Shown: piece by piece, positions 1 to 61,689 of the stretch
Position numbering within the stretch: the first letter of the stretch is position 1
How the letters are laid out: the number at the start of each line of letters is the position of its first letter
DNA from: a virus
Direction: 5' to 3' (one strand)
Length of the DNA stretch: 61,689 nt
IMG/VR virus record: IMGVR_UViG_3300011113_000660
Coordinates: 1-61,689 of that record
Translations under genes and position numbers: made by a program
The notes under the pieces: model-generated
The model's database searches: none
Told to the model about the DNA's origin: nothing
The model's input: only the letters and a program-made list of their open reading frames with translations

Positions 1-2
1 AT

Positions 3-659
3 GCCATACATCATCGAAGCAGTTTAGCAGCCTTACAAAAGCAGTTAGAGGACAAACAGGCCGAAACAGATCCCTACGGTGAACAGATAGAAGACATGCA
101 AGGTCAGGCTTTGCAGGTAGTAAGCTATGACACGCTGAACGAACTTACCAGATTGCAAGAACATCAAGACTTTTTGCTCAAACTCTTGACCAGCAAGGAT
201 TCGTTTATACGCAAGAAGATCATTGAACAAAATCTGAGTTATTTGAATGCTAGACTCACACACTACTTGGATCGTATTGGCCTGCCCCACACAGTGGTAT
301 TCCAGAATGATCTCACAGTCAGCATCGAAGAGTTGGGTCGTGAACTGGACTTTGACAATTTGAGTCGTGGTGAGCGCAACAGATTGATCCTTAGCATGAG
401 CTGGGCCTTCCGTGATGTGTTTGAAAGTCTGTATCAACCCATCAATGTGCTGTTCATCGACGAAATGATCGATTCGGGTCTAGACACACAGGGCGTGGAG
501 AACGCCTTGGCCTTGCTCAAGCATATGAGTCGCGAACGTCACAAATCTATTTGGTTAGTCAGCCACAGAGATGAGTTGGCCGGGCGTGTGGAAAACATAC
601 TGCGGGTAGTCAAAGAAGGTGGCTTTACAAGTTATAACACAGACGTAGAGATTGCATGA
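3..659 (+). CDS. 46: Recombination endonuclease subunit gp46 (SbcC/Rad50-like ATPase), 3' part
   Basis: The reading frame is open from base 3, so this is the C-terminal part of a gene that begins before the window. What remains is the second half of an SMC/Rad50-type ATPase head: an ABC signature (LSRGERNR, about nt 359-382), a Walker B strand with catalytic Glu (NVLFIDE, about nt 444-464), a D-loop (SGLD) and an H-loop (SHRDE, about nt 560). The stretch before the signature looks helical, as expected for the end of the coiled coil. In T4, gp46 pairs with gp47 to resect DNA ends for recombination-dependent replication; gp47 is not in the window. The stop overlaps the next start (ATGA), suggesting translational coupling to the SDR gene. 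Another SbcC-like ATPase is possible, but the T4-type context makes gp46 likely. Confidence 0.85.
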   Translation, partial: AIHHRSSLAALQKQLEDKQAETDPYGEQIEDMQGQALQVVSYDTLNELTRLQEHQDFLLKLLTSKDSFIRKKIIEQNLSYLNARLTHYLDRIGLPHTVVFQNDLTVSIEELGRELDFDNLSRGERNRLILSMSWAFRDVFESLYQPINVLFIDEMIDSGLDTQGVENALALLKHMSRERHKSIWLVSHRDELAGRVENILRVVKEGGFTSYNTDVEIA

Positions 660-1261
660 AAATTTTATTAACTGGAAGCAGCAGTGGTGTTGGACAGGCG
701 TTGTATCAGCAGTTATGCGTTAATCACGACGTTACTGCACCGACCCGCCAACAACTAGATCTACTATCCTCTAGTCAAATAATAAATTTTGTCAATCAAG
801 GTTACGATGTGTTGATCAATTGTGCTGGCACCGGCGTTGGCGGTAAAATTGATTTTGTAAATCACAAAACAAACGATGTAAAAGATATATTACAAACAAA
901 TTTAATCGCTCCAGTATTACTATCACAGGCTGTGCTTAAACACAACTCGCAGGCAAAAATAGTAAACATTACAAGCACTAATAATTTAAGATATTGGCCA
1001 AATGATCTTGCATATAGTCTTAGCAAAAAAGCTGTTGAAGAGTTTGGAAAAATGCTAATGATTGAATATCCAACCATAGATTACTTAGAAATAAGACTGG
1101 GTCTTACAAAAACAAATTTTAATCAAAATAGATTTAAAAATGAACCTGATAGATATACTGAATTATATCAAGACAATTATCTAACTTCAGATAGTGTCGC
1201 TGATAAAATCTGCAAAGTATTGTTTGACGATACTGTAAAATTTATTGAGATATCACCGTGA
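656..1261 (+). CDS. Short-chain dehydrogenase/reductase (SDR)
   Basis: A compact Rossmann-fold oxidoreductase of 201 aa. The N-terminal TGSSSGVG (residues 6-13) matches the TGxxxGxG dinucleotide-binding motif, NCAG (55-58) matches the NNAG strand motif, and Ser107, Tyr120 and Lys124 (YSLSK) form the classical SDR catalytic triad. It is somewhat shorter than the usual 240-250 aa. The NAD(P)-dependent substrate cannot be read from sequence. It overlaps gp46 at its start and the radical-SAM gene at its end (GTGA), so the three genes are probably co-translated. It is visibly more AT-rich than gp46, which fits cargo acquired by transfer. Sugar or nucleotide-sugar reduction is a guess from the surrounding SGNH and glycosyltransferase genes. 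Confidence 0.85.
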   Translation: MKILLTGSSSGVGQALYQQLCVNHDVTAPTRQQLDLLSSSQIINFVNQGYDVLINCAGTGVGGKIDFVNHKTNDVKDILQTNLIAPVLLSQAVLKHNSQAKIVNITSTNNLRYWPNDLAYSLSKKAVEEFGKMLMIEYPTIDYLEIRLGLTKTNFNQNRFKNEPDRYTELYQDNYLTSDSVADKICKVLFDDTVKFIEISP

Positions 1262-2349
1262 ACTGGCAATTATATCACTGGCACTTTGAAGTTAGCGGAA
1301 AATGCACCTTAAAATGTCCTAGGTGCCCTCGCAACGACACTGCCCCGGTGCCGTGGATTAATAAAGAATTAACTTTAGATTTTTTTAAAAAAACACTAAC
1401 ACCAGACTTGTTAAAAACACAGGTTAAAAGAATAACCATGTGTGGAGATGTAGGCGATCCGATCTATGCCAGTGAATACTTAGATATCATTGAGTATATT
1501 AAGTCGCACAATCCTAAAATTCACGTCTATACAATTACCAATGGCAGTTATCGTAAACCCGAATGGTGGCAGAGATTTGCCCAGATCAGCAACAAATACG
1601 ATACTGTAAATTTCAGTGTCGACGGGTACGATGGTGCTAGTAATAACTTGTATCGCATTGGTAGCAACTGGGAAAGCATAATGACCGGTATGCGTATCAT
1701 GTGCCAAGAGAGTCCAGCGTTTGTTTACTGGGCTACTATTGTTTTTGCTTTCAATCAGGACTACTTAGATCAAATTGAACAACAAGCACGTGATATTGGA
1801 TGCGATGGATTACAGTTAACTTACAGCACCAAGTTTGGTAGTAAGTATGGCGAAGCCTATGGTGGTGCCACAGATCCAATGGAGCCTAGACCAGAATTTA
1901 TTAGTAAGACCCACAGATACGAAAGATATTTCCGTAATATCAGCGGACGAGAACAACACAATCAAGACTATCTTGAACACAACTTACAACGATACCGAGC
2001 AGTTAAACAACAACACAATAGGTTCATTACACCTATGTGCAGTGTTGGTAACCGCGGATTATATGTTAGTGCAGATGGTGTGTTACACCCGTGCAGTTGG
2101 GTTAGTTTTCCGTACGTATCAATGAGCACCGGGCGTAAAACAATACACTTTAAAAATAGTTTTCATCAGGTACATAGAGAGAAGTTAAATTTAAACACTC
2201 GCAGTTTAGACGAAGTGTTAAATGATCCAATTTGGAATTTGCTGTCTGAGTCATTTGACAATCCAGAAAAAGCCTGGGTCGAATGCGAACAAAAATGTAA
2301 TTGTAATATAGTGGATGAAGAATATGCTGTTGGGTGGCTTACAAATTAA
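1258..2349 (+). CDS. Radical SAM enzyme with SPASM-like C-terminal cysteines
   Basis: 363 aa. Cys16, Cys20 and Cys23 (CTLKCPRC) form the CxxxCxxC motif that binds the radical-SAM [4Fe-4S] cluster, followed by a GDVGDP segment in the place of the SAM-binding GGE-type motif. The C-terminal third has Cys-x-x-Gly...Asp-Gly...Pro-Cys (from CSVGNRG to HPCSW) and a final CEQKCNC group. This resembles the SPASM/twitch auxiliary-cluster region of peptide- or carbohydrate-modifying radical-SAM enzymes. The start is GTG at 1258, overlapping the SDR stop; the domain begins immediately, so no longer start is needed. The substrate is unknown and I see no small precursor-peptide gene beside it. Being coupled to an SDR suggests a two-step modification pathway, which is inference. 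Confidence 0.82.
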   Translation: MNWQLYHWHFEVSGKCTLKCPRCPRNDTAPVPWINKELTLDFFKKTLTPDLLKTQVKRITMCGDVGDPIYASEYLDIIEYIKSHNPKIHVYTITNGSYRKPEWWQRFAQISNKYDTVNFSVDGYDGASNNLYRIGSNWESIMTGMRIMCQESPAFVYWATIVFAFNQDYLDQIEQQARDIGCDGLQLTYSTKFGSKYGEAYGGATDPMEPRPEFISKTHRYERYFRNISGREQHNQDYLEHNLQRYRAVKQQHNRFITPMCSVGNRGLYVSADGVLHPCSWVSFPYVSMSTGRKTIHFKNSFHQVHREKLNLNTRSLDEVLNDPIWNLLSESFDNPEKAWVECEQKCNCNIVDEEYAVGWLTN

Positions 2350-2383
2350 TGGGTATCAAGACAAATATGATAAACAATAGTCC

Positions 2384-2815
2384 ATGTCATGGCTATTCGA
2401 AAGCAAAACCGTTGAAATTTTACCCGAAGACTGCGTGGGCTTTGTTTACGTGATCACAAATAAACTGACCGGCAGAAAGTATATTGGAAAAAAATTAGCA
2501 AAATTCAGCAAGACAACATATAAGACAGTAAAACTCAAGAACGGCAACAAGAAGCGCAAGAAAATACGTGGCAAAATCGAATCAGACTGGCAGACCTACT
2601 ACGGCAGCAACGAACAACTCAACAAAGATGTAGCACAGTTAGGCAACGAAAACTTCTCTCGTGAAATCTTATACTACTGTAGGTCCAAGGCCGAATGTAG
2701 TTACATAGAAGCTAGAGAACAATTTAACCATAGAGTTCTGGAGTCGGATGACTGGTACAACGGACACATTCAAGTGCGTGTACATGGCAGTCATATAAAA
2801 AATAGATTTAAGTAA
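2384..2815 (+). CDS. GIY-YIG nuclease-like protein (SegE-like)
   Basis: 143 aa. The N-terminal VYVITN (21-26) followed by KYIGKK (32-37) is the paired GIY...YIG strand signature, and a downstream Glu in the YIEAREQF segment is placed like the metal-binding Glu of the family. A Lys-rich insertion (roughly residues 38-65) separates the motif from the rest. The single-domain layout resembles the SegE-type GIY-YIG proteins of T4-like phages, which are free-standing endonucleases. It may be a mobile homing-type gene or a domesticated nuclease. It sits in a 34-nt gap after the radical-SAM gene with no strong Shine-Dalgarno sequence; an AT-rich TATGAT lies 13-18 nt before the ATG and could be a -10 box. 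Confidence 0.75.
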   Translation: MSWLFESKTVEILPEDCVGFVYVITNKLTGRKYIGKKLAKFSKTTYKTVKLKNGNKKRKKIRGKIESDWQTYYGSNEQLNKDVAQLGNENFSREILYYCRSKAECSYIEAREQFNHRVLESDDWYNGHIQVRVHGSHIKNRFK

Positions 2816-2818
2816 GAG

Positions 2819-3424
2819 ATGAAAAAAATTTTAATTTGTGGGGATAGTTTTGCTGTTGATTACAAGAATTTGACAAGCAACAACCCAGGCTGGTCTAGTT
2901 TATTATCCAACAATTTTTTGGTAACTAATCTGTCACAGGCTGGGGCAAGCGAATATAGAATTCTTAAACAAATAAAAAATGAAAATATTGATTTGTATGA
3001 CGCTATTATAATTAGCCATACTAGCCCAAATCGGTTGTATGTCAATGAACATCCTATTCATAAAAATAATGCCATTCATCAAAATAGTGATTTACTTTAT
3101 AATGATGTGGTATATCACGCCAACTTGGATCCTGACAATAAGATATTAATGTCAGCTAAAAATTATTTTGAAAATATTTTTGATATGACATATCATGAAG
3201 ATCTATTTTTTTTAATTGCTGATCAAATTAATCTTCTTGCAAATGATAAACCATGCCTGAATCTATTTACATTGTATGACAAAAATTGTAACAAGTTTCA
3301 ACATTATTTAAATTTAAAAAAACAATTTAAAATTGTACCGGGACAAACCAATCATTATACAAGCACAACAAATTTGCAAATTTCCAATTTAATCAAAAAA
3401 TGGATTGATCTTGTTACCAATTAA
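2819..3424 (+). CDS. SGNH/GDSL-like hydrolase fold protein
   Basis: 201 aa, very AT-rich. The N-terminus ICGDSFA (6-12) is the GDSx block I of SGNH hydrolases, with Ser10 as the expected nucleophile. A later ISHTSPNR segment occupies the position of blocks II-III. The C-terminal catalytic DxxH is imperfect: a His is present in the GQTNHYT segment, but the Asp three residues before it is replaced by Gln. It could therefore be a diverged esterase or an inactive relative. Family members deacylate glycans or lipids. It overlaps the next gene, which also has an SGNH-like domain, so the two may act together or be diverged duplicates. Confidence 0.6.
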   Translation: MKKILICGDSFAVDYKNLTSNNPGWSSLLSNNFLVTNLSQAGASEYRILKQIKNENIDLYDAIIISHTSPNRLYVNEHPIHKNNAIHQNSDLLYNDVVYHANLDPDNKILMSAKNYFENIFDMTYHEDLFFLIADQINLLANDKPCLNLFTLYDKNCNKFQHYLNLKKQFKIVPGQTNHYTSTTNLQISNLIKKWIDLVTN

Positions 3425-4430
3425 AATAACCATTTTTGTCGGGGATGTTTCAGAAACGACATCAAGTGTTGCTTTGGCGTTGGACAAGGAAGCAGTGTTG
3501 CTCGATCAAAGTAACTACCTGCAATTCTTAAATAAAGAATTGTTAAATCATACTTTTTATACCAGCTTAGGCGATTTACCAAAAGATATAGCTATTATGT
3601 ATCGTATATTAGACAAAGCCGATGACATTATTTACTGCCCGACTAATTCCTGGAGCGATGATAAAGCTCTCGACATTACAAATGTCACTAGTTCCATACA
3701 AGGACTCACCGAATTTATTTTGTTTAATATTTCTCAAATAAAACATAATGTATATAATCTAGATTTAACAAAATATACTAACAGCGTATACACTATTCTT
3801 GCTGATTCTCGTAAAACAGATAGTCAACAACTATGGATTTCTGGTTGTAGTGTAACACACGGCGTAGGAGTAGATGCGTCTCAACGGTATGGGCAACTTC
3901 TTGCAAATTTATTAGAGTTGCCGGTGTCGTTTTTAACCGCTGGAGGATCATCTATTCCGTGGGCAATAGATCAAATAATTAGGTCAGATGTATGTCCTGG
4001 TGATATTGTAGTTTTAGGACTAATCAGTGAGTTTAGATTTCCATACTGGGCTGGTAAAAATGGTGTTTGGCACATAGCTTCTTCACATCGATTGCACGCT
4101 AAAAAATTACCCTTTACAAATTTATCACACAGCATGTTAGACAGACTAATTACAGATGAGAATTGCTTTTATCAATCTGTAATTAGTATTAACCAACTTA
4201 TAAATTTTTGCAGAAAACTTAATCTAAAATTATTAATTTTAGGATTACTCTCCTCACACAAATTAGCATTACAACTAAGCAACATATCACAATTCAAAAA
4301 CTATGTAAACTTTGAATCACCAAATTCTTACGTTGATCTAGGAACCGACGATAAGCATCCTGGGCCACAACAACACAAACTCTACGCAGACTTTTGTCAA
4401 TCAGCACTAAAACAACTTCATTACATTTAA
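3405..4430 (+). CDS. SGNH-like hydrolase with long N-terminal region
   Basis: 341 aa if the TTG at 3405 is used; TTG at 3411 is equally possible, and either overlaps the previous gene. The recognisable domain starts near residue 144: SGCSVTHGVG (146-155) is a block-I variant with Ser149 as nucleophile and Cys in place of the usual Asp, TAGGSS (178-183) fits block II, and TDDKHPG near the C-terminus supplies the catalytic Asp-x-x-His. The first 140 residues show no motif I recognise. Probably an esterase or acetylhydrolase acting on a carbohydrate; no signal peptide is visible. It is the last gene before a convergent, RNA-like intergenic region. Confidence 0.6.
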   Translation: MILLPIKITIFVGDVSETTSSVALALDKEAVLLDQSNYLQFLNKELLNHTFYTSLGDLPKDIAIMYRILDKADDIIYCPTNSWSDDKALDITNVTSSIQGLTEFILFNISQIKHNVYNLDLTKYTNSVYTILADSRKTDSQQLWISGCSVTHGVGVDASQRYGQLLANLLELPVSFLTAGGSSIPWAIDQIIRSDVCPGDIVVLGLISEFRFPYWAGKNGVWHIASSHRLHAKKLPFTNLSHSMLDRLITDENCFYQSVISINQLINFCRKLNLKLLILGLLSSHKLALQLSNISQFKNYVNFESPNSYVDLGTDDKHPGPQQHKLYADFCQSALKQLHYI

Positions 4431-4439
4431 AACTAGATA

Positions 4440-4812
4440 GGCAACTTTACTGACTCTGCGCCGGGTGTTTGATCCGGCCCCATCGAAGAACGGTGCAATA
4501 CCCGGTCTGGAAAACTTTGGGCGTCAAAGGCAATTGCTAACTTAAGGCAACAAATGGTTTGAGCTCTGTGAAAAAGACACAACTCATGCTCATAGGACTT
4601 GGTTCTTCTCGGGTCACTAGGGTTCCGTTGACATGTGAAGCTTGAGTAGGGGGTACCGGTCAACCGCCTCCGTGTAGGAAACTACAATCTCATTGGAATG
4701 AAGTGACTGCGATACTCGGATAATGCAGAACTTTTCACCCGGCAACGGGTGAATTGTGACCACTTAATCTGGATAATACGGAAAAACATTTTCTTTATAG
4801 CAACAGATAAAG
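4440..4812 (+). ncRNA. Candidate large structured non-coding RNA
   Basis: This convergent gap contains no ORF with plausible protein sequence but many pairings. 4734-4753 is an 8-bp stem capped by a GCAA tetraloop. 4673-4686 is a 5-bp stem capped by GAAA. 4461-4466 pairs with 4500-4505 (CCGGGT/ACCCGG) around a smaller CCG/CGG pairing. 4515-4519 pairs with 4525-4529. 4701-4705 (AAGTG) can pair with 4761-4765 (CACTT), enclosing a 4-bp helix (4707-4710/4725-4728) and the GCAA hairpin as a three-way junction. Both tetraloops are GNRA only when read on the + strand, so I assign + orientation. Large ornate RNAs such as GOLLD and ROOL are known from phages and similar sources; I cannot assign this to a family. 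It lacks visible group I, group II, tmRNA or RNase P core motifs. Confidence 0.6.
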
Positions 4813-4857
4813 ATGCGTGAGCAAAGCGAAACGCATAGACTTCGTAATACGAAGTCT
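4813..4857. terminator. Pair of hairpins closing a convergent gap
   Basis: 4813-4836 is a 6-bp stem (ATGCGT/ACGCAT). 4837-4857 is a near-perfect palindrome (AGACTTCGTA, one base, TACGAAGTCT). They abut and end one base before the stop codon of the - strand radical-SAM gene. They could be a bidirectional terminator for the ncRNA/SGNH unit and the gp26 operon, or the 3' end of the structured RNA. There is no long U-tract, so efficiency is uncertain. Confidence 0.5.
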
Positions 4858-4858
4858 C

Positions 4859-6427
4859 TTATACCATCAACGCACTGTCTGCTTTGGAAGTTTGAATTGG
4901 AATGATTCTTTTAACCAAAGGTTTTACAACGTCAGTGAAAGCTGCTGCTCGAGTTCGGTTGACTTCAAGATACAACTCAATTTCGCCATTGAGATTGTAG
5001 CTCATGTTTATTGCATCTCGTGTGGCACGTATCCAGCGTAGATACCTTTCTTTGACTGTGAGTTCGGGATTAGAATCACATACCCAGTCAGATACGTTGT
5101 TGGATCCTTCAAACCAACGAGTACCAAGCTCTTGTGACATTGCCTCAACCGGAGTATGATCTTGTATAGCCATGGTAAATCTTACATCGTAAATCAACAC
5201 TGTGTCGTTGATAACATAGCGTTGCCAGCGTTTTAACAATTCCAGTGACTCCTGGAAATCTTGTTCTGTTTCGGTCACATACCCTACAATCATTAATAAT
5301 GAATTTTGAATACCGTATTTTTCGCACATGGCCAAATGATAATCAACATCTTCATTGGTAAATTTTTTACGCATGTGGATTCTTACTTTTTCACTGCCGC
5401 TCTCTAATCCCACTGAGATCGTTTTTAGTCCTACCTTGCTCATAAGTTGAAACATTCTTTCTTTGTGTGCTGTTTTGGGTCTCAGAATAAAATTTCCGTT
5501 CAGTGAAAGTTTAGATAGGCCTGGATGATTGTTAATATGGATGTCAAGCACTTCTAACATTTCCATAAACTGACTCAGGGATCCATTGAGCAAACTATCA
5601 CTAAAGATAAATTCGGTTACCCCAGCATCTAGATAGCACTGTAATATTTCATCAGCTATGTGTTTTCCTGTCCGGAATCGATATTTTTTCCAGTGAGCGG
5701 CCACATCACAAAATGTACAATCTTGTACACACCCCCGGCTACCGGTTATGGTTATTACAGGGGTTCCTTTTGGTCCTAAATAGTCATTGAGATTATCTTT
5801 GAGTTTTTTATAATCTACAAAAGGCAAACTGTCTAAATCGTTAATTTGTTCTTGCTTGTGTTCAACATTATTTTTGCTGTTCAATCCAGCAATGTTTCTA
5901 TGTCCAGTGATGAATTTTTCAAAAATTATGTCTCCTTCTCCAAGCACATAATAGTCCAATAGATCCTGATCGACTAGGTATCTTCCATAAGAATCAGAAT
6001 TCAATCCTTTGAGTTGGTAGGTTGTGTTGACTCCAGATCCCCCGGCAATAATTGGCAAGTTGGTGTTGTGTTTTTTACAATATCGTAAAAATAGTTCGCA
6101 CCATTGATGTTGGATGTAACTGAATACCGAGATAGCAATAGCGTCAGCACCACTTTGTTTGATTCGATCAGTTATGGCAAGAAAAAAATTGTCAATTTCT
6201 TGTTGTTTTTCGGCAATAGCCACATCCAGATTGCTCCAACTATGTTTGTAAAAATATTCCCACTGCTGGTCTCCAAAATAATACCGTAACTCCATGCTGA
6301 GATCCATTAGATCATAATCGACCTGATTACGATTACACACTCCGGCAAGAAATCCTAAACTAGAAGGCAACCGAGAACTGGGCAGTTGCGCACCGTTAAC
6401 AAGCATGATTTTTTTAAACTTTGACAT
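4859..6427 (-). CDS. Radical SAM enzyme, B12-binding type
   Basis: 522 aa. The first 160 residues resemble a cobalamin-binding-type Rossmann domain: an opening KKIMLVNGAQLP strand, then AIAISVFSY and PIIAGGSGVNTT. A central radical-SAM barrel follows, with Cys233, Cys237 and Cys240 (CVQDCTFC, the CxxxCxxC cluster motif). Later barrel motifs include TISVGLESGSEKVR and GIQNSLLMIVGY, as in the Elp3/MiaB/B12-methyltransferase class. The classical B12 DxHxxG is not obvious, so cobalamin use is uncertain. It is the last gene of an operon headed by gp26, overlapping the 6414-6935 gene by 14 nt. The target (a methylated or thiolated tail component, a glycan or a small molecule) is unknown. Confidence 0.8.
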   Translation of the reverse strand: MSKFKKIMLVNGAQLPSSRLPSSLGFLAGVCNRNQVDYDLMDLSMELRYYFGDQQWEYFYKHSWSNLDVAIAEKQQEIDNFFLAITDRIKQSGADAIAISVFSYIQHQWCELFLRYCKKHNTNLPIIAGGSGVNTTYQLKGLNSDSYGRYLVDQDLLDYYVLGEGDIIFEKFITGHRNIAGLNSKNNVEHKQEQINDLDSLPFVDYKKLKDNLNDYLGPKGTPVITITGSRGCVQDCTFCDVAAHWKKYRFRTGKHIADEILQCYLDAGVTEFIFSDSLLNGSLSQFMEMLEVLDIHINNHPGLSKLSLNGNFILRPKTAHKERMFQLMSKVGLKTISVGLESGSEKVRIHMRKKFTNEDVDYHLAMCEKYGIQNSLLMIVGYVTETEQDFQESLELLKRWQRYVINDTVLIYDVRFTMAIQDHTPVEAMSQELGTRWFEGSNNVSDWVCDSNPELTVKERYLRWIRATRDAINMSYNLNGEIELYLEVNRTRAAAFTDVVKPLVKRIIPIQTSKADSALMV

Positions 6428-6935
6428 TGGTTAATTCTTTTTCGAATGCATCGAGCTTATCTAAGAACCGCTGACGTGCCTCTGGCAACGGTATGAATAA
6501 GTTTAAAACGGGTTGACTCTTATTTATTTTTTCTTGAACTGCCCAGTCTATCACAGGTACGCCCATTGGCATCTTGAATGTACCATTTGGACCCCAAATC
6601 AGTGACTGCGGATGCTCGGTACCATCGAAACAAAAAATTCCAGAGAACTTGAAATAGTTTGGGAGTTTAACATCTTCTATATAGATATCGTCTAAAGTCA
6701 CAATCTGATCTTGTACTATGACATTGTTTTCAACTATGCAGTTGTTGTCAGTTTTTCCATAGCGTTCAATACTAAGTGTATATAATCCGGATTCTATTTT
6801 TTCCAGCGGCAGACTAATTTGTTCTTGAGGCCTGGTAAATTCAAAGTCAACTAACGTTGTGTTGTTCAGGGTAAATTTTAACTTTGGCCAACCGTTGCAT
6901 TCGGTAGCTGAGAAATGGAAAATTAATTGATTCAT
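6414..6935 (-). CDS. Unknown protein, probable beta-sandwich N-terminus
   Basis: 173 aa, family not recognised. The first 70 residues alternate hydrophobic and polar residues in short strands (LIFHFSATECNGWPKLKF, then LYTLSIERYG), the look of a small beta-sandwich such as a calcium-dependent carbohydrate-binding domain. The centre carries a LPNYFKFSGIFCFDGTEH segment and the C-terminus is a charged helix. It overlaps both neighbours by a few bases inside the gp26-led operon, so it is translated with the B12-type radical-SAM gene and could be its substrate or partner. That pairing is inference from position only. Confidence 0.6.
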   Translation of the reverse strand: MNQLIFHFSATECNGWPKLKFTLNNTTLVDFEFTRPQEQISLPLEKIESGLYTLSIERYGKTDNNCIVENNVIVQDQIVTLDDIYIEDVKLPNYFKFSGIFCFDGTEHPQSLIWGPNGTFKMPMGVPVIDWAVQEKINKSQPVLNLFIPLPEARQRFLDKLDAFEKELTNVKV

Positions 6936-7270
6936 AGATTTTTATCAGGCCAATCACGAAACAGTGCATGCTGTATGTCACCTGCGACGAACTGATTGAA
7001 ACTTCGATGTTTGGTTTCTAATTCACCTTCGAGTGGTGCAACTCTTCGGAATGCTTCATCCATTTGTGCCATGTCGCGGAATTCCATGATTATCATCCAC
7101 TCGGGCATGTCTGCTATGCTACGGAATCCCATTTTGCATCTAGTGATTCTGTATGATTCCATTTTGCCTTCTGAAATCAAATGATCAAAGAAACCCTTCA
7201 TGCCGTTGACCCAATCAATGTCACTGATGTCGCCTTCTTTGTTTGCCCAAATTGTGTATAAGTCTGCCAT
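6932..7270 (-). CDS. DUF6614-like dimeric alpha/beta-barrel protein
   Basis: 112 aa. The pattern W-x-x-K near the start, then D-W-V, GFFDHL, SYRITRCK, EW.I..EF.D.AQMDEAF and a final ALFRDWPD corresponds to the small DUF6614 family as I remember it, usually found in bacterial genomes. The fold should be a ferredoxin-like dimeric barrel. No enzymatic residues are known to me. It starts at the stop of the upstream acyltransferase-like gene and overlaps the next by 4 nt, so it belongs to the hub operon. Its presence in a phage is unusual and suggests transfer from a host. Confidence 0.6.
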   Translation of the reverse strand: MADLYTIWANKEGDISDIDWVNGMKGFFDHLISEGKMESYRITRCKMGFRSIADMPEWMIIMEFRDMAQMDEAFRRVAPLEGELETKHRSFNQFVAGDIQHALFRDWPDKNL

Positions 7271-7704
7271 TATTGTAGTGTCCCTAAAATTTCAAAGCCT
7301 TCAAGGCCTTGTTTGTACAAGTGTGCTTGATCTAGATATAGAAACTTGTAACCTCTTTCTCTGTAGATAGCACATTCTGTTTTCAAACTTTCTATTCCCA
7401 GTTGAGTCCTTGGATTATGATATGTCCATGCAAACTGACTGGCCAGCACATTTTCTGTATCGTAGCGCCGCATCAAACTAAAAGCCACTAGCTCATCGTT
7501 TTCTCTATAGCCAATCACATCGGTCATGGGATCCGTAAACTGGCTGTCAAACAAGGGCATGACCGACGCAAAATGTTTGTAGATACAGTAGGTCCTGTAG
7601 ATGTCCTTCAATTGAGCAATGTTGGGTTCGTGTAGATATTCCCAGGCCACGGTGGCCCGATAGGTAGTTTTAGATAAGTCTATGCGAGCAAATTGATAAG
7701 TCAT
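7270..7704 (-). CDS. Acyl-CoA N-acyltransferase (GNAT)-like protein
   Basis: 144 aa. The core (DVIGYRENDELVAFSLMRRY, then ASQFAWTYHNPRTQLGIES, then YKFLYLDQAHLYK) has the strand-helix pattern of the GNAT superfamily, closest in feel to the C-terminal domain of arginyl/leucyl-tRNA-protein transferases, where a Q-A-x-x-Y-H-P-x-x-x-L-G-x-x-S/L stretch binds the acyl donor. The canonical acetyl-CoA loop RxxGxG/A is not obvious. It overlaps both neighbours (4 nt and a shared base) in the gp26 operon. The substrate is unknown. Confidence 0.55.
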   Translation of the reverse strand: MTYQFARIDLSKTTYRATVAWEYLHEPNIAQLKDIYRTYCIYKHFASVMPLFDSQFTDPMTDVIGYRENDELVAFSLMRRYDTENVLASQFAWTYHNPRTQLGIESLKTECAIYRERGYKFLYLDQAHLYKQGLEGFEILGTLQ

Positions 7705-8204
7705 GTCCTGGGATCTTGTCTATGAGCAAACAAGGTCTGTAAATAGTCCTCGGGCCAGGTCGCATAAAACCCTTTGTCTGCCATTTGCTGTGCTTTGGAA
7801 TTCAAGTCAGTCAAATTCTGTACCAAGACCAAGGCATAGGTGCCTTGATTCATAGTCACTCCGTTGACTATTTCTGGATCCGCCGGATGATCTTCCAAGG
7901 CAATCATGTCTCGGGGCACAAGATGATTGGTGTTGGCAAATTCTATTTCGTCATGGAATTTGTCGTAGGGATGGAACTTGAGGTCGTACGCAAAAATCGT
8001 CACACTTTTTGCCAAGGTGCTGTAGCTTACAGCAATGAGATCTTCTAAAGGATTGCGACCAAGTCTGACTTCAAAGTCACGATCCAAGCGTGCTTTGCGA
8101 GCGTACGGACACGGTGCCCAACCACCCAGAGCCGGATGCGGAACTTCCACAAACGTGGCCATCCAGCGTTCGATGTCGTAGGTAACAGTTTCTAAATTTA
8201 ACAT
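7701..8204 (-). CDS. Conserved-looking protein of unknown function
   Basis: 167 aa. It opens with a helix (DIERWMATFVEVPHP) leading into a Cys-containing loop GGWAPCPYARKARL, and continues as an alpha/beta domain with SVTIFAYDLKFHP and TYALVLVQNLTDL strands. The CPYA loop after an amphipathic helix faintly recalls small DUF1415-like proteins, but I do not claim membership. It is translated directly after the 62-aa gene downstream of gp26 and overlaps the GNAT-like gene by 4 nt. No membrane segment or signal is visible. Confidence 0.6.
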   Translation of the reverse strand: MLNLETVTYDIERWMATFVEVPHPALGGWAPCPYARKARLDRDFEVRLGRNPLEDLIAVSYSTLAKSVTIFAYDLKFHPYDKFHDEIEFANTNHLVPRDMIALEDHPADPEIVNGVTMNQGTYALVLVQNLTDLNSKAQQMADKGFYATWPEDYLQTLFAHRQDPRT

Positions 8205-8207
8205 TTT

Positions 8208-8396
8208 TTAAAAGAAAGGCAGACCGCTCTTTTTAGTGGTCTCGAGATTTTCTTTGATTATGACATTGATCAATTTTCTTTCGCTGACGCCCAGGGTCAT
8301 GGCCTGCTCATAGGTCAGACCACCACGCATGTACCAGGCCATTTTCAGCGCCTCCTGTCGGATGTCATTGCTTTCTTTTTCCATGCTGTCCAGCAT
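8208..8396 (-). CDS. Small helical protein in the gp26 operon
   Basis: 62 aa, charged and helical, ending in a hydrophobic LPFF. It lies 26 nt after the gp26 stop and 3 nt before the next gene. A second Met at residue 5 could be the real start. Small proteins following the hub gene occur in T4-like phages and may help hub assembly, as gp51 does in T4, but this one is far too short to be called gp51. Function unknown. Confidence 0.6.
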   Translation of the reverse strand: MLDSMEKESNDIRQEALKMAWYMRGGLTYEQAMTLGVSERKLINVIIKENLETTKKSGLPFF

Positions 8397-8422
8397 TTTG
8401 GAAATTTGGTCAGAGTCCAGGA

Positions 8423-9262
8423 CTAGGAGGCGGCTGCGAAAAAACTTGTCATGTCCAAGGTCATGGGTTGTTCATAGGCATTCTGACATTCTGGACAAGA
8501 GATCTTCAAGGGCTGTAGTTCGGCCTGGGTCTTGAGATTCACAATGTGATCTCGCACACTGTTGAAAATCTTTCTATCACAGTTGTTCATGAGCTCGCGT
8601 ATAAATTCGGGTTCGGTGACCAAGGCCTGTGGTGTTTTGACTGCGGCTATGCTTTGGCACAGGGCCTCTATGGTCACCTGTGTGAGACGGCGCAAGGCAT
8701 CTCCAATGGCCGTGATCTTGTCAGGTTCGGGTACTTCGCTGTCGGGCAACATGCTCATGAGCTTTTGCTGATCATACTGTATTTGGTTGTTTTCGTTGAG
8801 ATTACGATAGCTCATGGGCCGGAAGTAGAATTCCAGATCGCCGTGGCGCACAGACTGATCATAGTTGGGTGAACGTATGCCATCCAGCACTGATCTAAGG
8901 TCCACGGTGAAATCGGATTCTTTGCGGCAGGCCGGGCAGGTGGTGCCCAGTTCCATTTCGTGTCCGTAGCTGGCCAAGCGTATGCCCACCAAGATGGTGT
9001 CCACATCCATGGCTGGCACTGCCCAGGCATCACGTATGTTGGGCACACAGCTCTGTATCACATTGACCATGGCCGAACCATTGAACAAGGCATCCGGTGT
9101 GCGATAGGTTATTTCGTCCACTGCGGTCATGGGCAACACTGGCAGTTCGCCATTGGCTGGCATGTCTAAGGCGCCAGCCGGATAGTGTTTGCCGGCACTG
9201 GGCAGGCGTATGTATATGGCCGGCTGACGGAAATACTGTTGTAAAGGGTTGTTTTGTGGCAT
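8423..9262 (-). CDS. 26: Baseplate hub assembly protein, gp26 type
   Basis: 279 aa (T4 gp26 is 208). It starts with the family-typical QQYFRQPAIYIRLPSAGKHY segment and continues with VLPMTAVDEITYRTPDALF and VPNIRDAWAVPAMDVDTIL, features of the T4 baseplate hub family. Two CxxC pairs (CPACRK near residue 120, CPECQN near the C-terminus) form a probable zinc site. It has a fair Shine-Dalgarno (GAGGATA) 4 nt before the ATG. It heads a seven-gene leftward operon and is divergent from the tape-measure-like gene, with only 23 nt between them. In T4 the protein is needed to build the central baseplate hub. Confidence 0.85.
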   Translation of the reverse strand: MPQNNPLQQYFRQPAIYIRLPSAGKHYPAGALDMPANGELPVLPMTAVDEITYRTPDALFNGSAMVNVIQSCVPNIRDAWAVPAMDVDTILVGIRLASYGHEMELGTTCPACRKESDFTVDLRSVLDGIRSPNYDQSVRHGDLEFYFRPMSYRNLNENNQIQYDQQKLMSMLPDSEVPEPDKITAIGDALRRLTQVTIEALCQSIAAVKTPQALVTEPEFIRELMNNCDRKIFNSVRDHIVNLKTQAELQPLKISCPECQNAYEQPMTLDMTSFFAAAS

Positions 9263-9274
9263 AATTATCCTCGG

Positions 9275-9280
9275 TAAATA
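9275..9280 (+). promoter_or_regulatory. Late promoter box, 5 nt from ATG
   Basis: GGTAAATA, matching the TATAAATA late -10 element of T4 except in its first two bases. Five bases separate it from the ATG at 9286. No Shine-Dalgarno sequence is present, so the transcript should start at or next to the start codon. Confidence 0.65.
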
Positions 9281-9285
9281 TAGTT

Positions 9286-11376
9286 ATGGCTGATTTTATG
9301 AACGAACAAGAAATTCAAGAGGCAATGAAACGCCTGGCGGAAAACTTCCAACAGGGCTACATTACTGCAGCAGAATACAACAAAGGCATGAAAGATGCCA
9401 CGGTAGGCATACGCGGTTACACAGCCAGTCTGCAGGCCAGCATGGCCCAGCTGGGCACCAGTATGAAGCAACTGGGCGCTGGCATTTACAAGAACACACA
9501 AGGTGTAGGGCAGTTTGGCGGAGCGATTGAATCTGGTGCTGACGCTGTCAGCGCCTATACCAAGAAATTTGGTCCTGCCGGTCAAGCAGTGGGCCTGTTT
9601 ACCCAGGCCTTGGCCAAATACGTAGCAGCATCGCTCAAGATGAGCGATCAGCTGTTTGACAGTTATACAAAAATCAGCAGAGCCGGTGTTGTAGGCGCCG
9701 GGGCCATGAGCGAAGTCTATGACAGTCTTCGTGATTTTGGTTATACCATGGAAGGGCTGGAAAATCTTGGAAACTTGCTGGGACGCAACAGCAAAAACTT
9801 TGGCCTGTTCTTCCAAAGTGCTTTGCAAGGATCCCGAGCTTTTGGCCAGGTGGCCAGCCAGATTCAAAACAGTGACCTACGGCAACAGTTTTTCCAACTG
9901 GGCATGAGCGTCGATGATATCAACGATGGCATAGCCGGATACGTAGCACAACAAGGAAAACTGGGACAGATCCAAGGCAAGAGTGTGGATCAACTGGCCA
10001 AAGGGTCTGAGGCCTATATCAAAGAACTAGACATACTGACCAAGCTCACTGGCATGACACGCCAAGAACAAGAAGACGCTAGAGAACAGGCTCTGCAGAT
10101 TGAAGCTTTTTATGCTGGCCTAGCCGATCTTGGTGAAGCTCAACAAGAAGAAGCCTTAAAGGCCTTTACAATGATGTATGCCAAGGGCGGACCCAAAGCC
10201 GCAGCTGAAATGGCATCACAGTTCAATGGAGTGATCACTGCAGCCTCAGACATGTTCCTGACCACAGGCGGTGCCAGCATGCAGGCCTTTAGCAAAGAAT
10301 TTTTTGCTAGAGGTGGCACAGCAGCACAATCTGCACAGATGATCAAAGACAGTATCAGTCCAGACATGGCAAAGATTACCCAGGACTTGAACAAGATGGG
10401 TGTTTCGTTGGGCCTGAACTTTAGAACCATTCAAAATCTTACCAAAGACGGCATGGTGCCTTTAGAAAAACTAGCCAAAGAACTGACTGATGAACAGTTC
10501 AAGCAACTGACTGGCATGGACAAGGCCACAGCAGCACAGGCTGGTGCACGAGACAGTCAAATCAAGACCGCACAGAACTTGCAAGATTTTGTGCGAATGG
10601 GAGTTGGCCCTGCAACCGCTGCTTTAGAAATCTTTACCCAGGCCGTAGAATATCTAACTTCCTTCATACCAGGGTTTGAAAGCAAAAAAACTGTTGCAAC
10701 CAGAGCCGAAGCAGTCCGCACAACCACTGCTTCGGCTTCGGGCACAGACACCTCGGGTTCCATGGCCGGAATTGATGTTCCTGGTGGTGCAGGCGGAGTC
10801 GGAGCTCAACTAACACCAGATGAAATGGGACTCAAAGGACTGCCTCTTAAGAAAGGTGCCACTTCGGGCGGTGAACACACAGAAGCCCTGGCTGGCTTAG
10901 CACAACGCATACACAAGGAGCTAGGAGGAGAGCTTGTGTACTTTAGCGGATTTAACGACGGCTATGCTCGAGATAAAAACAGTAAACACCCATCCGGCCA
11001 GGCATTAGATTTCACTATCAAAGATGCGGCACAGTCTGCTAGAATAGCCGAACTGGTCAGGCGCATGCCAGGAGTCGGCTATGTTCAAGACGAGTATCTA
11101 AACCCTAGCTCAAGAAGCAGCGGCAATCATATACACGCAGAAGTGTCGGCTGCCAATGGGGCTATTTTGTCTGGCCCTGCCAGTGGCTATCAGCCCAATC
11201 TGACCATGCACGGCACCGAAGCTGTGGTGCCCTTGAACACCGCTGCACAACAGGCCGCAGCCGGCATGACAGACAGTGGAACCATGGCCCTGCAACTGGG
11301 CAAGCTGGAAGAAATGGTCAGCTTGATGAAGAGTCAGCTCAGTGTCAGCACAAGAATAATGCAGTACAGTAGCTAG
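9286..11376 (+). CDS. Tape-measure-like tail protein with embedded M15-type peptidase motif
   Basis: 696 aa. The N-terminal 500 residues are a long, Ala/Gln/Gly-rich helical protein typical of tail tape-measure or hub length-determining proteins. A distinct domain follows from about residue 525: SKHPSGQALDF (566-576) matches the SxHxxGxAxD zinc motif of M15 D-Ala-D-Ala/L-Ala-D-Glu peptidases, and NHIHAE (614-619) supplies the final His. The C-terminus carries GYQPNLTMHGTEAVVPL, a motif I associate with the ends of many tape-measure proteins. A peptidase in this place would cut host peptidoglycan when the tape is ejected. Expression is from a late promoter directly at the ATG. T4 gp29 (590 aa) is the functional analogue, but I see no specific sequence match. 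Confidence 0.75.
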   Translation: MADFMNEQEIQEAMKRLAENFQQGYITAAEYNKGMKDATVGIRGYTASLQASMAQLGTSMKQLGAGIYKNTQGVGQFGGAIESGADAVSAYTKKFGPAGQAVGLFTQALAKYVAASLKMSDQLFDSYTKISRAGVVGAGAMSEVYDSLRDFGYTMEGLENLGNLLGRNSKNFGLFFQSALQGSRAFGQVASQIQNSDLRQQFFQLGMSVDDINDGIAGYVAQQGKLGQIQGKSVDQLAKGSEAYIKELDILTKLTGMTRQEQEDAREQALQIEAFYAGLADLGEAQQEEALKAFTMMYAKGGPKAAAEMASQFNGVITAASDMFLTTGGASMQAFSKEFFARGGTAAQSAQMIKDSISPDMAKITQDLNKMGVSLGLNFRTIQNLTKDGMVPLEKLAKELTDEQFKQLTGMDKATAAQAGARDSQIKTAQNLQDFVRMGVGPATAALEIFTQAVEYLTSFIPGFESKKTVATRAEAVRTTTASASGTDTSGSMAGIDVPGGAGGVGAQLTPDEMGLKGLPLKKGATSGGEHTEALAGLAQRIHKELGGELVYFSGFNDGYARDKNSKHPSGQALDFTIKDAAQSARIAELVRRMPGVGYVQDEYLNPSSRSSGNHIHAEVSAANGAILSGPASGYQPNLTMHGTEAVVPLNTAAQQAAAGMTDSGTMALQLGKLEEMVSLMKSQLSVSTRIMQYSS

Positions 11377-11383
11377 GTCGCGG

Positions 11384-11389
11384 TAAATA
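11384..11389 (+). promoter_or_regulatory. Late promoter box before portal gene
   Basis: GGTAAATA with 7 nt to the ATG at 11397. No ribosome-binding site lies between them; a leaderless late mRNA is predicted. Confidence 0.65.
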
Positions 11390-11396
11390 TACTACC

Positions 11397-13232
11397 ATGG
11401 CAGAAAATCAAAATACCCGTAAACCCGGGTGGCGCAAATATTTCAAGGTCGCCAACACCGGCGGTCAACTGAGCCCCATAAGCGGGCAAAATCAGTTTGG
11501 ATTGCCCAACTATCCTAGACAAACCGGAGCCGGCTACGAAAACGGTGGCACCGGCAATGACTTTGCGTTTCGCAACTATGCGTCACGCTTGCCAGAAGTG
11601 TACTCGGGCCATCCCAACCGTATTGAACGCTACAATCAGTATGAAAACATGGACTGCGATTCAGAAGTCAATGCTTGCCTGGACATCATCGCTGAGTTCA
11701 GCACACAGATGAATCAGGACAATGAAACTCCATTTGACATTGCCTTTACCGACAAGCCCACAGACAACGAAGTAGAAATCATCAAAAAGCAGTTGCAACA
11801 GTGGTGCAAGCTCAACAAGATGGACCAGCGCATATTCAAGCTGTTCCGCAATACTATCAAGTACGGTGACCAGGTGTTTGTGCGTGACCCAGAAACTTTT
11901 GAAATGTACTGGGTGGACATGGTCAAAGTGGCACGTGTGATCGTCAACGAAAGCGAAGGCAAGCGTCCCGAGCAGTACATCATCAGAGACATCAACCCCA
12001 ACTTCCAGAACATGAGCGTGGCACAAAAGACCACACAGGACTACTATGTGAGCCGTGCCACTGGCAGCATTGGACAAAACAACTACACAGCACCCAACGG
12101 TGGTGGCTATGGCGGTGCCGGCGGTTCGGGTCAGAGCCGATTCACCCAGGCCATGAACGAAACCTGCATCGATGCCCGACACGTGGTGCATCTCAGCTTG
12201 AATGAAGGACTCGATTACTTCTGGCCGTTTGGACAAAGCATACTGGAAAACATTTTCAAAGTTTACAAACAAAAAGAATTGCTGGAAGACTCAGTCCTGA
12301 TCTATCGTGTGCAACGTGCTCCTGAGCGCCGAGTGTTCAAGATTGACGTGGGCGACATGCCCAGCCACATGGCCATGCAGTTTGTGGAACGTGTCAAAAA
12401 CGAAATGCACCAACGGCGCATACCCACCATCACCGGTGGTGGTGCCAACATGATGGATGCCAGCTACAACCCGCTCAGTATCAACGAAGACTTTTTCTTC
12501 CCGTTCAACGGATCTAGTGGCCGCGGCAGCAGTGTGGATACCCTGGCTGGTGGTACCAATCTGGGCGAGATTGACGATTTAAAATATTTCAACAACAAAA
12601 TGGCCCGCGGCTTGCGTGTGCCCTCCAGCTATTTGCCCACCGGGCCCGATGACAGCAACTTGGCCATGAACGATGGACGTGTGGGCACAGCACTCATACA
12701 AGAATACAGATTCAACCAGTACTGCATGCGCCTGCAACGTGCAATCATGCAAAAGTTGGATGACGAATTCAAGATGTTCCTGCGTTGGAGAGGTTTCAAC
12801 ATTGATGCAGGACTTTTCAGCATCGCATTCTGTGAACCACAGAATTTTGCCTCATATCGCCAAAGCGAGCTGGACACCACACGCATAGCTGCCTTTACAC
12901 AGCTGGAGCAGATGCCCTACATGAGCAAGCGATTCATGATGAAACGCTACCTGGGACTAACCGAAGAAGAGATCGTGGAAAACGAACAACTCTGGCGTGA
13001 AGAGCGAGACGAACCCGAGTTAACCACCACACAAGGACAGGATCTGCGCAGCATCGGCGTCACACCTGCAGGTTTAGAAAGTGACATAGCCATGGGCCAA
13101 GAACTGGCCGGAGCCGAAATGGGCGCCGAAGCCGGTGCGCCGCAGGCTGGAGCAGTGCCCACATCCACAGCACCTGCCGGAGCCGGAGCTCCTGCTGCTG
13201 GTGGAGCACCAGCTGGCGTGCCAGGTCTTTAA
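11397..13232 (+). CDS. 20: Portal vertex protein gp20
   Basis: 611 aa (T4 gp20 is 524). Hallmarks include the EVNACLDIIAEF helix near residue 88, the KYGDQVFVRDPETF and MYWVDMVKVARV wing segments, YRVQRAPERRVFKIDVGDMP in the clip/stem region, and LPTGPDDSNLAMNDGRVG later. The Pro/Ala/Gly-rich tail (last 60 residues) is an extension. Twelve copies form the DNA channel at one capsid vertex, and the protein also nucleates head assembly. It is followed by gp67-type, acidic core, gp21, gp22 and gp23 genes, the T4 head order. Confidence 0.93.
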   Translation: MAENQNTRKPGWRKYFKVANTGGQLSPISGQNQFGLPNYPRQTGAGYENGGTGNDFAFRNYASRLPEVYSGHPNRIERYNQYENMDCDSEVNACLDIIAEFSTQMNQDNETPFDIAFTDKPTDNEVEIIKKQLQQWCKLNKMDQRIFKLFRNTIKYGDQVFVRDPETFEMYWVDMVKVARVIVNESEGKRPEQYIIRDINPNFQNMSVAQKTTQDYYVSRATGSIGQNNYTAPNGGGYGGAGGSGQSRFTQAMNETCIDARHVVHLSLNEGLDYFWPFGQSILENIFKVYKQKELLEDSVLIYRVQRAPERRVFKIDVGDMPSHMAMQFVERVKNEMHQRRIPTITGGGANMMDASYNPLSINEDFFFPFNGSSGRGSSVDTLAGGTNLGEIDDLKYFNNKMARGLRVPSSYLPTGPDDSNLAMNDGRVGTALIQEYRFNQYCMRLQRAIMQKLDDEFKMFLRWRGFNIDAGLFSIAFCEPQNFASYRQSELDTTRIAAFTQLEQMPYMSKRFMMKRYLGLTEEEIVENEQLWREERDEPELTTTQGQDLRSIGVTPAGLESDIAMGQELAGAEMGAEAGAPQAGAVPTSTAPAGAGAPAAGGAPAGVPGL

Positions 13233-13238
13233 TAAATA
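13233..13238 (+). promoter_or_regulatory. Late promoter box between gp20 and small core gene
   Basis: AATAAATA directly after the gp20 stop; 5 nt to the ATG at 13244. There is no Shine-Dalgarno sequence, so a leaderless transcript is predicted. Confidence 0.55.
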
Positions 13239-13243
13239 CTGGC

Positions 13244-13465
13244 ATGATACTCAACGAAATCTACGAGCGTAGTGCTGAAGCCTATCAGGATGTCAGCCAG
13301 GACAACAGCCAACCCAGGCTGGGCAATCTGCGCAAGACACGCCTGACCCTGCGCCAGCTCAACAAACTGCGCCAGATGAACGACGTAAGAACCTACGAAT
13401 ACAAAGAAAAACTCAAGCAAGTCAAGAAGCAATACGCACCACCGGCTGCCCCGCCAGCACTGTAA
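13244..13465 (+). CDS. Small basic prohead core-type protein (gp67 position)
   Basis: 73 aa, basic and helical, with a centre rich in Arg/Leu/Lys (RLTLRQLNKLRQMNDVR) and a Pro/Ala tail. It lies between gp20 and the prohead protease module, where T4 encodes the small core proteins gp67 and gp68. No sequence match to T4 gp67 is evident, so the assignment rests on size and position. The YEYKEKLKQVKKQY helix suggests an assembly or scaffold partner role. Confidence 0.65.
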   Translation: MILNEIYERSAEAYQDVSQDNSQPRLGNLRKTRLTLRQLNKLRQMNDVRTYEYKEKLKQVKKQYAPPAAPPAL

Positions 13466-13525
13466 CAAAACAGTCAAAAACACCCAGTTTTCTACCTTAA
13501 AACTACCAATATTATTCGTTGATAG

Positions 13526-13531
13526 TAAATA
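13526..13531 (+). promoter_or_regulatory. Late promoter box with leader
   Basis: AGTAAATA, 32 nt before the ATG at 13564. Here a good ribosome-binding site (AAGGAGA) lies between the box and the start, so this transcript has a normal leader, unlike those at 9286, 11397 and 13244. Confidence 0.6.
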
Positions 13532-13563
13532 TCTAACGAGCCATAACCTACGAAGGAGATAAT

Positions 13564-14439
13564 ATGACATCGAAATTTGAACAGTTGATCGAATACGTGA
13601 TCAACGACGAAGAGGCGAAAGCCAAAGAACTTTTCCACGACATCGTGGTAGAAAAGTCACGTGAAATCTACGAAAACCTCATGAGTGAGGAAGAGTTAGA
13701 CGAAGCCGAGTCCACAGACAAAGAAGACGAAAAAGCTGAAAAAGCCGGCGAAAAAGTCACCAAGGACATCGAATACGACGACAAAAAAGATCGTAAAGAG
13801 CGCATGGATGAGGAAGAAGACGAAGAGATGGACGAGTCTGTCATGGACGAAACCATGATGTCCGACGACGAAGAACTCATGAACGACGTTGAAGCTGAAG
13901 AACAGGGCATGGAAATGTCCGAAGCCGAAGGCGAAGAAGGTCTTGAAGATCGCGTGGTCGATTTAGAAGACAAGCTGGACGAACTCATGGCTGAGTTTGA
14001 AGCTCTCATGGGCGACGACGGTGACAAAGCTGTTGGCGACGAAATGGGCGGTGACGACTTAGAAATGGACGACACAGAAACAGCCGAGTTTGACATGGAC
14101 GGTGAAGAAGAAGAAGAAGAGTCCGATTCAGAAGAAATTGAAATGGGCATGATGGAAGCTATTAATCTAGCCAAAGCTCCTGCTCCTGTAACTAGCGAAC
14201 CTGCTGGCACAAACACCAAAAGCACAGTAACAGCCAACAGTGGTGCCAAAGGTGCCATGGCTCATCCTGTAAAAATGACAGGTGACACAGCAGAAGGTCG
14301 CCCGGCTCCCAAAGCTGGTGAGTTGATCGGCAAAGTGCAAAACAGCGTAGGCGGCGACAAGAAGTTGAGCCCAGCTACCAAGCCACACCTTGCACAAGCC
14401 ACTGGTGTAAACACAAAAACTCCATTTCCTAAGGCTTAA
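13564..14439 (+). CDS. Acidic prohead core protein (gp68/scaffold position)
   Basis: 291 aa with extreme Glu/Asp content between residues 40 and 205 and a less charged Ala/Thr/Lys C-terminal tail. The N-terminus (FEQLIEYVINDEEAKAKELF) is a conserved-looking helix also seen in core proteins of T4-like environmental phages. It lies directly before the gp21 protease, where prohead core proteins are encoded in T4. It is probably part of the internal scaffold and may be cleaved to small acidic peptides on maturation. Strong Shine-Dalgarno AAGGAGA. The Ser-rich antisense frame over this gene is a composition artefact. Confidence 0.7.
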   Translation: MTSKFEQLIEYVINDEEAKAKELFHDIVVEKSREIYENLMSEEELDEAESTDKEDEKAEKAGEKVTKDIEYDDKKDRKERMDEEEDEEMDESVMDETMMSDDEELMNDVEAEEQGMEMSEAEGEEGLEDRVVDLEDKLDELMAEFEALMGDDGDKAVGDEMGGDDLEMDDTETAEFDMDGEEEEEESDSEEIEMGMMEAINLAKAPAPVTSEPAGTNTKSTVTANSGAKGAMAHPVKMTGDTAEGRPAPKAGELIGKVQNSVGGDKKLSPATKPHLAQATGVNTKTPFPKA

Positions 14440-14448
14440 TAGTTAGAT

Positions 14449-15096
14449 ATGGCTCGCTATCTAAGAGAACATCTAAGCTTCACTCAGGCAAGAGCAGAAA
14501 TCTTGTCTGAGGAAGCCGCGGATGGATCCGGCAAGAACCTGTACCTCAAAGGCATTTGCATTGAGGGCGGTGTTCGTAACGCCAACGAACGAGTATATCC
14601 TGTCAACGAAATAGCCAAAGCAGTAGACACCATCAACGAACAGATCAAGACTGGTCACAGTGTCCTAGGCGAAGTAGATCATCCTGAAGACTTGAAGATC
14701 AACCTGGATCGTGTGAGTCACATGATTGAAAAAATGTGGATGGACGGTCCTGCTGGATATGGAAAATTAAAGATATTACCCACACCCATGGGCGAGCTGG
14801 TCAAAACCATGCTCACCAGCGGTGTGAAATTAGGTGTTAGCAGTCGTGGCAGCGGTAACGTCAACGACGCCAACGGACATGTCAGTGACTTTGAAATTGT
14901 CACTGTAGATGTGGTTGCTCAGCCCAGCGCCCCCAACGCATATCCCACAGCAATCTACGAAGGCCTGTTAAATCATGCCGGCGGAGCTAGACTGTTGGAA
15001 ATGTTCAAGGACCCAGCCAAAAGCAACAAAGCACAGAGATACGTCAAAGGCGAAGTAATGCGCTTGATACGTGGTCTCAAGATACAGGAGAAATAA
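14449..15096 (+). CDS. 21: Prohead core protease gp21
   Basis: 215 aa (T4 gp21 is 212). It is a herpes-type assembly serine protease: His78 in GEVDHPED and Ser131 or Ser132 in LGVSSRGSG are the expected catalytic residues, and the N-terminal domain LYLKGICIEGGVRNANERVY matches the family. In T4 it cuts capsid and core proteins after (Leu/Ile)-x-Glu during maturation. Several neighbours carry such sites close to their N-termini: gp22, gp23 and the 45643-51084 proteins. It is placed 9 nt after the acidic core gene and 2 nt before gp22. Confidence 0.92.
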   Translation: MARYLREHLSFTQARAEILSEEAADGSGKNLYLKGICIEGGVRNANERVYPVNEIAKAVDTINEQIKTGHSVLGEVDHPEDLKINLDRVSHMIEKMWMDGPAGYGKLKILPTPMGELVKTMLTSGVKLGVSSRGSGNVNDANGHVSDFEIVTVDVVAQPSAPNAYPTAIYEGLLNHAGGARLLEMFKDPAKSNKAQRYVKGEVMRLIRGLKIQEK

Positions 15097-15098
15097 GC

Positions 15099-16199
15099 AT
15101 GTTAGATGCTATTAAACCGTTACTAGATAGCGAACTGTTAAGCGAAGAAGCTCAGCAAGAAATTTCTGAGGCTTGGGAAACCAAGTTAAACGAAGCCCGC
15201 GAAACAGTGCGTGCAGAACTCCGCGAAGAGTTTGCACAACGCTATGAGCATGACAAAACAGTGATGGTGGAAGCCCTGGATCGTATGGTAACAGAAGGTT
15301 TAGCCGCAGAACTTCAAGCAGTTCAAGCTGAAAAGCAACAACTGGCCGAAGATCGCGTCAAGTTCCAAGCCCGGATCAAAGAAGATGCTACTAAGTTTAA
15401 CAACTTCATGATCACCAAACTGGCCGAAGAAATTGGCGAACTGCGCAAAGACCGCAAGACACACAACGATGGAATGGAAAAGTTAGAATCATTCGTCGTT
15501 CATGCGCTTGCACGCGAGATTCAAGAATTTGCAGAAGACAAACAAGATGTGGTCAACACAAAAGTTCGTCTGGTTCGTGAAGCTCGTGCCAAATTGGAAC
15601 AGCTCAAAGGTCGATTTGTTGCAGAATCTGCCAAGAAAATGTCCAATGCTGTTAGCACACACCTCAAGGCTGAACTCAGTCAGTTGCAAGAAGACATCAA
15701 AGTTGCTCGCGAGAACAATTTTGGTCGTCGTATTTTTGAAGCATACGCAACAGAATTTGGCGCGACTCATCTCAATGAGAAAGCGGAAGTTCGCAAGTTG
15801 CACGATGTCATTGCTGCCAAAGATGCAAAACTGGCCGAAGCCATCCAGTTCACCGAGAAAGCACGAGTTCTCGTTGAATCAAAAGAACGCGAAATACGCA
15901 TGATCAAAGAATCCAATGAGCGTGAAGCCACCATGGATGATTTGTTGCGCCCTCTCAACACAGAGAAGCGTGAAGTAATGCGTAATTTGTTGGAAAGCGT
16001 ACAGACCACACGTCTGAAAAATGCTTTCGAAAAGTATCTACCAGCTGTACTCGAAGACCGTTCCGTGAAAGCCAAATCAGTGATCACAGAAACAGTATCG
16101 GTTGCAACCGGTGATAAATCTGCCCGCAGTCCAGATGCAGATCAACTAGCTGAGGAAACCAGCAACGTGATCGATCTCAAGCGTTTGGCAGGGCTGTAA
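15099..16199 (+). CDS. 22: Prohead scaffold protein gp22
   Basis: 366 aa (T4 gp22 is 269), almost wholly alpha-helical and rich in Glu, Lys, Ala and Arg, with long coiled-coil stretches. It sits between gp21 and gp23 exactly as in T4. The N-terminus contains LLSE, a candidate (L/I)xE cleavage site, and more Leu-x-Glu sites occur inside, fitting destruction by gp21 on head maturation. Sequence similarity is weak, as usual for scaffolds; the call rests on position, composition and the start 2 nt after gp21 behind AGGAGAAAT. Confidence 0.88.
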   Translation: MLDAIKPLLDSELLSEEAQQEISEAWETKLNEARETVRAELREEFAQRYEHDKTVMVEALDRMVTEGLAAELQAVQAEKQQLAEDRVKFQARIKEDATKFNNFMITKLAEEIGELRKDRKTHNDGMEKLESFVVHALAREIQEFAEDKQDVVNTKVRLVREARAKLEQLKGRFVAESAKKMSNAVSTHLKAELSQLQEDIKVARENNFGRRIFEAYATEFGATHLNEKAEVRKLHDVIAAKDAKLAEAIQFTEKARVLVESKEREIRMIKESNEREATMDDLLRPLNTEKREVMRNLLESVQTTRLKNAFEKYLPAVLEDRSVKAKSVITETVSVATGDKSARSPDADQLAEETSNVIDLKRLAGL

Positions 16200-16226
16200 T
16201 CCAAGACATAATAAAAGGAGACTTAA

Positions 16227-17423
16227 ATGTCACAAGAATTATTAGAAGGTCGTTGGGACGAAACCAGAGAAGCACTCTTGGAAGGTTTATCCGGCTCCAA
16301 GCGCAATTCGATGGCAGTAATCCTCGAAAACACCAAGAAGTACTTGCGTGAAAATGCAAGTTCAGGTTCTACAGTTTCTGGTAACATCGCTACATTAAAC
16401 CGTGTGATTCTGCCAGTGATTCGACGTGTCATGCCAACAGTTATTGCTAACGAGTTGGTCGGCGTTCAGCCAATGACAGGTCCAGTAGGCCAAATCCATA
16501 CGTTGCGTGTGCGTTATGCTCAGTCCTTGACTGACACATCCACAGCTGCAACAAGCGTAGTAGCTGGCCAAGAAGCTTTGAGCCCATTTACTATTGCTAC
16601 AGCATACTCCACAGTGCCAGCAGGCACAACTTCCACAAATGCTTACACAGGCGGTAACACAAGCACAATGGAAGGTACAGGTGGTAAGCAGATTTCTGTT
16701 CAGATCTTGAAGCAAGCTGTTGAAGCTAAGACACGCAAGTTACAAGCTCGTTGGACATTTGAATCTGCACAAGATGCACAAGCTATGCATGGTATCGACG
16801 TAGAAGCTGAAATCATGGCTGCTCTTGCACAAGAGATCACAGCTGAGATTGATCAAGAGATTTTGTTATCCTTGAGCACCCTGGCTGCTACAGAATACAC
16901 ATACAACCAAGCTACAGTATCTGGTACAGCAACATTCGTTGGTGATGAGCATGCCGCTTTAGCAGTGTTGATCAACCGCGTTGCTAACTTGATCGCTCAG
17001 CGTACACGTCGTGGCGCTGGTAACTGGGCAGTTGTAAGTCCTGCAAGTTTGACAGTGTTGCAATCTGCAACAACATCAGCTTTTGCTCGCACAACAGAAG
17101 GCACATTTGAAGCACCTACAAACACCAAGTTTGTTGGTACACTCAATGGCGCAATGCGTGTGTTTGTAAACAGCTATGCTGCTGACACAGCTTCTGTGTT
17201 GGTAGGTTATAAAGGCACAAGCGAGGCAGATGCTGCCGCGTTCTATTGCCCATATATTCCTTTAATGAGCAGCGGTGTTGTTCTTGATCCAACAACATTC
17301 GAACCAGTCGTATCATTCATGACACGTTATGGCTTCGTTGAGTTGACCAACACAGCATCCAGCTTCGGCAACGCAGCTGACTATGTTGGCGAGATCGCAG
17401 TTCAAAACTTGTCATTCTCTTAA
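16227..17423 (+). CDS. 23: Major capsid protein gp23
   Basis: 398 aa, shorter than T4 gp23 (521) but with clear family signatures: LPVIRRVMPTVIANELVGVQPMTGPVGQIHTLRVRYA near residues 54-90, ARWTFESAQDAQAMHGIDVE and AEIMAALAQEITAEIDQEIL in the middle, and a C-terminal FMTRYGFVELTNTA (quoted as separate short elements of one fold). The N-terminus has two LLEG elements (residues 5-8 and 17-20), matching LxE/G sites for gp21. A strong ribosome-binding site AAAGGAGA precedes it, and an efficient-looking terminator follows, as expected for the most abundant virion protein. There is no gp24 vertex gene beside it. Confidence 0.93.
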   Translation: MSQELLEGRWDETREALLEGLSGSKRNSMAVILENTKKYLRENASSGSTVSGNIATLNRVILPVIRRVMPTVIANELVGVQPMTGPVGQIHTLRVRYAQSLTDTSTAATSVVAGQEALSPFTIATAYSTVPAGTTSTNAYTGGNTSTMEGTGGKQISVQILKQAVEAKTRKLQARWTFESAQDAQAMHGIDVEAEIMAALAQEITAEIDQEILLSLSTLAATEYTYNQATVSGTATFVGDEHAALAVLINRVANLIAQRTRRGAGNWAVVSPASLTVLQSATTSAFARTTEGTFEAPTNTKFVGTLNGAMRVFVNSYAADTASVLVGYKGTSEADAAAFYCPYIPLMSSGVVLDPTTFEPVVSFMTRYGFVELTNTASSFGNAADYVGEIAVQNLSFS

Positions 17424-17459
17424 TCAGAGAAGAAACAAACTACCCAGGGATGGGAAGGC

Positions 17460-17487
17460 AAAAAAAGCACCGCAAGGTGCTTTTTTT
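17460..17487. terminator. Intrinsic terminator after gp23
   Basis: GCACC-GCAA-GGTGC stem-loop (17467-17480) flanked by seven A and seven T. The symmetric A/T tracts let it serve both the rightward capsid transcript and the leftward glycosyltransferase gene that ends at 17493. Confidence 0.88.
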
Positions 17488-17492
17488 GTTGG

Positions 17493-18641
17493 CTAAATTT
17501 TAAACCAGGAAAGGTATTGATGTATGCGATCTACAACTGTGTCCCAATCACCTAATTTTGGCTGACGGAACAATCGGGCTGACGGATACCAAGGACTTGA
17601 TTCGCGTGTCAGCAACCAGCGCCAGTCGGTGCCATACCAGTTGAGTGGTATCCAGGTGGGTCTTCCAAGAGCTCCTGCCAAGTGTGCCACAGCAGTATCT
17701 ACTGTGATCACAACGTCCAGGTGATGTATCAAGGCCGCTGAATCAGCAAAATTCTTTATTAGGCCAGGAAAATGTTGTACCCTGTTTTGGATCAAAGTTT
17801 GGGCTTGTTCATCTGAGCATTCTACCTGCAGGTTGATCCACTCATAGCCGGGGTTGCGTTTTATTAAATCCAGCATGACTTCAAACGGCATGCCCTTGTG
17901 GCGATTTATCCACGAGTCAGGACGACCCGACCAGCAAATGCCCACACGCAGGCGTTTTTTAAATCCCAGCCGTTCTTGCCATTCACGTGCCAGATCTGTT
18001 CTTGCGGCCAGATACTGCAATTGATGCGGCAGATTGTCCAAGGTCACACCTTGCACTCCAGGTATGCTCATTATGGGAGTCCAGTAGTCAAAGCCCGCTG
18101 GCGTGTCTTTGACATCAATGAGTTGGTGGATCACAGGACTGCCTGCAAACAAGGGCGCCAAGTTGTCGTTGACCTGCAGGATCACTCGGGCTCCGGCACT
18201 ATGCAGGCCAAAAACAAATCGCACAAACTGTATGGTGTCGCCCAGACCCTGTTCCTGTATGACCAGGATGGTTTTGTCTCGGAGATCTTGACCAGTCCAG
18301 CGTGGCTGACTGTGACCGGGCAAGGTGCCGGCCAAGTGTTCAAAGTTCCAGCGATGTTCGTACTGTGGCCAACCACGAGCATAATCACCGCTCAACAGAT
18401 AGGCCACGGCCAAGTTGAAGTTGGGTGTGGTTGCTGTGGGTGCCAACTGCACGCTTCTCTGCAAGAAAGGTATGGCCGCTTCGGGCTCGCCCATTTCTCT
18501 CAGCACATTGCCATAGTTGTTGAAGGCCGACGCCGAGTTTCTATCTTGTGTCAGTGCCTGGGCATAGTGCTTGAGTGCACCTTCGGGGTCGTTGCATTCA
18601 CGGGCGGCATTGCCGGCTTCAATCAATTGTTCTGTGTTCAT
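17493..18641 (-). CDS. TPR-glycosyltransferase (GT9/OGT-like)
   Basis: 382 aa from the ATG at 18641. The first 120 residues are tetratricopeptide repeats (AAREC..GALKHYAQAL, ASAFNNYGNVLREMG, ATTPNFNLAVAYLLSGDY). The rest is a GT-B-type transferase: VIQEQGLGDTIQFVRF, GICWSGRPDSW, VITVDTAVAHLAGALG and SPWYPSARLFRQP are standard motifs of the bacterial TPR/GT9-like family. Such proteins glycosylate proteins or surface polysaccharides. I chose 18641 rather than an upstream Met because a TAAATA late box stands 5 nt before it and the TPR begins there. Its late expression next to gp23 suggests the target is a virion protein or a late-infection surface structure; this is inference. Confidence 0.82.
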   Translation of the reverse strand: MNTEQLIEAGNAARECNDPEGALKHYAQALTQDRNSASAFNNYGNVLREMGEPEAAIPFLQRSVQLAPTATTPNFNLAVAYLLSGDYARGWPQYEHRWNFEHLAGTLPGHSQPRWTGQDLRDKTILVIQEQGLGDTIQFVRFVFGLHSAGARVILQVNDNLAPLFAGSPVIHQLIDVKDTPAGFDYWTPIMSIPGVQGVTLDNLPHQLQYLAARTDLAREWQERLGFKKRLRVGICWSGRPDSWINRHKGMPFEVMLDLIKRNPGYEWINLQVECSDEQAQTLIQNRVQHFPGLIKNFADSAALIHHLDVVITVDTAVAHLAGALGRPTWIPLNWYGTDWRWLLTRESSPWYPSARLFRQPKLGDWDTVVDRIHQYLSWFKI

Positions 18642-18646
18642 GGCAA

Positions 18647-18652
18647 TATTTA
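18647..18652 (-). promoter_or_regulatory. Late promoter box for the TPR-glycosyltransferase
   Basis: On the - strand this reads CTTAAATA-TTGCC-ATG, with 5 nt to the start at 18641 and no ribosome-binding site. It has the same spacing as the box before the tape-measure gene, and predicts leaderless late mRNA. Confidence 0.6.
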
Positions 18653-18690
18653 AGAATACCTGTGCTAGAGCATATTTTTTGTTGCGACCA

Positions 18691-18696
18691 TAAATA
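18691..18696 (+). promoter_or_regulatory. Late promoter box CATAAATA
   Basis: CATAAATA at 18689-18696, 90 nt before the ATG at 18787. It lies about 40 bp from the divergent leftward box at 18647-18652, so the two late promoters fire away from each other. Confidence 0.62.
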
Positions 18697-18786
18697 CTTG
18701 TCAACGCAATTCGGCGTTTTATGCAGGCTTTACCCCCTGCGTAGTGACTAGAACTCACATTGGGCTTCTTTAAAGGAGAAAACAAA

Positions 18787-19605
18787 ATGGGACGTCCTCT
18801 CAAAATTAAAAAAATTACGGAATCTGCTTATAATTCCACTACCGGTGCAAATCCTGGTGTAGACATTGGTTTCAATGCATTGGCATATTTGACTGCACCT
18901 GTATTGCCAAGCAATGTATGGGATTCAACCACAGAGTATCTTGGTGTGGTTGGTGGTGTGCAACCTCCAACAGTGGCCACAACAAACTATCCAATCATCA
19001 AGTGCGAAGTCAACATCGCCAACAGCTACAGCGGTCAAGTGCCCGGATTGATTATCCGTCAAAAAGGTTCACGCAAGTTCTTGGTCGCAACCACAGCTGG
19101 TATTGATCCTGCCAACGCTGTAATTGGCGGCACACCCACAGTGGCCTTGCGTATTCGTGTGGTTGGTAACACCAACTGGACAGCTATGGGCGCTCCTGAA
19201 GGTTATGGCATAGGCACAATCTTTACTCCCACAGCAGCCTCTGCAGGTGGCACCAATGGAACAGCACAAGAAGTTGGCATCTGTGTGTTACAAAATGATT
19301 TGACACCCACAGCAGGCAACATGAGCATCAGCTATTTCAGCAACGACAGTTCTGAAACAGCAGTCAGCAAAATTACCAACAAGTTCTTGCAGAATTTTGC
19401 TGGCGGTTGCGCAGGCGGCGGAGCCAATACTGGCGAAGTTTGGGATCCAGATCTAGTGGTCAACAACGTGGCATTCGCTGACAACTTCTTCAGCGACGAA
19501 GGTGTCACAGCCAAGTCTGGTGCAGACGTTGAAACCTGGGCAGGAACAAGCCAACTTGCAACCGGCAATCTGGACCTTGCTATTGTAGAAAACTATAAAA
19601 CTTAA
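18787..19605 (+). CDS. Putative virion structural protein
   Basis: 272 aa from the ATG at 18787, which follows a strong AAAGGAG site. A Met nine codons upstream has no such signal. The basic start MGRPLKIKKITE is followed by a Gly/Thr/Asn-rich, strand-forming sequence with few charges, the texture of head-decoration or fibre proteins. Segments such as GLIIRQKGSRKFLV and NTNWTAMGAPEGYGIGTIF suggest a repeated beta structure. It is transcribed from a late promoter and ended by a long terminator hairpin. I do not recognise the family, and a role on the capsid or in fibre attachment is a guess. Confidence 0.6.
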   Translation: MGRPLKIKKITESAYNSTTGANPGVDIGFNALAYLTAPVLPSNVWDSTTEYLGVVGGVQPPTVATTNYPIIKCEVNIANSYSGQVPGLIIRQKGSRKFLVATTAGIDPANAVIGGTPTVALRIRVVGNTNWTAMGAPEGYGIGTIFTPTAASAGGTNGTAQEVGICVLQNDLTPTAGNMSISYFSNDSSETAVSKITNKFLQNFAGGCAGGGANTGEVWDPDLVVNNVAFADNFFSDEGVTAKSGADVETWAGTSQLATGNLDLAIVENYKT

Positions 19606-19621
19606 TTTTTATAGCAACATC

Positions 19622-19656
19622 AAAATCCCTGCAATAAGTATTGTGGGGATTTTTTT
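19622..19656 (+). terminator. Terminator hairpin that also covers the next gene's ribosome-binding site
   Basis: AAAATCCCTGCAATA pairs with TATTGTGGGGATTTT over 14-15 bp (two G-U pairs) at 19622-19653, followed by a T-run. The GGGGA inside the 3' arm is the only Shine-Dalgarno candidate for the ATG at 19657, so the hairpin should both stop transcription and mask translation of the next gene in read-through RNA. Confidence 0.8.
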
Positions 19657-20244
19657 ATGAGCATAGCTTTTGTATTGGGCAACGGCGTCAGCCGCAAGGA
19701 TATCAGTTTAACAACACTGAGCCAGTGCGGACGTATCTATGGTTGCAACGCCCTGCACAGAGAACATGTTCCAGATGTGCTGGTCTCGACCGACAGACCC
19801 ATAGCCGAACACATACAACACAGCGGTTACAGCGCAAACCACAGATTCTATACTCGGCGCCCGCTGCCGGATCTGGGAGCCCAACCGATACCCAAACCCT
19901 ATTTTGGATTCAGCTCTGGGCCCGTGGCTGCGGGATTGGCGGCTGTGGACGGGCATCGACGCATATATCTCCTGGGCTTTGATCTGGGACCCAGCCCGGA
20001 AAAAACCATCAATAATCTGTATGCCGGCACGGAATTTTACAAACCTCGGGGGTCGACCCCAACTTTTACCGGTAACTGGATCCGGCAACTGGTGCAGATC
20101 ATGCAGGAACACAGGCAGGTGCGGTTCATGCGTGTGTATGGTGCTACCACAGCACATGTTCCGCAATTTGACGACGTGCCCAACTTGTCCAGGCTAGATT
20201 TGGCTGTGTTCTTGGACCGCATAAATAACAAAAAGGATCTGTGA
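19657..20244 (+). CDS. MptE/DUF115-like Rossmann protein (paralogue of 30105-30767)
   Basis: 195 aa. The N-terminus IAFVLGNGVSRKDISL, then GRIYGCNALHREHVPDVLVS, resembles the Rossmann-like start of the DUF115 / 6-hydroxymethylpterin-kinase MptE-like family, which in bacteria is linked to flagellin glycosylation and sialic-type sugars. GLAAVDGHRRIYLLGFDLG (about residues 97-115) matches LAAFDGHQEIFLLGYNQ in the gene at 30105, so the two phage proteins are related. It is translated from an RBS buried in the terminator upstream. Probably a sugar-handling or glycosyltransferase-like protein; substrate unknown. Confidence 0.6.
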   Translation: MSIAFVLGNGVSRKDISLTTLSQCGRIYGCNALHREHVPDVLVSTDRPIAEHIQHSGYSANHRFYTRRPLPDLGAQPIPKPYFGFSSGPVAAGLAAVDGHRRIYLLGFDLGPSPEKTINNLYAGTEFYKPRGSTPTFTGNWIRQLVQIMQEHRQVRFMRVYGATTAHVPQFDDVPNLSRLDLAVFLDRINNKKDL

Positions 20245-20853
20245 ATGACAACCAGCTACAAAGACGTCAGCGGCGATTACACTCTTACCTGTGAAGGCGG
20301 AGTGGGTATCTTCACCATCAACGCGGCCAACACCATATTCAACGGTAACCTGACCTACACCGGTAACTTGACTACGGTGGATGATTTCATTGTGGTGGGT
20401 GCCAACAACACCGGCGCTGTGGCCAATCTGGGCTTGTTGACCGGATTAAATGTGACCACAAACTCCTACGCTGGACTCAGATTCAACGCTGATGTGAATG
20501 CCTGGCAGATTTCAGCCAACGTGTATGGCAACGGCGCTCCCAACACAGCCTATGCCAACATAGCCACGGGCAATGCCACCGTGGGTGGAGCCAACACCCA
20601 GATACAGTTCAACGACTCCAGCTCGTTTGGAGCTTCAGCCAATCTGACCTTTGACAAAAACACCAATCGCTTGACCTTGACTGGACACCAGGCCTTGGCC
20701 AATGTGGCAACTCCGGCTAATGTCAGCAACAGCGTGGTCATCTACAGCAATGTGGTCGGTGCCGGAGGCACAGGCCTGTATTTTACCAGCGCAGCTGCCA
20801 ACGACGAACTGGTCAGCAAAAGCAAGGCCATAGTATTTTCAATCATATTTTAA
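20245..20853 (+). CDS. Fibre-type structural protein
   Basis: 202 aa, rich in Asn, Thr, Gly and Ala with almost no charged residues in the middle. It contains ANTQIQFNDSSSFGASANLTF, a module also found in the giant fibre at 22850 (ANTQVQFNDTGDILGASAGF). It therefore belongs to the same modular fibre family. The start ATG directly follows the stop of the MptE-like gene, with AAGGAT as a weak ribosome-binding site. Probably a short adaptor or part of a side fibre. Confidence 0.6.
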   Translation: MTTSYKDVSGDYTLTCEGGVGIFTINAANTIFNGNLTYTGNLTTVDDFIVVGANNTGAVANLGLLTGLNVTTNSYAGLRFNADVNAWQISANVYGNGAPNTAYANIATGNATVGGANTQIQFNDSSSFGASANLTFDKNTNRLTLTGHQALANVATPANVSNSVVIYSNVVGAGGTGLYFTSAAANDELVSKSKAIVFSIIF

Positions 20854-20862
20854 GGACTAACA

Positions 20863-21174
20863 ATGACCATCCAAGTAGCCAATGTGACCACAGCCGGCAA
20901 CACAGTTTACACCAGCTCGGGCAACACAGCCATAACATTCCTCAGTATCTGCAACTTCAACAGTGGCACCTGCACAGCCAACGTATATGCTGTGCCATCG
21001 GGCGGCACTGCCGGCAACACCAACATAGTTTTGGCCAATCTAGAACTCACAGGTTTTGAAACATATCAGTTGTATGCTGGCGGTGAAAAACTGCTTTTGA
21101 ACAACGGCGATTTTGTCAGCGTGATAGCCAATGCCAACACAGTGACCACGGTCACCAGTTTTACCACGATCTAA
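20863..21174 (+). CDS. Small beta-structured virion protein
   Basis: 103 aa, low in charge and rich in Thr, Asn, Val and Ala, with regular strand periodicity (TIQVANVTTAGNTVY, ITFLSICNFNSGTCTANVY). It looks like a single small beta-sandwich, as in decoration or collar proteins. It lies 9 nt after the previous gene behind AAGGACT, and its stop overlaps the next ATG. Size and texture resemble the 96-aa protein at 48748, but I see no convincing residue-by-residue match. Confidence 0.55.
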   Translation: MTIQVANVTTAGNTVYTSSGNTAITFLSICNFNSGTCTANVYAVPSGGTAGNTNIVLANLELTGFETYQLYAGGEKLLLNNGDFVSVIANANTVTTVTSFTTI

Positions 21175-21572
21175 TGGGATATTATGTAAAAAATCGCCGC
21201 CTGCAAAGCGGCAGCACCGGAGTGCGACTGCCAGTGGGCTCGGCCCTTGATCGCCCAGAATATCCTACCTTTGGCATGATACGCTACAACACTGACTCGG
21301 CGTCGGTGGAATTCTACGATGGCAGCGTATGGGCTGCACTCAGCGCTGCTGGAGCCATCAGCTACACCGTGGACAGTTTCAATGCCGACGGCAGCACCAC
21401 GGTGTTTGTCATGAGTATAGCCGAGGCTTCAGCCACACAGATCATAGTGTTTATAGGATCAATCTATCAAGATCCCGCTACGTCTTATACCGTGGATGGT
21501 GGCCTAAACATAACCTTTACTTCAGCGCCGCCCAACGGCACGGTCATAAACGTAATACACAGCGAAACCTAA
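21174..21572 (+). CDS. Short fibre-tip-like protein
   Basis: 132 aa. YPTFGMIRYNTDSASVEFYD then GSVWAAL is the receptor-end module seen in the larger fibres (FNTDVARIEVYDGTEW at 21604, FNTTSNALEVYDNSAW at 22850). The following GSTTVFVMSIAEASATQIIV and FTSAPPNGTVINV match their DGSTDTFAL and FTEAPAAGDVIDI modules. The protein is thus the C-terminal two modules of the fibre family without the repeat shaft. It may act as a collar whisker, a trimeric knob or a building block exchanged by recombination. Confidence 0.6.
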   Translation: MGYYVKNRRLQSGSTGVRLPVGSALDRPEYPTFGMIRYNTDSASVEFYDGSVWAALSAAGAISYTVDSFNADGSTTVFVMSIAEASATQIIVFIGSIYQDPATSYTVDGGLNITFTSAPPNGTVINVIHSET

Positions 21573-21577
21573 TCAGC

Positions 21578-21583
21578 TAAATA
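21578..21583 (+). promoter_or_regulatory. Late promoter box before fibre gene
   Basis: GCTAAATA a few bases after the stop of the previous gene, 20 nt before the ATG at 21604; CAGGGA is a weak Shine-Dalgarno sequence in between. Confidence 0.6.
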
Positions 21584-21603
21584 CCCCACGACAGGGATAA
21601 TCT

Positions 21604-22605
21604 ATGGCAGTTAATTACGTACAAGGGCAGATTTTAGCAAACGTTCTCCAGCGGGATAACATAGATCTGTCCATAGCCAACGCCAACGTAGGTATTGGCA
21701 CACTGGCACCCTTAGCTCGACTGGATGTAACAGGCAATGTGCTGGTGGGCAATGTGCTGATCGCAAACGTGGGCACAGTAAGCGCAACAGGCAACATCAT
21801 TGGTGGTAACATTACTACGGTTGGCGTGATCACTGCCACAGGAAACGTCTTGGGTGGCAATGTCAGCACAGCAGGATTGATCACAGCTACCGGTAATGTC
21901 ACAGGTGGCAACATAACAACTGCCGGGGTGGTCACAGCCACTGGCAATGTGATTGGTGGTAACATACTCACAGTGGGACTGATCAGTGCAACTTCTAGCA
22001 TAACTTCAGCTGCCAATGTGTTGGTTGGCAACATAGTGATTCCAGCCACGGGCAACATAGATGCTGGCAATGTAAACATAGCAAACTTGGCAGGACCAGT
22101 GGCCAACACAGATGCTGCCACTAAATTTTACGTAGATAATTCGATTGGTAATATTGGAAACGCAGGAAATCTTACCTTTTCAAACACCACCATCAGCACC
22201 AGCCTGGCCACTGGCAATATCACGCTGGCAGCCACGGGCAGTGCGTTTGTACAGATTGCTGGCACTTATGGGTTGGTGTTGCCATCGGGCAATACAGCAC
22301 AGCGTCTGGCCACAGGCAATGTCACAGGCACTGTGCGTTTCAACACAGATGTGGCCAGGATTGAAGTCTACGATGGCACTGAATGGGATCAGGTAGCAGT
22401 GACCAATCAGACTGAAAATGGTGATGGCTCCACAGACACGTTTGCATTAAATCGCACCACGACCACGGCAGCAGCCCTGATCATGCTCAATGGTGTGGTA
22501 CAGTTGCCCACCACGGCCTATGCAGTGGTGCCCAGCCCCGGCAACAGCTTGGTGTTCACAGAAGCTCCGGCTGCAGGTGACGTCATAGACATTAGATTCC
22601 TGTAA
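21604..22605 (+). CDS. Fibre protein with 17-residue repeats
   Basis: 333 aa. An N-terminal head-like region (NIDLSIANANVGIGTLAPLARLDV) leads into a shaft of about 17-residue units of the form TATGNVTGGNI.T.G.I (residues about 40-150). This is followed by a DAATKFYVDN hinge (also in the 22850 protein), a GNTAQR..TG..RFNT...IEVYDG module and a TFTEAP-type C-terminal module. No enzymatic signature. Probably a trimeric tail or collar fibre. The same modules and shaft units recur in the genes at 22850, 27592, 29119 and 51829. It is followed by a terminator. Confidence 0.72.
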   Translation: MAVNYVQGQILANVLQRDNIDLSIANANVGIGTLAPLARLDVTGNVLVGNVLIANVGTVSATGNIIGGNITTVGVITATGNVLGGNVSTAGLITATGNVTGGNITTAGVVTATGNVIGGNILTVGLISATSSITSAANVLVGNIVIPATGNIDAGNVNIANLAGPVANTDAATKFYVDNSIGNIGNAGNLTFSNTTISTSLATGNITLAATGSAFVQIAGTYGLVLPSGNTAQRLATGNVTGTVRFNTDVARIEVYDGTEWDQVAVTNQTENGDGSTDTFALNRTTTTAAALIMLNGVVQLPTTAYAVVPSPGNSLVFTEAPAAGDVIDIRFL

Positions 22606-22632
22606 AAAAGCCGGGCAAATGTCTGGATTTTT
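22604..22632 (+). terminator. Intrinsic terminator after fibre gene 21604-22605
   Basis: CCGGGC-AAAT-GTCTGG (22611-22626, two G-U pairs) with flanking A and T runs. It begins in the stop codon of the fibre gene. Confidence 0.65.
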
Positions 22633-22642
22633 GTCCCAGAAA

Positions 22643-22648
22643 TAAATA
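22643..22648 (+). promoter_or_regulatory. First late promoter box upstream of giant fibre
   Basis: AATAAATA at 22641-22648, 202 nt before the ATG at 22850, directly after the terminator. It would give a leader of nearly 200 nt. Confidence 0.45.
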
Positions 22649-22754
22649 CAGTATCCTTCCAATAGACCACTGCTGTCTGTCCAGCAACACCGTCGCTCCT
22701 GAGCGAATATCTTCCAAAACACGTGTTGCAATACCCAAAATCTCCTGGCCCTGG

Positions 22755-22760
22755 TAAATA
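22755..22760 (+). promoter_or_regulatory. Second late promoter box upstream of giant fibre
   Basis: GGTAAATA at 22753-22760, 89 nt before the ATG at 22850. Apart from these two boxes and the hairpin at 22799-22819, the 244-nt gap 22606-22849 shows no gene. Confidence 0.5.
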
Positions 22761-22798
22761 CATCATAGCCTGTGAATTGTCACGGCCAAGCAAATTAA

Positions 22799-22819
22799 TT
22801 TGTTGCTCAGAGCAACAAA
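22799..22819 (+). promoter_or_regulatory. Leader hairpin of the giant fibre mRNA
   Basis: TTTGTTGCTC, one base, GAGCAACAAA: a perfect 10-bp inverted repeat ending 30 nt before the ATG and before the CGGAGATA ribosome-binding site. No T-run follows, so it is more likely an mRNA-stability or translation element than a terminator. Confidence 0.5.
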
Positions 22820-22849
22820 TATGGTACAAAACGGCAACCGGAGATAAAA

Positions 22850-25800
22850 ATGCCAGTTACAAGAATTAAGAATAATCAGGTCACTGATAGCTCAGCAGGT
22901 AACACACAAGTTGGTATCAACGCAGGTACCAAATTACAAGATTATTCCATCACAGCCGGCAAAATAGCCAACAGCTTGGTGTATGGATCAGACCTTACAG
23001 TCACTGGTAACCTCACAGTGCAGGGCAACAGCACTGCTATTGACACCACCATAACCACCATTGAAGATCCGATCATAGTTTTAGCTTCTACTCAGACTTC
23101 GGGTGCTCCGGCTGTGGACATTGGTTACTTGGGTTTCCGCGGCAATCAAAGCAACATAGCATTTGTCTGGGACGAAAGCGCCGGACAGTTTGTAACAGCG
23201 TTTACCAGCACCGGAGAAAGCAACACCACGATTACCATAACCAGCTATGCCAATTTGCAAATTGGCAATCTCAGCTTGACTGGCAACATACTCAACAGCT
23301 CGCTCAATGTCACTGGCAATATTACCGGTGGAAATCTACTGACCCCGGGCTTGATCAGTGCCACTTCGACCATAACATCAGCGGCCAACATCACAGGTGG
23401 CAATGTCCTAACTGCTGGCATAATGAGCAGTACCGGCAATGGCATACATGGCAACATACTAACAGGCGGAGTAGTCACAGCCACTGGCAACATCACTGGT
23501 GGCAACGTCACTACAGCAGGCAATGTCACCGGTGGCAACTTGCTCACAGGCGGATTGATCAGCGCCGCAGGTAATATCATAGCCAATCCTAGCAGTTTCT
23601 TCATTGGTAACGGTAGCCAGCTCACAGGCGTGATAGCCACAAGTGCTGGATTCCCAGTCAGCAACGGCACCAGCAACATCAATGCCGCGGTCAATGCCAA
23701 CATCACAGTGGGTGTAAGTGGCACCAGCAACGTGGCAGTGTTTGCTTCTACAGGTGTGTTTGTCACTGGAGTAAACAGTGTCAGCGGCAACATCACAGGT
23801 GGCAATGTCCTGACCGGTGGTCTTGTTTCAGCCACAGGAACAATCACATCAGCTGCCAACGTCACTGGTGGCAACTTACTCACTGCTGGTTTGATCACAG
23901 CCACAGGCACAATAACCAGTGCTGCCAACATTATTGGTGCTAACGTCACCACAGCTGGACTAGTGACAGCCACAGGCAACGTCACTGGCGGCAACATCAA
24001 CACTGCAGGTCTAATCACAGCCACAGGCAACGTCACAGGTGGTAACATATTGACTGGTGGCCTTATTTCAGCCACAGGAACAATCACATCAGCAGCCAAC
24101 ATCACGGGCGGCAACATCAACACTGCAGGCCAAGTCACAGCCACAGGCAACATCACTGGCGGTAATATTTTAACCAGCGGATTGATTTCAGCCGCAGGGC
24201 TGGCCACCAGCGGCAACGTGGCCACAGCAGGCACTGTCAGTGCCACCGGAAACATCAACACAGCAGGCAATCTAAATCTTGGTGGCAACATTGTTGACTC
24301 AAATGCTTTGACCATCAGCACAGCCACCGGAGATCTAAATCTCAGTCCAGCTGGCAACGTCAACGTGGGTACCAGATATATCAATAATGTGATCAATCCG
24401 GTACAAAATCAAGACGCGGCCACCAAGATCTACGTGGATAATGCAGTGTCTACTGCAATTTCATACCATCAACCGGTGTTAGCAGCTTCCACAGCCAACA
24501 TGGCCACTACCACAGGTGGCACAATCACCTATACCCAACCCAACGGTGCGGCCAACGGCGTTGGTGCGTTGTTGACCACCACAGGTTCGTTCAATCTCAT
24601 CGACACAGCCAACGTTCAAACCCTGGGCACAAGAATCTTGATCAAGAACGAGGCCAATGCGGTATTCAACGGCGTTTACACCTGGGCCAATGCCACAAAC
24701 ATTGTGCGAGCCACAGATGCTGACACCTACGGTGCTGGTAATACCAGCGCCCTGGGACTCAATGACTATTTCTTTGTGAGTTCGGGCAATGTCAACTTGG
24801 GCAGTGCTTACATTGTCAGTGCACCAGTAGGCACAATCACATTTGGCACCAGCAATATACAATTTGCTCAGTTCAGCCAGAGCCAGGTCTACACAGCCAA
24901 CACAAGTGCTGGTATCAGTTTAACGGGCACAGTATTTTCAGCCAAGGTCGATAACAACACCACAGCCTTTGATGGCGGTGGCAATATCTCAGTCAAAGCC
25001 GGTGCTAATTTAACAACACCCAACATTGGTGCTGCCACTGGCACAAGTTTGAGTGCCACTGGCAACATCCAAGGTGCAAATCTGATCACAGGTGGTTTTG
25101 TCACTGCTACAGGTAACTTGGTGGGTGGCAACGTCAACACAGCTGGCGTGGTAACTGCCACCGGCAACGTCACTGGTGGTAACATCTTGACTGCTGGCAT
25201 TATGAGTTCAACCGGCAATGGCATACATGGCAACATCCTAACTGGCGGAGTAGTCACAGCCACTGGCAACATCACTGGTGGAAACATCTTGACCGCTGGA
25301 CTGGTAAGTGCCACTGGAATCATCACTTCAGCTTCCAACATCTCTGGTGCAAACGTCACCACAGCAGGCCTGATTACTGCCACGGGCAACATTACCGGTG
25401 GCAACTTGCTCACAGGCGGATTGATCAGCTCAACTGGTGCTGTAACCAGCGGTGGATTTACCACCACAGGCAATGTCACCGGCGGCAACATCCTGTATGG
25501 ATCGGGCATAGTGTCTGGCACAGGCAACGTTTATGCCGCAAACTTCTTTGGTAACATTGCAGGTAACATTGATGCCGCGGGCGCAAACACCCAGGTCCAG
25601 TTCAACGATACCGGAGATATCCTGGGAGCCAGCGCAGGATTCACGTTCAACAAGGTTGGCAATGTATTGACAGCCAACGGCAACATCAACGGAGCCAACC
25701 TGTTCACAGGTGGTTCAGTGAGTGCTACTGCCAACATCACTGGTGGAAACATCTTGACAGCAGGTCTTATTAGTGCCACTAGCACTATCACTTCTGCTGC

Positions 25801-27514
25801 CAATGTCACTGGTGGCAATGTCAATACCGCAGGCTTGATCACTGCCACTGGCAATGTCACTGGTGGCAATGTCAATACCGCAGGCTTGATCACTGCCACT
25901 GGCAACATCACAGGTGCCAATTTGATCTTGACTTCGGGCTTCATTGACGGTCCAGCCGCAGGCAGGATCACTATCAACGGTTCAGACATTGACACTGACT
26001 TTGCAGTGGATGGCGATACCTTGGCCAATGTGTTCTACGTGGATGCCGGCACAGGCACAGCCAGCTTTGGTGCCAGCACACAGGTCACCAATGCCATTGT
26101 AAACTTTGCTACTACTACCTCAATCAAGACGCCAGTGGGCAACACAGCACAACGTCCTGGTACTGGGGTCACAGGCATGTTGCGTTTCAACACCACCAGC
26201 AATGCCTTGGAAGTCTATGACAACAGTGCCTGGACCTCAGTGGGTGTTCCAGTGTTTACAGTCATAGCCGACGAACAGTTTGCCGGCGATGGATTGACGG
26301 TGGCATTTACGCTAGGCAGCACACAGACCACAAATAGCTGTATCGTGTCTATCAACGGTGTGGTACAGATTCCAACCTTGGCCTACTCGGTGGCAGGTAC
26401 CAATCCAACCTGTGTGCTCACATTCACAGAAGCTCCGGCTGCTGGTGACGTGATTGATGTGCGCCAGATCACCACCACCACTTCAGTTACCAGTATTGCC
26501 AACAGCAGTGGCAACGCAGTTATCGCAGTCAGTGCTACTTCTGCACAAACCAATGTCACCGGCGACCTCAGTGTCAGCGGAACAATTCTTGGTGGAAATA
26601 TCAACAGCACTGCTATCACCAGTGGCACGTCAAACATGTCAATTGTCAGCAGTGGTGGCAACATACGTGGCAACGTAGCTGGCACAACAGTGATGACTAT
26701 CAGCCCTGGCTTGGTAGACATTGTGGGCAACTTAACAGTGTCTGGCAACGCCACACTCAGTGGTAACATCTTGGGTGATCGTATCCAAAACGGCAACACA
26801 CAGATAGACATTCAAACAGCCAACGGCAATGCCAACGTCACAGTAGGTGGGACGTCTAACGTGGCTGTGTTTGCTACCACTGGTGTGTTTGTCACAGGTG
26901 TTATCAGTGCCTCTGGCTCAATCACTACAGGCGGAGATATCAGTATAACTGGCAACATCGTGGATGCTGCCGCATTGACCATCAGCACCGGCAGCAACGG
27001 CAATATCACATTGTCGCCCAATGGTACAGGTGTTATCATAGCCAGTAAAGACATACTCAACGGTCAAGCCAATGGTGTAGGTAACATTGGTAATGCTACC
27101 GGTTACTTCAACACTGTATTTGCCAAAGCAACTTCAGCACAATACGCTGACTTGGCAGAGAAATACACTGCAGATGCAGAATATGCACCTGGCACCGTTG
27201 TGATGTTTGGCGGTTCAGCAGAAGTTACAATTTGCTCGAACGATGCATGTGCAAGAGTAGCAGGTGTGGTTTCAACCAATCCCAGCTACAGGATGAACGA
27301 TGGTTTAGTTAGTGCTCACACTGCCATGGTAGCACTTACAGGTCGTGTGCCCACCAAGGTCACAGGCACAGTGCGCAAGGGCGATATGATGGTTTCAGCA
27401 GGTAACGGAACCGCAAGAGCTGAAGCTAACCCAGCGGTAGGAACAGTGATTGGTAAAGCTCTAGCTGACAGCGAAGGCGATGCAGTCATAGAAGTAGTGG
27501 TTGGCCGCGTTTAA
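22850..27514 (+). CDS. Giant repetitive tail fibre, 1554 aa
   Basis: The N-terminal VTRIKNNQVTDSSAGNTQV is an attachment-type start. Long runs of about 17-residue units (TATGNVTGGN.LTAGLI and variants, often with SATSTITSAANI inserts) follow, interrupted by globular modules: DAATKIYVDN near residue 525, a domain at about 540-690 (FNLIDTANVQTLGTRILIKN), and GNTAQR..RFNT..LEVYD near 1100. The last 120 residues (YADLAEKYTAD, RVAGVVSTNPSYRMN, VALTGRVPTKVTG, KGDMMVSAG) form a C-terminal domain shared with the 29119 gene and reminiscent of Peptidase_G2/intramolecular-chaperone tips; self-cleavage is unproven. Asn, Thr, Gly and Ala dominate. Late promoter(s) and a long leader precede it. Probably the main long tail fibre shaft. 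Confidence 0.78.
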   Translation: MPVTRIKNNQVTDSSAGNTQVGINAGTKLQDYSITAGKIANSLVYGSDLTVTGNLTVQGNSTAIDTTITTIEDPIIVLASTQTSGAPAVDIGYLGFRGNQSNIAFVWDESAGQFVTAFTSTGESNTTITITSYANLQIGNLSLTGNILNSSLNVTGNITGGNLLTPGLISATSTITSAANITGGNVLTAGIMSSTGNGIHGNILTGGVVTATGNITGGNVTTAGNVTGGNLLTGGLISAAGNIIANPSSFFIGNGSQLTGVIATSAGFPVSNGTSNINAAVNANITVGVSGTSNVAVFASTGVFVTGVNSVSGNITGGNVLTGGLVSATGTITSAANVTGGNLLTAGLITATGTITSAANIIGANVTTAGLVTATGNVTGGNINTAGLITATGNVTGGNILTGGLISATGTITSAANITGGNINTAGQVTATGNITGGNILTSGLISAAGLATSGNVATAGTVSATGNINTAGNLNLGGNIVDSNALTISTATGDLNLSPAGNVNVGTRYINNVINPVQNQDAATKIYVDNAVSTAISYHQPVLAASTANMATTTGGTITYTQPNGAANGVGALLTTTGSFNLIDTANVQTLGTRILIKNEANAVFNGVYTWANATNIVRATDADTYGAGNTSALGLNDYFFVSSGNVNLGSAYIVSAPVGTITFGTSNIQFAQFSQSQVYTANTSAGISLTGTVFSAKVDNNTTAFDGGGNISVKAGANLTTPNIGAATGTSLSATGNIQGANLITGGFVTATGNLVGGNVNTAGVVTATGNVTGGNILTAGIMSSTGNGIHGNILTGGVVTATGNITGGNILTAGLVSATGIITSASNISGANVTTAGLITATGNITGGNLLTGGLISSTGAVTSGGFTTTGNVTGGNILYGSGIVSGTGNVYAANFFGNIAGNIDAAGANTQVQFNDTGDILGASAGFTFNKVGNVLTANGNINGANLFTGGSVSATANITGGNILTAGLISATSTITSAANVTGGNVNTAGLITATGNVTGGNVNTAGLITATGNITGANLILTSGFIDGPAAGRITINGSDIDTDFAVDGDTLANVFYVDAGTGTASFGASTQVTNAIVNFATTTSIKTPVGNTAQRPGTGVTGMLRFNTTSNALEVYDNSAWTSVGVPVFTVIADEQFAGDGLTVAFTLGSTQTTNSCIVSINGVVQIPTLAYSVAGTNPTCVLTFTEAPAAGDVIDVRQITTTTSVTSIANSSGNAVIAVSATSAQTNVTGDLSVSGTILGGNINSTAITSGTSNMSIVSSGGNIRGNVAGTTVMTISPGLVDIVGNLTVSGNATLSGNILGDRIQNGNTQIDIQTANGNANVTVGGTSNVAVFATTGVFVTGVISASGSITTGGDISITGNIVDAAALTISTGSNGNITLSPNGTGVIIASKDILNGQANGVGNIGNATGYFNTVFAKATSAQYADLAEKYTADAEYAPGTVVMFGGSAEVTICSNDACARVAGVVSTNPSYRMNDGLVSAHTAMVALTGRVPTKVTGTVRKGDMMVSAGNGTARAEANPAVGTVIGKALADSEGDAVIEVVVGRV
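23330..25930 (+). repeat. Degenerate 51-nt coding repeats in the giant fibre
   Basis: Units of about 51 nt encode the 17-residue shaft motif and recur across this stretch, interrupted by the module region at about 24250-25050. Stretches are nearly identical at DNA level, for example about 90 nt around 23412-23510 and around 25196-25290 (both encode GNGIHGNILTGGVVTATGN). The same units appear in the fibre genes at 21604, 27592, 29119 and 51829. Confidence 0.8.
25801..25902 (+). repeat. Exact 51-bp tandem duplication
   Basis: 25801-25851 and 25852-25902 are identical as far as I can compare, encoding two copies of NVTGGNVNTAGLITATG. Identity at silent sites implies a recent duplication or gene conversion that lengthened the shaft by one unit. 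Confidence 0.85.
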
Positions 27515-27529
27515 CAGCTCAAAGTTGTG

Positions 27530-27559
27530 AAAAATAGGACTGGTCACAGTCCTATTTTT
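27530..27559 (+). terminator. Intrinsic terminator after giant fibre
   Basis: AAAAATAGGACTG-GTCA-CAGTCCTATTTTT: a perfect 13-bp stem with a T-run, 16 nt after the fibre stop. Confidence 0.9.
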
Positions 27560-27564
27560 TTGGC

Positions 27565-27570
27565 TAAATA
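27565..27570 (+). promoter_or_regulatory. Late promoter box after terminator
   Basis: GCTAAATA, only 5 bp after the terminator and 21 nt before the ATG at 27592, so the following fibre gene is an independent late unit. Confidence 0.62.
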
Positions 27571-27591
27571 TGTGATAAATCAGGACAGACC

Positions 27592-29073
27592 ATGGGCTTA
27601 ACCAAACCGCGTGCCGCGCAGATATTCAACTTAGATTACAAACAAAGTACGCGAGTTGTAACCACCACCAACATCACCTTGACTGGCGGAGCACCTAACC
27701 TGGTTGATGGAGTTACCCTGAGCCTGGGCGATCGTGTGCTGGTCACCGGACAAACCACAGGCAACCAAAATGGACTTTATTTGGTGACCACCCTAGGGTC
27801 GGGCGCCAATGGCACCTGGGCCAGAACCAGTGACGGCAACGAAAACGGTGAAATTGAAGCCGGCATGATCGTCATGGTCACCGAAGGCACCGTCTATGCC
27901 GACACACAGTGGAAACTGATCACTGATGATCCTATTACGATCAATACCACGGCCCTGACCTTTACACAAAACTACATGGCCAACTCCATATCGGGTGGCA
28001 CATCAAATGTGGTGGTCAACTCAAATGCCAATGTCACCATAAGCAGTGCCGGCACAGCCAATGTGCTCACAGTCAGCAACACCGGTGCTTTTGTCAGTGG
28101 CGTGACCAGCGCCAGTGGTAATATCACAGGTGGTAATTTAATAACTGCTGGACTGATCACAGCTACAGGCAATGTCACGGGTGGAAACATCTTGACCGCT
28201 GGACTGGTAAGTGCCACATCAACAATAACATCAGCAGCTAACATTACTGGCGGTAATGTGCTAACTGGCGGACTGGTCAGTGCCACTGGCAATGTCACAG
28301 GAAATTATATATTAGGCAATGGTGCATTGCTCACTGGTGTGATTACCTCCTCGTCTAACATCAACAATGGTACTAGTAATGTCACAGTGGTGTCATCGGG
28401 TGGTAATGTCACAGTGGGCATTGGTGGAACCAGCAACGTGGCCACATTTACCACAGCAGGTCTTGTTGCTAACTCCGTTGCCGCTACCAACAACGGTGGT
28501 GGCACCAACTTCAAAGTAGGTGATGACACCTGGCTTGGCGATATTAACGTGGCAGATACTCTAAGTATTCGAGGCCAGCAAAATGCCGCCAATGCATACA
28601 TAGTATTTGGCAATGCCGATGGCATACAGTTGGGTCGTGCAGGATCAGGGCCATTAACATACGGCGGAGCATTTAGTGCCACAGGCAATGTCACCGGCGG
28701 TAACATACTCACAGTGGGCCAAGTAAGCGCTACTGGTAACGTGACCGGCAACTTCTTTGTAGGAAACGGTGCGTTTTTAACTGGCCTAAGTGCCGGTTCC
28801 AGCAACGGTATCAGCAACGGTGCAACCAGCATTTCAATTCCCGTGGCGTCGGGCAACATAGCCATGAGCGTGGCTGGACAGTCCAACACGGTTGTTATCA
28901 ATCTGGGCAGTTTCACCATGTACGGCACATTTGCTGGACCCAAATCTTTAGAAGCCAACGTGACTGTGGCTCCTGCTGTCAATGCTTTGTTGATTGGCCC
29001 AGTGGTTCTGGGCAACGCCTACAATATCACAGTGCCCGATAGCAGCACACTGTATGTGTATGCAGAAGCTTGA
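27592..29073 (+). CDS. Fibre protein with distinct N-terminal domain
   Basis: 493 aa. Residues 1-125 form a separate domain (GLTKPRAAQIFNLDYKQSTR, LSLGDRVLVTGQTTGNQNGL, ADTQWKLITDDPITI). A related version, with LGTRILIKNEANAVFNGVYT, sits inside the giant fibre at about residues 540-690. A shaft of family repeats and GNGA.LTG units follows, ending in a beta domain with LEANVTVAPAVNALLIGPVV. The C-terminus lacks the YADLAE tip domain found in the 22850 and 29119 proteins. Probably a structural fibre or a distal fibre segment. It has its own late promoter. Confidence 0.68.
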   Translation: MGLTKPRAAQIFNLDYKQSTRVVTTTNITLTGGAPNLVDGVTLSLGDRVLVTGQTTGNQNGLYLVTTLGSGANGTWARTSDGNENGEIEAGMIVMVTEGTVYADTQWKLITDDPITINTTALTFTQNYMANSISGGTSNVVVNSNANVTISSAGTANVLTVSNTGAFVSGVTSASGNITGGNLITAGLITATGNVTGGNILTAGLVSATSTITSAANITGGNVLTGGLVSATGNVTGNYILGNGALLTGVITSSSNINNGTSNVTVVSSGGNVTVGIGGTSNVATFTTAGLVANSVAATNNGGGTNFKVGDDTWLGDINVADTLSIRGQQNAANAYIVFGNADGIQLGRAGSGPLTYGGAFSATGNVTGGNILTVGQVSATGNVTGNFFVGNGAFLTGLSAGSSNGISNGATSISIPVASGNIAMSVAGQSNTVVINLGSFTMYGTFAGPKSLEANVTVAPAVNALLIGPVVLGNAYNITVPDSSTLYVYAEA

Positions 29074-29092
29074 TTAAACTGAATTTGACAAC

Positions 29093-29098
29093 TAAATA
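29093..29098 (+). promoter_or_regulatory. Late promoter box before 29119
   Basis: ACTAAATA, 20 nt before the ATG at 29119, with AAAAGGA as ribosome-binding site. Confidence 0.6.
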
Positions 29099-29118
29099 TA
29101 GGATAAAAGGAACGCAAC

Positions 29119-30105
29119 ATGGCACTAGCACTAGACGGCACAACTGGCATATCAGCGTCGGGCAACATCACCGGCGGCAACGTAATTGCCAGCGGATCAT
29201 TGATTGTGGGCAGTTTTGCGCCAGCATCTCTCAGCACTGCTGGAAACGTCACTGGTGGCAACGTTTTAACAGGTGGCCGAGTCTCGGCCACTGGCAACAT
29301 CACAGGTAGTTTTATTCTTGGAAATGGTAGCCAGCTCACCGGCATTGACGCCACAAGCATCCAAAGTGGAACCAGCAACGTAAGAGTAGTCAGCTCGGGT
29401 GGCAACGTGGCCACGGGCATTGGTGGCACAGCCAACGTGGTTGTTGTGGCCACAACAGGACAGTTTGTAACTGGTGTTGTTAGTGCCTCTGGAGCAATTA
29501 CCACAGCAGGAGATATCAGTATCACTGGTAACATTGTTGACACTGGCCCACTGACTGTAACTACCACCAGCAACGGTAATATTACCTTGGCTCCCAATGG
29601 AACTGGTATAGTGATAGTCAACACCGATATCAGAAATGGCCAGGCCAGTGGCACAGGCAACATCGGAGCCAGTGGTGCAGTATTCAACACCATATTTGCC
29701 AAGGCCACATCAGCACAATACGCTGACTTGGCCGAAATGTACCAGGCCGACAAACAACTTGATGCCGGTCAAGTGGTTGAATTTGGTGGTGCTTATGAAA
29801 TACAAAAATCCATTAGCAGTCACAGTACTCGAGTGGCCGGCATAGTTTCTTCTAGTCCTAGCTATCTGATGAATTCTGCTCTGCAGGCTGAGTTCAAAGC
29901 TCCAGTGGCCTTGACTGGTCGTGTGCCCTGTTACGTGGTAGGCACAATCAGCAAAGGTGACAGATTGGTAGCCAGCGACATCTCTGGTGTGGCCACGGTT
30001 TTAGACATGACCAAATATGAACCAGGATGCATCCTTGGCAAGGCCTTGGAAGATTACGACAGCCAAGAAATTGGTCGAATAGAAGTAGCTGTAGGCAGGT
30101 TCTAA
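29119..30105 (+). CDS. Fibre protein with YADLAE-type C-terminal domain
   Basis: 328 aa. A short shaft of family repeats (residues 8-75) with GNGSQLTG units precedes a C-terminal half closely related to the end of the giant fibre: GNITLAPNGTGIVIVNTDI, FAKATSAQYADLAEMYQAD, RVAGIVSSSPSYLMN and VALTGRVPCYVVGTISKGD. This looks like a shortened paralogue that keeps the tip. If the C-terminal domain is an autocatalytic chaperone, both proteins would be processed. Its stop overlaps the start of the MptE-like gene. Confidence 0.68.
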   Translation: MALALDGTTGISASGNITGGNVIASGSLIVGSFAPASLSTAGNVTGGNVLTGGRVSATGNITGSFILGNGSQLTGIDATSIQSGTSNVRVVSSGGNVATGIGGTANVVVVATTGQFVTGVVSASGAITTAGDISITGNIVDTGPLTVTTTSNGNITLAPNGTGIVIVNTDIRNGQASGTGNIGASGAVFNTIFAKATSAQYADLAEMYQADKQLDAGQVVEFGGAYEIQKSISSHSTRVAGIVSSSPSYLMNSALQAEFKAPVALTGRVPCYVVGTISKGDRLVASDISGVATVLDMTKYEPGCILGKALEDYDSQEIGRIEVAVGRF

Positions 30106-30767
30106 TGCAGGCCCGATATAGATCGGACTATGCTGGCGAATTTGTGGTGGTAGAAACCCGGTGGTCAGCGGGTCGCAAAACCCAAACACGAGAGTGGATC
30201 GCCAATCCCATTGAAAACCATCACATAAGTGGTCGTGCGGCCTGTATTGGATCTGCATTTGACGCAGATCGTTTTGACCATGTCAGGTTGCAACGACACC
30301 GTGGCGGCTTGTTGGGTTCAAAAAAATTACAGACCTACGGTGTTGGTGACATAGCAAGTGCCATGCGCCTGGACTTTGCTGTGGAAACACGTGCCACCCA
30401 ACTTGCAACCTTGAAAGAATCAGGCTACGCAGAAAAAAACATCGTGTATACCACAGCCCGACAGTGTATTGCCATGCCAGGAGAATTTTATCTGATTCCC
30501 ATGGCGCCTGGCTTGTTGGACATAGCCATTTTGCCTTATCTGGCTGCCTTTGATGGGCATCAAGAAATATTTTTACTGGGCTACAATCAGGAAACACCTG
30601 TAGAGAATGCCACGTGGCATCAGCAGGTCAGTAACGTGATTGATGCCTATCCCGGCGTGCGATTCTATTTTGTTGGCGAACCTACCAACATGTATGATTC
30701 TTGGTTGGAACCTGCCAATGCCCAGGCTATGACTTATAGAGATTTCATTGGCTACTGCGATGTTTGA
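30105..30767 (+). CDS. MptE/DUF115-like protein, second copy
   Basis: 220 aa from the ATG at 30105, which overlaps the stop of the fibre gene; a longer in-frame ORF start would run into that gene. YLAAFDGHQEIFLLGYNQE parallels GLAAVDGHRRIYLLGFDLG of the 19657 protein, and both proteins end with a similar GVRFYFVGEP / VRFMRVYGAT strand. The N-terminal half is diverged. The two copies bracket the fibre cluster. A sugar-handling or fibre-modifying role is plausible because the bacterial relatives act in flagellin glycosylation, but no activity can be read directly. It overlaps the convergent NUDIX gene by 16 nt. Confidence 0.55.
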   Translation: MQARYRSDYAGEFVVVETRWSAGRKTQTREWIANPIENHHISGRAACIGSAFDADRFDHVRLQRHRGGLLGSKKLQTYGVGDIASAMRLDFAVETRATQLATLKESGYAEKNIVYTTARQCIAMPGEFYLIPMAPGLLDIAILPYLAAFDGHQEIFLLGYNQETPVENATWHQQVSNVIDAYPGVRFYFVGEPTNMYDSWLEPANAQAMTYRDFIGYCDV

Positions 30768-31192
30768 ACCGTGGCCTCAATGATCTGTATCTTGCTTTGA
30801 ACTGCTTCAAAATTCACAGTTGACCAAAGTCCTGGATGCATGGGTCTGGGCCAGGTTCCTGAATCAATCCAGGCATAACCCAGGTGTTCATGATTGAGTT
30901 CAGGCACAAACTCTTGTTCCACGCTGCAATAAAAAGTATGATAGGCAAATACTCCGTCGACTGTGGTGAATTTTTCAATGGGTATCAGGCGCATGAAGTC
31001 AGGCACAAAGCCCAGTTCTTCTCGGCACTCTCTGAACATGGCATCACGTAGGCTTTCGCCGGCTTCTATCCTACCGCCAGGCAGACCCCATGACCCTGGA
31101 TGTTTTGGATCGTTTCTCATGAGATACAGATAGCGGCCAGTATCTACAGCATAGAACCAAACTCCTACAGCGTTTACAATACTAGGCTCCAT
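30752..31192 (-). CDS. NUDIX hydrolase
   Basis: 146 aa with a perfect Nudix box at residues 40-62: Gly40, then Glu46 after five residues, seven more residues, then RECREELGF, matching Gx5Ex7REUxEExGU. The preceding SWGLPGGRIEAGE is typical of ADP-sugar or GDP-mannose/dNTP-type Nudix enzymes, and the family is often annotated as GDP-mannose mannosyl hydrolase or MutT-like. Substrate not determinable. The start overlaps the 3' end of gp15, so it is co-transcribed late with gp14 and gp15, an unusual place for a nucleotide-pool enzyme. Confidence 0.9.
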   Translation of the reverse strand: MEPSIVNAVGVWFYAVDTGRYLYLMRNDPKHPGSWGLPGGRIEAGESLRDAMFRECREELGFVPDFMRLIPIEKFTTVDGVFAYHTFYCSVEQEFVPELNHEHLGYAWIDSGTWPRPMHPGLWSTVNFEAVQSKIQIIEATVQTSQ

Positions 31193-32565
31193 GTGCCTCC
31201 GGGATAAAGTCCCTGATATGATTTGATCCAGGCCGAGCCAGTCCAGCGATATTGTATTTCTGTGGTGACATTTGTGACATACTGTATATTATCTGGACTT
31301 GAGGCGCTGTCAAAAGAAATCTGCCACCGTGAGCCGTCGTATTCTACTATGTCGTTGGCCTGTGCTACCAAAGGTTGTCCGTTGACCCCTGCCCAGGCTT
31401 CGGCGTTGCCATCATCAAAACTGCCAGTGGCCTCGGTAAAAAGATATCGTTGTCCTACTGCCGCAGGGTCTAGTCCAGCTCCAGGGCCGCTTCGCAAAGG
31501 ATCAATCACGGCATCCACTGCTTCCAGGGTATTAGCCGGCACTGTGTCTGGATCTATAGTGAATAGCAGGAATCTGTCGTCAGTGGGATCAAATGCCACG
31601 GTGCCTATGACATCTGTGCCGTCTTCTTGTTCCAGCTTGATGTAGCTGATGCCTGGACGCAACACGCCATATTGTCCTACCACAGCTGACCACAACAAGT
31701 TGCTGGGCGGAGAGTCTGGCGGAGTCAAGCTGGTGTTGGGCTCGTCTATGACCTGCGGTGGTCGTAGGGCCTGAAGTTTGCCACCCACTAGCAAGGCCTG
31801 ATAGTTGAAGGGAGTAAACACCTGACGTGTGCCCAGCAACAAGTCATTGTCTAGTATGGCATTGGATGCATCGCCGTTGGCATCAAACACACTGGCCACT
31901 ATGCGCTCGATCACACCCAGTTTCTTGACCTTGGCCGGACTGCTGATCCAGATGGGTATGCTGAATGTCAGCGTGGCCACGTCAATGGGATTTTCAGCAT
32001 TGATGGGAATGGTGCGACTGCTCCAGTTCACACGTTCTAGGTTGCACACAGTCAGGCTGGTCCAGTCTATGTAGTTATCGGTGCTTTGTATCTCCAAAGC
32101 TGGATTGAACAGGACCACTATCTGTTCCAAGATCTGCATTTTCTGATTGGTGTTTGAGGTCCAGATATCCAGATTTATGGTCAGTTTGTAAGGCACTGGC
32201 ATGAGCCGTTCTATGGTAAAAGCATTGCCTTGTGTGGTTTCATAGGTGTCGGTCGCAGAATCATAGGTCCTTTGTCTAACCTGTATGTTGCTGACAAAGT
32301 AGGGCTCTTGCATCCTGGGACGATCATACTCCAAGGCTGTGATATAAAAGGTCATCAAGGGTGTTGATGGCAAGTTGTTGGCTGAATTTTCCTGTATGAT
32401 GGTCTGGGCCTGGCGGCTGGAATCACCGTAGCGCACTGGCACACGCACCAGGGTGTCGTTGATACCGGCTTCGTTGCGGCCATATGCCACTTCAAAGTTT
32501 GAAAAGATCCTGGCAAACTGCAACAAGAATCTGCGTATTTGGGCATCATAAAAAAATTGGGCCAT
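31174..32565 (-). CDS. 15: Tail sheath stabiliser / terminator gp15
   Basis: 463 aa (T4 gp15 is 272). The N-terminus MAQFFYDAQIRRFLLQFARIFSNF parallels T4 gp15 (FFYN..FRRY...DLFSNI) when read in short segments, and VRVPVRYGDSSR, NNLPSTPLMTFYITALEYDR and PYKLTINLDIWTSN follow the family layout. After about residue 260 there is a long extension with FTEATGSFDDGNAEAW and YDGSRWQISF, modules like those inserted in the sheath and fibre proteins. In T4 a gp15 hexamer caps the tail and joins it to the neck. The 1-nt overlap with gp14 fits joint translation. Confidence 0.8.
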   Translation of the reverse strand: MAQFFYDAQIRRFLLQFARIFSNFEVAYGRNEAGINDTLVRVPVRYGDSSRQAQTIIQENSANNLPSTPLMTFYITALEYDRPRMQEPYFVSNIQVRQRTYDSATDTYETTQGNAFTIERLMPVPYKLTINLDIWTSNTNQKMQILEQIVVLFNPALEIQSTDNYIDWTSLTVCNLERVNWSSRTIPINAENPIDVATLTFSIPIWISSPAKVKKLGVIERIVASVFDANGDASNAILDNDLLLGTRQVFTPFNYQALLVGGKLQALRPPQVIDEPNTSLTPPDSPPSNLLWSAVVGQYGVLRPGISYIKLEQEDGTDVIGTVAFDPTDDRFLLFTIDPDTVPANTLEAVDAVIDPLRSGPGAGLDPAAVGQRYLFTEATGSFDDGNAEAWAGVNGQPLVAQANDIVEYDGSRWQISFDSASSPDNIQYVTNVTTEIQYRWTGSAWIKSYQGLYPGGTWSLVL

Positions 32566-33932
32566 TATCGTCCTGGGGGTCTTGGGTTGGGTGGCAAGTT
32601 ACCACCTTGGTCACCGTTGTCGGCCAGTGGTTTGAGTATTTCACTGAGACTCTGACGGCTGGGTATGTTGCCCAGGTCTGTGGTGGGCACGGTGTAGGTG
32701 TTGTTGACAAAACTGGCTCGCTGTGTGAGTGCGCCTGCTGCCAAGTCAAGATCAGTCCTGACATTGTCTTCAATCTTGACCCAGGACCTGCCATTGAATC
32801 TAAACAAGCGATTGGGAAAATAATCCAGCCTCAGGGCATAGTCACCACTCACAGGATTCAGCGGAAAGCTCACGCCTGGTGTGACCGGCAGGCCATTGGG
32901 CGCATACTGATCTCCGGTAAGATAGCCCATGGTATAACCAAAGCTCTTGGGCGTGATACCGTCTCCGCCTTGCGTGCCATCCACTGTGGGATAAGTGTCA
33001 TCGGCTGTGAGTCCTGCACCAGCTGGCTGTCCGTCCTGGGTGGGCAGGATGTAGAATTTGGTAACATCATAGCCACTGAGTGGCACATCGGCCTGTGCTT
33101 GAAGCAATAGAGCATCATTGATGGCCAGATCTTTGGGCCTGGTGCTCATCCTGTCGCCTACGGTGGCAGGATTTTCTATCAAGGTCCAGTAAGGTTGTCC
33201 TGTGTTGGGATTTACAGCATCGATAGCAGTTCCGGGCGGAACATTGCCATTGGCCTGATAATAGGTGTTACCGTTGTTGACTATTTCACCAGAAGGATAA
33301 AAATTTCCCGGATCCCAGATGTTTTCTGGCATAAACGGCTGGTTGATGATCTGGCTGTATTCTTGCGCATTGACCATGGGTGTGGCCTTGATGCGCCACA
33401 GATGTGGCTGCCAGGTTTGGCTAAATCCTTCCGACGCATAGTTGCCATCCTGTATCACATAGTATCTGGGCAAGGGCAAAGGAATGGAACGGTCCAAGGG
33501 ATGATAGTCTTTGAGATTGGGCACCTCGATCACATCACCTACCATGAGTTTGCGACCCAAGGTGTCAATCATGTCATTGTAGTGGAAGGTGATAAACAAG
33601 GTATCACCATTTAAAAATAATCCAAATTGGGTGAGATCAAAATCTATGTCCTGCGTTCTATAAACACCACGCATGACAAATATGTCTGGGTCATACACTC
33701 GGTCACGATTTTCCAACAACAGCAGATCTTCTATGAACAAAGGACTTTCTGCGCCATAGGTAGGTATAGTAACGTCACCCGGTGAGTTGGTCTGATCCGG
33801 ATTCAGTTGTGGGCCCAGATATTTGTGCACCAAGATATCAATGCCGCCCACAGTGAACATTTCGCTGATGTTGCGGTCAAGATACTGGTAATCATAGGTC
33901 CTGTTGGGGCGATAAAGGCTGAGTCGCGGCAT
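32565..33932 (-). CDS. 14: Neck protein gp14 with carbohydrate-binding-like insert
   Basis: 455 aa from the ATG at 33932 (T4 gp14 is 256). The core resembles gp14: FMVRGVYRTQ-type strands, LMVGDVIEVPNLKDYH and LPRYYVIQDGNYASEGFSQTW. Residues about 204-252 (IWDPGNFYPSGEIVNNGNTYY ... PYWTLI, read as two short segments) match the pattern of ChtBD3/CBM5-12-like modules: Trp, Tyr-x-x-Gly-x-x-Val, Gly-x-x-Tyr, then Trp. A similar module is in gp18. The C-terminal 150 residues are Pro- and Asp-rich. I set the start at 33932 because a CATAAATA late box stands 7 nt upstream; a longer frame starting at 33971 would include this promoter. Confidence 0.75.
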   Translation of the reverse strand: MPRLSLYRPNRTYDYQYLDRNISEMFTVGGIDILVHKYLGPQLNPDQTNSPGDVTIPTYGAESPLFIEDLLLLENRDRVYDPDIFVMRGVYRTQDIDFDLTQFGLFLNGDTLFITFHYNDMIDTLGRKLMVGDVIEVPNLKDYHPLDRSIPLPLPRYYVIQDGNYASEGFSQTWQPHLWRIKATPMVNAQEYSQIINQPFMPENIWDPGNFYPSGEIVNNGNTYYQANGNVPPGTAIDAVNPNTGQPYWTLIENPATVGDRMSTRPKDLAINDALLLQAQADVPLSGYDVTKFYILPTQDGQPAGAGLTADDTYPTVDGTQGGDGITPKSFGYTMGYLTGDQYAPNGLPVTPGVSFPLNPVSGDYALRLDYFPNRLFRFNGRSWVKIEDNVRTDLDLAAGALTQRASFVNNTYTVPTTDLGNIPSRQSLSEILKPLADNGDQGGNLPPNPRPPGR

Positions 33933-33939
33933 AGTCTTG

Positions 33940-33945
33940 TATTTA
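33940..33945 (-). promoter_or_regulatory. Late promoter box for gp14-gp15-NUDIX operon
   Basis: Read on the - strand: CATAAATA-CAAGACT-ATG. There are 7 nt to the start and no Shine-Dalgarno sequence, so it is predicted leaderless. Confidence 0.66.
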
Positions 33946-33954
33946 TGGGTCAAA

Positions 33955-33983
33955 TTGACTTGCAACTCCAAAGCAGTTATAAT
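33955..33983 (+). promoter_or_regulatory. Sigma70-type promoter at 33991
   Basis: TTGACT (33955-33960), a 17-nt spacer and TATAAT (33978-33983). Seven bases then lead to the ATG at 33991, so transcription should begin at or one base before the start codon. It is divergent from the late gp14 promoter within a 58-nt gap. Confidence 0.85.
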
Positions 33984-33990
33984 TAACTAC

Positions 33991-34245
33991 ATGGATGAAC
34001 TGCTAGACCGCCTGGGACAAATTGAGCGCCAAATACCACAGATCCGCAACAAAGTGGCACGCCGAGATTTGATGAAAATGCTCAAAAACATTGATGTGGC
34101 TGTAAATGCTGCCAGCCGCGAAAGTGTGGAGTGCCGTAGACTGCACAGAGAAACGCTACACTACCGAGAATTGGTCCAGCAGGCTCAGGCCCTGATCACC
34201 AACCTGGAGCAACACCTAACATTTGCGGCATTGTTAAACGGTTGA
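33991..34245 (+). CDS. Small early helical protein
   Basis: 84 aa from the ATG at 33991. Highly charged and helical (LLDRLGQIERQIPQIRNKV, RRLHRETLHYRELVQQAQAL), probably a coiled coil. No family recognised. The strong promoter overlaps the region in front of the ATG and no ribosome-binding site is present, so a leaderless early transcript is likely. The in-frame extension upstream to 33937 would cross the promoter and is rejected. It shares an early-type transcription block with the 34295 gene amid late neck genes. Confidence 0.65.
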   Translation: MDELLDRLGQIERQIPQIRNKVARRDLMKMLKNIDVAVNAASRESVECRRLHRETLHYRELVQQAQALITNLEQHLTFAALLNG

Positions 34246-34270
34246 CCAAAAATGGCTCTGGTGCTATAAT
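34242..34270 (+). promoter_or_regulatory. Sigma70-type promoter before 34295
   Basis: TTGACC (34242-34247), a 17-nt spacer and TATAAT (34265-34270), with an extended TGC just before the -10. A normal leader with CAGGAGA precedes the ATG at 34295. Confidence 0.88.
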
Positions 34271-34294
34271 ATTCTAATAAACTCAGGAGAACCC

Positions 34295-35440
34295 ATGAAC
34301 GCACGAGCCGCAACTGTGATCAAGCCCTTGAATCCCAAAGGCGCAGAAACCAAATATGTTGGACACGAGCCTGACTGGAAATTCCAGCCCACAGAAGAAA
34401 ATCGCATCAGTGCCTTCAGCAAGGCCTTTGCCTGGTACAACTATCACTATGGCAAAAAAGATGCCAAGGACATGCTGTGTCAGTACCTGGACGTCAATCA
34501 TAGAAGCAAGGATGCCAAACTCATGCGTGGCATTCCGGACAGCCAGATTCGACTTACACCGGCCTGGGTATGCAGGATGACCTTGATGGGCCTGACGCTC
34601 AACGAGCATGAACAGTGCATCGTTGACGAGCAGATCGCCACTATGCTAAAAATCAAACAAGAAGTCAAAAAGGTCATTGACGAAGCCGAAGTGGCCGTGG
34701 CAAAACTTACCATCCAAGATCACCTGCGTGAGAAAGTGAGTGAATGTGCCGGCGAACTAGAAGGCATGTTTGATGACTTTATCTCGGCCGGCGCCCGGAT
34801 GACGGCAGATTGGAAACCCATCGCACAGATCCGTGGCATGAACATCAGCCCCAACATGGTGGGCACCATTGCCGATGTGTGGAAAACAAAGTTGGCCGAG
34901 TTTGAACAAGTGTTGGAAGGAACCGATGCGGACCTAGCAGAAGGCTACAGCCACCTCAACAAAAATCAGATCAAGCAGTGCATCAAATTCATTGAGCAGG
35001 TCATAGCAGATTGTGGCAACTATGTGCAGATCAAGAAAGTAGAACGCAAGCCAAGAGCCAAGAAAGCAGTTAGCCCAGAAAAGCTCAGCGCCAAGTTCAA
35101 ATACCTCAAAGATTTTGCTGAACTTAAACTGACCAGTATCGCACCAGCTCAATTGGTGGGTGCTGGCGAAGCTTGGTTGTATGATACCAAAAAACGCAAG
35201 TTGATCCATGTCATGGCCGACGCTCATCTTGGCACATTTAGTGTCAAAGGATCAGCTGTCGTGGGCTTTGACACCATGCAAACTGTACAAAAAACTCTAC
35301 GCAAGCCTGCAGAGCAGTTAAAAGAACTCATGTCGGGCGGAAAACCTGCGGCTCGCAAGGTGTTTAAAGATATCCGAGCCACAGAAACCAAGTTCAACGG
35401 ACGTGGCAACGAGAATCTGATCATACTCAAGGCCTGGTAA
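34295..35440 (+). CDS. Early-type protein of unknown function, 381 aa
   Basis: Not recognised as a named family. The N-terminal third has RISAFSKAFAWYNYHYGKKD and LTPAWVCRMTLMGL, the middle is a helical, acidic region (EVKKVIDEAEVAVAKL), and there is a Lys/Arg-rich linker (VERKPRAKKAVSPEKL) before a C-terminal basic beta-domain (LYDTKKRKLIHVMA, TETKFNGRGNENLIILKAW). The basic linker and C-terminus suggest nucleic-acid binding. It is driven by a strong sigma70-type promoter with a good ribosome-binding site. Its stop codon is the first three bases of the late TAAATA box of gp13. Confidence 0.75.
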   Translation: MNARAATVIKPLNPKGAETKYVGHEPDWKFQPTEENRISAFSKAFAWYNYHYGKKDAKDMLCQYLDVNHRSKDAKLMRGIPDSQIRLTPAWVCRMTLMGLTLNEHEQCIVDEQIATMLKIKQEVKKVIDEAEVAVAKLTIQDHLREKVSECAGELEGMFDDFISAGARMTADWKPIAQIRGMNISPNMVGTIADVWKTKLAEFEQVLEGTDADLAEGYSHLNKNQIKQCIKFIEQVIADCGNYVQIKKVERKPRAKKAVSPEKLSAKFKYLKDFAELKLTSIAPAQLVGAGEAWLYDTKKRKLIHVMADAHLGTFSVKGSAVVGFDTMQTVQKTLRKPAEQLKELMSGGKPAARKVFKDIRATETKFNGRGNENLIILKAW

Positions 35441-35443
35441 ATA
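35438..35443 (+). promoter_or_regulatory. Late promoter box for gp13
   Basis: GGTAAATA whose TAA is also the stop codon of the gene upstream; 21 nt to the ATG at 35465, with CGGAG as ribosome-binding site. Confidence 0.62.
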
Positions 35444-35464
35444 CAAGGGAACGGAGTTCCCTAC

Positions 35465-36235
35465 ATGGCCTTAGAAAATCAATCCAGCTTAGAAACCCTA
35501 AAACAACAACTGTTTGACTATGTCAGACTGACCTTGGGTGATCAGATCGTAGATCTTGAGCTGGATGCAGAACACTACGATGCAGCCTATCAGAGAACCA
35601 TTGGGGTGTATCGTCAAAGAGCACAAAATGCTTATGAAGAAAGCTATACCTTCATGGAACTGGTGGCCAATGTCAACATCTACGACCTGCCACAGGAAGT
35701 CATAACTGTACGACAAATCTTCCGTAGAACCTTTGGCGATAGTACAGGACCCTTTGCCAGCAACTTTGATCCATTCAGCCAGGCCAGCATGAACGTGTAT
35801 CTCATGAACTTCAACGTGGCCGGAGGACTTGCTACATACGATTTCTACAGTCAATATGTGGAACTGGCCGGACGCATGTTTGGCGCCTACATGAACTATA
35901 CCTGGAATCCTGTGACCAAGAAACTTCAATTGATCCGCGATCCCAAAGGCACCGGAGAGAATGTGCTGTTATGGACCTACAATCTCAAGCCTGAATTCAA
36001 CTTGTTACAGGACTTCCAGATACAACAATGGATACGTGACTACATGGTAGCAGCCTCGAAGATGATCATTGGTGAAGCAAGAGAAAAATTTGGACAGTAT
36101 GCAGGACCACAAGGTGGCAGTCAGCTCAATGGCACTGCTCTCAAAACTGAAGCACAGGCACAAATGGACAGCCTGATCGAACAACTCAAGAACTATGTGG
36201 ATGGCAGCCAGCCCATCACCTTTGTAATCGGTTAA
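35465..36235 (+). CDS. 13: Neck protein gp13
   Basis: 256 aa (T4 gp13 is 309). LKQQLFDYVRLTLGDQIVDL with an acidic patch, then AYQRTIGVYRQRAQNAYEES, NVNIYDLPQEVITVRQIFRR and LLWTYNLKPEFNLLQDFQIQ (each short segments) are the conserved features of the gp13 head-completion/neck family in T4-like phages. It joins portal and tail together with gp14, which is encoded divergently less than 2 kb away. Late promoter overlaps the upstream stop. Confidence 0.85.
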   Translation: MALENQSSLETLKQQLFDYVRLTLGDQIVDLELDAEHYDAAYQRTIGVYRQRAQNAYEESYTFMELVANVNIYDLPQEVITVRQIFRRTFGDSTGPFASNFDPFSQASMNVYLMNFNVAGGLATYDFYSQYVELAGRMFGAYMNYTWNPVTKKLQLIRDPKGTGENVLLWTYNLKPEFNLLQDFQIQQWIRDYMVAASKMIIGEAREKFGQYAGPQGGSQLNGTALKTEAQAQMDSLIEQLKNYVDGSQPITFVIG

Positions 36236-36262
36236 TAGATCCTAGCTTTATTTCTAAACTCA

Positions 36263-36271
36263 TGCTATACT
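36263..36271 (+). promoter_or_regulatory. Extended -10 promoter before DexA-like gene
   Basis: TGCTATACT: an extended -10 (TGn plus TATACT, 36266-36271), 6 nt before the ATG at 36278. A -35 match is poor. There is no ribosome-binding site, so leaderless transcription is predicted. Confidence 0.6.
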
Positions 36272-36277
36272 ATTAGC

Positions 36278-36799
36278 ATGGACTTAATGATTGATCTTGA
36301 GGGGTTAGCAACTGGACCCGATACTACTATACTGACCATTGCCGCTCAGGCATTTGATCCATTTGGTACGGGGTATTATGATCAACAATACTACGCTAGA
36401 ATAACATTGGAAAGTCAACCCGATAGAAGCATTGATCAAGGCACACTAGAGTGGTGGGCAACGCAACCTTCTGCGGCCAAGGATGAAGCTTTTATGGAAG
36501 AAGGTCGTATTCCTTTAGATGTAGCATTAGATAGTTTAGGCAAACTAATCTGGCACGCCAAACGAGTTTGGGCCCAAGGACCAACCTATGACATGAATAT
36601 CCTGGAGCATGCCTACAAGAGTTACGGTAAAGCACTTCCTTGGCAGTTTTATTCCGTAAGAGACAGCAGAACTGTATTTTCATTATGGCCTGGCTTGCCT
36701 AAGCCACCCACTAGTCATCATGCACTGGAAGATTGTCGTAGACAGATTGACATGTTGCAGGCCACATTTCGACATCTTAATGTAAAAGAACTAAGATGA
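36278..36799 (+). CDS. dexA: DEDDh 3'-5' exonuclease, DexA-like
   Basis: 173 aa. The DEDDh exonuclease site is intact: Asp6 and Glu8 (MIDLEGL), Asp105 (GPTYDMNIL) and His148...Asp152 (HALEDC). Length and layout (LEWWATQPSAAKDE, FYSVRDSRTVF) match the short exonuclease A family of T4-like phages, which trims single-stranded DNA; the substrate may include RNA. The ATG lies 6 nt behind an extended -10 box. It overlaps the glycosyltransferase-like gene by 4 nt (ATGA-type), starting a three-gene unit with that gene and the dNMP kinase. Confidence 0.85.
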   Translation: MDLMIDLEGLATGPDTTILTIAAQAFDPFGTGYYDQQYYARITLESQPDRSIDQGTLEWWATQPSAAKDEAFMEEGRIPLDVALDSLGKLIWHAKRVWAQGPTYDMNILEHAYKSYGKALPWQFYSVRDSRTVFSLWPGLPKPPTSHHALEDCRRQIDMLQATFRHLNVKELR

Positions 36800-37929
36800 T
36801 CACTGTTCCAGCACAACGGTTACAGAATTTTGGCACACTCAACACTTTAGATGCTTTGCAATCTATGGACATAGAATCTATAAATCAATATGTCAAAAAT
36901 CATGCAACAATGGTCCGCCCTGGTGAGAAACTGCACGTGGTGTTTACATCATTGACCGAAGCTGGTTCTCTATCTACAAATGTAAAATATACTGTTGAAC
37001 AATTTGCTAGATATGATATCAAAGTCACCTTGTTGCTCAACAGCTACATGAACCACTGGGCAGAGGAACTCGAACAATTGCTTTGCGATGTTATATATGT
37101 TGATTACTTTTTATGGCGAACCTACAGCGAACTAGAACTGAAAAAAAACAATTCGGTGAATATGCAATGGAATCCTGACGCCAAACAATTTCTTTTTTTA
37201 ACAGGCAAGCCAAACAAAATAAATCGCATAAGATTACTTTGGAAATTACACAAACAAAATTTGTTGCCACATGCCATATGGTCTTTGTTTGTGAACAATG
37301 AGAACAAACAATCGGCCTATGAACATGTGCCTGAGCTAGATTACAGAGATTTTGAACTGTTTGTGACGCAATTTGCCAGTAATCCAGATCAAATACAAGT
37401 TGTACAAAATCCAAACATGGATCTTCACTATGGAGGTATACCTTTTGAGCATGATCTTTTTCAACGCACTCGATTTAGAGTGATCGCAGAAACTGGAATG
37501 GAACATCCAAAACCCTGGATCACTGAAAAAACCTGGATTACAATAGCTAACAATCACCCATTTGTCATGGCAGGAGACAGAGGCACATGTCAAAGATTGC
37601 AACAGATGGGATTCCGCACTTTTGAAAACTATCTCGAGCTACTCGATTATGATAAAATCTCAAAATCAGAACAACGGCTTGATGCCGTGGTAGAAAATGT
37701 TAAACATCTGTTGACATCAACCAAGCATGATCAAGTCATGCTTGCAGATGTAGAACATAATCGTCGACGTTTTTTAGAATTAGGAGAATCTAATCAAAAA
37801 AAATTATGTGATTTTTTTAGCAATGCCAACATACCACAACAACAGATGGAATTTTATATTTTCAGTAGAGATATAATATATGACGAGTACATGGCCAGAA
37901 TTCATCAAACAAGGAGAATTGCACAATGA
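36796..37929 (+). CDS. Glycosyltransferase-like protein
   Basis: 377 aa, visibly AT-rich. The C-terminal part has FRVIAETGMEHPKPWITEK then TWITIANNHPFVMAGDRG and LQQMGFRTFENY. This VIAET...ITEKTW..I....PF.......L...GF.TF pattern is the acceptor/donor core of fucosyltransferase-like (GT10-type) and related phage glycosyltransferases. The N-terminal half (LHVVFTSLTEAGSLSTNVKY, VTLLLNSYM) looks like a GT-B Rossmann domain. Substrate unknown. It overlaps both neighbours by 4 nt. AT content and function suggest acquired cargo, like the genes at 656-6430. Confidence 0.65.
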   Translation: MITVPAQRLQNFGTLNTLDALQSMDIESINQYVKNHATMVRPGEKLHVVFTSLTEAGSLSTNVKYTVEQFARYDIKVTLLLNSYMNHWAEELEQLLCDVIYVDYFLWRTYSELELKKNNSVNMQWNPDAKQFLFLTGKPNKINRIRLLWKLHKQNLLPHAIWSLFVNNENKQSAYEHVPELDYRDFELFVTQFASNPDQIQVVQNPNMDLHYGGIPFEHDLFQRTRFRVIAETGMEHPKPWITEKTWITIANNHPFVMAGDRGTCQRLQQMGFRTFENYLELLDYDKISKSEQRLDAVVENVKHLLTSTKHDQVMLADVEHNRRRFLELGESNQKKLCDFFSNANIPQQQMEFYIFSRDIIYDEYMARIHQTRRIAQ

Positions 37930-38588
37930 TTATTGGAGTATGCGGACTCATAGGCGCTGGCAAAGATACCATAGCAGACTACCTGGTAAACATTCACCAA
38001 TTCCGACGAGAAAGTTTTGCCAACACTCTTAAAGATGCTGTGAGTTCAGTGTTTGGCTGGGATCGTGAACTGTTAGAAGGACGCACCCGTCACAGCAGAG
38101 AGTGGCGCGAACAGGTAGATACCTGGTGGGCAGACCGCCTGGACATGCCCGATCTGACTCCTAGATGGGTGCTACAGTATTGGGGCACCGAAGTTGTGCG
38201 CAGAGGGTTTCATGACGATACCTGGATAGCCAGCCTGGAAAATAAACTGCGCAAAACCACCGACGATGTGGTCATTAGTGACTGTAGGTTTCCCAACGAA
38301 ATAGCCGCGATCAAGCGTGCTGGCGGCACAGTGATCAGAGTACATCGCGGTCCGGATCCAGCATGGTATCACTTGGCAGAAACAGTGAATTCTGGACCGC
38401 ACAATATGACCTGGACCACGGCAAAAATAGCCTTGGAAAAATACAACATACATGCTTCGGAAACTGCCTGGATTGGCACAGATTTTGATGCTGTCATAGA
38501 CAACAACTCCACCATGGATCATTTGTACAGACAGGTCAACGATCTGGTTCAAGATCTCCTGGCGTCCAAGGGCGATCCAGGCGTTTGA
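37926..38588 (+). CDS. 1: Deoxynucleoside monophosphate kinase, gp1-like
   Basis: 220 aa. A P-loop GLIGAGKDT (7-15) opens the protein, as in T4 gp1 (GVKRSGKDT). RWVLQYWGTEVVRRGFHDDTW is the lid/substrate segment, and DVVISDCRFPNEIAAIKRAG, then GGTVIRVHR, matches the Walker-B-type strand and following strand of the family. It phosphorylates dNMPs to dNDPs to feed phage DNA synthesis. The 3' end overlaps a convergent HNH gene by 53 nt. It is translated in a coupled unit with the exonuclease and glycosyltransferase-like genes. Confidence 0.88.
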   Translation: MIIGVCGLIGAGKDTIADYLVNIHQFRRESFANTLKDAVSSVFGWDRELLEGRTRHSREWREQVDTWWADRLDMPDLTPRWVLQYWGTEVVRRGFHDDTWIASLENKLRKTTDDVVISDCRFPNEIAAIKRAGGTVIRVHRGPDPAWYHLAETVNSGPHNMTWTTAKIALEKYNIHASETAWIGTDFDAVIDNNSTMDHLYRQVNDLVQDLLASKGDPGV

Positions 38589-38880
38589 TTTCTTCCACGC
38601 AGTTCAAGCATACAGTTTTTAGATTACGCAAACTAGTATTGTGTTGATTACCATCTACATGATATACCACTAGCTGGCTGGCATATCGACTTCTAAATCC
38701 ACACCGATCACAAGCAATTTTTTTCTTGTAACCAGCAGATCGCCATCTAGGTTCTGGCGGCCGGACTTTGCGTCCTCGCTTGATACAGTATTCACACAAT
38801 CTACGATATTGTATGCAATGATCTTTGTGATAGGCCACAGCTCTAGGACGTTGATTGCAGGCCAAACACATGGGTCTCAT
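38536..38880 (-). CDS. HNH endonuclease-like zinc protein
   Basis: 114 aa from the ATG at 38880. It has paired zinc-binding cysteines (CLACNQ, CEYCIK, CDRCGF, CLNC) and a VYHVDGNQHNTSLRNLKTV segment that fits the HNH core (His, then Asn, then Asn-x-x-x-Asn). Such short proteins are common in phages as free-standing nucleases or domesticated regulators. The start was chosen because a CATAAATA late box stands 4 nt upstream; an in-frame ATG at 38895 would overlap this promoter. Its last 53 nt overlap the dNMP kinase gene on the opposite strand. Confidence 0.72.
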   Translation of the reverse strand: MRPMCLACNQRPRAVAYHKDHCIQYRRLCEYCIKRGRKVRPPEPRWRSAGYKKKIACDRCGFRSRYASQLVVYHVDGNQHNTSLRNLKTVCLNCVEEIKRLDRPWTPGDLEPDR

Positions 38881-38884
38881 GCTG

Positions 38885-38890
38885 TATTTA
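38885..38890 (-). promoter_or_regulatory. Late promoter box for HNH gene
   Basis: Read on the - strand: CATAAATA-CAGC-ATG, the shortest box-to-ATG distance in the window (4 nt) and no ribosome-binding site. Confidence 0.6.
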
Positions 38891-38943
38891 TGCACAAAAC
38901 CTACTAAGTAGGGACTCTATATACCCAAGTTTTTTACTTTTTC

Positions 38944-38951
38944 TATAAATA
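38944..38951 (+). promoter_or_regulatory. Full-consensus late promoter for tail sheath
   Basis: TATAAATA, identical to the T4 late consensus, 26 nt before the sheath ATG, with AAAAAAGGA as ribosome-binding site. The only full match in the window, placed before a high-copy virion protein. Confidence 0.85.
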
Positions 38952-38977
38952 TCAATAACTAGAAAAAAGGATTTACC

Positions 38978-41900
38978 ATGGCACTTATATCACCAGGCGT
39001 AGAAGTCACAGTCATTGACGAAAGTCAATATATTCCTGCCGCTACAAACTCGGTCCCTTACATCTTATTGGCCACCGCACAGAACAAGGTTTCTGGTGCA
39101 GGTGTGGGCGTAGCCGCTGGCACCTTGGCTGCCAATGCCAATAGAATATACCTGATCGACAGCCAACGCGATCTGGCCAACACTTTTGGTGTACCTTTCT
39201 TTTACAAGACCACAGCAGGAACCCCTATCAACGGCTACGAGCTCAACGAATATGGTCTGTTGGCCGCCTATAGTGCCCTGGGCATAACCAACCGTGCTTA
39301 TATACAGCGTGCAGACATTGACTTGGCTGCACTCACAGCAAGTCTAACACGTCCCACTGGCAGTCCTGATAACGGTACATACTGGTTAGACACAGCCAAC
39401 AGTCTGTGGGGTATTTTCCAGTGGAATCAGACCACCAACGCATTTACCAACCAGATTCCTCTAGTAATTACTGATGCTACAGATCTCGAGGGTTCTACTA
39501 CAGTACCTTTGCAGAGCATAGGTTCCATAGGCAATTATGCTATTACCGCTACAAATATATTTAATCCTGGCTACTTCAAGCGAGGTGGTCCTACAGTTGA
39601 TCAGACCACAGCCACTGACCTCAGCGACATTTACAATACCTGGGTTGAGGTTGGCAGCGACGATTGGAAAACGGCCTGGCCCACAGTGCAAGGAACCTTG
39701 GCTCCTGTATCATTGACAGCAAATAACACCGTTGTAATCAACGGTACCACAGTGACGGTACCCGCTAGTCCCAACAACACCGTAGAAGGACTCAGCAATG
39801 CCATTAATACTGCCAGCATCACAGGAGTATATTCTGCTTTTATTGATGACAAACTGCAGATCTATGCTGACAGCACAGCCACAGCTGATGATTCTACCGG
39901 TGGTGAAGGTGCTGTAGAAATCATCAACGGTACAGGCACACCCTTGGCAGATCTAGGTATCACTGCGCAGACATACTATGCACCAGCTTTCTTGGCAGCC
40001 TACAGTTTCCAAGCACCCAGATGGCGTGCCACCGATGTCCAACCGGAACCCACTGGCAGCGTATGGCAAAAGATCAACAATGTGAATCTAGGTGCCAATC
40101 TTGTGATTAAAAAATATAACAGCACTCTAGGAGCTTTTGTTCAACAGGCCTGCAACATCTACACAAGTACCAGTGCTGCTACCTATGCCCTGGATCCTGC
40201 TGGTGGTGGACAGAACATTCCTGCAGGAACCACAATCGCACATACCAATCCAGAGTTTAATACGCCAGACACCCTTGGTTTAGAAATACTTGAAAGATAT
40301 GCTACCGGTGCTGCTGTTTATACTGGTTCAGACGAATCACCTGGGCCTTTTGTCATCGGCAACACCTTTAACATACAGGCTACTATACCCGGGCAGGCAA
40401 CGCCAGAACAGGCTGTCACAGCAACATTGGCTGGTACAGCCGCCACGGATTTTATTACAGCAGTGAGTGCGGCAGTAGGATCATCAACATTTGCCAGTTA
40501 TGTATCAGCTACCATAAACTCATCTGGAGCCATAGTGTTTACACACTCTGCCGGCGGCGATATCATATTGAACAACAGCACAGGCTCACCGGTGACCACA
40601 GCAGGTTTTACTACAAGTACAACGTTTGTGCGGTCTGCTCCAAACAACGGCTTATATCTCAGTTATTTTGTAGACACACCCACATTCACTTATACGGCCA
40701 GTGCAACAGCACCTGATCAAGATCCAAATGATGGAACCTACTGGTATTATTCAGCTACAACTCAAGCGGACATCATGATCAACAACAACGGAGCCTGGCG
40801 TGGTTATCAGAATGTCAGCAATGATGTGCGTGGCGACAATTTGACATTGACCAATGCCTCGGGTCCTATATTTTCCACCACTGCACCATCTACACAAAAT
40901 AACACAGCATTGAGTCCGTTGGTGTACGGAGACCTCTGGATCGACACCGCAGATCTGGAAAATTATCCGGTGATTTATCGCTGGTCAAATGTGGAAGGGG
41001 CAGATCAGTGGGTGCAGTTGGACAACACCGACCAGACCACACAAAACGGCATATTATTTGCAGATGCACGCTGGGCTCCAAATGGCACCACCAATCCCAT
41101 CACCGACGCCATACCCACAATTACCAGCCTGTTAACCTCTAACTACAAGGACTTGGATGCTCCAGAAGCAGATCTGTATCCACAGGGCATGTTGTTGTTT
41201 AACACACGGCGTAGTGGGTTCAATGTCAAGAGCTTCCAGGTAGACTATTTCAATACCACAGATTTTCCAGTGAATATTTGGGATTCTACCACTGCCTATG
41301 TACCAAATAATTTTGTAAACTACAACGGTGTGATCTATGTGTGTATCCTGGCACCCACAGCCAATCAAGCACCGACCAATACCACATATTGGGCCGCCAT
41401 TGAAACTAATGCCTGGGTCACAGCTTCGGGAAACAAGGCTTCAGGAGCACCTTACATGGGTCGCCAGGCACAACGTGCCATCATCGTGGCCGCACTCAAG
41501 AGTGGCATTGATGCCAACATCGAAATACGTGAGGAACAACGTCAGTTCAACTTGATTGCCTGCCCACAGTATCCAGAACTCATACCTAACATGGTCGAAC
41601 TCAACAACGACCGCAGAAACACAGCCTTTGTGATTGGTGACACACCTTTGCGCCTGGGTCCTTCGGGCAATGATATCACAGCCTGGGTGACCAACAATGG
41701 CGGAACCGGCACAGCCACTGAAGACGGTTTATCCACAGGAGATGTGTATCTTGGTGTGTTTTACCCCAGCTGTCAGACCACAGATCTTTCAGGAAGTCCG
41801 GTGGTACAACCTCCTAGCCACATGATGATCAGAACTATCATACGCAGTGACGAAGTGGCTTTCCCCTGGTTGGCACCTGCTGGCACACGACGTGGTGTCG

Positions 41901-42424
41901 TAGACAATGCTGCTAGGATTGGCTATGTCAACGGAACCACTGGCGAGTTTGAAACCATAGGTGTTAGCCAAAGCCTGCGCGATATCCTGTATCAGGTAGA
42001 CATCAATCCAATTACATTTGTGCCGGGCATAGGTATCACCAACTTTGGCAACAAGACGGTGACAGCTGCAACCACAGCACTTGATCGCATCAACGTGGCA
42101 CGTTTGGTGGCATTCATACGCGGCAGGCTGCAGGAAATTGGCAACACATTCTTGTTTGAACCCAATGATCAGATCACCCGTAATGAGATACAGAATTCCA
42201 TCAACAGTTTGATGATCGACTTGGTTAACAAGCGTGGTATCTATGACTACTTGGTAGTGTGCGATCTTACAAACAACACGCCAGCCCGTATAGATGCCAA
42301 CGAGCTGTGGGTAGATATTGCTATTGAACCGGTCAAAGCAGTTGAATTCATCTATATTCCTCTGCGCATCAAGAATACTGGAGAGATTGCAACCAGCATC
42401 AGCACCGTGGCAACGGCGGCTTGA
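38978..42424 (+). CDS. 18: Tail sheath protein gp18, greatly enlarged
   Basis: 1148 aa (T4 gp18 is 659). The N-terminus LISPGVEVTVIDESQYIPAA and the C-terminal third (YMGRQAQRAIIVAALKSGID, HMMIRTIIRSDEVAFPWLAP, INPITFVPGIGITNFGNKT, ELWVDIAIEPVKAVEFIYIP, read as separate segments) are classical sheath features. Between them lies an insertion of several hundred residues. It has three similar GTYW/GDLW modules (near residues 130, 580 and 650) and, at about 764-812, IWDSTTAYVPNNFVNYNG... with VIYVCIL and TTYWAAI, a ChtBD3/CBM5-12-like pattern also seen in gp14. The sheath would therefore display many extra surface domains along the tail. Confidence 0.9.
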   Translation: MALISPGVEVTVIDESQYIPAATNSVPYILLATAQNKVSGAGVGVAAGTLAANANRIYLIDSQRDLANTFGVPFFYKTTAGTPINGYELNEYGLLAAYSALGITNRAYIQRADIDLAALTASLTRPTGSPDNGTYWLDTANSLWGIFQWNQTTNAFTNQIPLVITDATDLEGSTTVPLQSIGSIGNYAITATNIFNPGYFKRGGPTVDQTTATDLSDIYNTWVEVGSDDWKTAWPTVQGTLAPVSLTANNTVVINGTTVTVPASPNNTVEGLSNAINTASITGVYSAFIDDKLQIYADSTATADDSTGGEGAVEIINGTGTPLADLGITAQTYYAPAFLAAYSFQAPRWRATDVQPEPTGSVWQKINNVNLGANLVIKKYNSTLGAFVQQACNIYTSTSAATYALDPAGGGQNIPAGTTIAHTNPEFNTPDTLGLEILERYATGAAVYTGSDESPGPFVIGNTFNIQATIPGQATPEQAVTATLAGTAATDFITAVSAAVGSSTFASYVSATINSSGAIVFTHSAGGDIILNNSTGSPVTTAGFTTSTTFVRSAPNNGLYLSYFVDTPTFTYTASATAPDQDPNDGTYWYYSATTQADIMINNNGAWRGYQNVSNDVRGDNLTLTNASGPIFSTTAPSTQNNTALSPLVYGDLWIDTADLENYPVIYRWSNVEGADQWVQLDNTDQTTQNGILFADARWAPNGTTNPITDAIPTITSLLTSNYKDLDAPEADLYPQGMLLFNTRRSGFNVKSFQVDYFNTTDFPVNIWDSTTAYVPNNFVNYNGVIYVCILAPTANQAPTNTTYWAAIETNAWVTASGNKASGAPYMGRQAQRAIIVAALKSGIDANIEIREEQRQFNLIACPQYPELIPNMVELNNDRRNTAFVIGDTPLRLGPSGNDITAWVTNNGGTGTATEDGLSTGDVYLGVFYPSCQTTDLSGSPVVQPPSHMMIRTIIRSDEVAFPWLAPAGTRRGVVDNAARIGYVNGTTGEFETIGVSQSLRDILYQVDINPITFVPGIGITNFGNKTVTAATTALDRINVARLVAFIRGRLQEIGNTFLFEPNDQITRNEIQNSINSLMIDLVNKRGIYDYLVVCDLTNNTPARIDANELWVDIAIEPVKAVEFIYIPLRIKNTGEIATSISTVATAA

Positions 42425-42442
42425 TACCATGGTACTCAACAC

Positions 42443-42450
42443 CATAAATA
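42443..42450 (+). promoter_or_regulatory. Late promoter before tail tube
   Basis: CATAAATA, 21 nt before the ATG at 42472, with ATAGGAGATA as ribosome-binding site. Confidence 0.75.
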
Positions 42451-42471
42451 AAGTATATAGGAGATAATACC

Positions 42472-43092
42472 ATGGCAGTTTCATCGTTAACCAGAATGAC
42501 AGTGCCTTTGGCCAGTGACCAAAGCAATCCAAACCAGGGCTTGTTGATGCCCAAACTCAAGTATCGCTTTAGAGTGATATTTGAAAACTTTGGAGTCAGC
42601 ACACCACGAACAGAACTTACCAAACAGGTCATGGATTTCACACGCCCACAGGTGGATTTTGCCGACATTGATGTGCCCATTTACAACAGCACAGTGCGCT
42701 TGGCCGGCAAGTATACCTGGAGCGATCTAACTTGTCAGATTCGCGATGATGCTGGTGGCAATGTCAGCCGATTGGTAGGCGAGCAGTTGCAGAAGCAGTT
42801 GGACTTTTCTGAAATGGCCTCGGCTGCTTCGGGCATAGACTACAAGTTCCTGACACGTTTTGAAGTGTTGGACGGCGGCAACGGTGCCGGCGAACCAGTG
42901 GTGTTAGAAAACTGGGAGATCTATGGTTGCTATCTCAAGAGTGTGAACTACAACAACATGGACTATGGTACCAGCGAAGTGGCCACCATAAGCATGACCA
43001 TACGCTTTGACAATGCCAACCAGACTCCAGGACAAGGTGTTGGTACCTTGATTGGTCGCACAGTGGGTGACGTAGCCACCGGAGTAGGCTAA
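42472..43092 (+). CDS. 19: Tail tube protein gp19
   Basis: 206 aa (T4 gp19 is 163). It follows the sheath gene as in T4. LMPKLKYRFRVIFENFGV near residue 25, then QVDFADIDVPIYNSTVRLAG and YGTSEVATISMTIRFDN, follow the tube-subunit layout of long beta strands (KYxFxVxF start, IxMTIRF end). It polymerises into the rigid inner tube within the gp18 sheath. Late promoter with a strong ribosome-binding site. A paralogous gene follows 3 nt later. Confidence 0.9.
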   Translation: MAVSSLTRMTVPLASDQSNPNQGLLMPKLKYRFRVIFENFGVSTPRTELTKQVMDFTRPQVDFADIDVPIYNSTVRLAGKYTWSDLTCQIRDDAGGNVSRLVGEQLQKQLDFSEMASAASGIDYKFLTRFEVLDGGNGAGEPVVLENWEIYGCYLKSVNYNNMDYGTSEVATISMTIRFDNANQTPGQGVGTLIGRTVGDVATGVG

Positions 43093-43095
43093 ACC

Positions 43096-44304
43096 ATGGC
43101 TTTTGGCCAAGACTTCCTCAAAGGATTTTTTGGCGCGGACGGGTTAAAAACTTACGCTCACGCCAGTAAAACTTTCTTAACTAACGGATACGAACTGGCC
43201 CCCAGGGCCAAGTATCTGTTCCATGTTTATTTCACAGTAAACACCCAACAGGTTCCTGCACTCAAAAACGCTTTTCCCAATCAGGACGTGGCACAGATTG
43301 GACTCATGGTCAAATCTGCACAGTTGCCCAGCTACGAGCTGTCGGTAGAAACACTAAACCAATACAATCGCAAGCGCCTGGCCCAGACCAAGATTGAATA
43401 CAATCCAGTGACCCTGGAGTTCCACGACGATGGTGGAGACCTGGTGCGCAACATGTGGTACAACTATTTCAAGTACTACTACAAGGATGCCAGCCAACAG
43501 TATGACAATGCCAGTGCCACCAATGGCAGCATGGCAGCCATGATACAGAGTCCGGTGGGTTTCAGCTACAACAACCGTGATATCTATGACAATCAACGCT
43601 ATGTCAACGACTGGGGCTACATTGGTGAATCCTACACAGATGGCGTGCCTGGAGCAGGTCCCACCACCAGCAAACCACCGTTTTTTCGCGACATCAGAAT
43701 TTATGGATTGAACCAGCGCAGATTTGCCGAGTATATCTTGATCAACCCCATGATCACCAACTGGACACATGACACCTACGACTACAGTGCCGGCAACGGC
43801 ATCATGAACAATCGCATGACCATACGCTATGAAACTGTGAAATACTACACTGGAGCCGTGGGCGGTGTAAGGCCCGATACCAACGTGGTGGGCTTTGCAG
43901 ATCCAGCCTACTATGACACTGTGCCCAGTGCCTTGGCCCGACCTGGAGCCACCCAGACTGTGCTGGGCCAAGGTGGCTTGCTGGATGCCGGCATTGGCAT
44001 AGTGGAAGATCTACAGAGTGGTGGAGTGGCTGGCCTGATCGGTGCGGCACAAAAAGCCGGCACGGCCTATTTCACATTCAAAGACAAAAACATCAGAAGC
44101 ATAGTCAACGAAGAAGTCAATCAAGGTGCCAGAAACATCATACGTGGCACCCTGCCTGGAGCAGTGCGCGGAGTCATTGGCAGCACAGTACAGTCGCCCA
44201 ATGCCGTGGGCTTGCCCACACCCAATCGTGGACAACTGGACGGCATATTCTTTCCCACAGCACCACGTAGCACCAACACCCCACCGTTTTATCCAGGAAG
44301 CTGA
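43096..44304 (+). CDS. Tail-tube-fold protein, possible tube initiator (gp54/gp48 type)
   Basis: 402 aa. The first 270 residues repeat the gp19 plan: APRAKYLFHVYF (KYxFxVxF start), VKSAQLPSYELSVETLNQYN, IEYNPVTLEFHDDGGDLV in place of LTCQIRDDAGGNV, and NRMTIRYETVKYYTG at the end. Extra loops contain RDIRIYGLNQRRFAEYILIN. The C-terminal 130 residues (helical plus Pro-rich tail) are unique. In T4 gp54 and gp48 start tube polymerisation on the baseplate and share the gp19 fold; that is the likeliest role. A second, minor tube subunit is the alternative. Confidence 0.65.
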   Translation: MAFGQDFLKGFFGADGLKTYAHASKTFLTNGYELAPRAKYLFHVYFTVNTQQVPALKNAFPNQDVAQIGLMVKSAQLPSYELSVETLNQYNRKRLAQTKIEYNPVTLEFHDDGGDLVRNMWYNYFKYYYKDASQQYDNASATNGSMAAMIQSPVGFSYNNRDIYDNQRYVNDWGYIGESYTDGVPGAGPTTSKPPFFRDIRIYGLNQRRFAEYILINPMITNWTHDTYDYSAGNGIMNNRMTIRYETVKYYTGAVGGVRPDTNVVGFADPAYYDTVPSALARPGATQTVLGQGGLLDAGIGIVEDLQSGGVAGLIGAAQKAGTAYFTFKDKNIRSIVNEEVNQGARNIIRGTLPGAVRGVIGSTVQSPNAVGLPTPNRGQLDGIFFPTAPRSTNTPPFYPGS

Positions 44305-44306
44305 TC

Positions 44307-44672
44307 GTGCCCACCGTCAATGAAATCAACCCCAGTATAGATCAAACAGTCAGGATCTTTGATCAGTTCTACAACTATTCGGCCAACGTGCCTGCTGAAG
44401 AATATGATGCTGTGCTCAGCTACTTCAAGAGTGTGTTTACCACGGTCTTGGCCGCTGAAAACTTTACCAGCAGCCTGTTCCGTGTGGCCCAAGAAACCAA
44501 TCAAAGTGCGCTGACCCTGTTGCAGACTTTCCAGGAAGGCGGACAAAGTGCTCCAGAAATTACCGTACTCATGGCCTACTATCTCAACAGTGTGCGCAGT
44601 CCTGCCACCTTGTTGGGCGTGCTCACACCCACACAACCCAATTTCTATGCTGCCAGGAATGTGAGAGCATGA
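44307..44672 (+). CDS. Conserved-looking tail/head accessory protein
   Basis: 121 aa, GTG start at 44307 two bases after the previous stop. Mostly helical (IDQTVRIFDQFYNYSANVP, LFRVAQETNQSALTLLQTFQ, ITVLMAYYLNSVRSPATLLG). No family named with certainty. Wedged without gaps between the tube paralogue and gp4, it is probably a virion or assembly protein. A longer ORF on the opposite strand across this gene lacks plausible protein features. Confidence 0.6.
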   Translation: MPTVNEINPSIDQTVRIFDQFYNYSANVPAEEYDAVLSYFKSVFTTVLAAENFTSSLFRVAQETNQSALTLLQTFQEGGQSAPEITVLMAYYLNSVRSPATLLGVLTPTQPNFYAARNVRA

Positions 44673-44673
44673 C

Positions 44674-45117
44674 ATGGCCAACTTCAGACAGGGCGTGTAC
44701 ACAGTAAGGAATCCTGGCAAGTATGTGGGCAAAGGTACACCCAGATACAGATCGGGCTGGGAGCTAACTTTTATGATGTTTCTTGACAGCAACGACAACA
44801 TCGTGCAATGGGCCAGCGAAAGCATCAGCATACCCTACAGAAATCCCATCACAGGAAAACAGAGCATGTATGTGCCAGATTTTTTCGTGACCTATCGTGG
44901 ACGTGACAACACCACCCGTGCCGAACTGATAGAAATCAAACCCAAAAAACAAAGCCTGATCGAAAGCCGAATGACCGACCGAGATCGTGCCATAGTAGCA
45001 GTGAACTACGCCAAGTGGGATTCTGCAACCAAATGGGCACGGCGCAACGGACTCACATTTAGAGTAATCAACGAAGATCAGATATTCCATCAAGGCAGCA
45101 AAAAGACCGGTAAATAG
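44674..45117 (+). CDS. 4: Head completion protein gp4
   Basis: 147 aa (T4 gp4 is 150). YRSGWELTFMMFLDSNDNIV, SISIPYRNPITGKQSMYVPD and RAELIEIKPKKQSL, then ATKWARRNGLTFRVINED (short segments), are the conserved elements. The E...PD...EIKPK pattern is that of a restriction-type nuclease fold. In T4, gp4 (also called gp50) completes the DNA-filled head before tail joining. Start ATG 1 nt after the previous stop. Confidence 0.87.
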   Translation: MANFRQGVYTVRNPGKYVGKGTPRYRSGWELTFMMFLDSNDNIVQWASESISIPYRNPITGKQSMYVPDFFVTYRGRDNTTRAELIEIKPKKQSLIESRMTDRDRAIVAVNYAKWDSATKWARRNGLTFRVINEDQIFHQGSKKTGK

Positions 45118-45120
45118 GTC

Positions 45121-45621
45121 ATGACACGAAAATTGGAAGAACTTTTTGACTTTCCGCCTAGTGGCAGCGAAAGCGAGCCCACTGAATCCACGGCCACAGC
45201 CGAACAAACCCGTAGCCAGTTGGCGCAGATAGACGCCACCATAGACAAGATTGATGCGGCCTTGCCCATGGTGCGTGATCTGGAAACCGGAGATGGCGAA
45301 CTGGATGACTTGGCCAACATGGCCAAAGAAAGCTACGACAACTTGATGGATCTGGGCATGCAGGTGGACAGCCGTTATGCCAGTGAAATATTTGCTGTGG
45401 CTGGGACCATGCTGGGCCATGCGCTCACAGCCAAGACAGCCAAGTTGAACAAAAAACTGAAAATGGTAGATCTACAGTTGAAAAAGATGAAAATGGATCA
45501 GGACCAGGCCAGCAAGGGTGGTGATCAAGCTGTGGAAACAGCACACGGACAAGTGTTGAGTCGCAACGATTTGTTGGAACGACTCATGAGCACAAGAGAC
45601 CAAAACAATAACAAAGCATAA
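45121..45621 (+). CDS. 16: Small terminase subunit gp16
   Basis: 166 aa (T4 gp16 is 164). A central pair of long helices (LDDLANMAKESYDNLMDLGM, IFAVAGTMLGHALTAKTAKL, KKLKMVDLQLKKMKMD) forms the expected coiled-coil oligomerisation core, and LSRNDLLERLMSTRD is a C-terminal element seen in T4-like small terminases. Similarity to T4 itself is weak; the call rests on length, helix plan and position after gp4. gp17 is 8 kb downstream instead of adjacent, the interval being filled by accessory virion genes. The stop codon is part of a late promoter box. Confidence 0.72.
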   Translation: MTRKLEELFDFPPSGSESEPTESTATAEQTRSQLAQIDATIDKIDAALPMVRDLETGDGELDDLANMAKESYDNLMDLGMQVDSRYASEIFAVAGTMLGHALTAKTAKLNKKLKMVDLQLKKMKMDQDQASKGGDQAVETAHGQVLSRNDLLERLMSTRDQNNNKA

Positions 45622-45624
45622 ATA
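45617..45624 (+). promoter_or_regulatory. Late promoter overlapping gp16 stop
   Basis: CATAAATA whose TAA is the gp16 stop; 18 nt before the ATG at 45643, with TAGGGATA as a weak ribosome-binding site. It starts the internal-protein array. Confidence 0.72.
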
Positions 45625-45642
45625 TCGTATAGGGATACAAAT

Positions 45643-46251
45643 ATGAAAAATTTTCAAGAATACCTGGCCGAAAGCCAAAGAACCTACAACTATCGCGTGA
45701 AAATCGTGGGTGATGTAGAGCCTGCTTTTGTAAAGGCACTGGAAGAAAAGCTCAAACAGTTTGACCCAGTCAAGGTGTCAGCTGTGAAGAAAACTCCTAT
45801 CCAGCTCAAGCCTGCAGACTTTCCTGCAGCCGCCAATGAAAGCGTCAGCTCCATGGAGTGTGAATTCCGTTATCCAGCCATTGAGCCACAGATCCAACAG
45901 ATCGCCCAATTGCTGGGACTTGATCCCAACCGTATCCGTTTGTTGACCACACCCTATGAAGAAAGTGTAGATGTGGAACGTGAGCGTGTGGAAGAAGAAA
46001 ACAAAGATCTGCTGACCGACACCGACTATCCTGCTCCCAACGCAGAACAAAAAGCACTCAGCAAAGATTATTCAGCTGAACCACATGATCATGCTGTGTT
46101 GAAGAATGCCTACCGCAGTGAGTTTACTGTGGCTGGTGGCAAGACACCGCCTGCCAAGACCACAAATGATTTACCAATGGGAACTTCAAGTCCCATGACC
46201 AAAGTAAAACGCCCACCACGACCAGCCACCGGTGCCAACCCAAAAGGATAA
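45643..46251 (+). CDS. Putative capsid-internal protein with targeting peptide
   Basis: 202 aa. The N-terminus MKNFQEYLAES is very like the T4 capsid-targeting sequence of internal proteins (MKTYQEFIAEA in IPI) and ends in Leu-Ala-Glu/Ser, a gp21 cleavage site of the (L/I)xE type. The body has a VKIVGDVEPAFVKALEEKL strand-helix unit and an acidic middle (VERERVEEENKDLLTD), with a basic, Pro-rich C-terminus (KVKRPPRPATGANPKG). Function after packaging or injection is unknown. First gene of a late transcription unit. Confidence 0.65.
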   Translation: MKNFQEYLAESQRTYNYRVKIVGDVEPAFVKALEEKLKQFDPVKVSAVKKTPIQLKPADFPAAANESVSSMECEFRYPAIEPQIQQIAQLLGLDPNRIRLLTTPYEESVDVERERVEEENKDLLTDTDYPAPNAEQKALSKDYSAEPHDHAVLKNAYRSEFTVAGGKTPPAKTTNDLPMGTSSPMTKVKRPPRPATGANPKG

Positions 46252-46255
46252 CAGC

Positions 46256-48064
46256 ATGACATTTTTTTACGACCTAAACAAGAAATTGGCCACACTGTCG
46301 GCCAAACAAGAGCTTGCAGAAAGTGCTCAGCCAGTGGCTGAACGTAGCACTGGAGACTATTCAGCCAAGAAAGCTGCTGCGGGCAAAGACATTGGCAAGC
46401 CTGGCAAGATGTTTTCAAAGATCGCCAAGAGTGCCGGCAAGCGTTATGGCAGCAAAGAGAGTGGAGAAAAAGTTGCCGGCGCTGTGTTGGCCAAACTGCG
46501 TGCCAAAGAAAGCGTAGAAGAAGCCGACATGGATGAGAGTGCATTGCAAGCATATTTGGGCAAGAAAAAATACGGCGAGACTGGTATGAAGGCCCTGCAA
46601 AAGGCTGGACGTGAAGGCGCCAGCAAAGAGACCATGGCCCGGATCCGTGCCAAGCATGACAAGATGGACGAAGCCGACATGGAAGAAGGCAATAAATTCA
46701 CAGGCAACTTGATGAAAGCCCGTGCCGCAGGTTTGAAGAAAGCTGACCTTGACGGTGATGGCGATATGGAAACAGTGCGTGAAGCCGATGTGGTTGGTCT
46801 TGGTGAAAAGAAAAAAGCCAAACCTGACTATATTGATCTTGACAAGGATGGCAACCGCAAAGAAACCATGAAGAAGGCCGCCGCTGACAAAAAGAAAAGC
46901 CGCAGTGCAGGTACAGCATTTGATCCTGAAGTGGCCAAGAGCATGATCACCAAAGATCCACATCCACGCTACGATGTCAAAGACACAGGCTACAGCAAAC
47001 GTTACACAAGAAAAGAAGAACCTGAAGCAGAAAAGGATGATGAAGTAGCATCTGATGCACCAAAGAAAAAAGGTCGTCCAGCTGGTACCAAGCGTGCCAT
47101 TGGCGCCAAAGGCCCCACAGGCCGATCAAAGTTGATGAAGAAAGATTCTATCAAAGAAATGGACGCAGTGTCACTCACTGACAAAGGTGAGTATGATCAA
47201 GAAGGCGACATGGCCAAAGATCAACTACACACCCTGGTCAAAGCTGCCAAAGAACTGCATGGAATCCTAGCCGACGATGACAACTTGCCAGAGTGGGTGC
47301 AATCAAAGATCACCAAGGCACTTGATTATATCAACAGTGCCAATGACTACATGGATCAAGAAAAGCATGACGCAGACAATCCTATTGCCGAAAAAGCTGT
47401 CAGCGTGGCACAACGCAGAGCCGCTGGCATAGCACATGCCGCACAAAAGGGCGAGATTCCCAAAAAAGAACTGCGTGGTGCTAGTAAAGAAATGGCCAAG
47501 ATGCCCAAGGGTGAACTTAAAAAGTTTGCCAAGACCAAAGAAACGGGTCTGCCAGAAAAAGTCAAAGAAGCTGATGCTGAAGCAAAGCCAGCCAAGAAAG
47601 GTGGATTTGAATTTGGCAAAGGCATCTATGAAAGCATGGACTCCAAGTTCCGGCAGGCACTCACAGAAGGCATGAACATTTCAGTAAACATGAACACTGG
47701 CCCCGATGGTCAGCCCAGCAAGAACATCACAGTCAGTGCTGACGGTGAAGATGCTGAAGCCTTGGCCGCATTGTTAAAGATGGCTGGCATCAGCGGTCAC
47801 GACAACGCAGAAAGCTGTGACACCTGTGGCAAAGCACCCTGTGGCTGTGAAGCACTGGACGAGAACTCACCTGACTGGCCCACAAACACAGAAACATCCG
47901 ACAATGCCTTGCAGTATTCGGGCGGCTTGAATGGTCCCAAGAGCACAGGTCAAACAACAGTTCCTGTAATCGCTTCGCAACAAGATCGTTTACATACCAT
48001 GGAAGAGTCAGTAAAACTCGAGCGCGATTTGTTTAGACTTTATCAAAACTACAAAGCCCAATGA
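46256..48064 (+). CDS. Large Lys/Ala-rich internal protein with AT-hook-like and EF-hand-like motifs
   Basis: 602 aa from the ATG at 46256 (AAAAGGATA upstream); an in-frame ATG at 46232 lies inside the previous gene. The N-terminus FYDLNKKLATLSAKQELAES ends with LAE/S, a possible gp21 site. Basic Ala/Lys helices follow, with two DxDxDG-type loops (DLDGDGDMETV, DLDKDGNRKET) and an AT-hook-like KKKGRPAGTKR. A helical region contains DDNLPEWVQSKITKALDYIN, a motif I associate with proteins of T4-like environmental phages. A CDTCGKAPCGC cluster precedes the acidic C-terminal helix. It may condense packaged DNA or be ejected with it. The FEFGKGIYES element recurs in the 53582 gene. Confidence 0.65.
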   Translation: MTFFYDLNKKLATLSAKQELAESAQPVAERSTGDYSAKKAAAGKDIGKPGKMFSKIAKSAGKRYGSKESGEKVAGAVLAKLRAKESVEEADMDESALQAYLGKKKYGETGMKALQKAGREGASKETMARIRAKHDKMDEADMEEGNKFTGNLMKARAAGLKKADLDGDGDMETVREADVVGLGEKKKAKPDYIDLDKDGNRKETMKKAAADKKKSRSAGTAFDPEVAKSMITKDPHPRYDVKDTGYSKRYTRKEEPEAEKDDEVASDAPKKKGRPAGTKRAIGAKGPTGRSKLMKKDSIKEMDAVSLTDKGEYDQEGDMAKDQLHTLVKAAKELHGILADDDNLPEWVQSKITKALDYINSANDYMDQEKHDADNPIAEKAVSVAQRRAAGIAHAAQKGEIPKKELRGASKEMAKMPKGELKKFAKTKETGLPEKVKEADAEAKPAKKGGFEFGKGIYESMDSKFRQALTEGMNISVNMNTGPDGQPSKNITVSADGEDAEALAALLKMAGISGHDNAESCDTCGKAPCGCEALDENSPDWPTNTETSDNALQYSGGLNGPKSTGQTTVPVIASQQDRLHTMEESVKLERDLFRLYQNYKAQ

Positions 48065-48732
48065 AAACCTTAAAAGACTATCTCTCGGAAAGCGAACAAT
48101 GGATGAACACACCTGCAGTAGGTGACACCTTTGCCTTTGAACTGCCCGATGAAGTCTTGTGCGAAACCTACATAATTGAAGTGGCCGATGATTGTATTCT
48201 CCTGGATTCTACACCAGAAATCAATGCGGCCTTGGCTGAATGGGCCACATTAGAAGACACGGACGAAGGCGATTCAGGTGTGATACTTGAAACCATGGGA
48301 TATGGCAGCCTTGTGGGTGAAGGCGCCATGAAGCACGAAATGATGACGAATGCCAAGCGCATGAGCCTAGAACAGTTCAAAGACCGCTATGGTGACGAAG
48401 ACTGGATTGAAGAATTTTGGCGTGTGGCCACTGGTGAGACAGAGCAGTCCAACACCGACGAAGCCAAGTATCAAGGTCGCGAAGTTCCACTCAACAAGCC
48501 CATGGCCGGCGATGTAAAAAAATCAAAAGTGTATGTTCGAGATCCCAAGACCGGCAATGTAAAGAAAGTGAACTTTGGTCACGGCGGCAAAACTGCCAAA
48601 AGATTGGGCCAAAAGACCATGAAGATCAAAAAATCAAATCCGGCTCGTAGAAAGAGTTTTAGAGCAAGACACAACTGTGACAACCCAGGACCAAAAACCA
48701 AGGCGCGATATTGGTCGTGTCGTGCATGGTAA
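48061..48732 (+). CDS. Internal protein with targeting peptide and basic C-terminal domain
   Basis: 223 aa, start overlapping the previous stop. MKTLKDYLSESEQ again resembles the T4 capsid-targeting peptide, with LSE/S as gp21 site. The acidic middle (NAALAEWATLEDTDEGDSG) precedes a strongly basic C-terminus from about residue 155: KVYVRDPKTGNVKKVNFG, then KRRKSF-like NPARRKSFRARHNCDNPGPK and ARYWSCRAW. This Cys/Arg-rich tail is a recurring domain of T4-like phages and should bind DNA or RNA. The acid-plus-base design suits a packaged DNA-associated protein. Confidence 0.68.
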   Translation: MKTLKDYLSESEQWMNTPAVGDTFAFELPDEVLCETYIIEVADDCILLDSTPEINAALAEWATLEDTDEGDSGVILETMGYGSLVGEGAMKHEMMTNAKRMSLEQFKDRYGDEDWIEEFWRVATGETEQSNTDEAKYQGREVPLNKPMAGDVKKSKVYVRDPKTGNVKKVNFGHGGKTAKRLGQKTMKIKKSNPARRKSFRARHNCDNPGPKTKARYWSCRAW

Positions 48733-48747
48733 TATAAGGAAAATAAA

Positions 48748-49038
48748 ATGCCACAAGCCAACGTAATCAGCACCGCAGCAAATGCGACATGGTACACCGA
48801 CAAAGCAGAAATCACTGCCTTGGATGGCGCAGTGACCTATCAGGTCTATGCCACGGCCCTGGGCACAGAAGCAGCAGTGGGCAACATTTGGAGCAACGCC
48901 GTGGCAGTTGGTGCCAATACCACAGTTCAAATCTATGTGGGCGCTGGCAACAAGCTCACAGTCACAGGCACATTCACAGCTGCCGAGTTAGGCACAGCAA
49001 GTTCAGCACAAGAAGGCGTCATCGGCGGAGGTGCCTGA
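48748..49038 (+). CDS. Small beta-protein, possible capsid decoration
   Basis: 96 aa, low charge, rich in Ala, Thr and Val, with strands (VTYQVYATALGTEAAVGN, VGANTTVQIYVGAGNKLTV, TVTGTFTAAELGT). AAGGAAAA lies 6 nt before the ATG. It resembles the 103-aa protein at 20863 in size and texture. A Soc/Hoc-like decoration role is possible but not demonstrated. No targeting peptide is visible, unlike its neighbours. Confidence 0.55.
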   Translation: MPQANVISTAANATWYTDKAEITALDGAVTYQVYATALGTEAAVGNIWSNAVAVGANTTVQIYVGAGNKLTVTGTFTAAELGTASSAQEGVIGGGA

Positions 49039-49040
49039 CG

Positions 49041-49421
49041 GTGCGTGCCCGAGAATTTATTGCCGAAGGTGGTAGGGGCGGAACCAGATCCGACGTCAAT
49101 CACGAATTTGATCAAGCACATCCTGGCATAGTTGGTCCCGGTGGAAATGGCGATGTGTATTGGGGCCGCTATTATGATTTCTACCGCGTATCAAGTCTGG
49201 CCGGCATGGATCCAGATCAGATAGGCAATGTTGACGACATTGGATTCTTTGGCAATCTTCCTGTGTTCAGTGCCTACACTGAATATGATAGGAAAAAACT
49301 CAAAGCCATCATGAAAAAACTTGGCATGAAGCCACGTGACCATGTGTTGCCCGGCAGTCTTGAAGCCAATTATGTAAACACCACTAGCCCGGTCAAAGGC
49401 TTCAAAGGCTACACTCGCTAA
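49041..49421 (+). CDS. MRAREF-family putative internal protein, copy 1
   Basis: 126 aa from the GTG at 49041; a much longer frame starting at 48789 overlaps the previous gene and is rejected because MRAREFIAEGG begins exactly here. The N-terminus is the family's targeting-type peptide with IAE/G as gp21 site, and the C-terminus YVNTTSPVKGFKGYTR matches copies 2 and 3. The middle (VYWGRYYDFYRVSSLAGMD, YDRKKLKAIMKKLGMKP) is unique. GAGGTG is a weak ribosome-binding site. Confidence 0.66.
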   Translation: MRAREFIAEGGRGGTRSDVNHEFDQAHPGIVGPGGNGDVYWGRYYDFYRVSSLAGMDPDQIGNVDDIGFFGNLPVFSAYTEYDRKKLKAIMKKLGMKPRDHVLPGSLEANYVNTTSPVKGFKGYTR

Positions 49422-50300
49422 ATGTGCGTGATCGTTGCCAAATGGTTTGACGGCGTAGGCTGGGCCGGAGCCAAGAATCGCGACCGGACCTACACACCTG
49501 TGCTGGATTTCATCGAAAGCAAAGCTGGCGACATTGACCGCATGATGATGCACGATGAAGTCACTGGCTACAAAGAAGGCATCAACAGTCGCGGTGTCAG
49601 CATTCTAAACACCAGCCTTGACATAGGCAATGACGAAACTGAAGTTGAGTCTGGTAAGGTAAAAACCAGCCCTGATGGACAGATGATTGCTGAAGCCCTG
49701 ACTCTGCCCACAGCTGAAGCAGCCGCTGAATTTTTGATAAAAAATCAACTGTGTGGTTGCACCATGGTTTTTGATCAAGACGACATGATCCTGATCGAAG
49801 CCAGCAACTGGGATGGCAAAAGACCCTACAGATTCCGAGCACGAAGAATACCCAAAACCCAAACAGTGGCCAGGACCAATCACGGCGTCTGGATGCCCAC
49901 AGCTGGCATGCAACGCAGTCCAAGAGATCGGCAACGAACCCTGGACCGTATCAGCAGTGAAAGCCGTTTGTTGTTGGCCGAAGCTGTGGTAAAATCTGCA
50001 CAAAAACCTGAAGATCTAGTGGATGGCATGTGCCAAGTCTACATCAATGATCCGCAACTAAATATACTTAGGACCAGCACCAATGGCCGGAAAATGCGCA
50101 CAACCAGCCAACAACTGTGTGTGCCCCGGGAGCAAACCTTGTATTGCCGGCCCGTGAGCAGTCACATGAAGTTTGATTTTTGGAGTTTGAATCGCCCTGA
50201 CACTGGTGTCTGGGTCGAGATCATGAGCAACAGAGAACTGTGGCAAAACGTCCGTGGCGATCCACCGTTTGGTCACATGAACATGCAGGATTTAGAATGA
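49422..50300 (+). CDS. Ntn-hydrolase-like amidase with N-terminal Cys
   Basis: 292 aa. It begins Met-Cys: after Met removal Cys2 would be the nucleophile, as in cysteine Ntn-hydrolases of the penicillin-acylase/acyltransferase (AAT, choloylglycine hydrolase) group. WAGAKNRDRTYTP supplies the Arg expected 15-20 residues later, and GINSRGVSILNTSLD and GCTMVFDQDDMILIEAS follow the fold's paired strands. These enzymes cleave linear amide bonds. There is no targeting peptide, unlike the genes on either side. It starts at the stop of MRAREF copy 1 and overlaps copy 2 (ATGA), so all are co-translated. Confidence 0.68.
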   Translation: MCVIVAKWFDGVGWAGAKNRDRTYTPVLDFIESKAGDIDRMMMHDEVTGYKEGINSRGVSILNTSLDIGNDETEVESGKVKTSPDGQMIAEALTLPTAEAAAEFLIKNQLCGCTMVFDQDDMILIEASNWDGKRPYRFRARRIPKTQTVARTNHGVWMPTAGMQRSPRDRQRTLDRISSESRLLLAEAVVKSAQKPEDLVDGMCQVYINDPQLNILRTSTNGRKMRTTSQQLCVPREQTLYCRPVSSHMKFDFWSLNRPDTGVWVEIMSNRELWQNVRGDPPFGHMNMQDLE

Positions 50301-50695
50301 GAGCAAGAGAGTTTGTCGCAGAAGCACGGTTTGGCAGCGCCGCCGATGTGCCAGCCAACGCACGAAAATTGCCCAAGAGTCAACACTCAGCTCTCAAAGG
50401 CGCTATTTCTATGCCTGACATCAGCTCGAACAAACAAGGTGGTAGTCCTTACACACAATGGCGTTTTAGTATAGCCATGGCCGGAGCACCCGATTACCCC
50501 ACGCCACCTGCGGGAGCCTTTGCTGGTGATCCCTTGCTGGCCACTTACAGTGATGCTGACTTGGCAATCATCAACGCAGCCGCCAAATCAGTTGGAGCAG
50601 GCAGAGTAAACAAACTCACAGACAATCGCAGCACCGAAGCAGACTATGTGAACAAGACCAGTCCTGTTACAGGATTCCGGGGGTATGCACGATGA
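50297..50695 (+). CDS. MRAREF-family putative internal protein, copy 2
   Basis: 132 aa from the ATG at 50297, which overlaps the stop of the amidase gene; an in-frame start at 50240 lies inside that gene. It has MRAREFVAEAR with VAE/A as a possible, slightly non-standard gp21 site, and ends YVNKTSPVTGFRGYAR. The middle contains LPKSQHSALKGAISMPD and WRFSIAMAGAPDYPTPP; the latter parallels YRFGVAMARARSD in copy 3. Overlaps copy 3 by 4 nt. Confidence 0.66.
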   Translation: MRAREFVAEARFGSAADVPANARKLPKSQHSALKGAISMPDISSNKQGGSPYTQWRFSIAMAGAPDYPTPPAGAFAGDPLLATYSDADLAIINAAAKSVGAGRVNKLTDNRSTEADYVNKTSPVTGFRGYAR

Positions 50696-51084
50696 GAGCC
50701 CGAGAGTTCATCGCAGAACAACGTGAGCTTCCGGCCGAGATCTCGGAACCTTTGCGTTATACCTACATCCTGCCCGGACTCAGTGCCGCAGATCCTTACC
50801 GCAATTATAGATTTGGTGTGGCCATGGCCCGTGCCCGAAGTGATCGCGGCACAGATCAAGATCAAGTAGATCATTTTATCCCGCCTTGGGAAGCTGAGAC
50901 AGCCTTTGGCGAACATGGAGTGATATCAGGATTTGATGCCAACGTGGATCCTGTGATCGACATGGCCTTGAAAATGACCAAAACTCCGGGCGGCAAAAAG
51001 CTAGTTTCCAGTGCTGAAAGCAAAGAACCCGCCGGCACTGACATAGTCAGTCCCATAAAGCCCTTCAAAGGATATCCTAGATAA
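50692..51084 (+). CDS. MRAREF-family putative internal protein, copy 3
   Basis: 130 aa. MRAREFIAEQR with IAE/Q as gp21 site; the end DIVSPIKPFKGYPR is the diverged form of the family C-terminus. Middle: LPGLSAADPYRNYRFGVAMA and DQVDHFIPPWEAE. The three copies share both ends while the centres differ, a pattern expected for proteins with a common packaging tag and different cargo. Overlaps both neighbours. Confidence 0.66.
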   Translation: MRAREFIAEQRELPAEISEPLRYTYILPGLSAADPYRNYRFGVAMARARSDRGTDQDQVDHFIPPWEAETAFGEHGVISGFDANVDPVIDMALKMTKTPGGKKLVSSAESKEPAGTDIVSPIKPFKGYPR

Positions 51085-51383
51085 TGGCCAATCCGCCACC
51101 ACCCTATGAAGATCTCACGGGCATAAGCCGTACAGTCATGAAGGACAACGCCCAGGAAACTGTGACCAACTACAACGGCAATGCCAGACCTGCGGAAATG
51201 ACCGTGAACATCAACACCAATGAAATCTACATAGGCAATGCCACTGGTGCTCTTACCAAAGTGCTACAAGTAACAGGTGCAAATACATTCCTGGGCAATG
51301 TGCGTGTGGCAAATAGCACTGCGGGACTCAATCAGCTGTATTTTGATCCGGCCACAGGTGAAATTGTATACTACGAGCCCTGA
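51084..51383 (+). CDS. Small fibre-head-like protein
   Basis: 99 aa. ARPAEMTVNINTNEIYIGNA resembles the 'RPGE..vNt.tn.iyiGn' element at the N-terminus of many phage fibre/tropism proteins, and the end FDPATGEIVYYEP is a matching strand. A Pro-rich start precedes it. It probably forms a small knob or adaptor related to the fibre system. Its ATG overlaps the stop of MRAREF copy 3. Confidence 0.58.
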   Translation: MANPPPPYEDLTGISRTVMKDNAQETVTNYNGNARPAEMTVNINTNEIYIGNATGALTKVLQVTGANTFLGNVRVANSTAGLNQLYFDPATGEIVYYEP

Positions 51384-51385
51384 GC

Positions 51386-51391
51386 TAAATA
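51386..51391 (+). promoter_or_regulatory. Late promoter box before 51410
   Basis: GCTAAATA two bases after the stop of the previous gene; 18 nt to the ATG at 51410. Confidence 0.6.
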
Positions 51392-51409
51392 CACTACGGA
51401 AACTATATT

Positions 51410-51817
51410 ATGAAAATCGCAGACATTTTACGCACACTGGCCGCTAATTTAGAACACGCACAAGGTGGCGCTCCTGATCCAAGAATACAAAATCCAGGTC
51501 AGTTGATTGATGTGGCAGTGGTAGCAGACTCTGATGAACCCAGCCCCAATGGCACCACAGCCAGTGGCAACGACAAGGCTCCAGAAAACACATTCTTGCC
51601 TCCGCTACAACAAAAACAAGAGTTACTTAAAAAAGCCGTGGGCGTGGAAAATGTGTACGATGATGGCGGTCCTGAACATCAACACGCTGAAGAACAGGCC
51701 GAACAAGATGACATGACACAAGAGCGTGATGACATTGTGGATCGTATCAAGAAATTGAGCGGTGTGCCCCGAGCTGCCATCCAAGAACTCAGCAACGACG
51801 ACGTCTTTGACGATTAA
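51410..51817 (+). CDS. Acidic protein of unknown function
   Basis: 135 aa, acidic, with FLPPLQQKQELLKKAVGVEN as the most conserved-looking element and a Gln/Glu/Asp-rich second half ending SNDDVFDD. MKIADILRTLAANLE at the N-terminus ends in LxxLE and does not closely match the targeting peptide. It starts a late unit that runs through the fibre, nuclease and terminase genes. A virion or packaging accessory role is likely from position only. Confidence 0.6.
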   Translation: MKIADILRTLAANLEHAQGGAPDPRIQNPGQLIDVAVVADSDEPSPNGTTASGNDKAPENTFLPPLQQKQELLKKAVGVENVYDDGGPEHQHAEEQAEQDDMTQERDDIVDRIKKLSGVPRAAIQELSNDDVFDD

Positions 51818-51828
51818 GGGGCTCTGAC

Positions 51829-52860
51829 ATGAGCTTCATCCAAAATCTTTTTACCAGCCGCGACAACAACGCCAATGGCGCTTCTTACGTAGGCCAACAA
51901 GATCGCATCTGGTGGGATCCTGACACCAACGCATTCTACTACAGTGACGGCAACACCGCAGGTGGCATACCCATTGGCACAGCATCGGGCAGTGGAATAC
52001 CCATTGGCCCAATAAACTCTGTTCAACTCAATGCTGGCAGCGGCAACTTTTTAGGCACCAGCAGTTTGGTATTTTCTGGCAATGTGTTGACCGTGGGAGG
52101 GAACGTCACTGCCGACTATTTTATTGGCGACGGCGGATTCATAACCAATATCACTGGAGTCACTGTAACCAAGATTGTCAACGGCACCAGCTGGGCCAAC
52201 ATATCTGCATCAGGTGGTAATCTAACCATGGCCATTGCTGGCAACACCATTGCCAACGTTGCTGCCACAGGAACACATGTCACAGGCATTGTTTCAGCAT
52301 CTGGCAATGTCACAGGTGGCAATCTAATTGGACAAAATCTCACCGCAGGTCGCGTGGCCATTGTGGGATCAGGCAAGGAAGTCAGCGACGACGCAGAATT
52401 TACCTACAACAGCTCAACCAACATACTCAGCGTGGTCGGCAACGTTGTGGCCAATAACTTTATTGGCAATATTATTAGTGCCAACAACATCAGCAACGTG
52501 GGCAATTTGTATGTGCAAGGCAATATACAATACAATCTGGGCACCGACGACGGCGGCAATGTCACACAGCTCACAAACAAAGCCACCGCAGTGACCTGCA
52601 ACGGTAGAACTGGTCGCATCACCACCAGTGGTGCGGCCTTGACCGGCGGATCCGTTGTGACATTTGTGGTCAACAACACCTATGTGCAACAGTATGACCT
52701 GGTCATACTCAATATCAAAGATCCTGTGCGGGCCAATACCTATGTGGCCGCAGTGGCCGGAGTGGGCACCAGCAGCTTCAACATACAGATTCAAAACGTT
52801 GACAACAACAGCCACAGCGATGCCATCATCTTGAGCTTTGCTGTAATACAGGTTCGATAG
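51829..52860 (+). CDS. Fibre protein of the repeat family
   Basis: 343 aa. An N-terminal domain with DRIWWDPDTNAFYYSDGNTA leads to GFITNITG and family shaft units (ATGTHVTGIVSASGNVTGGN, GNVVANNFIGN) and a C-terminal domain (CNGRTGRITTSGAALTGG, FNIQIQNVDNNSHSDAIILS). It shares the shaft vocabulary of the cluster at 21604-30105 but lies 22 kb away beside the terminase gene, so it may be a separate whisker or collar fibre. No enzymatic motif. Confidence 0.68.
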   Translation: MSFIQNLFTSRDNNANGASYVGQQDRIWWDPDTNAFYYSDGNTAGGIPIGTASGSGIPIGPINSVQLNAGSGNFLGTSSLVFSGNVLTVGGNVTADYFIGDGGFITNITGVTVTKIVNGTSWANISASGGNLTMAIAGNTIANVAATGTHVTGIVSASGNVTGGNLIGQNLTAGRVAIVGSGKEVSDDAEFTYNSSTNILSVVGNVVANNFIGNIISANNISNVGNLYVQGNIQYNLGTDDGGNVTQLTNKATAVTCNGRTGRITTSGAALTGGSVVTFVVNNTYVQQYDLVILNIKDPVRANTYVAAVAGVGTSSFNIQIQNVDNNSHSDAIILSFAVIQVR

Positions 52861-52871
52861 CAACAACAAAA

Positions 52872-53585
52872 ATGAAAAAACTATTATTAGCATTACTGTT
52901 TGCGCCTTTACTTGCTGTAGCTCAGATCAATACTCAATGCCCACAGTTCACAGTCAACGGCACACCCGAGTATCAAGCACAGCCAGGTGATCAGGAACTG
53001 TGCCGTAAAAACTATGCTGTGATCCACCGTTGCAGTGTCAAGGCTCCTGTGGCTGTGTTTGAACACCTGACTCCAGCAGGCATGAACGGTCCTGCTAAAC
53101 GCAGAGACGATTTCCGACCAGATCCTGCTGTGGTCGAGCAATGCCGTGCCAGCCTAGCAGACTATGCCACAGTGGGTCGAACACACGATCGTGGACACAT
53201 GAGTCCAGCCGCAAACAACAGCCAGAGCGATCAGATCATGAGTGAAAGTTTCTTTCTAAGCAACATGCTGGCACAGGTGGCCAACAACAACCGTGGAGCA
53301 TGGCGCTTGTTGGAAGTGGCTGTGCGCCAATGGGCCAGCCAGCCCGGCACAGACTTCTATGTGATTTCGGGCGGCATATTTGATACTGGACATCCGGTCA
53401 CAGGCAACGGTCTGGGTATACCCACCCGACTTTACAAGATTGTTGTTGAACGCAACAGCCGCCAGGTGCAAGCCTACCTGTTTCCTAATGCACCAATCAG
53501 TCCAGCCACGTCGTGGCCACAGTATCAGACCACTATGACTGAAATTGAGCGTGCGACTGGTATCCGATTCAATTTAGGACAATGA
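52872..53585 (+). CDS. Secreted DNA/RNA non-specific endonuclease (NucA/Nuc1 family)
   Basis: 237 aa. The first 17-18 residues (MKKLLLALLFAPLLAVA) are a typical Sec signal peptide with an AVA cleavage site. The catalytic motif DRGH (106-109) is followed by SPAANN and then ESFFLSNMLAQ, whose Asn completes the metal site of the beta-beta-alpha-metal nuclease family. Four Cys in the mature N-terminal part could form disulfides, fitting export. This implies a periplasmic or external enzyme, unusual for a T4-like phage. Possible roles are DNA scavenging, exclusion of competing phage DNA or clearing extracellular DNA. It overlaps the next small gene by 4 nt and lies just before gp17. Confidence 0.85.
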   Translation: MKKLLLALLFAPLLAVAQINTQCPQFTVNGTPEYQAQPGDQELCRKNYAVIHRCSVKAPVAVFEHLTPAGMNGPAKRRDDFRPDPAVVEQCRASLADYATVGRTHDRGHMSPAANNSQSDQIMSESFFLSNMLAQVANNNRGAWRLLEVAVRQWASQPGTDFYVISGGIFDTGHPVTGNGLGIPTRLYKIVVERNSRQVQAYLFPNAPISPATSWPQYQTTMTEIERATGIRFNLGQ

Positions 53586-53776
53586 GATTCACAGAATTCG
53601 GCAAAGGCATATACAGCCCTTCCAAGCTCAAACCTCTCGCAGGCAGTAACATATCAAAGACAGGCACGTATGTGGCCCGTTTCCAACGTAAAAAACACAT
53701 TGAACCTGGCACCGAATCATGGTTTCGGCTATGGTTTGCAAAACCTGGCCTTACCGGTGAAAACCCCTATAAGTAA
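53582..53776 (+). CDS. Small basic protein before gp17
   Basis: 64 aa, basic. MRFTEFGKGIYSPSKLKPL begins like the MRAREF peptides but lacks the LxE site, and its EFGKGIY recurs in the 602-aa internal protein (FEFGKGIYES). The C-terminal half has FQRKKHIEPGTESWFRLWFA. Translation is coupled to the nuclease stop (ATGA). Unknown function; it could be a small virion or packaging factor. Confidence 0.58.
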   Translation: MRFTEFGKGIYSPSKLKPLAGSNISKTGTYVARFQRKKHIEPGTESWFRLWFAKPGLTGENPYK

Positions 53777-53779
53777 GGC

Positions 53780-55345
53780 ATGAGCCAAGACGCCTCCACC
53801 CTGGTCAAGTCACCGTATAAAAAACAACATTGGACTGACCAACAGCTAGAAGAATTTATGAAATGTGCTGATCCTGTGTCAGGACCACAGTATTTTTTAG
53901 ACAACTTTTTCTACATACAGCATCCGGTACGAGGTAAAATGCTGTACCATCCGTTTGATTATCAAAAACGCCTGATAGACACCTATCACAACTACAGATA
54001 TAGTATTTCCATGATGCCCAGGCAGACCGGCAAGAGTACCAGTGCCGCGGGCTATCTGTTGTGGATGGCCATGTTCCGTCCAGACTCAACCATCTTGATC
54101 GCCGCCCACAAATACACCGGCTCACAGGAAATCATGCAACGCATACGCTATGCCTATGAATTGTGTCCAGATCATATCAGAGCAGGTGTGACCAGTTACA
54201 ACAAAGGCAACTTGGACTTTGAAAACGGCAGCCGCATAGTGTCAACCACCACAACAGAAAACACCGGTCGTGGTATGAGTATAACCTTGCTGTACTGTGA
54301 CGAGTTTGCATTTGTGCGACCCACCATAGCCCGAGAGTTTTGGACTTCTATAAGCCCTACCTTGGCCACTGGTGGTAAGGCCATTATTACTAGCACACCA
54401 AATTCAGATGAAGATCAGTTTGCCTTGCTGTGGAAAGGTGCCAACAAATGCGAAGATGCCTACGGCAATCCCACTGAACTGGGCATCAACGGATTCAGGG
54501 CCTATCGCAGTTACTGGAACGAACATCCTGACAGAGATGAAACCTGGGCCGCTGAACAACGGGCACAACTAGGTGATGATCGCTTCCGCCGAGAGATGGG
54601 ATGCGAATTCATAATAAATGATGAAACCTTGATAGCTCCGGCCAAGCTGATAGATCTACAAGGGCACGAACCCTTGTACAAAACTGGCCAGGTACGTTGG
54701 TATCAACGACCCAAGAAAGATCGCATCTATGTGATAGCCCTGGATCCTAGTTTAGGTACCGGCGGAGATCCCTCAGCCATACAAGTATTTGAAGCTACCA
54801 CCACTGAGCAAGTGGCCGAATGGCGTCACAACCGCACCACCATACCTGAACAGATACGCATCCTAGCTGACATAGTCAACCACCTACACGAAACTGTGCA
54901 GGATCCACAACACATCTATTTCAGCATAGAAAACAACACCATTGGCGAAGCTGCCTTGATCAGCATAGCCGAATACGGCGAAGAAAACATCAAAGGCTAT
55001 TTCCTCAGCGAACCCGGTGGAGGCGGAAGCCGCAGATATCGCAAAGGCTTCAACACCACCAACAAGCCCAAGCTGGCAGCCTGCAACAAGCTCAAAATCC
55101 TGATTGAAACTGGCCGCATGAAGATACGCAGTGCTGCCCTGGTCAGCGAACTCAAAACATTTGTGGCACACGGTGTGGGCTATGCGGCCAAACCCGGAGA
55201 AACCGACGATTTGGTCATGAGCACCATCTTGGCCGTGCGCATGATGCAGTTGCTACAGACTTTCCATGCAGAAATGGACCAGCAAATGCGTGATCACGGC
55301 GACAATATCGAGCCACCCATGCCCTTCATCAGCACGCGATATTAA
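53780..55345 (+). CDS. 17: Large terminase subunit gp17
   Basis: 521 aa (T4 gp17 is 610). Walker A is MPRQTGKS (79-86), Walker B with catalytic Glu is LLYCDE (170-175), and ITSTPN (about 203-208) is the coupling motif. The nuclease domain carries VIALDPSLGTGGD (Asp322 and Asp330), IYFSIENNTIGEA and ETDDLVMSTILAV, in agreement with the RNase H-type triad of terminases. It packages DNA into the prohead by ATP hydrolysis and cuts concatemers. AAGG lies 5 nt before the ATG. The gene is 8 kb from the small subunit. Confidence 0.95.
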   Translation: MSQDASTLVKSPYKKQHWTDQQLEEFMKCADPVSGPQYFLDNFFYIQHPVRGKMLYHPFDYQKRLIDTYHNYRYSISMMPRQTGKSTSAAGYLLWMAMFRPDSTILIAAHKYTGSQEIMQRIRYAYELCPDHIRAGVTSYNKGNLDFENGSRIVSTTTTENTGRGMSITLLYCDEFAFVRPTIAREFWTSISPTLATGGKAIITSTPNSDEDQFALLWKGANKCEDAYGNPTELGINGFRAYRSYWNEHPDRDETWAAEQRAQLGDDRFRREMGCEFIINDETLIAPAKLIDLQGHEPLYKTGQVRWYQRPKKDRIYVIALDPSLGTGGDPSAIQVFEATTTEQVAEWRHNRTTIPEQIRILADIVNHLHETVQDPQHIYFSIENNTIGEAALISIAEYGEENIKGYFLSEPGGGGSRRYRKGFNTTNKPKLAACNKLKILIETGRMKIRSAALVSELKTFVAHGVGYAAKPGETDDLVMSTILAVRMMQLLQTFHAEMDQQMRDHGDNIEPPMPFISTRY

Positions 55346-55346
55346 C

Positions 55347-55352
55347 TAAATA
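55347..55352 (+). promoter_or_regulatory. Late promoter box after gp17
   Basis: ACTAAATA directly behind the gp17 stop, 7 nt from the ATG at 55360, with no ribosome-binding site; predicted leaderless. Confidence 0.6.
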
Positions 55353-55359
55353 CTAGACC

Positions 55360-57159
55360 ATGGCAGATATCACACCCGCCCACAAACTGTTTGACCTCTT
55401 GGTCAGTAGAGATTTTGACCCAGAAATGCTGGATGCCACTGGCCGTCCTGCAGAAAATCCCAGCGAAACAGAAATATTCAGCTTTGATTTCCGTGCCGAA
55501 AGCGGCCGAGATTACGGCACAGTTGTGATCATGCTGGGCGATGACAATGAATTGGAAGTCTACTGCTCCGACAACGTGGGCCGCAGCATGGAAGGTGACG
55601 ACAAAAATGACTGGTTTGAATTCTTGGCCCAGCTCAAAAACTTCGCCACCCGTAACTTCATGAGCTTTGGCATCAAGAATTTGAACCGCTTGCGCTACAG
55701 CATGCAGGGCCAGGCCGGCATCAAAGAAAGTGTATTTGAGGCATGGGCTGGCAAGCGAGACATCAGCTGGAATGCTGGAGCCACAGAAAGCCGACTCATG
55801 ATCAAACACAAACGGGTCATGGGCGAAGGCGAAGCCCGATTCCGTTGCATAGAAAGCCTGTTTATTGAAACAGCCGAAGGCGAACGTTACAAGTTGCCAT
55901 TCCGCAATCTCACAGCCGGCAAGGCCATGCTGGAGCATGTGCGCAACGGTGGACGACCCTATGACGACCGTGGACAACACATTGCCGAAATGGTCACAGA
56001 ATTAAATGTGCTCAGCAGATTCCGCAGGGCCAACACAGGTAAACTATTGGAAGGCGACACTGCTGTCTTGGTCGAGAAGACCACAGCTTACCATGAAACA
56101 CTGCGACACAACCTAAAGAGCTTGGCCACACGTCGAGGCTACAGCCAGTACTTTGAAAACTGGAATCCCACTGCTCTCACCGAAGAGTCCGTAGTGGTTG
56201 ATGGACTCAAACATTTATTTGTAACACAAAGCATTGATCAACGCATTGAAGATGCCTTGCCTTTGATCGCTAGAATTCAACAACAGGAAAACGACATGAA
56301 AGAAGCCAACATATTTGAAACCTGGGCCAACCGGCTCATGGAAGGAACCTGGCAAACCCCAGACACACCAGAAAAGCAAGCCAAGCTGGTTGAACTGCTG
56401 AGCAAGGACTTGCCGGTGGGTGCCGATGCCACCAATGCCACAGAACAACTGTATGACTTGCTAGGCGATGATGAATTGTTTGATCAACTGCAAGAGTTGG
56501 CCGATCGCGATGCCAACGCAGATGCTAGACAAGTGGTTTTGAATCGCATGCAAGAATTGGATCAAGATCCAGACGTAATGAAAGTTATTACCAGCTTGAA
56601 CATTGACGCCACAGCAGAGATGAATCCGGCCGAGCAGACACCAGCTGATCTCGACTCCCAAGAAGACAAAGTTGAAGAAATGCTGGGTGGTGATGCCAGT
56701 GATGAATTTATACAAGACATCAGCATCAAAGAACCCCGAGATGAAATGGAAGAAGCTGTCAAAGATCCTGTGGATCAGACCGAAGATCCAGAAGGTACCA
56801 CGCAACCAGCCTATCCTGAATATGCCCAAGACCTGAGCAACATCTTGAAACACGCAGGGGTACCTGCCCAACCACGACCAGCACCAGACTATGAACTAGA
56901 AGTGGCCGAAACAGCCAATCCGGGTGTGACACCGGCCGACATCGACGGTGTGCCCACAGAAGAACTGGATGAAGCCAGCCGTTGCAACATGAGCGAAGCT
57001 GGCGAAAGTTGCCCAGTGCATGGACTCAAAGAGTGTGGCATGTACGAAGCCTCGGCCCTGGCAGGACAGTATGGACACAGTGGCAGAATGAAACCGGTGG
57101 CCCAAGACACTGGATTCTTGGATCGTCTCAAAGAACTCAGTGGTATGATCCGCAACTAA
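55360..57159 (+). CDS. Large protein of unknown function after terminase
   Basis: 599 aa. Residues 1-150 form a mixed alpha/beta region (EIFSFDFRAESGRDYGTVVI, ELEVYCSDNVG). The middle is helical with two [IV]FE[AT]WA elements (VFEAWAGKRDISW near 130, IFETWANRLMEGTW near 325). A strongly acidic segment follows (residues about 400-480). The C-terminal region has a Cys/His cluster (CNMSEAGESCPVHGLKEC) that could bind zinc, and a final helix. RLMEG fits a gp21 cleavage site. Late and leaderless by its promoter. A virion or internal protein is likely; family not recognised. Confidence 0.68.
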   Translation: MADITPAHKLFDLLVSRDFDPEMLDATGRPAENPSETEIFSFDFRAESGRDYGTVVIMLGDDNELEVYCSDNVGRSMEGDDKNDWFEFLAQLKNFATRNFMSFGIKNLNRLRYSMQGQAGIKESVFEAWAGKRDISWNAGATESRLMIKHKRVMGEGEARFRCIESLFIETAEGERYKLPFRNLTAGKAMLEHVRNGGRPYDDRGQHIAEMVTELNVLSRFRRANTGKLLEGDTAVLVEKTTAYHETLRHNLKSLATRRGYSQYFENWNPTALTEESVVVDGLKHLFVTQSIDQRIEDALPLIARIQQQENDMKEANIFETWANRLMEGTWQTPDTPEKQAKLVELLSKDLPVGADATNATEQLYDLLGDDELFDQLQELADRDANADARQVVLNRMQELDQDPDVMKVITSLNIDATAEMNPAEQTPADLDSQEDKVEEMLGGDASDEFIQDISIKEPRDEMEEAVKDPVDQTEDPEGTTQPAYPEYAQDLSNILKHAGVPAQPRPAPDYELEVAETANPGVTPADIDGVPTEELDEASRCNMSEAGESCPVHGLKECGMYEASALAGQYGHSGRMKPVAQDTGFLDRLKELSGMIRN

Positions 57160-57182
57160 ATTTGTAATCTGAACAACCGCGT

Positions 57183-57190
57183 CATAAATA
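57183..57190 (+). promoter_or_regulatory. Late promoter upstream of homing-type endonuclease
   Basis: CATAAATA, 68 nt before the ATG at 57259, leaving room for the hairpin at 57206-57233 in the leader. The rest of the gap 57160-57258 shows no gene. Confidence 0.6.
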
Positions 57191-57205
57191 CACTTGCGAA
57201 AAACA

Positions 57206-57233
57206 GTAGAGCGTGTAATAATACATGCTCTAC
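57206..57233 (+). promoter_or_regulatory. Leader hairpin upstream of the GIY-YIG gene
   Basis: GTAGAGCGTGTA-ATAA-TACATGCTCTAC: a 12-bp stem with one G-U pair and an ATAA loop, no T-run. It ends 25 nt before the ATG. It may stabilise the mRNA or, if the late RNA starts at 57195-57197, be its first structured element. Confidence 0.6.
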
Positions 57234-57258
57234 ACAGGCAACAAAGATAGGCAACTGA

Positions 57259-58005
57259 ATGAAACCTTATACATATCTCGTTGGATGGCCAGAACACAAC
57301 ATCTGGTATTATGGTGTCAGATACAGCCAAGATTGCGACCCCGGTGATCTTTGGAATCCATACAAGACCTCGTCCGTTCATGTTAAAAAATTTATCGCAG
57401 ACAATGGCGAACCTACGGTTATCAAGGTAAGAAAAGTCTTTGATAACGAATCTTCAGCACGACTTTGGGAGCATCGTGTTCTCAAAAGGTTGAAAGTAGT
57501 CGGCGATCCTCGTTGGCTGAATAAAACAGATAATAAATCCATTGCCCCATTATATGGTGAAGATCATCCAATGGCAAAACCTGAAAATAGAGCAAAGGTT
57601 GCCGGCGATAACCATCCACAAAAGAAACCAGAAGCAAGGGAACGAGCAAGACAGCGTATGTTAGCATTGGGTGACGAGCATTGGTGGAAAGATCCAGAGG
57701 TTATTGCTCGTAAAGTAGCTAAGACAAGCGGCGATAAGCATCATATGAAACGCCCAGAAGTAGCAGAGAAGGTGTCTGGTAAAAATAACTGGATATACCA
57801 AAAGCCAGGTGCGTTGGAAGAACGCAGTCAAAGATTTATAAAAATGAATAAAGCTCGCAAAGGCACACATTATCGTAGAGTGTGTTGTGAGCATTGTGAA
57901 AAAGATTATTCGTCCGTGCAAATCAAACAACACCAAAGACGATGTAAAATGAATTTAACCAGTTTAGTAGCAAACACTGACAGCAGAGTGTATAATCAGC
58001 TGTAA
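57259..58005 (+). CDS. Homing-type endonuclease, GIY-YIG with NUMOD3 repeats
   Basis: 248 aa, AT-rich. The N-terminus YTYLVGWPEHNIWYYGVRYS is a diverged GIY...YIG domain, with RLWEHRVLKRL as the Glu-bearing helix. The centre holds four or more NUMOD3-like DNA-binding units (GEDHPMAKPENRAKV, AGDNHPQKKPEARERA, SGDKHHMKRPEVAEKV, SGKNNWIY). The C-terminus is a zinc finger (CEHCEKDYSSVQIKQHQRRC). This is a free-standing mobile endonuclease inserted between the 599-aa gene and gp32. AGGCAAC heptamers occur on both sides. Its activity would favour spread of itself and flanking DNA among related phages. Confidence 0.8.
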   Translation: MKPYTYLVGWPEHNIWYYGVRYSQDCDPGDLWNPYKTSSVHVKKFIADNGEPTVIKVRKVFDNESSARLWEHRVLKRLKVVGDPRWLNKTDNKSIAPLYGEDHPMAKPENRAKVAGDNHPQKKPEARERARQRMLALGDEHWWKDPEVIARKVAKTSGDKHHMKRPEVAEKVSGKNNWIYQKPGALEERSQRFIKMNKARKGTHYRRVCCEHCEKDYSSVQIKQHQRRCKMNLTSLVANTDSRVYNQL

Positions 58006-58061
58006 GGCAACATTTAAGACAACTCTTAAATCACATATTAAATCAACTTTAGAAAGGCAAC
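58005..58061 (+). promoter_or_regulatory. gp32 leader with hairpin and AT-rich tract
   Basis: TTTAAGA-CAAC-TCTTAAA (58013-58030) forms a 7-bp hairpin, followed by an unstructured AT-rich tract and the ribosome-binding region AGAAAGGCAAC before the ATG at 58068. In T4, gp32 represses its own translation by binding an unstructured AU-rich leader next to a pseudoknot. The arrangement here is similar but no pseudoknot is evident. Confidence 0.4.
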
Positions 58062-58067
58062 ACTAAT

Positions 58068-59051
58068 ATGGCTAGTTTACAAGAAATCCGTGCCCGTTTA
58101 GCGGCATCAGAAAACAAACAAGGTGGTTCATCCACCGGTGGCGACAATGGAATATATCCCCATTGGAATCTCGAGGAGGGGCAGTCATGCACCTTGCGAT
58201 TCCTCCCAGACGGCAATTCAAAGAACACATTCTTTTGGCAAGAACGGGCCATGATCCGCTTGCCATTCAATGGCATCAAAGGCGAAGCAGACAGCAAACA
58301 AGTCTACGTCCAAGTGCCATGCATGGAGATGTGGCAAGAGACCTGCCCAGTGCTGACAGAAGTTCGCACCTGGTTCAAGGACAAGGCCTTGGAAGACATG
58401 GGTCGCAAGTATTGGAAGAAGCGTAGTTATATTTTCCAGGGTTTCGTTCGCGAGAATCCGCTTGCCGATGACAAGACTCCAGAGAACCCAATCCGTAGAT
58501 TCATCATTGGTCCTCAGATCTTTACCATCATCAAAGGTGCATTGATGGATCCAGAATTAGAAGAATTGCCAACTGACTTGTTGCGTGGCCTGGACTTCCG
58601 TATCACCAAGACCAGCAAAGGTGGTTTCGCTGACTACAACAGTTCAAAATGGGCACGCAAAGAATCAGCACTGTTAGAAGCCGAACAAGCCGCGATTGAA
58701 AAACACGGCCTGTTTGATTTGAGCACATTCTTGCCCAAGAAGCCAAGCGAAGCCGAAGTCAAGGTCATCAAAGAAATGTTTGAGGCGTCAGTGGATGGCC
58801 AGACCTATGATACCGAACGTTGGGGTCAGTATTTCCGCCCAGCAGGTGTCAATGCTCCGGCTGGTGGATCCGGTACCGCACATGCCGACGAAGATGCTCC
58901 AGCACCTGCGGCCAAACCTGCTCCAGCGGCGGCCAGCAGTTTTGATGAAGATGACGCACCAGCAGTAGCGGCAACACCGGTAGAAGCCAAACCTTCGACT
59001 CAAAAAGCCGAAGACATTTTGGCCATGATCAGGGCACGTCAAAAGCAGTAA
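58068..59051 (+). CDS. 32: Single-stranded DNA-binding protein gp32
   Basis: 327 aa (T4 gp32 is 301). It has a basic N-terminal helix (LQEIRARLAASENKQ) for cooperativity, an OB-fold core with LRFLPDGNSKNTFFW and IRRFIIGPQIFTIIKG, and an acidic, Ala/Pro-rich C-terminal tail for protein contacts (FDEDDAPAVAA, then KAEDILAMIRARQ). The T4 zinc-finger cysteines are only partly kept (CMEMWQETC), so zinc binding is uncertain. It coats single-stranded DNA during replication, recombination and repair, working with UvsX and UvsY encoded next to it. Confidence 0.9.
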   Translation: MASLQEIRARLAASENKQGGSSTGGDNGIYPHWNLEEGQSCTLRFLPDGNSKNTFFWQERAMIRLPFNGIKGEADSKQVYVQVPCMEMWQETCPVLTEVRTWFKDKALEDMGRKYWKKRSYIFQGFVRENPLADDKTPENPIRRFIIGPQIFTIIKGALMDPELEELPTDLLRGLDFRITKTSKGGFADYNSSKWARKESALLEAEQAAIEKHGLFDLSTFLPKKPSEAEVKVIKEMFEASVDGQTYDTERWGQYFRPAGVNAPAGGSGTAHADEDAPAPAAKPAPAAASSFDEDDAPAVAATPVEAKPSTQKAEDILAMIRARQKQ

Positions 59052-59067
59052 GTCATTGACAGATCAA

Positions 59068-59090
59068 GCACAGGGAACGTATCCCTGTGC
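59068..59090 (+). terminator. Hairpin after gp32
   Basis: GCACAGGGA-ACGTA-TCCCTGTGC: a perfect 9-bp stem 17 nt after the gp32 stop. It has no uninterrupted T-run, so it is an attenuator, a processing signal or a weak terminator that would give high gp32 relative to downstream genes. Confidence 0.6.
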
Positions 59091-59114
59091 ATCTACCTGT
59101 TTATAGATAATGAA

Positions 59115-60020
59115 ATGAAATTAAATTTAATATTTGAAAATTCTAACGATTCAATTGAGTTTGATATTGTTTATAATTCAGACATATTGGAACATGTGGT
59201 AGCAAAATCCAATGCTGACGGTTGTAACAGTTACTCAGACGATGGCAATATTTCTTCGTCGGTTGACAGATATTTGAATGAGTTGCATAGTGCTGTGACT
59301 TTAACCAACACAGTGATGCCGTTGGTGTGTGATCAAAAATTTGCCGAGCATACAGATATTCTTGAATATCTTGATCAAAAATTTCTTAATCAGCAACACG
59401 AACAATGGGTGCGGTCTCAACAACACATTATTGACATAGATAAACTGAGATTTTCACAAGACAAAACTGTCAGCCAACTTGGATGGAGATTGCACGATCT
59501 ATATCCAGATGAAATCCGACAAATACGACTGGCCGAGGTCATGCAAAAATTAGGATTCATCTTTCCCTACGAAGAAGTCAACATGACGGTGCATAGGTTA
59601 GAACAGTTTTTTGCCAAAAACATTGAATTCAAGTCACGTTCAAAATGGCAGGTATTTAATAATCCATTCCAAGACACCATGACCAGCAACAACGACGTGG
59701 TAAATTTGAGTTTTGGATACACCTACGTTGGAAGGCAATTTTACAACAAATGGCAATTTTGGGATACTGATCTAGATTGCGTCGATCATTACAATTATGA
59801 AACTTTGGAATATGCTTTTCAACTCAATCTAGATCGACCTCAAACAATACCATACAGCAAAGAATTTATCAATTGGCAACAACGAAAAGGGATCAAAGCA
59901 ATAACCACACAAATTCCAATTGCCAATATCATAGACTTAGAAAAAAATCTCAAGTATTATAGAACTATGTTATATAAAAATTCTAAAGCCAATAATCGGG
60001 CAACTCTACTACTTCACTAA
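59115..60020 (+). CDS. AT-rich protein of unknown function between gp32 and uvsX
   Basis: 301 aa, clearly more AT-rich than its neighbours. It starts with LNLIFENSNDSIEFDIVYNS, a domain of beta strands. The middle is helical (VDRYLNELHSAVTLTNTVMP, RLAEVMQKLGFIFPYEEVNM), and a WQVFNNPFQDTMTSNNDVVN then LSFGYTYVGRQFYNKWQFWD region follows. No catalytic motif is recognised. Similar-feeling proteins occur in marine T4-like phages next to glycosyltransferase genes, but I cannot name the family. It splits the gp32-uvsX-uvsY recombination cluster and looks like inserted cargo. Confidence 0.68.
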   Translation: MKLNLIFENSNDSIEFDIVYNSDILEHVVAKSNADGCNSYSDDGNISSSVDRYLNELHSAVTLTNTVMPLVCDQKFAEHTDILEYLDQKFLNQQHEQWVRSQQHIIDIDKLRFSQDKTVSQLGWRLHDLYPDEIRQIRLAEVMQKLGFIFPYEEVNMTVHRLEQFFAKNIEFKSRSKWQVFNNPFQDTMTSNNDVVNLSFGYTYVGRQFYNKWQFWDTDLDCVDHYNYETLEYAFQLNLDRPQTIPYSKEFINWQQRKGIKAITTQIPIANIIDLEKNLKYYRTMLYKNSKANNRATLLLH

Positions 60021-60029
60021 AGGAAAATC

Positions 60030-61088
60030 ATGGGCAAGCCATTTGACGTATCAAAATTCCGCAAGGAAATTACAAAAAGCATTGACGGACTCAGCATTGG
60101 GTTCAATGATCCCACAGACTGGATCAGCACAGGTAACTTTGCACTCAACTACTTGATCAGCGGAGACTTCAACAAAGGTATCCCCTTGGGCAAGGTCACT
60201 GTGTTTGCCGGTGAGTCAGGTGCAGGCAAGAGTTATATCTGTAGTGGTAACATTGCTCGCAACGCACAACAACAAGGTATCTTTGTTGTGTTGATTGACA
60301 GCGAAAACGCACTCGACGAAGATTGGCTCAAAGCACTTGGTGTTGACACATCAGAAAGCAAATTGCTCAAGTTGAGCATGGCCATGATTGATGACGTGGC
60401 CAAGACCATCAGCACATTCATGGCCGACTACAAGGCCTTGCCCGATGGCGAGCGTCCCAAGGTCATGTTTATTATTGACAGCTTGGGCATGTTGCTAACA
60501 CCCACTGACGTAAATCAGTTTGACGCCGGTGAAATGAAAGGTGACCTGGGTCGCAAACCCAAGGCACTCACAGCCTTGGTACGTAACTGTGTCAACATGT
60601 TTGGTAGTTACAACGTGGGCTTGGTATGTACCAATCACACCTATGCCAGCCAGGACATGTTTGATCCTGACGACAAGATCTCAGGCGGACAAGGCTTTAT
60701 CTATGCCAGCAGTATTGTAGTGGCCATGAAAAAGATGAAGCTCAAAGAAGACGAGGATGGCAACAAGATCTCAGAAGTCATGGGTATCCGTGCTGGTTGT
60801 AAGGTGATGAAAACACGCTATGCCAAACCGTTTGAGGGTGTGCAAGTCAAGATTCCTTATGAAACAGGCATGAACCCCTACAGCGGTCTTGTGGACCTGG
60901 CTGAAAAGAAAGGCCTGTTAAAGAAAGACGGCAACCGACTCATGTTTGTAACGTCGGATGGTGAGATCATCAAGCAGTTCCGCAAGGCCTGGGAAAGCAA
61001 CGAAGAAGGATGCTTGGACAAGGTCATGGCTGATTTTGCAAATCAGAAAGAAACGGTAAGTACTGAAGAAACAGCCACGGAGGAATAA
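60030..61088 (+). CDS. uvsX: RecA-like recombinase UvsX
   Basis: 352 aa (T4 UvsX is 391). Walker A is GESGAGKS (61-68), Walker B is VMFIIDSLGMLL, and LVCTNHTYASQDMFDPDD, then ISGGQGFIYASSIVVAMKK, corresponds to the L2 region and following strand of the RecA/Rad51 core. The acidic C-terminus (KETVSTEETATEE) is the usual regulatory tail. It forms filaments on single-stranded DNA and performs strand exchange, loaded by UvsY against gp32. AAGGAAAA precedes the ATG. Confidence 0.94.
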   Translation: MGKPFDVSKFRKEITKSIDGLSIGFNDPTDWISTGNFALNYLISGDFNKGIPLGKVTVFAGESGAGKSYICSGNIARNAQQQGIFVVLIDSENALDEDWLKALGVDTSESKLLKLSMAMIDDVAKTISTFMADYKALPDGERPKVMFIIDSLGMLLTPTDVNQFDAGEMKGDLGRKPKALTALVRNCVNMFGSYNVGLVCTNHTYASQDMFDPDDKISGGQGFIYASSIVVAMKKMKLKEDEDGNKISEVMGIRAGCKVMKTRYAKPFEGVQVKIPYETGMNPYSGLVDLAEKKGLLKKDGNRLMFVTSDGEIIKQFRKAWESNEEGCLDKVMADFANQKETVSTEETATEE

Positions 61089-61091
61089 TAG

Positions 61092-61337
61092 ATGTCAGTA
61101 GAATTAAGCAAAGAAATTTGGGATGAGATCAAACGTTATGTAAACACGGTGGACCGTCAAGAAGCAGCAGAAACCTTGATCAATGTGCTAATTGACAATG
61201 ATGTAGATGCCGACGAAATCCGAGATACATTCAAAGGTGACCCAGAAGTCAAACGTGCTTTGACTAGCTATCTCAAAGATCATGCCGATGAAGAGGATGA
61301 GGAAGAGGAGTATGAGGAAGAGGACGAAGACTACTGA
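61092..61337 (+). CDS. Small acidic protein between uvsX and uvsY
   Basis: 81 aa. A helical N-terminal domain (IWDEIKRYVNTVDRQEAAET, TLINVLIDNDVDADEIRDTF) and a C-terminus of almost pure Glu/Asp with a terminal Tyr. Proteins of this type with a VDADEIRDTF element are common in T4-like phages and may modulate recombination or mimic DNA. It starts 3 nt after UvsX and its TGA overlaps the UvsY ATG. Function unproven. Confidence 0.72.
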   Translation: MSVELSKEIWDEIKRYVNTVDRQEAAETLINVLIDNDVDADEIRDTFKGDPEVKRALTSYLKDHADEEDEEEEYEEEDEDY

Positions 61338-61689
61338 TGTGGTATAGCCGTGTGGTGGCCGATCTTGGTGCTATTCCTGATTTTATAGCGTACTATGAAA
61401 GTGAGCTAGAGGATGCCAAGCGTGATGTGCGTGTGGGCGGTTTAATTGAAAAAAACATCAAAGAACTGCCGGGCATCACCGAACATCGTTTCAATCAACT
61501 GCAAGAAATTGAAGCCATACTAAATCATCTCAACATACAGTTGAGAAAGATACGCAGAAAACATTTTCAAAAGTATTTGGAAGGCTATCAGCGAGCATTG
61601 ACCAGCAGAGATGCAGAAAAATACGTGGATGGTGAAGATGAAGTCATTGACTTTGAAACCATAATCAACGAAGTGGCTCTGCTACGCAA
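61337..61689 (+). CDS. uvsY: Recombination mediator UvsY, 5' part
   Basis: The ATG at 61337 overlaps the previous stop, and the frame stays open to the window end (117 codons; T4 UvsY has 137 aa), so the last residues are missing. VADLGAIPDFIAYYESELED, LPGITEHRFNQLQEIEAILN and IRRKHFQKYLEGYQRALTSR (short segments) follow the UvsY family layout. UvsY loads UvsX on gp32-coated single-stranded DNA. Gene order gp32, uvsX, uvsY supports the call. Confidence 0.85.
   Translation, partial: MWYSRVVADLGAIPDFIAYYESELEDAKRDVRVGGLIEKNIKELPGITEHRFNQLQEIEAILNHLNIQLRKIRRKHFQKYLEGYQRALTSRDAEKYVDGEDEVIDFETIINEVALLR

Follow-up and report, generated by a model that had tools for sequence, protein, structure and literature searches.

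In the 61,689 nucleotides of viral DNA analysed here (IMG/VR record IMGVR_UViG_3300011113_000660, positions 1 to 61,689, hereafter the window), a gap at 4431-4858 separates a gene on the + strand (3405-4430) from a radical-SAM gene that converges on it (4859-6427). No credible open reading frame was found in it, as a previous sequence-only reading had also stated, and a conserved protein-coding frame was likewise absent: across 147 homologous cores every frame contained stops, with the single exception of one minus-strand frame (stop in 146/147), and core lengths were not multiples of three (57/47/43 modulo 3, n = 147). The gap is occupied by a non-coding + strand RNA of ~350-420 nt with a covariation-supported fold (Table 1), and that this element is a real conserved structured RNA is virtually certain.

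Homologues and fold of the element

The first search, with an 18-nt pattern from the element, returned four viral contigs that were 78-95% identical over ~300 nt. Further DNA patterns, one of them designed for a sequence variant, followed by a profile HMM for locus recognition, brought the collection to at least 246 loci sharing a conserved core (~4449-4785 of the window), and all clear homologues were viral contigs. These include a subgroup found with the second pattern (L154, L175, L138, and L163), with P8 as GUUGC/GCAAC and a re-worked 5′ domain. Nucleotide searches of isolate phages and plasmids with group-A or group-B queries gave no match, and one scan of bacterial genomes with the group-A pattern gave three matches only, none of them recognised by the RNA profile. 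The RNA is carried by hundreds of uncultured freshwater phages, including giant ones with genomes >300 kb, and is usually better conserved than its flanks (94-97% identity vs. mostly 67-87% in neighbouring stretches).

The two DNA patterns behind the collection partly fixed two pairs of the fold in advance (4643/4692 and 4649/4671), a bias removed by also collecting loci by protein, in a viral scan with the adjacent GIY-YIG protein alone. Among the 72 informative loci obtained this way, a clear RNA match lay within ~1 kb in 43 and a further diverged RNA occupied the same place in 17 (60/72 in total), while the GIY-YIG gene occurred without the RNA in the other 12. Both central helices varied in these protein-chosen loci, P8 as GUUGU/ACAAC, GUCGU/ACGAC, GUCAU/AUGAC, and GUCAG/CUGAC, and P9 as GAGGU/GCCUC, GUGGU/GCCAC, GUAGGU/GCCUAC, UUAGGU/GCCUAA, and AAGGGU/GCCCUU.

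Comparative evidence strongly supports the large structured phage RNA that the sequence-only reading had proposed, with many Watson-Crick pairs covarying across homologues at E = 0 (APC-corrected G-test, tree-based null). When 67 pairs were tested on an alignment of 58 diverse sequences, standard pairs made up 93.0% of cells, compared with 82% after shuffling and 37-46% after sliding, and 39 pairs had changes on both sides, with 340 double-change cells vs. 25-47. Single-sequence folding, taken alone, makes a weak case (z −2.3 for the whole element, z −1.1 for the core). The resulting fold comprises at least 12 helices, among them a conserved hairpin with a GNRA loop, and two pseudoknots, one formed by the interleaving of P8 and P9 and the other of the loop-helix type. 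In the loop-helix pseudoknot, the P7 loop base-pairs with the strand directly 5′ of the first of two heptamers described below (mean longest complement 7.2, vs. a shuffled maximum of 6.4 in 200 reshufflings), and this pairing was preferred over an early hairpin, H11 (4690-4706), which was dropped. An HDV-like or group I core was considered from topology alone and lacked model support, and ribosome bypass from one heptamer to the other, in the manner of T4 gene 60, was ruled out by the absence of frame conservation.

Comparison with homologues sorted the finer structural proposals made for this single copy. The two terminal hairpins (~4813-4836 and 4837-4857) are genuine, and both show covariation. 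Both GNRA tetraloops are present, but only the GAAA loop (4678-4681), which caps P11, is conserved, the GCAA loop (4742-4745) being a local feature whose position reads UGCAUA in most relatives. The proposed long-range CCGGGT/ACCCGG pairing (4461-4466/4500-4505) forms in just 52% of cells across homologues and is not conserved, since the same bases are taken by the conserved P2 and P4. A three-way junction suggested at 4701-4765 found no support either: the P7 loop engages its 5′ part in pairing, and the twin heptamers and P12 lie in this stretch. The element is richer in GC (46.4%) than the sequence upstream (33.7%) or downstream (38.5%), as had been noted, but not than the whole window (47.3%).

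Table 1 Coordinates of the RNA element, its parts, and the GIY-YIG gene in the window
Feature	Position	Strand	Evidence or variants
Whole structured non-coding RNA element	4434..4858	+	at least 246 homologues
P1, closes 5′ domain (P2, P3, P4 inside)	4452-4454/4523-4525	+	G-C<->C-G and A-U<->G-C covariation
P2 hairpin	4460..4478	+	7 bp in 137/147 homologues, many sequences
P3	4479-4482/4518-4521	+	encloses P4
P4	4488-4493/4502-4507	+	inside P3
P5	4534-4537/4547-4550	+	UUGC/GCAA, CUGU/ACAG, UUAC/GUAA, AAAC/GUUU types
P6a	4560-4563/4583-4586	+	homologue pairing
P6b	4567-4570/4578-4581	+	homologue pairing
P7a-c	4588..4623	+	homologue pairing
PKA, loop-helix pseudoknot	P7 loop 4605-4608/4700-4703	+	complementarity above 200 reshufflings
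P8, pseudoknotted with P9	4627-4631/4660-4664	+	GUUGA/UCAAC, GUUGC/GCAAC, GUUGU/ACAAC, GUCGU/ACGAC, GUCAU/AUGAC, GUCAG/CUGAC
P10	4643-4646/4689-4692	+	U-A<->A-U change, 147/147 paired
P9	4649-4654/4666-4671	+	RGGGGU/GCCUCY, GAGGU/GCCUC, GUGGU/GCCAC, UUAGGU/GCCUAA, AAGGGU/GCCCUU
P11 hairpin, GNRA loop GAAA 4678-4681, variable length	4673..4686	+	GNRA in 203/241; covariation
Twin heptamer copy 1, GGATAAT after ACTC	4718..4724	+	same as copy 2 in 147/147
P12 hairpin between twin heptamers, GCAA loop 4742-4745 in window	4734..4753	+	99% of cells paired
Twin heptamer copy 2, GGATAAT after ATCT	4771..4777	+	same as copy 1 in 147/147
P14 3′ hairpin with TGAGC..AGCGAAA	4813..4836	+	strongly covarying pairs
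P15 terminal hairpin, terminator-like	4837..4857	+	perfect 10-bp inverted repeat
SegE-type GIY-YIG gene	2384..2815	+	Pfam PF19835, E 7e-33

Genomic neighbourhood and relation to Polynucleobacter-1 RNA

The gene nearest upstream was on the same strand as the RNA in 113/114 loci and the gene nearest downstream was convergent in 99/116, which argues that the RNA does not act in cis on its downstream gene. The usual order is gp47/gp46-like genes, a SegE-type GIY-YIG gene and the RNA, then convergent DUF6614, T4-baseplate-like genes, a large tail protein, and the portal. The GIY-YIG gene usually lies directly upstream in relatives, whereas two cargo genes intervene in the window; cargo genes can be inserted on either side of the RNA, as happened here. 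The two genes that flank the window RNA are themselves cargo genes, and protein searches with them returned no homologous loci. A fixed dependence on the GIY-YIG gene was ruled out because the RNA is present where that gene is missing, as in the L160 and L240 subgroup. In another T4-like genome type the RNA lies between mazG-like and dexA/gp44 genes (L135, L179, and L250). Tandem AGGCAC repeats occur immediately upstream of the RNA in these three loci and in L231, all four with mazG-like upstream and dexA and gp44 downstream. We also observed a second, different GIY-YIG-like ORF (cluster 27) inserted directly after the RNA in ~15 loci (L117 and related), and SegE-type GIY-YIG proteins of isolate phages (records H25-H39) that are often annotated as NAD synthetase.

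The sequence-only reading had left open whether the element was a relative of GOLLD or ROOL or a wholly new class. Neither holds: an Rfam search that covered GOLLD, ROOL, HEARO, and introns found nothing credible in the element even at E 10, and a known motif, the 141-nt Polynucleobacter-1 RNA (RF01718), is present in divergent members that occupy the same gene slot. The window element itself does not match this model at E ≤ 10. By contrast, group-B relatives, which lie in the same slot 3′ of the SegE GIY-YIG gene, match the model over all of its 141 nt (E 1e-10 to 1e-29) and are homologous to the window element over its 3′ core (L270, L279, L293, L298, L315, L318, L325, L328, L329, L336, and others). 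These matching relatives continue into the P8/P9 pseudoknot, P12, and twin heptamers of the window RNA, whereas the RF01718 model stops before this conserved core and the window branch has a re-worked 5′ domain. Since diverged members match the full model in the same slot, RF01718 corresponds to the 5′ third of a longer RNA, and the window branch, being missed by the model, is a sister lineage and not a recognised member. The element is thus a branch that had gone unrecognised, and it represents the orphan Polynucleobacter-1 motif at full length. The 2010 listing gives this motif from Burkholderiales and fresh water or estuary (Weinberg et al. 2010, PMC2864571), as opposed to the exclusively viral contigs of the clear homologues here. 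Elsewhere in the same phage, the window carries another orphan motif, freshwater-2 RNA (18702-18789, + strand; RF02980, 68.8 bits).

Twin heptamers flanking P12

Two 7-nt direct repeats (RGATNAW), 53 nt apart, flank P12, and the two copies are the same in every one of the 147 non-redundant RNAs. On the tree, their variable positions R, N, and W undergo 24, 11, and 4 changes (39 inferred in all), always on the same branches in both copies, although independent changes may be fewer since recombination between phages may distort the tree behind these counts. Watson-Crick pairs in the same RNA, unlike the heptamers, co-change with exceptions. Among complete loci, 229/230 fit one pattern, all with matching copies, and L152, which falls outside it, has ACATGAA twice. 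Diverged members use other letters and keep the rule, with GCATAAT twice, AGGATAAT twice, AGCTGA twice (the seventh position differing), and GGTCAA. Around the two copies, at 4702-4726 and 4756-4779 of the window, additional positions covary in this parallel arrangement as well (351/408, 357/414, and 376/430 of the trimmed alignment), mostly as non-Watson-Crick combinations.

The triplets preceding the heptamers remain CTC and TCT and never equalise, which rules out gene conversion between the copies. Promoter −10 boxes were judged unlikely, as the variants GCATAAT and AGATCAA lose the consensus yet still match each other. No third covarying column was found in the alignment, and no complementary heptamer was found inside the RNA or at a fixed place in the nearby flanks, so that a cis partner was ruled out. 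The lack of both a third column and a complement points instead to an external reader shared by the two copies, or to a copying relation between them. Function may depend on two short words matching each other rather than on particular letters, through a shared-partner or copying rule, a reading to which we give less than even odds. To our knowledge, an identity rule of this kind has not been catalogued for any structured RNA.

Possible modes of action and significance

The best explanation overall, which we favour over its rivals at slightly less than even odds, is a stand-alone trans-acting RNA whose twin heptamers dock one shared partner. The RNA would arise from a promoter of its own, although a consensus scan identified none, or through transcription running on from the upstream operon, and would be released as a stand-alone molecule at P15, where some relatives have a short U run after the hairpin and no consensus U-run terminator was called in the window. 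It would then act in trans as a scaffold, with the two heptamers as equivalent docking sites for one putative partner. The likeliest candidate for this role would be a dimeric or multimeric protein encoded by the phage, with a complementary nucleic acid as the less likely choice. Reading of both heptamers by one partner would account for the need to match each other despite the freedom of the individual letters to vary. That the RNA stands alone is in line with its not being tied to one neighbour, given its presence without GIY-YIG and in a second T4-like context. The trans-acting, shared-partner mechanism as such is more speculative. Concerted changes without an intermediate are unusual for protein-site coevolution, which speaks against the favoured explanation.

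An unlikely alternative is a 3′-UTR element or bidirectional terminator that protects or terminates early (gp46/47, GIY-YIG) mRNA where it meets convergent late genes. The RNA does lie directly 3′ of + strand genes, convergent with − strand genes, and ends in hairpins, but several hundred nucleotides with invariant stretches and pseudoknots go far beyond the needs of a terminator, and the RNA also occurs between co-directional genes of the second genome type and with different upstream genes. Somewhat less probable still is an RNA-only oligomer in which the twin heptamers serve as subunit contacts. GOLLD and ROOL are phage-borne RNAs of unknown function and, like OLE, form homo-oligomers without protein (PMC12286853), and the element resembles them as a large, ornate, pseudoknotted phage RNA with a conserved GNRA loop. 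Unlike these families, which it matches in neither sequence nor structure, it is about half as long, lacks nearby tRNA clusters or islands, and is present in single copy at a T4-like recombination/late-gene junction, and no complement of its heptamers is conserved within the RNA.

The heptamers could also be copying or strand-transfer sites, such that a polymerase or primer copied from one repeat anneals to the other and identity is kept without a separate partner. Such a scheme would fit an identity independent of letters and the missing third covarying site, yet no reverse transcriptase or primer system was identified, the flanking triplets remain different, and the rest of the fold is left unexplained, making it improbable. 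We consider it very improbable that the RNA is a self-splicing or homing element with the neighbouring GIY-YIG endonuclease as its helper: HEARO (the IscB omega RNA) and group I/II introns are likewise structured RNAs near endonuclease genes, and a GIY-YIG gene lies directly upstream in most loci, but none of their covariance models match, the neighbour here is SegE-type, no gene is interrupted, and RNA and GIY-YIG gene each occur without the other. We take the second and third columns of the 2010 catalogue table to be cis-regulatory and riboswitch. A cis-regulatory leader or riboswitch, the role left open by the Polynucleobacter-1 row of that table (y y ?; PMC2864571), is likewise very improbable, since a downstream gene that is convergent in most loci leaves nothing to lead.

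A candidate lead in a cultured phage comes from Agrobacterium phage Atu_ph07, in which the core pattern matches two paralogous unannotated intergenic stretches of ~500 nt each on the − strand (L341 and L342/L343, at ~383.3 kb and ~490.1 kb). Both read CCGUUGU..GGUACAGGAYAACCGCC, the same P8 and core with their own P9 stems, and the P9-flanking stems differ between the paralogues while complementarity is kept. Beyond the core, the sequences show weak similarity (nhmmer E 0.001), and we therefore treat these copies as a lead only. Close to the second copy is a gene whose annotation reads translation initiation factor 3. If the lead holds, a cultured phage with a laboratory host would make the question testable now.

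Taken together, these results extend an orphan Rfam motif of 141 nt to a complete, pseudoknotted phage RNA of defined structure and give it a home in phages, including ones with genomes >300 kb. The concerted twin heptamers are a sharp and testable anomaly, and the conservation of the RNA above that of most neighbouring genes implies an important role in phages common in fresh water.
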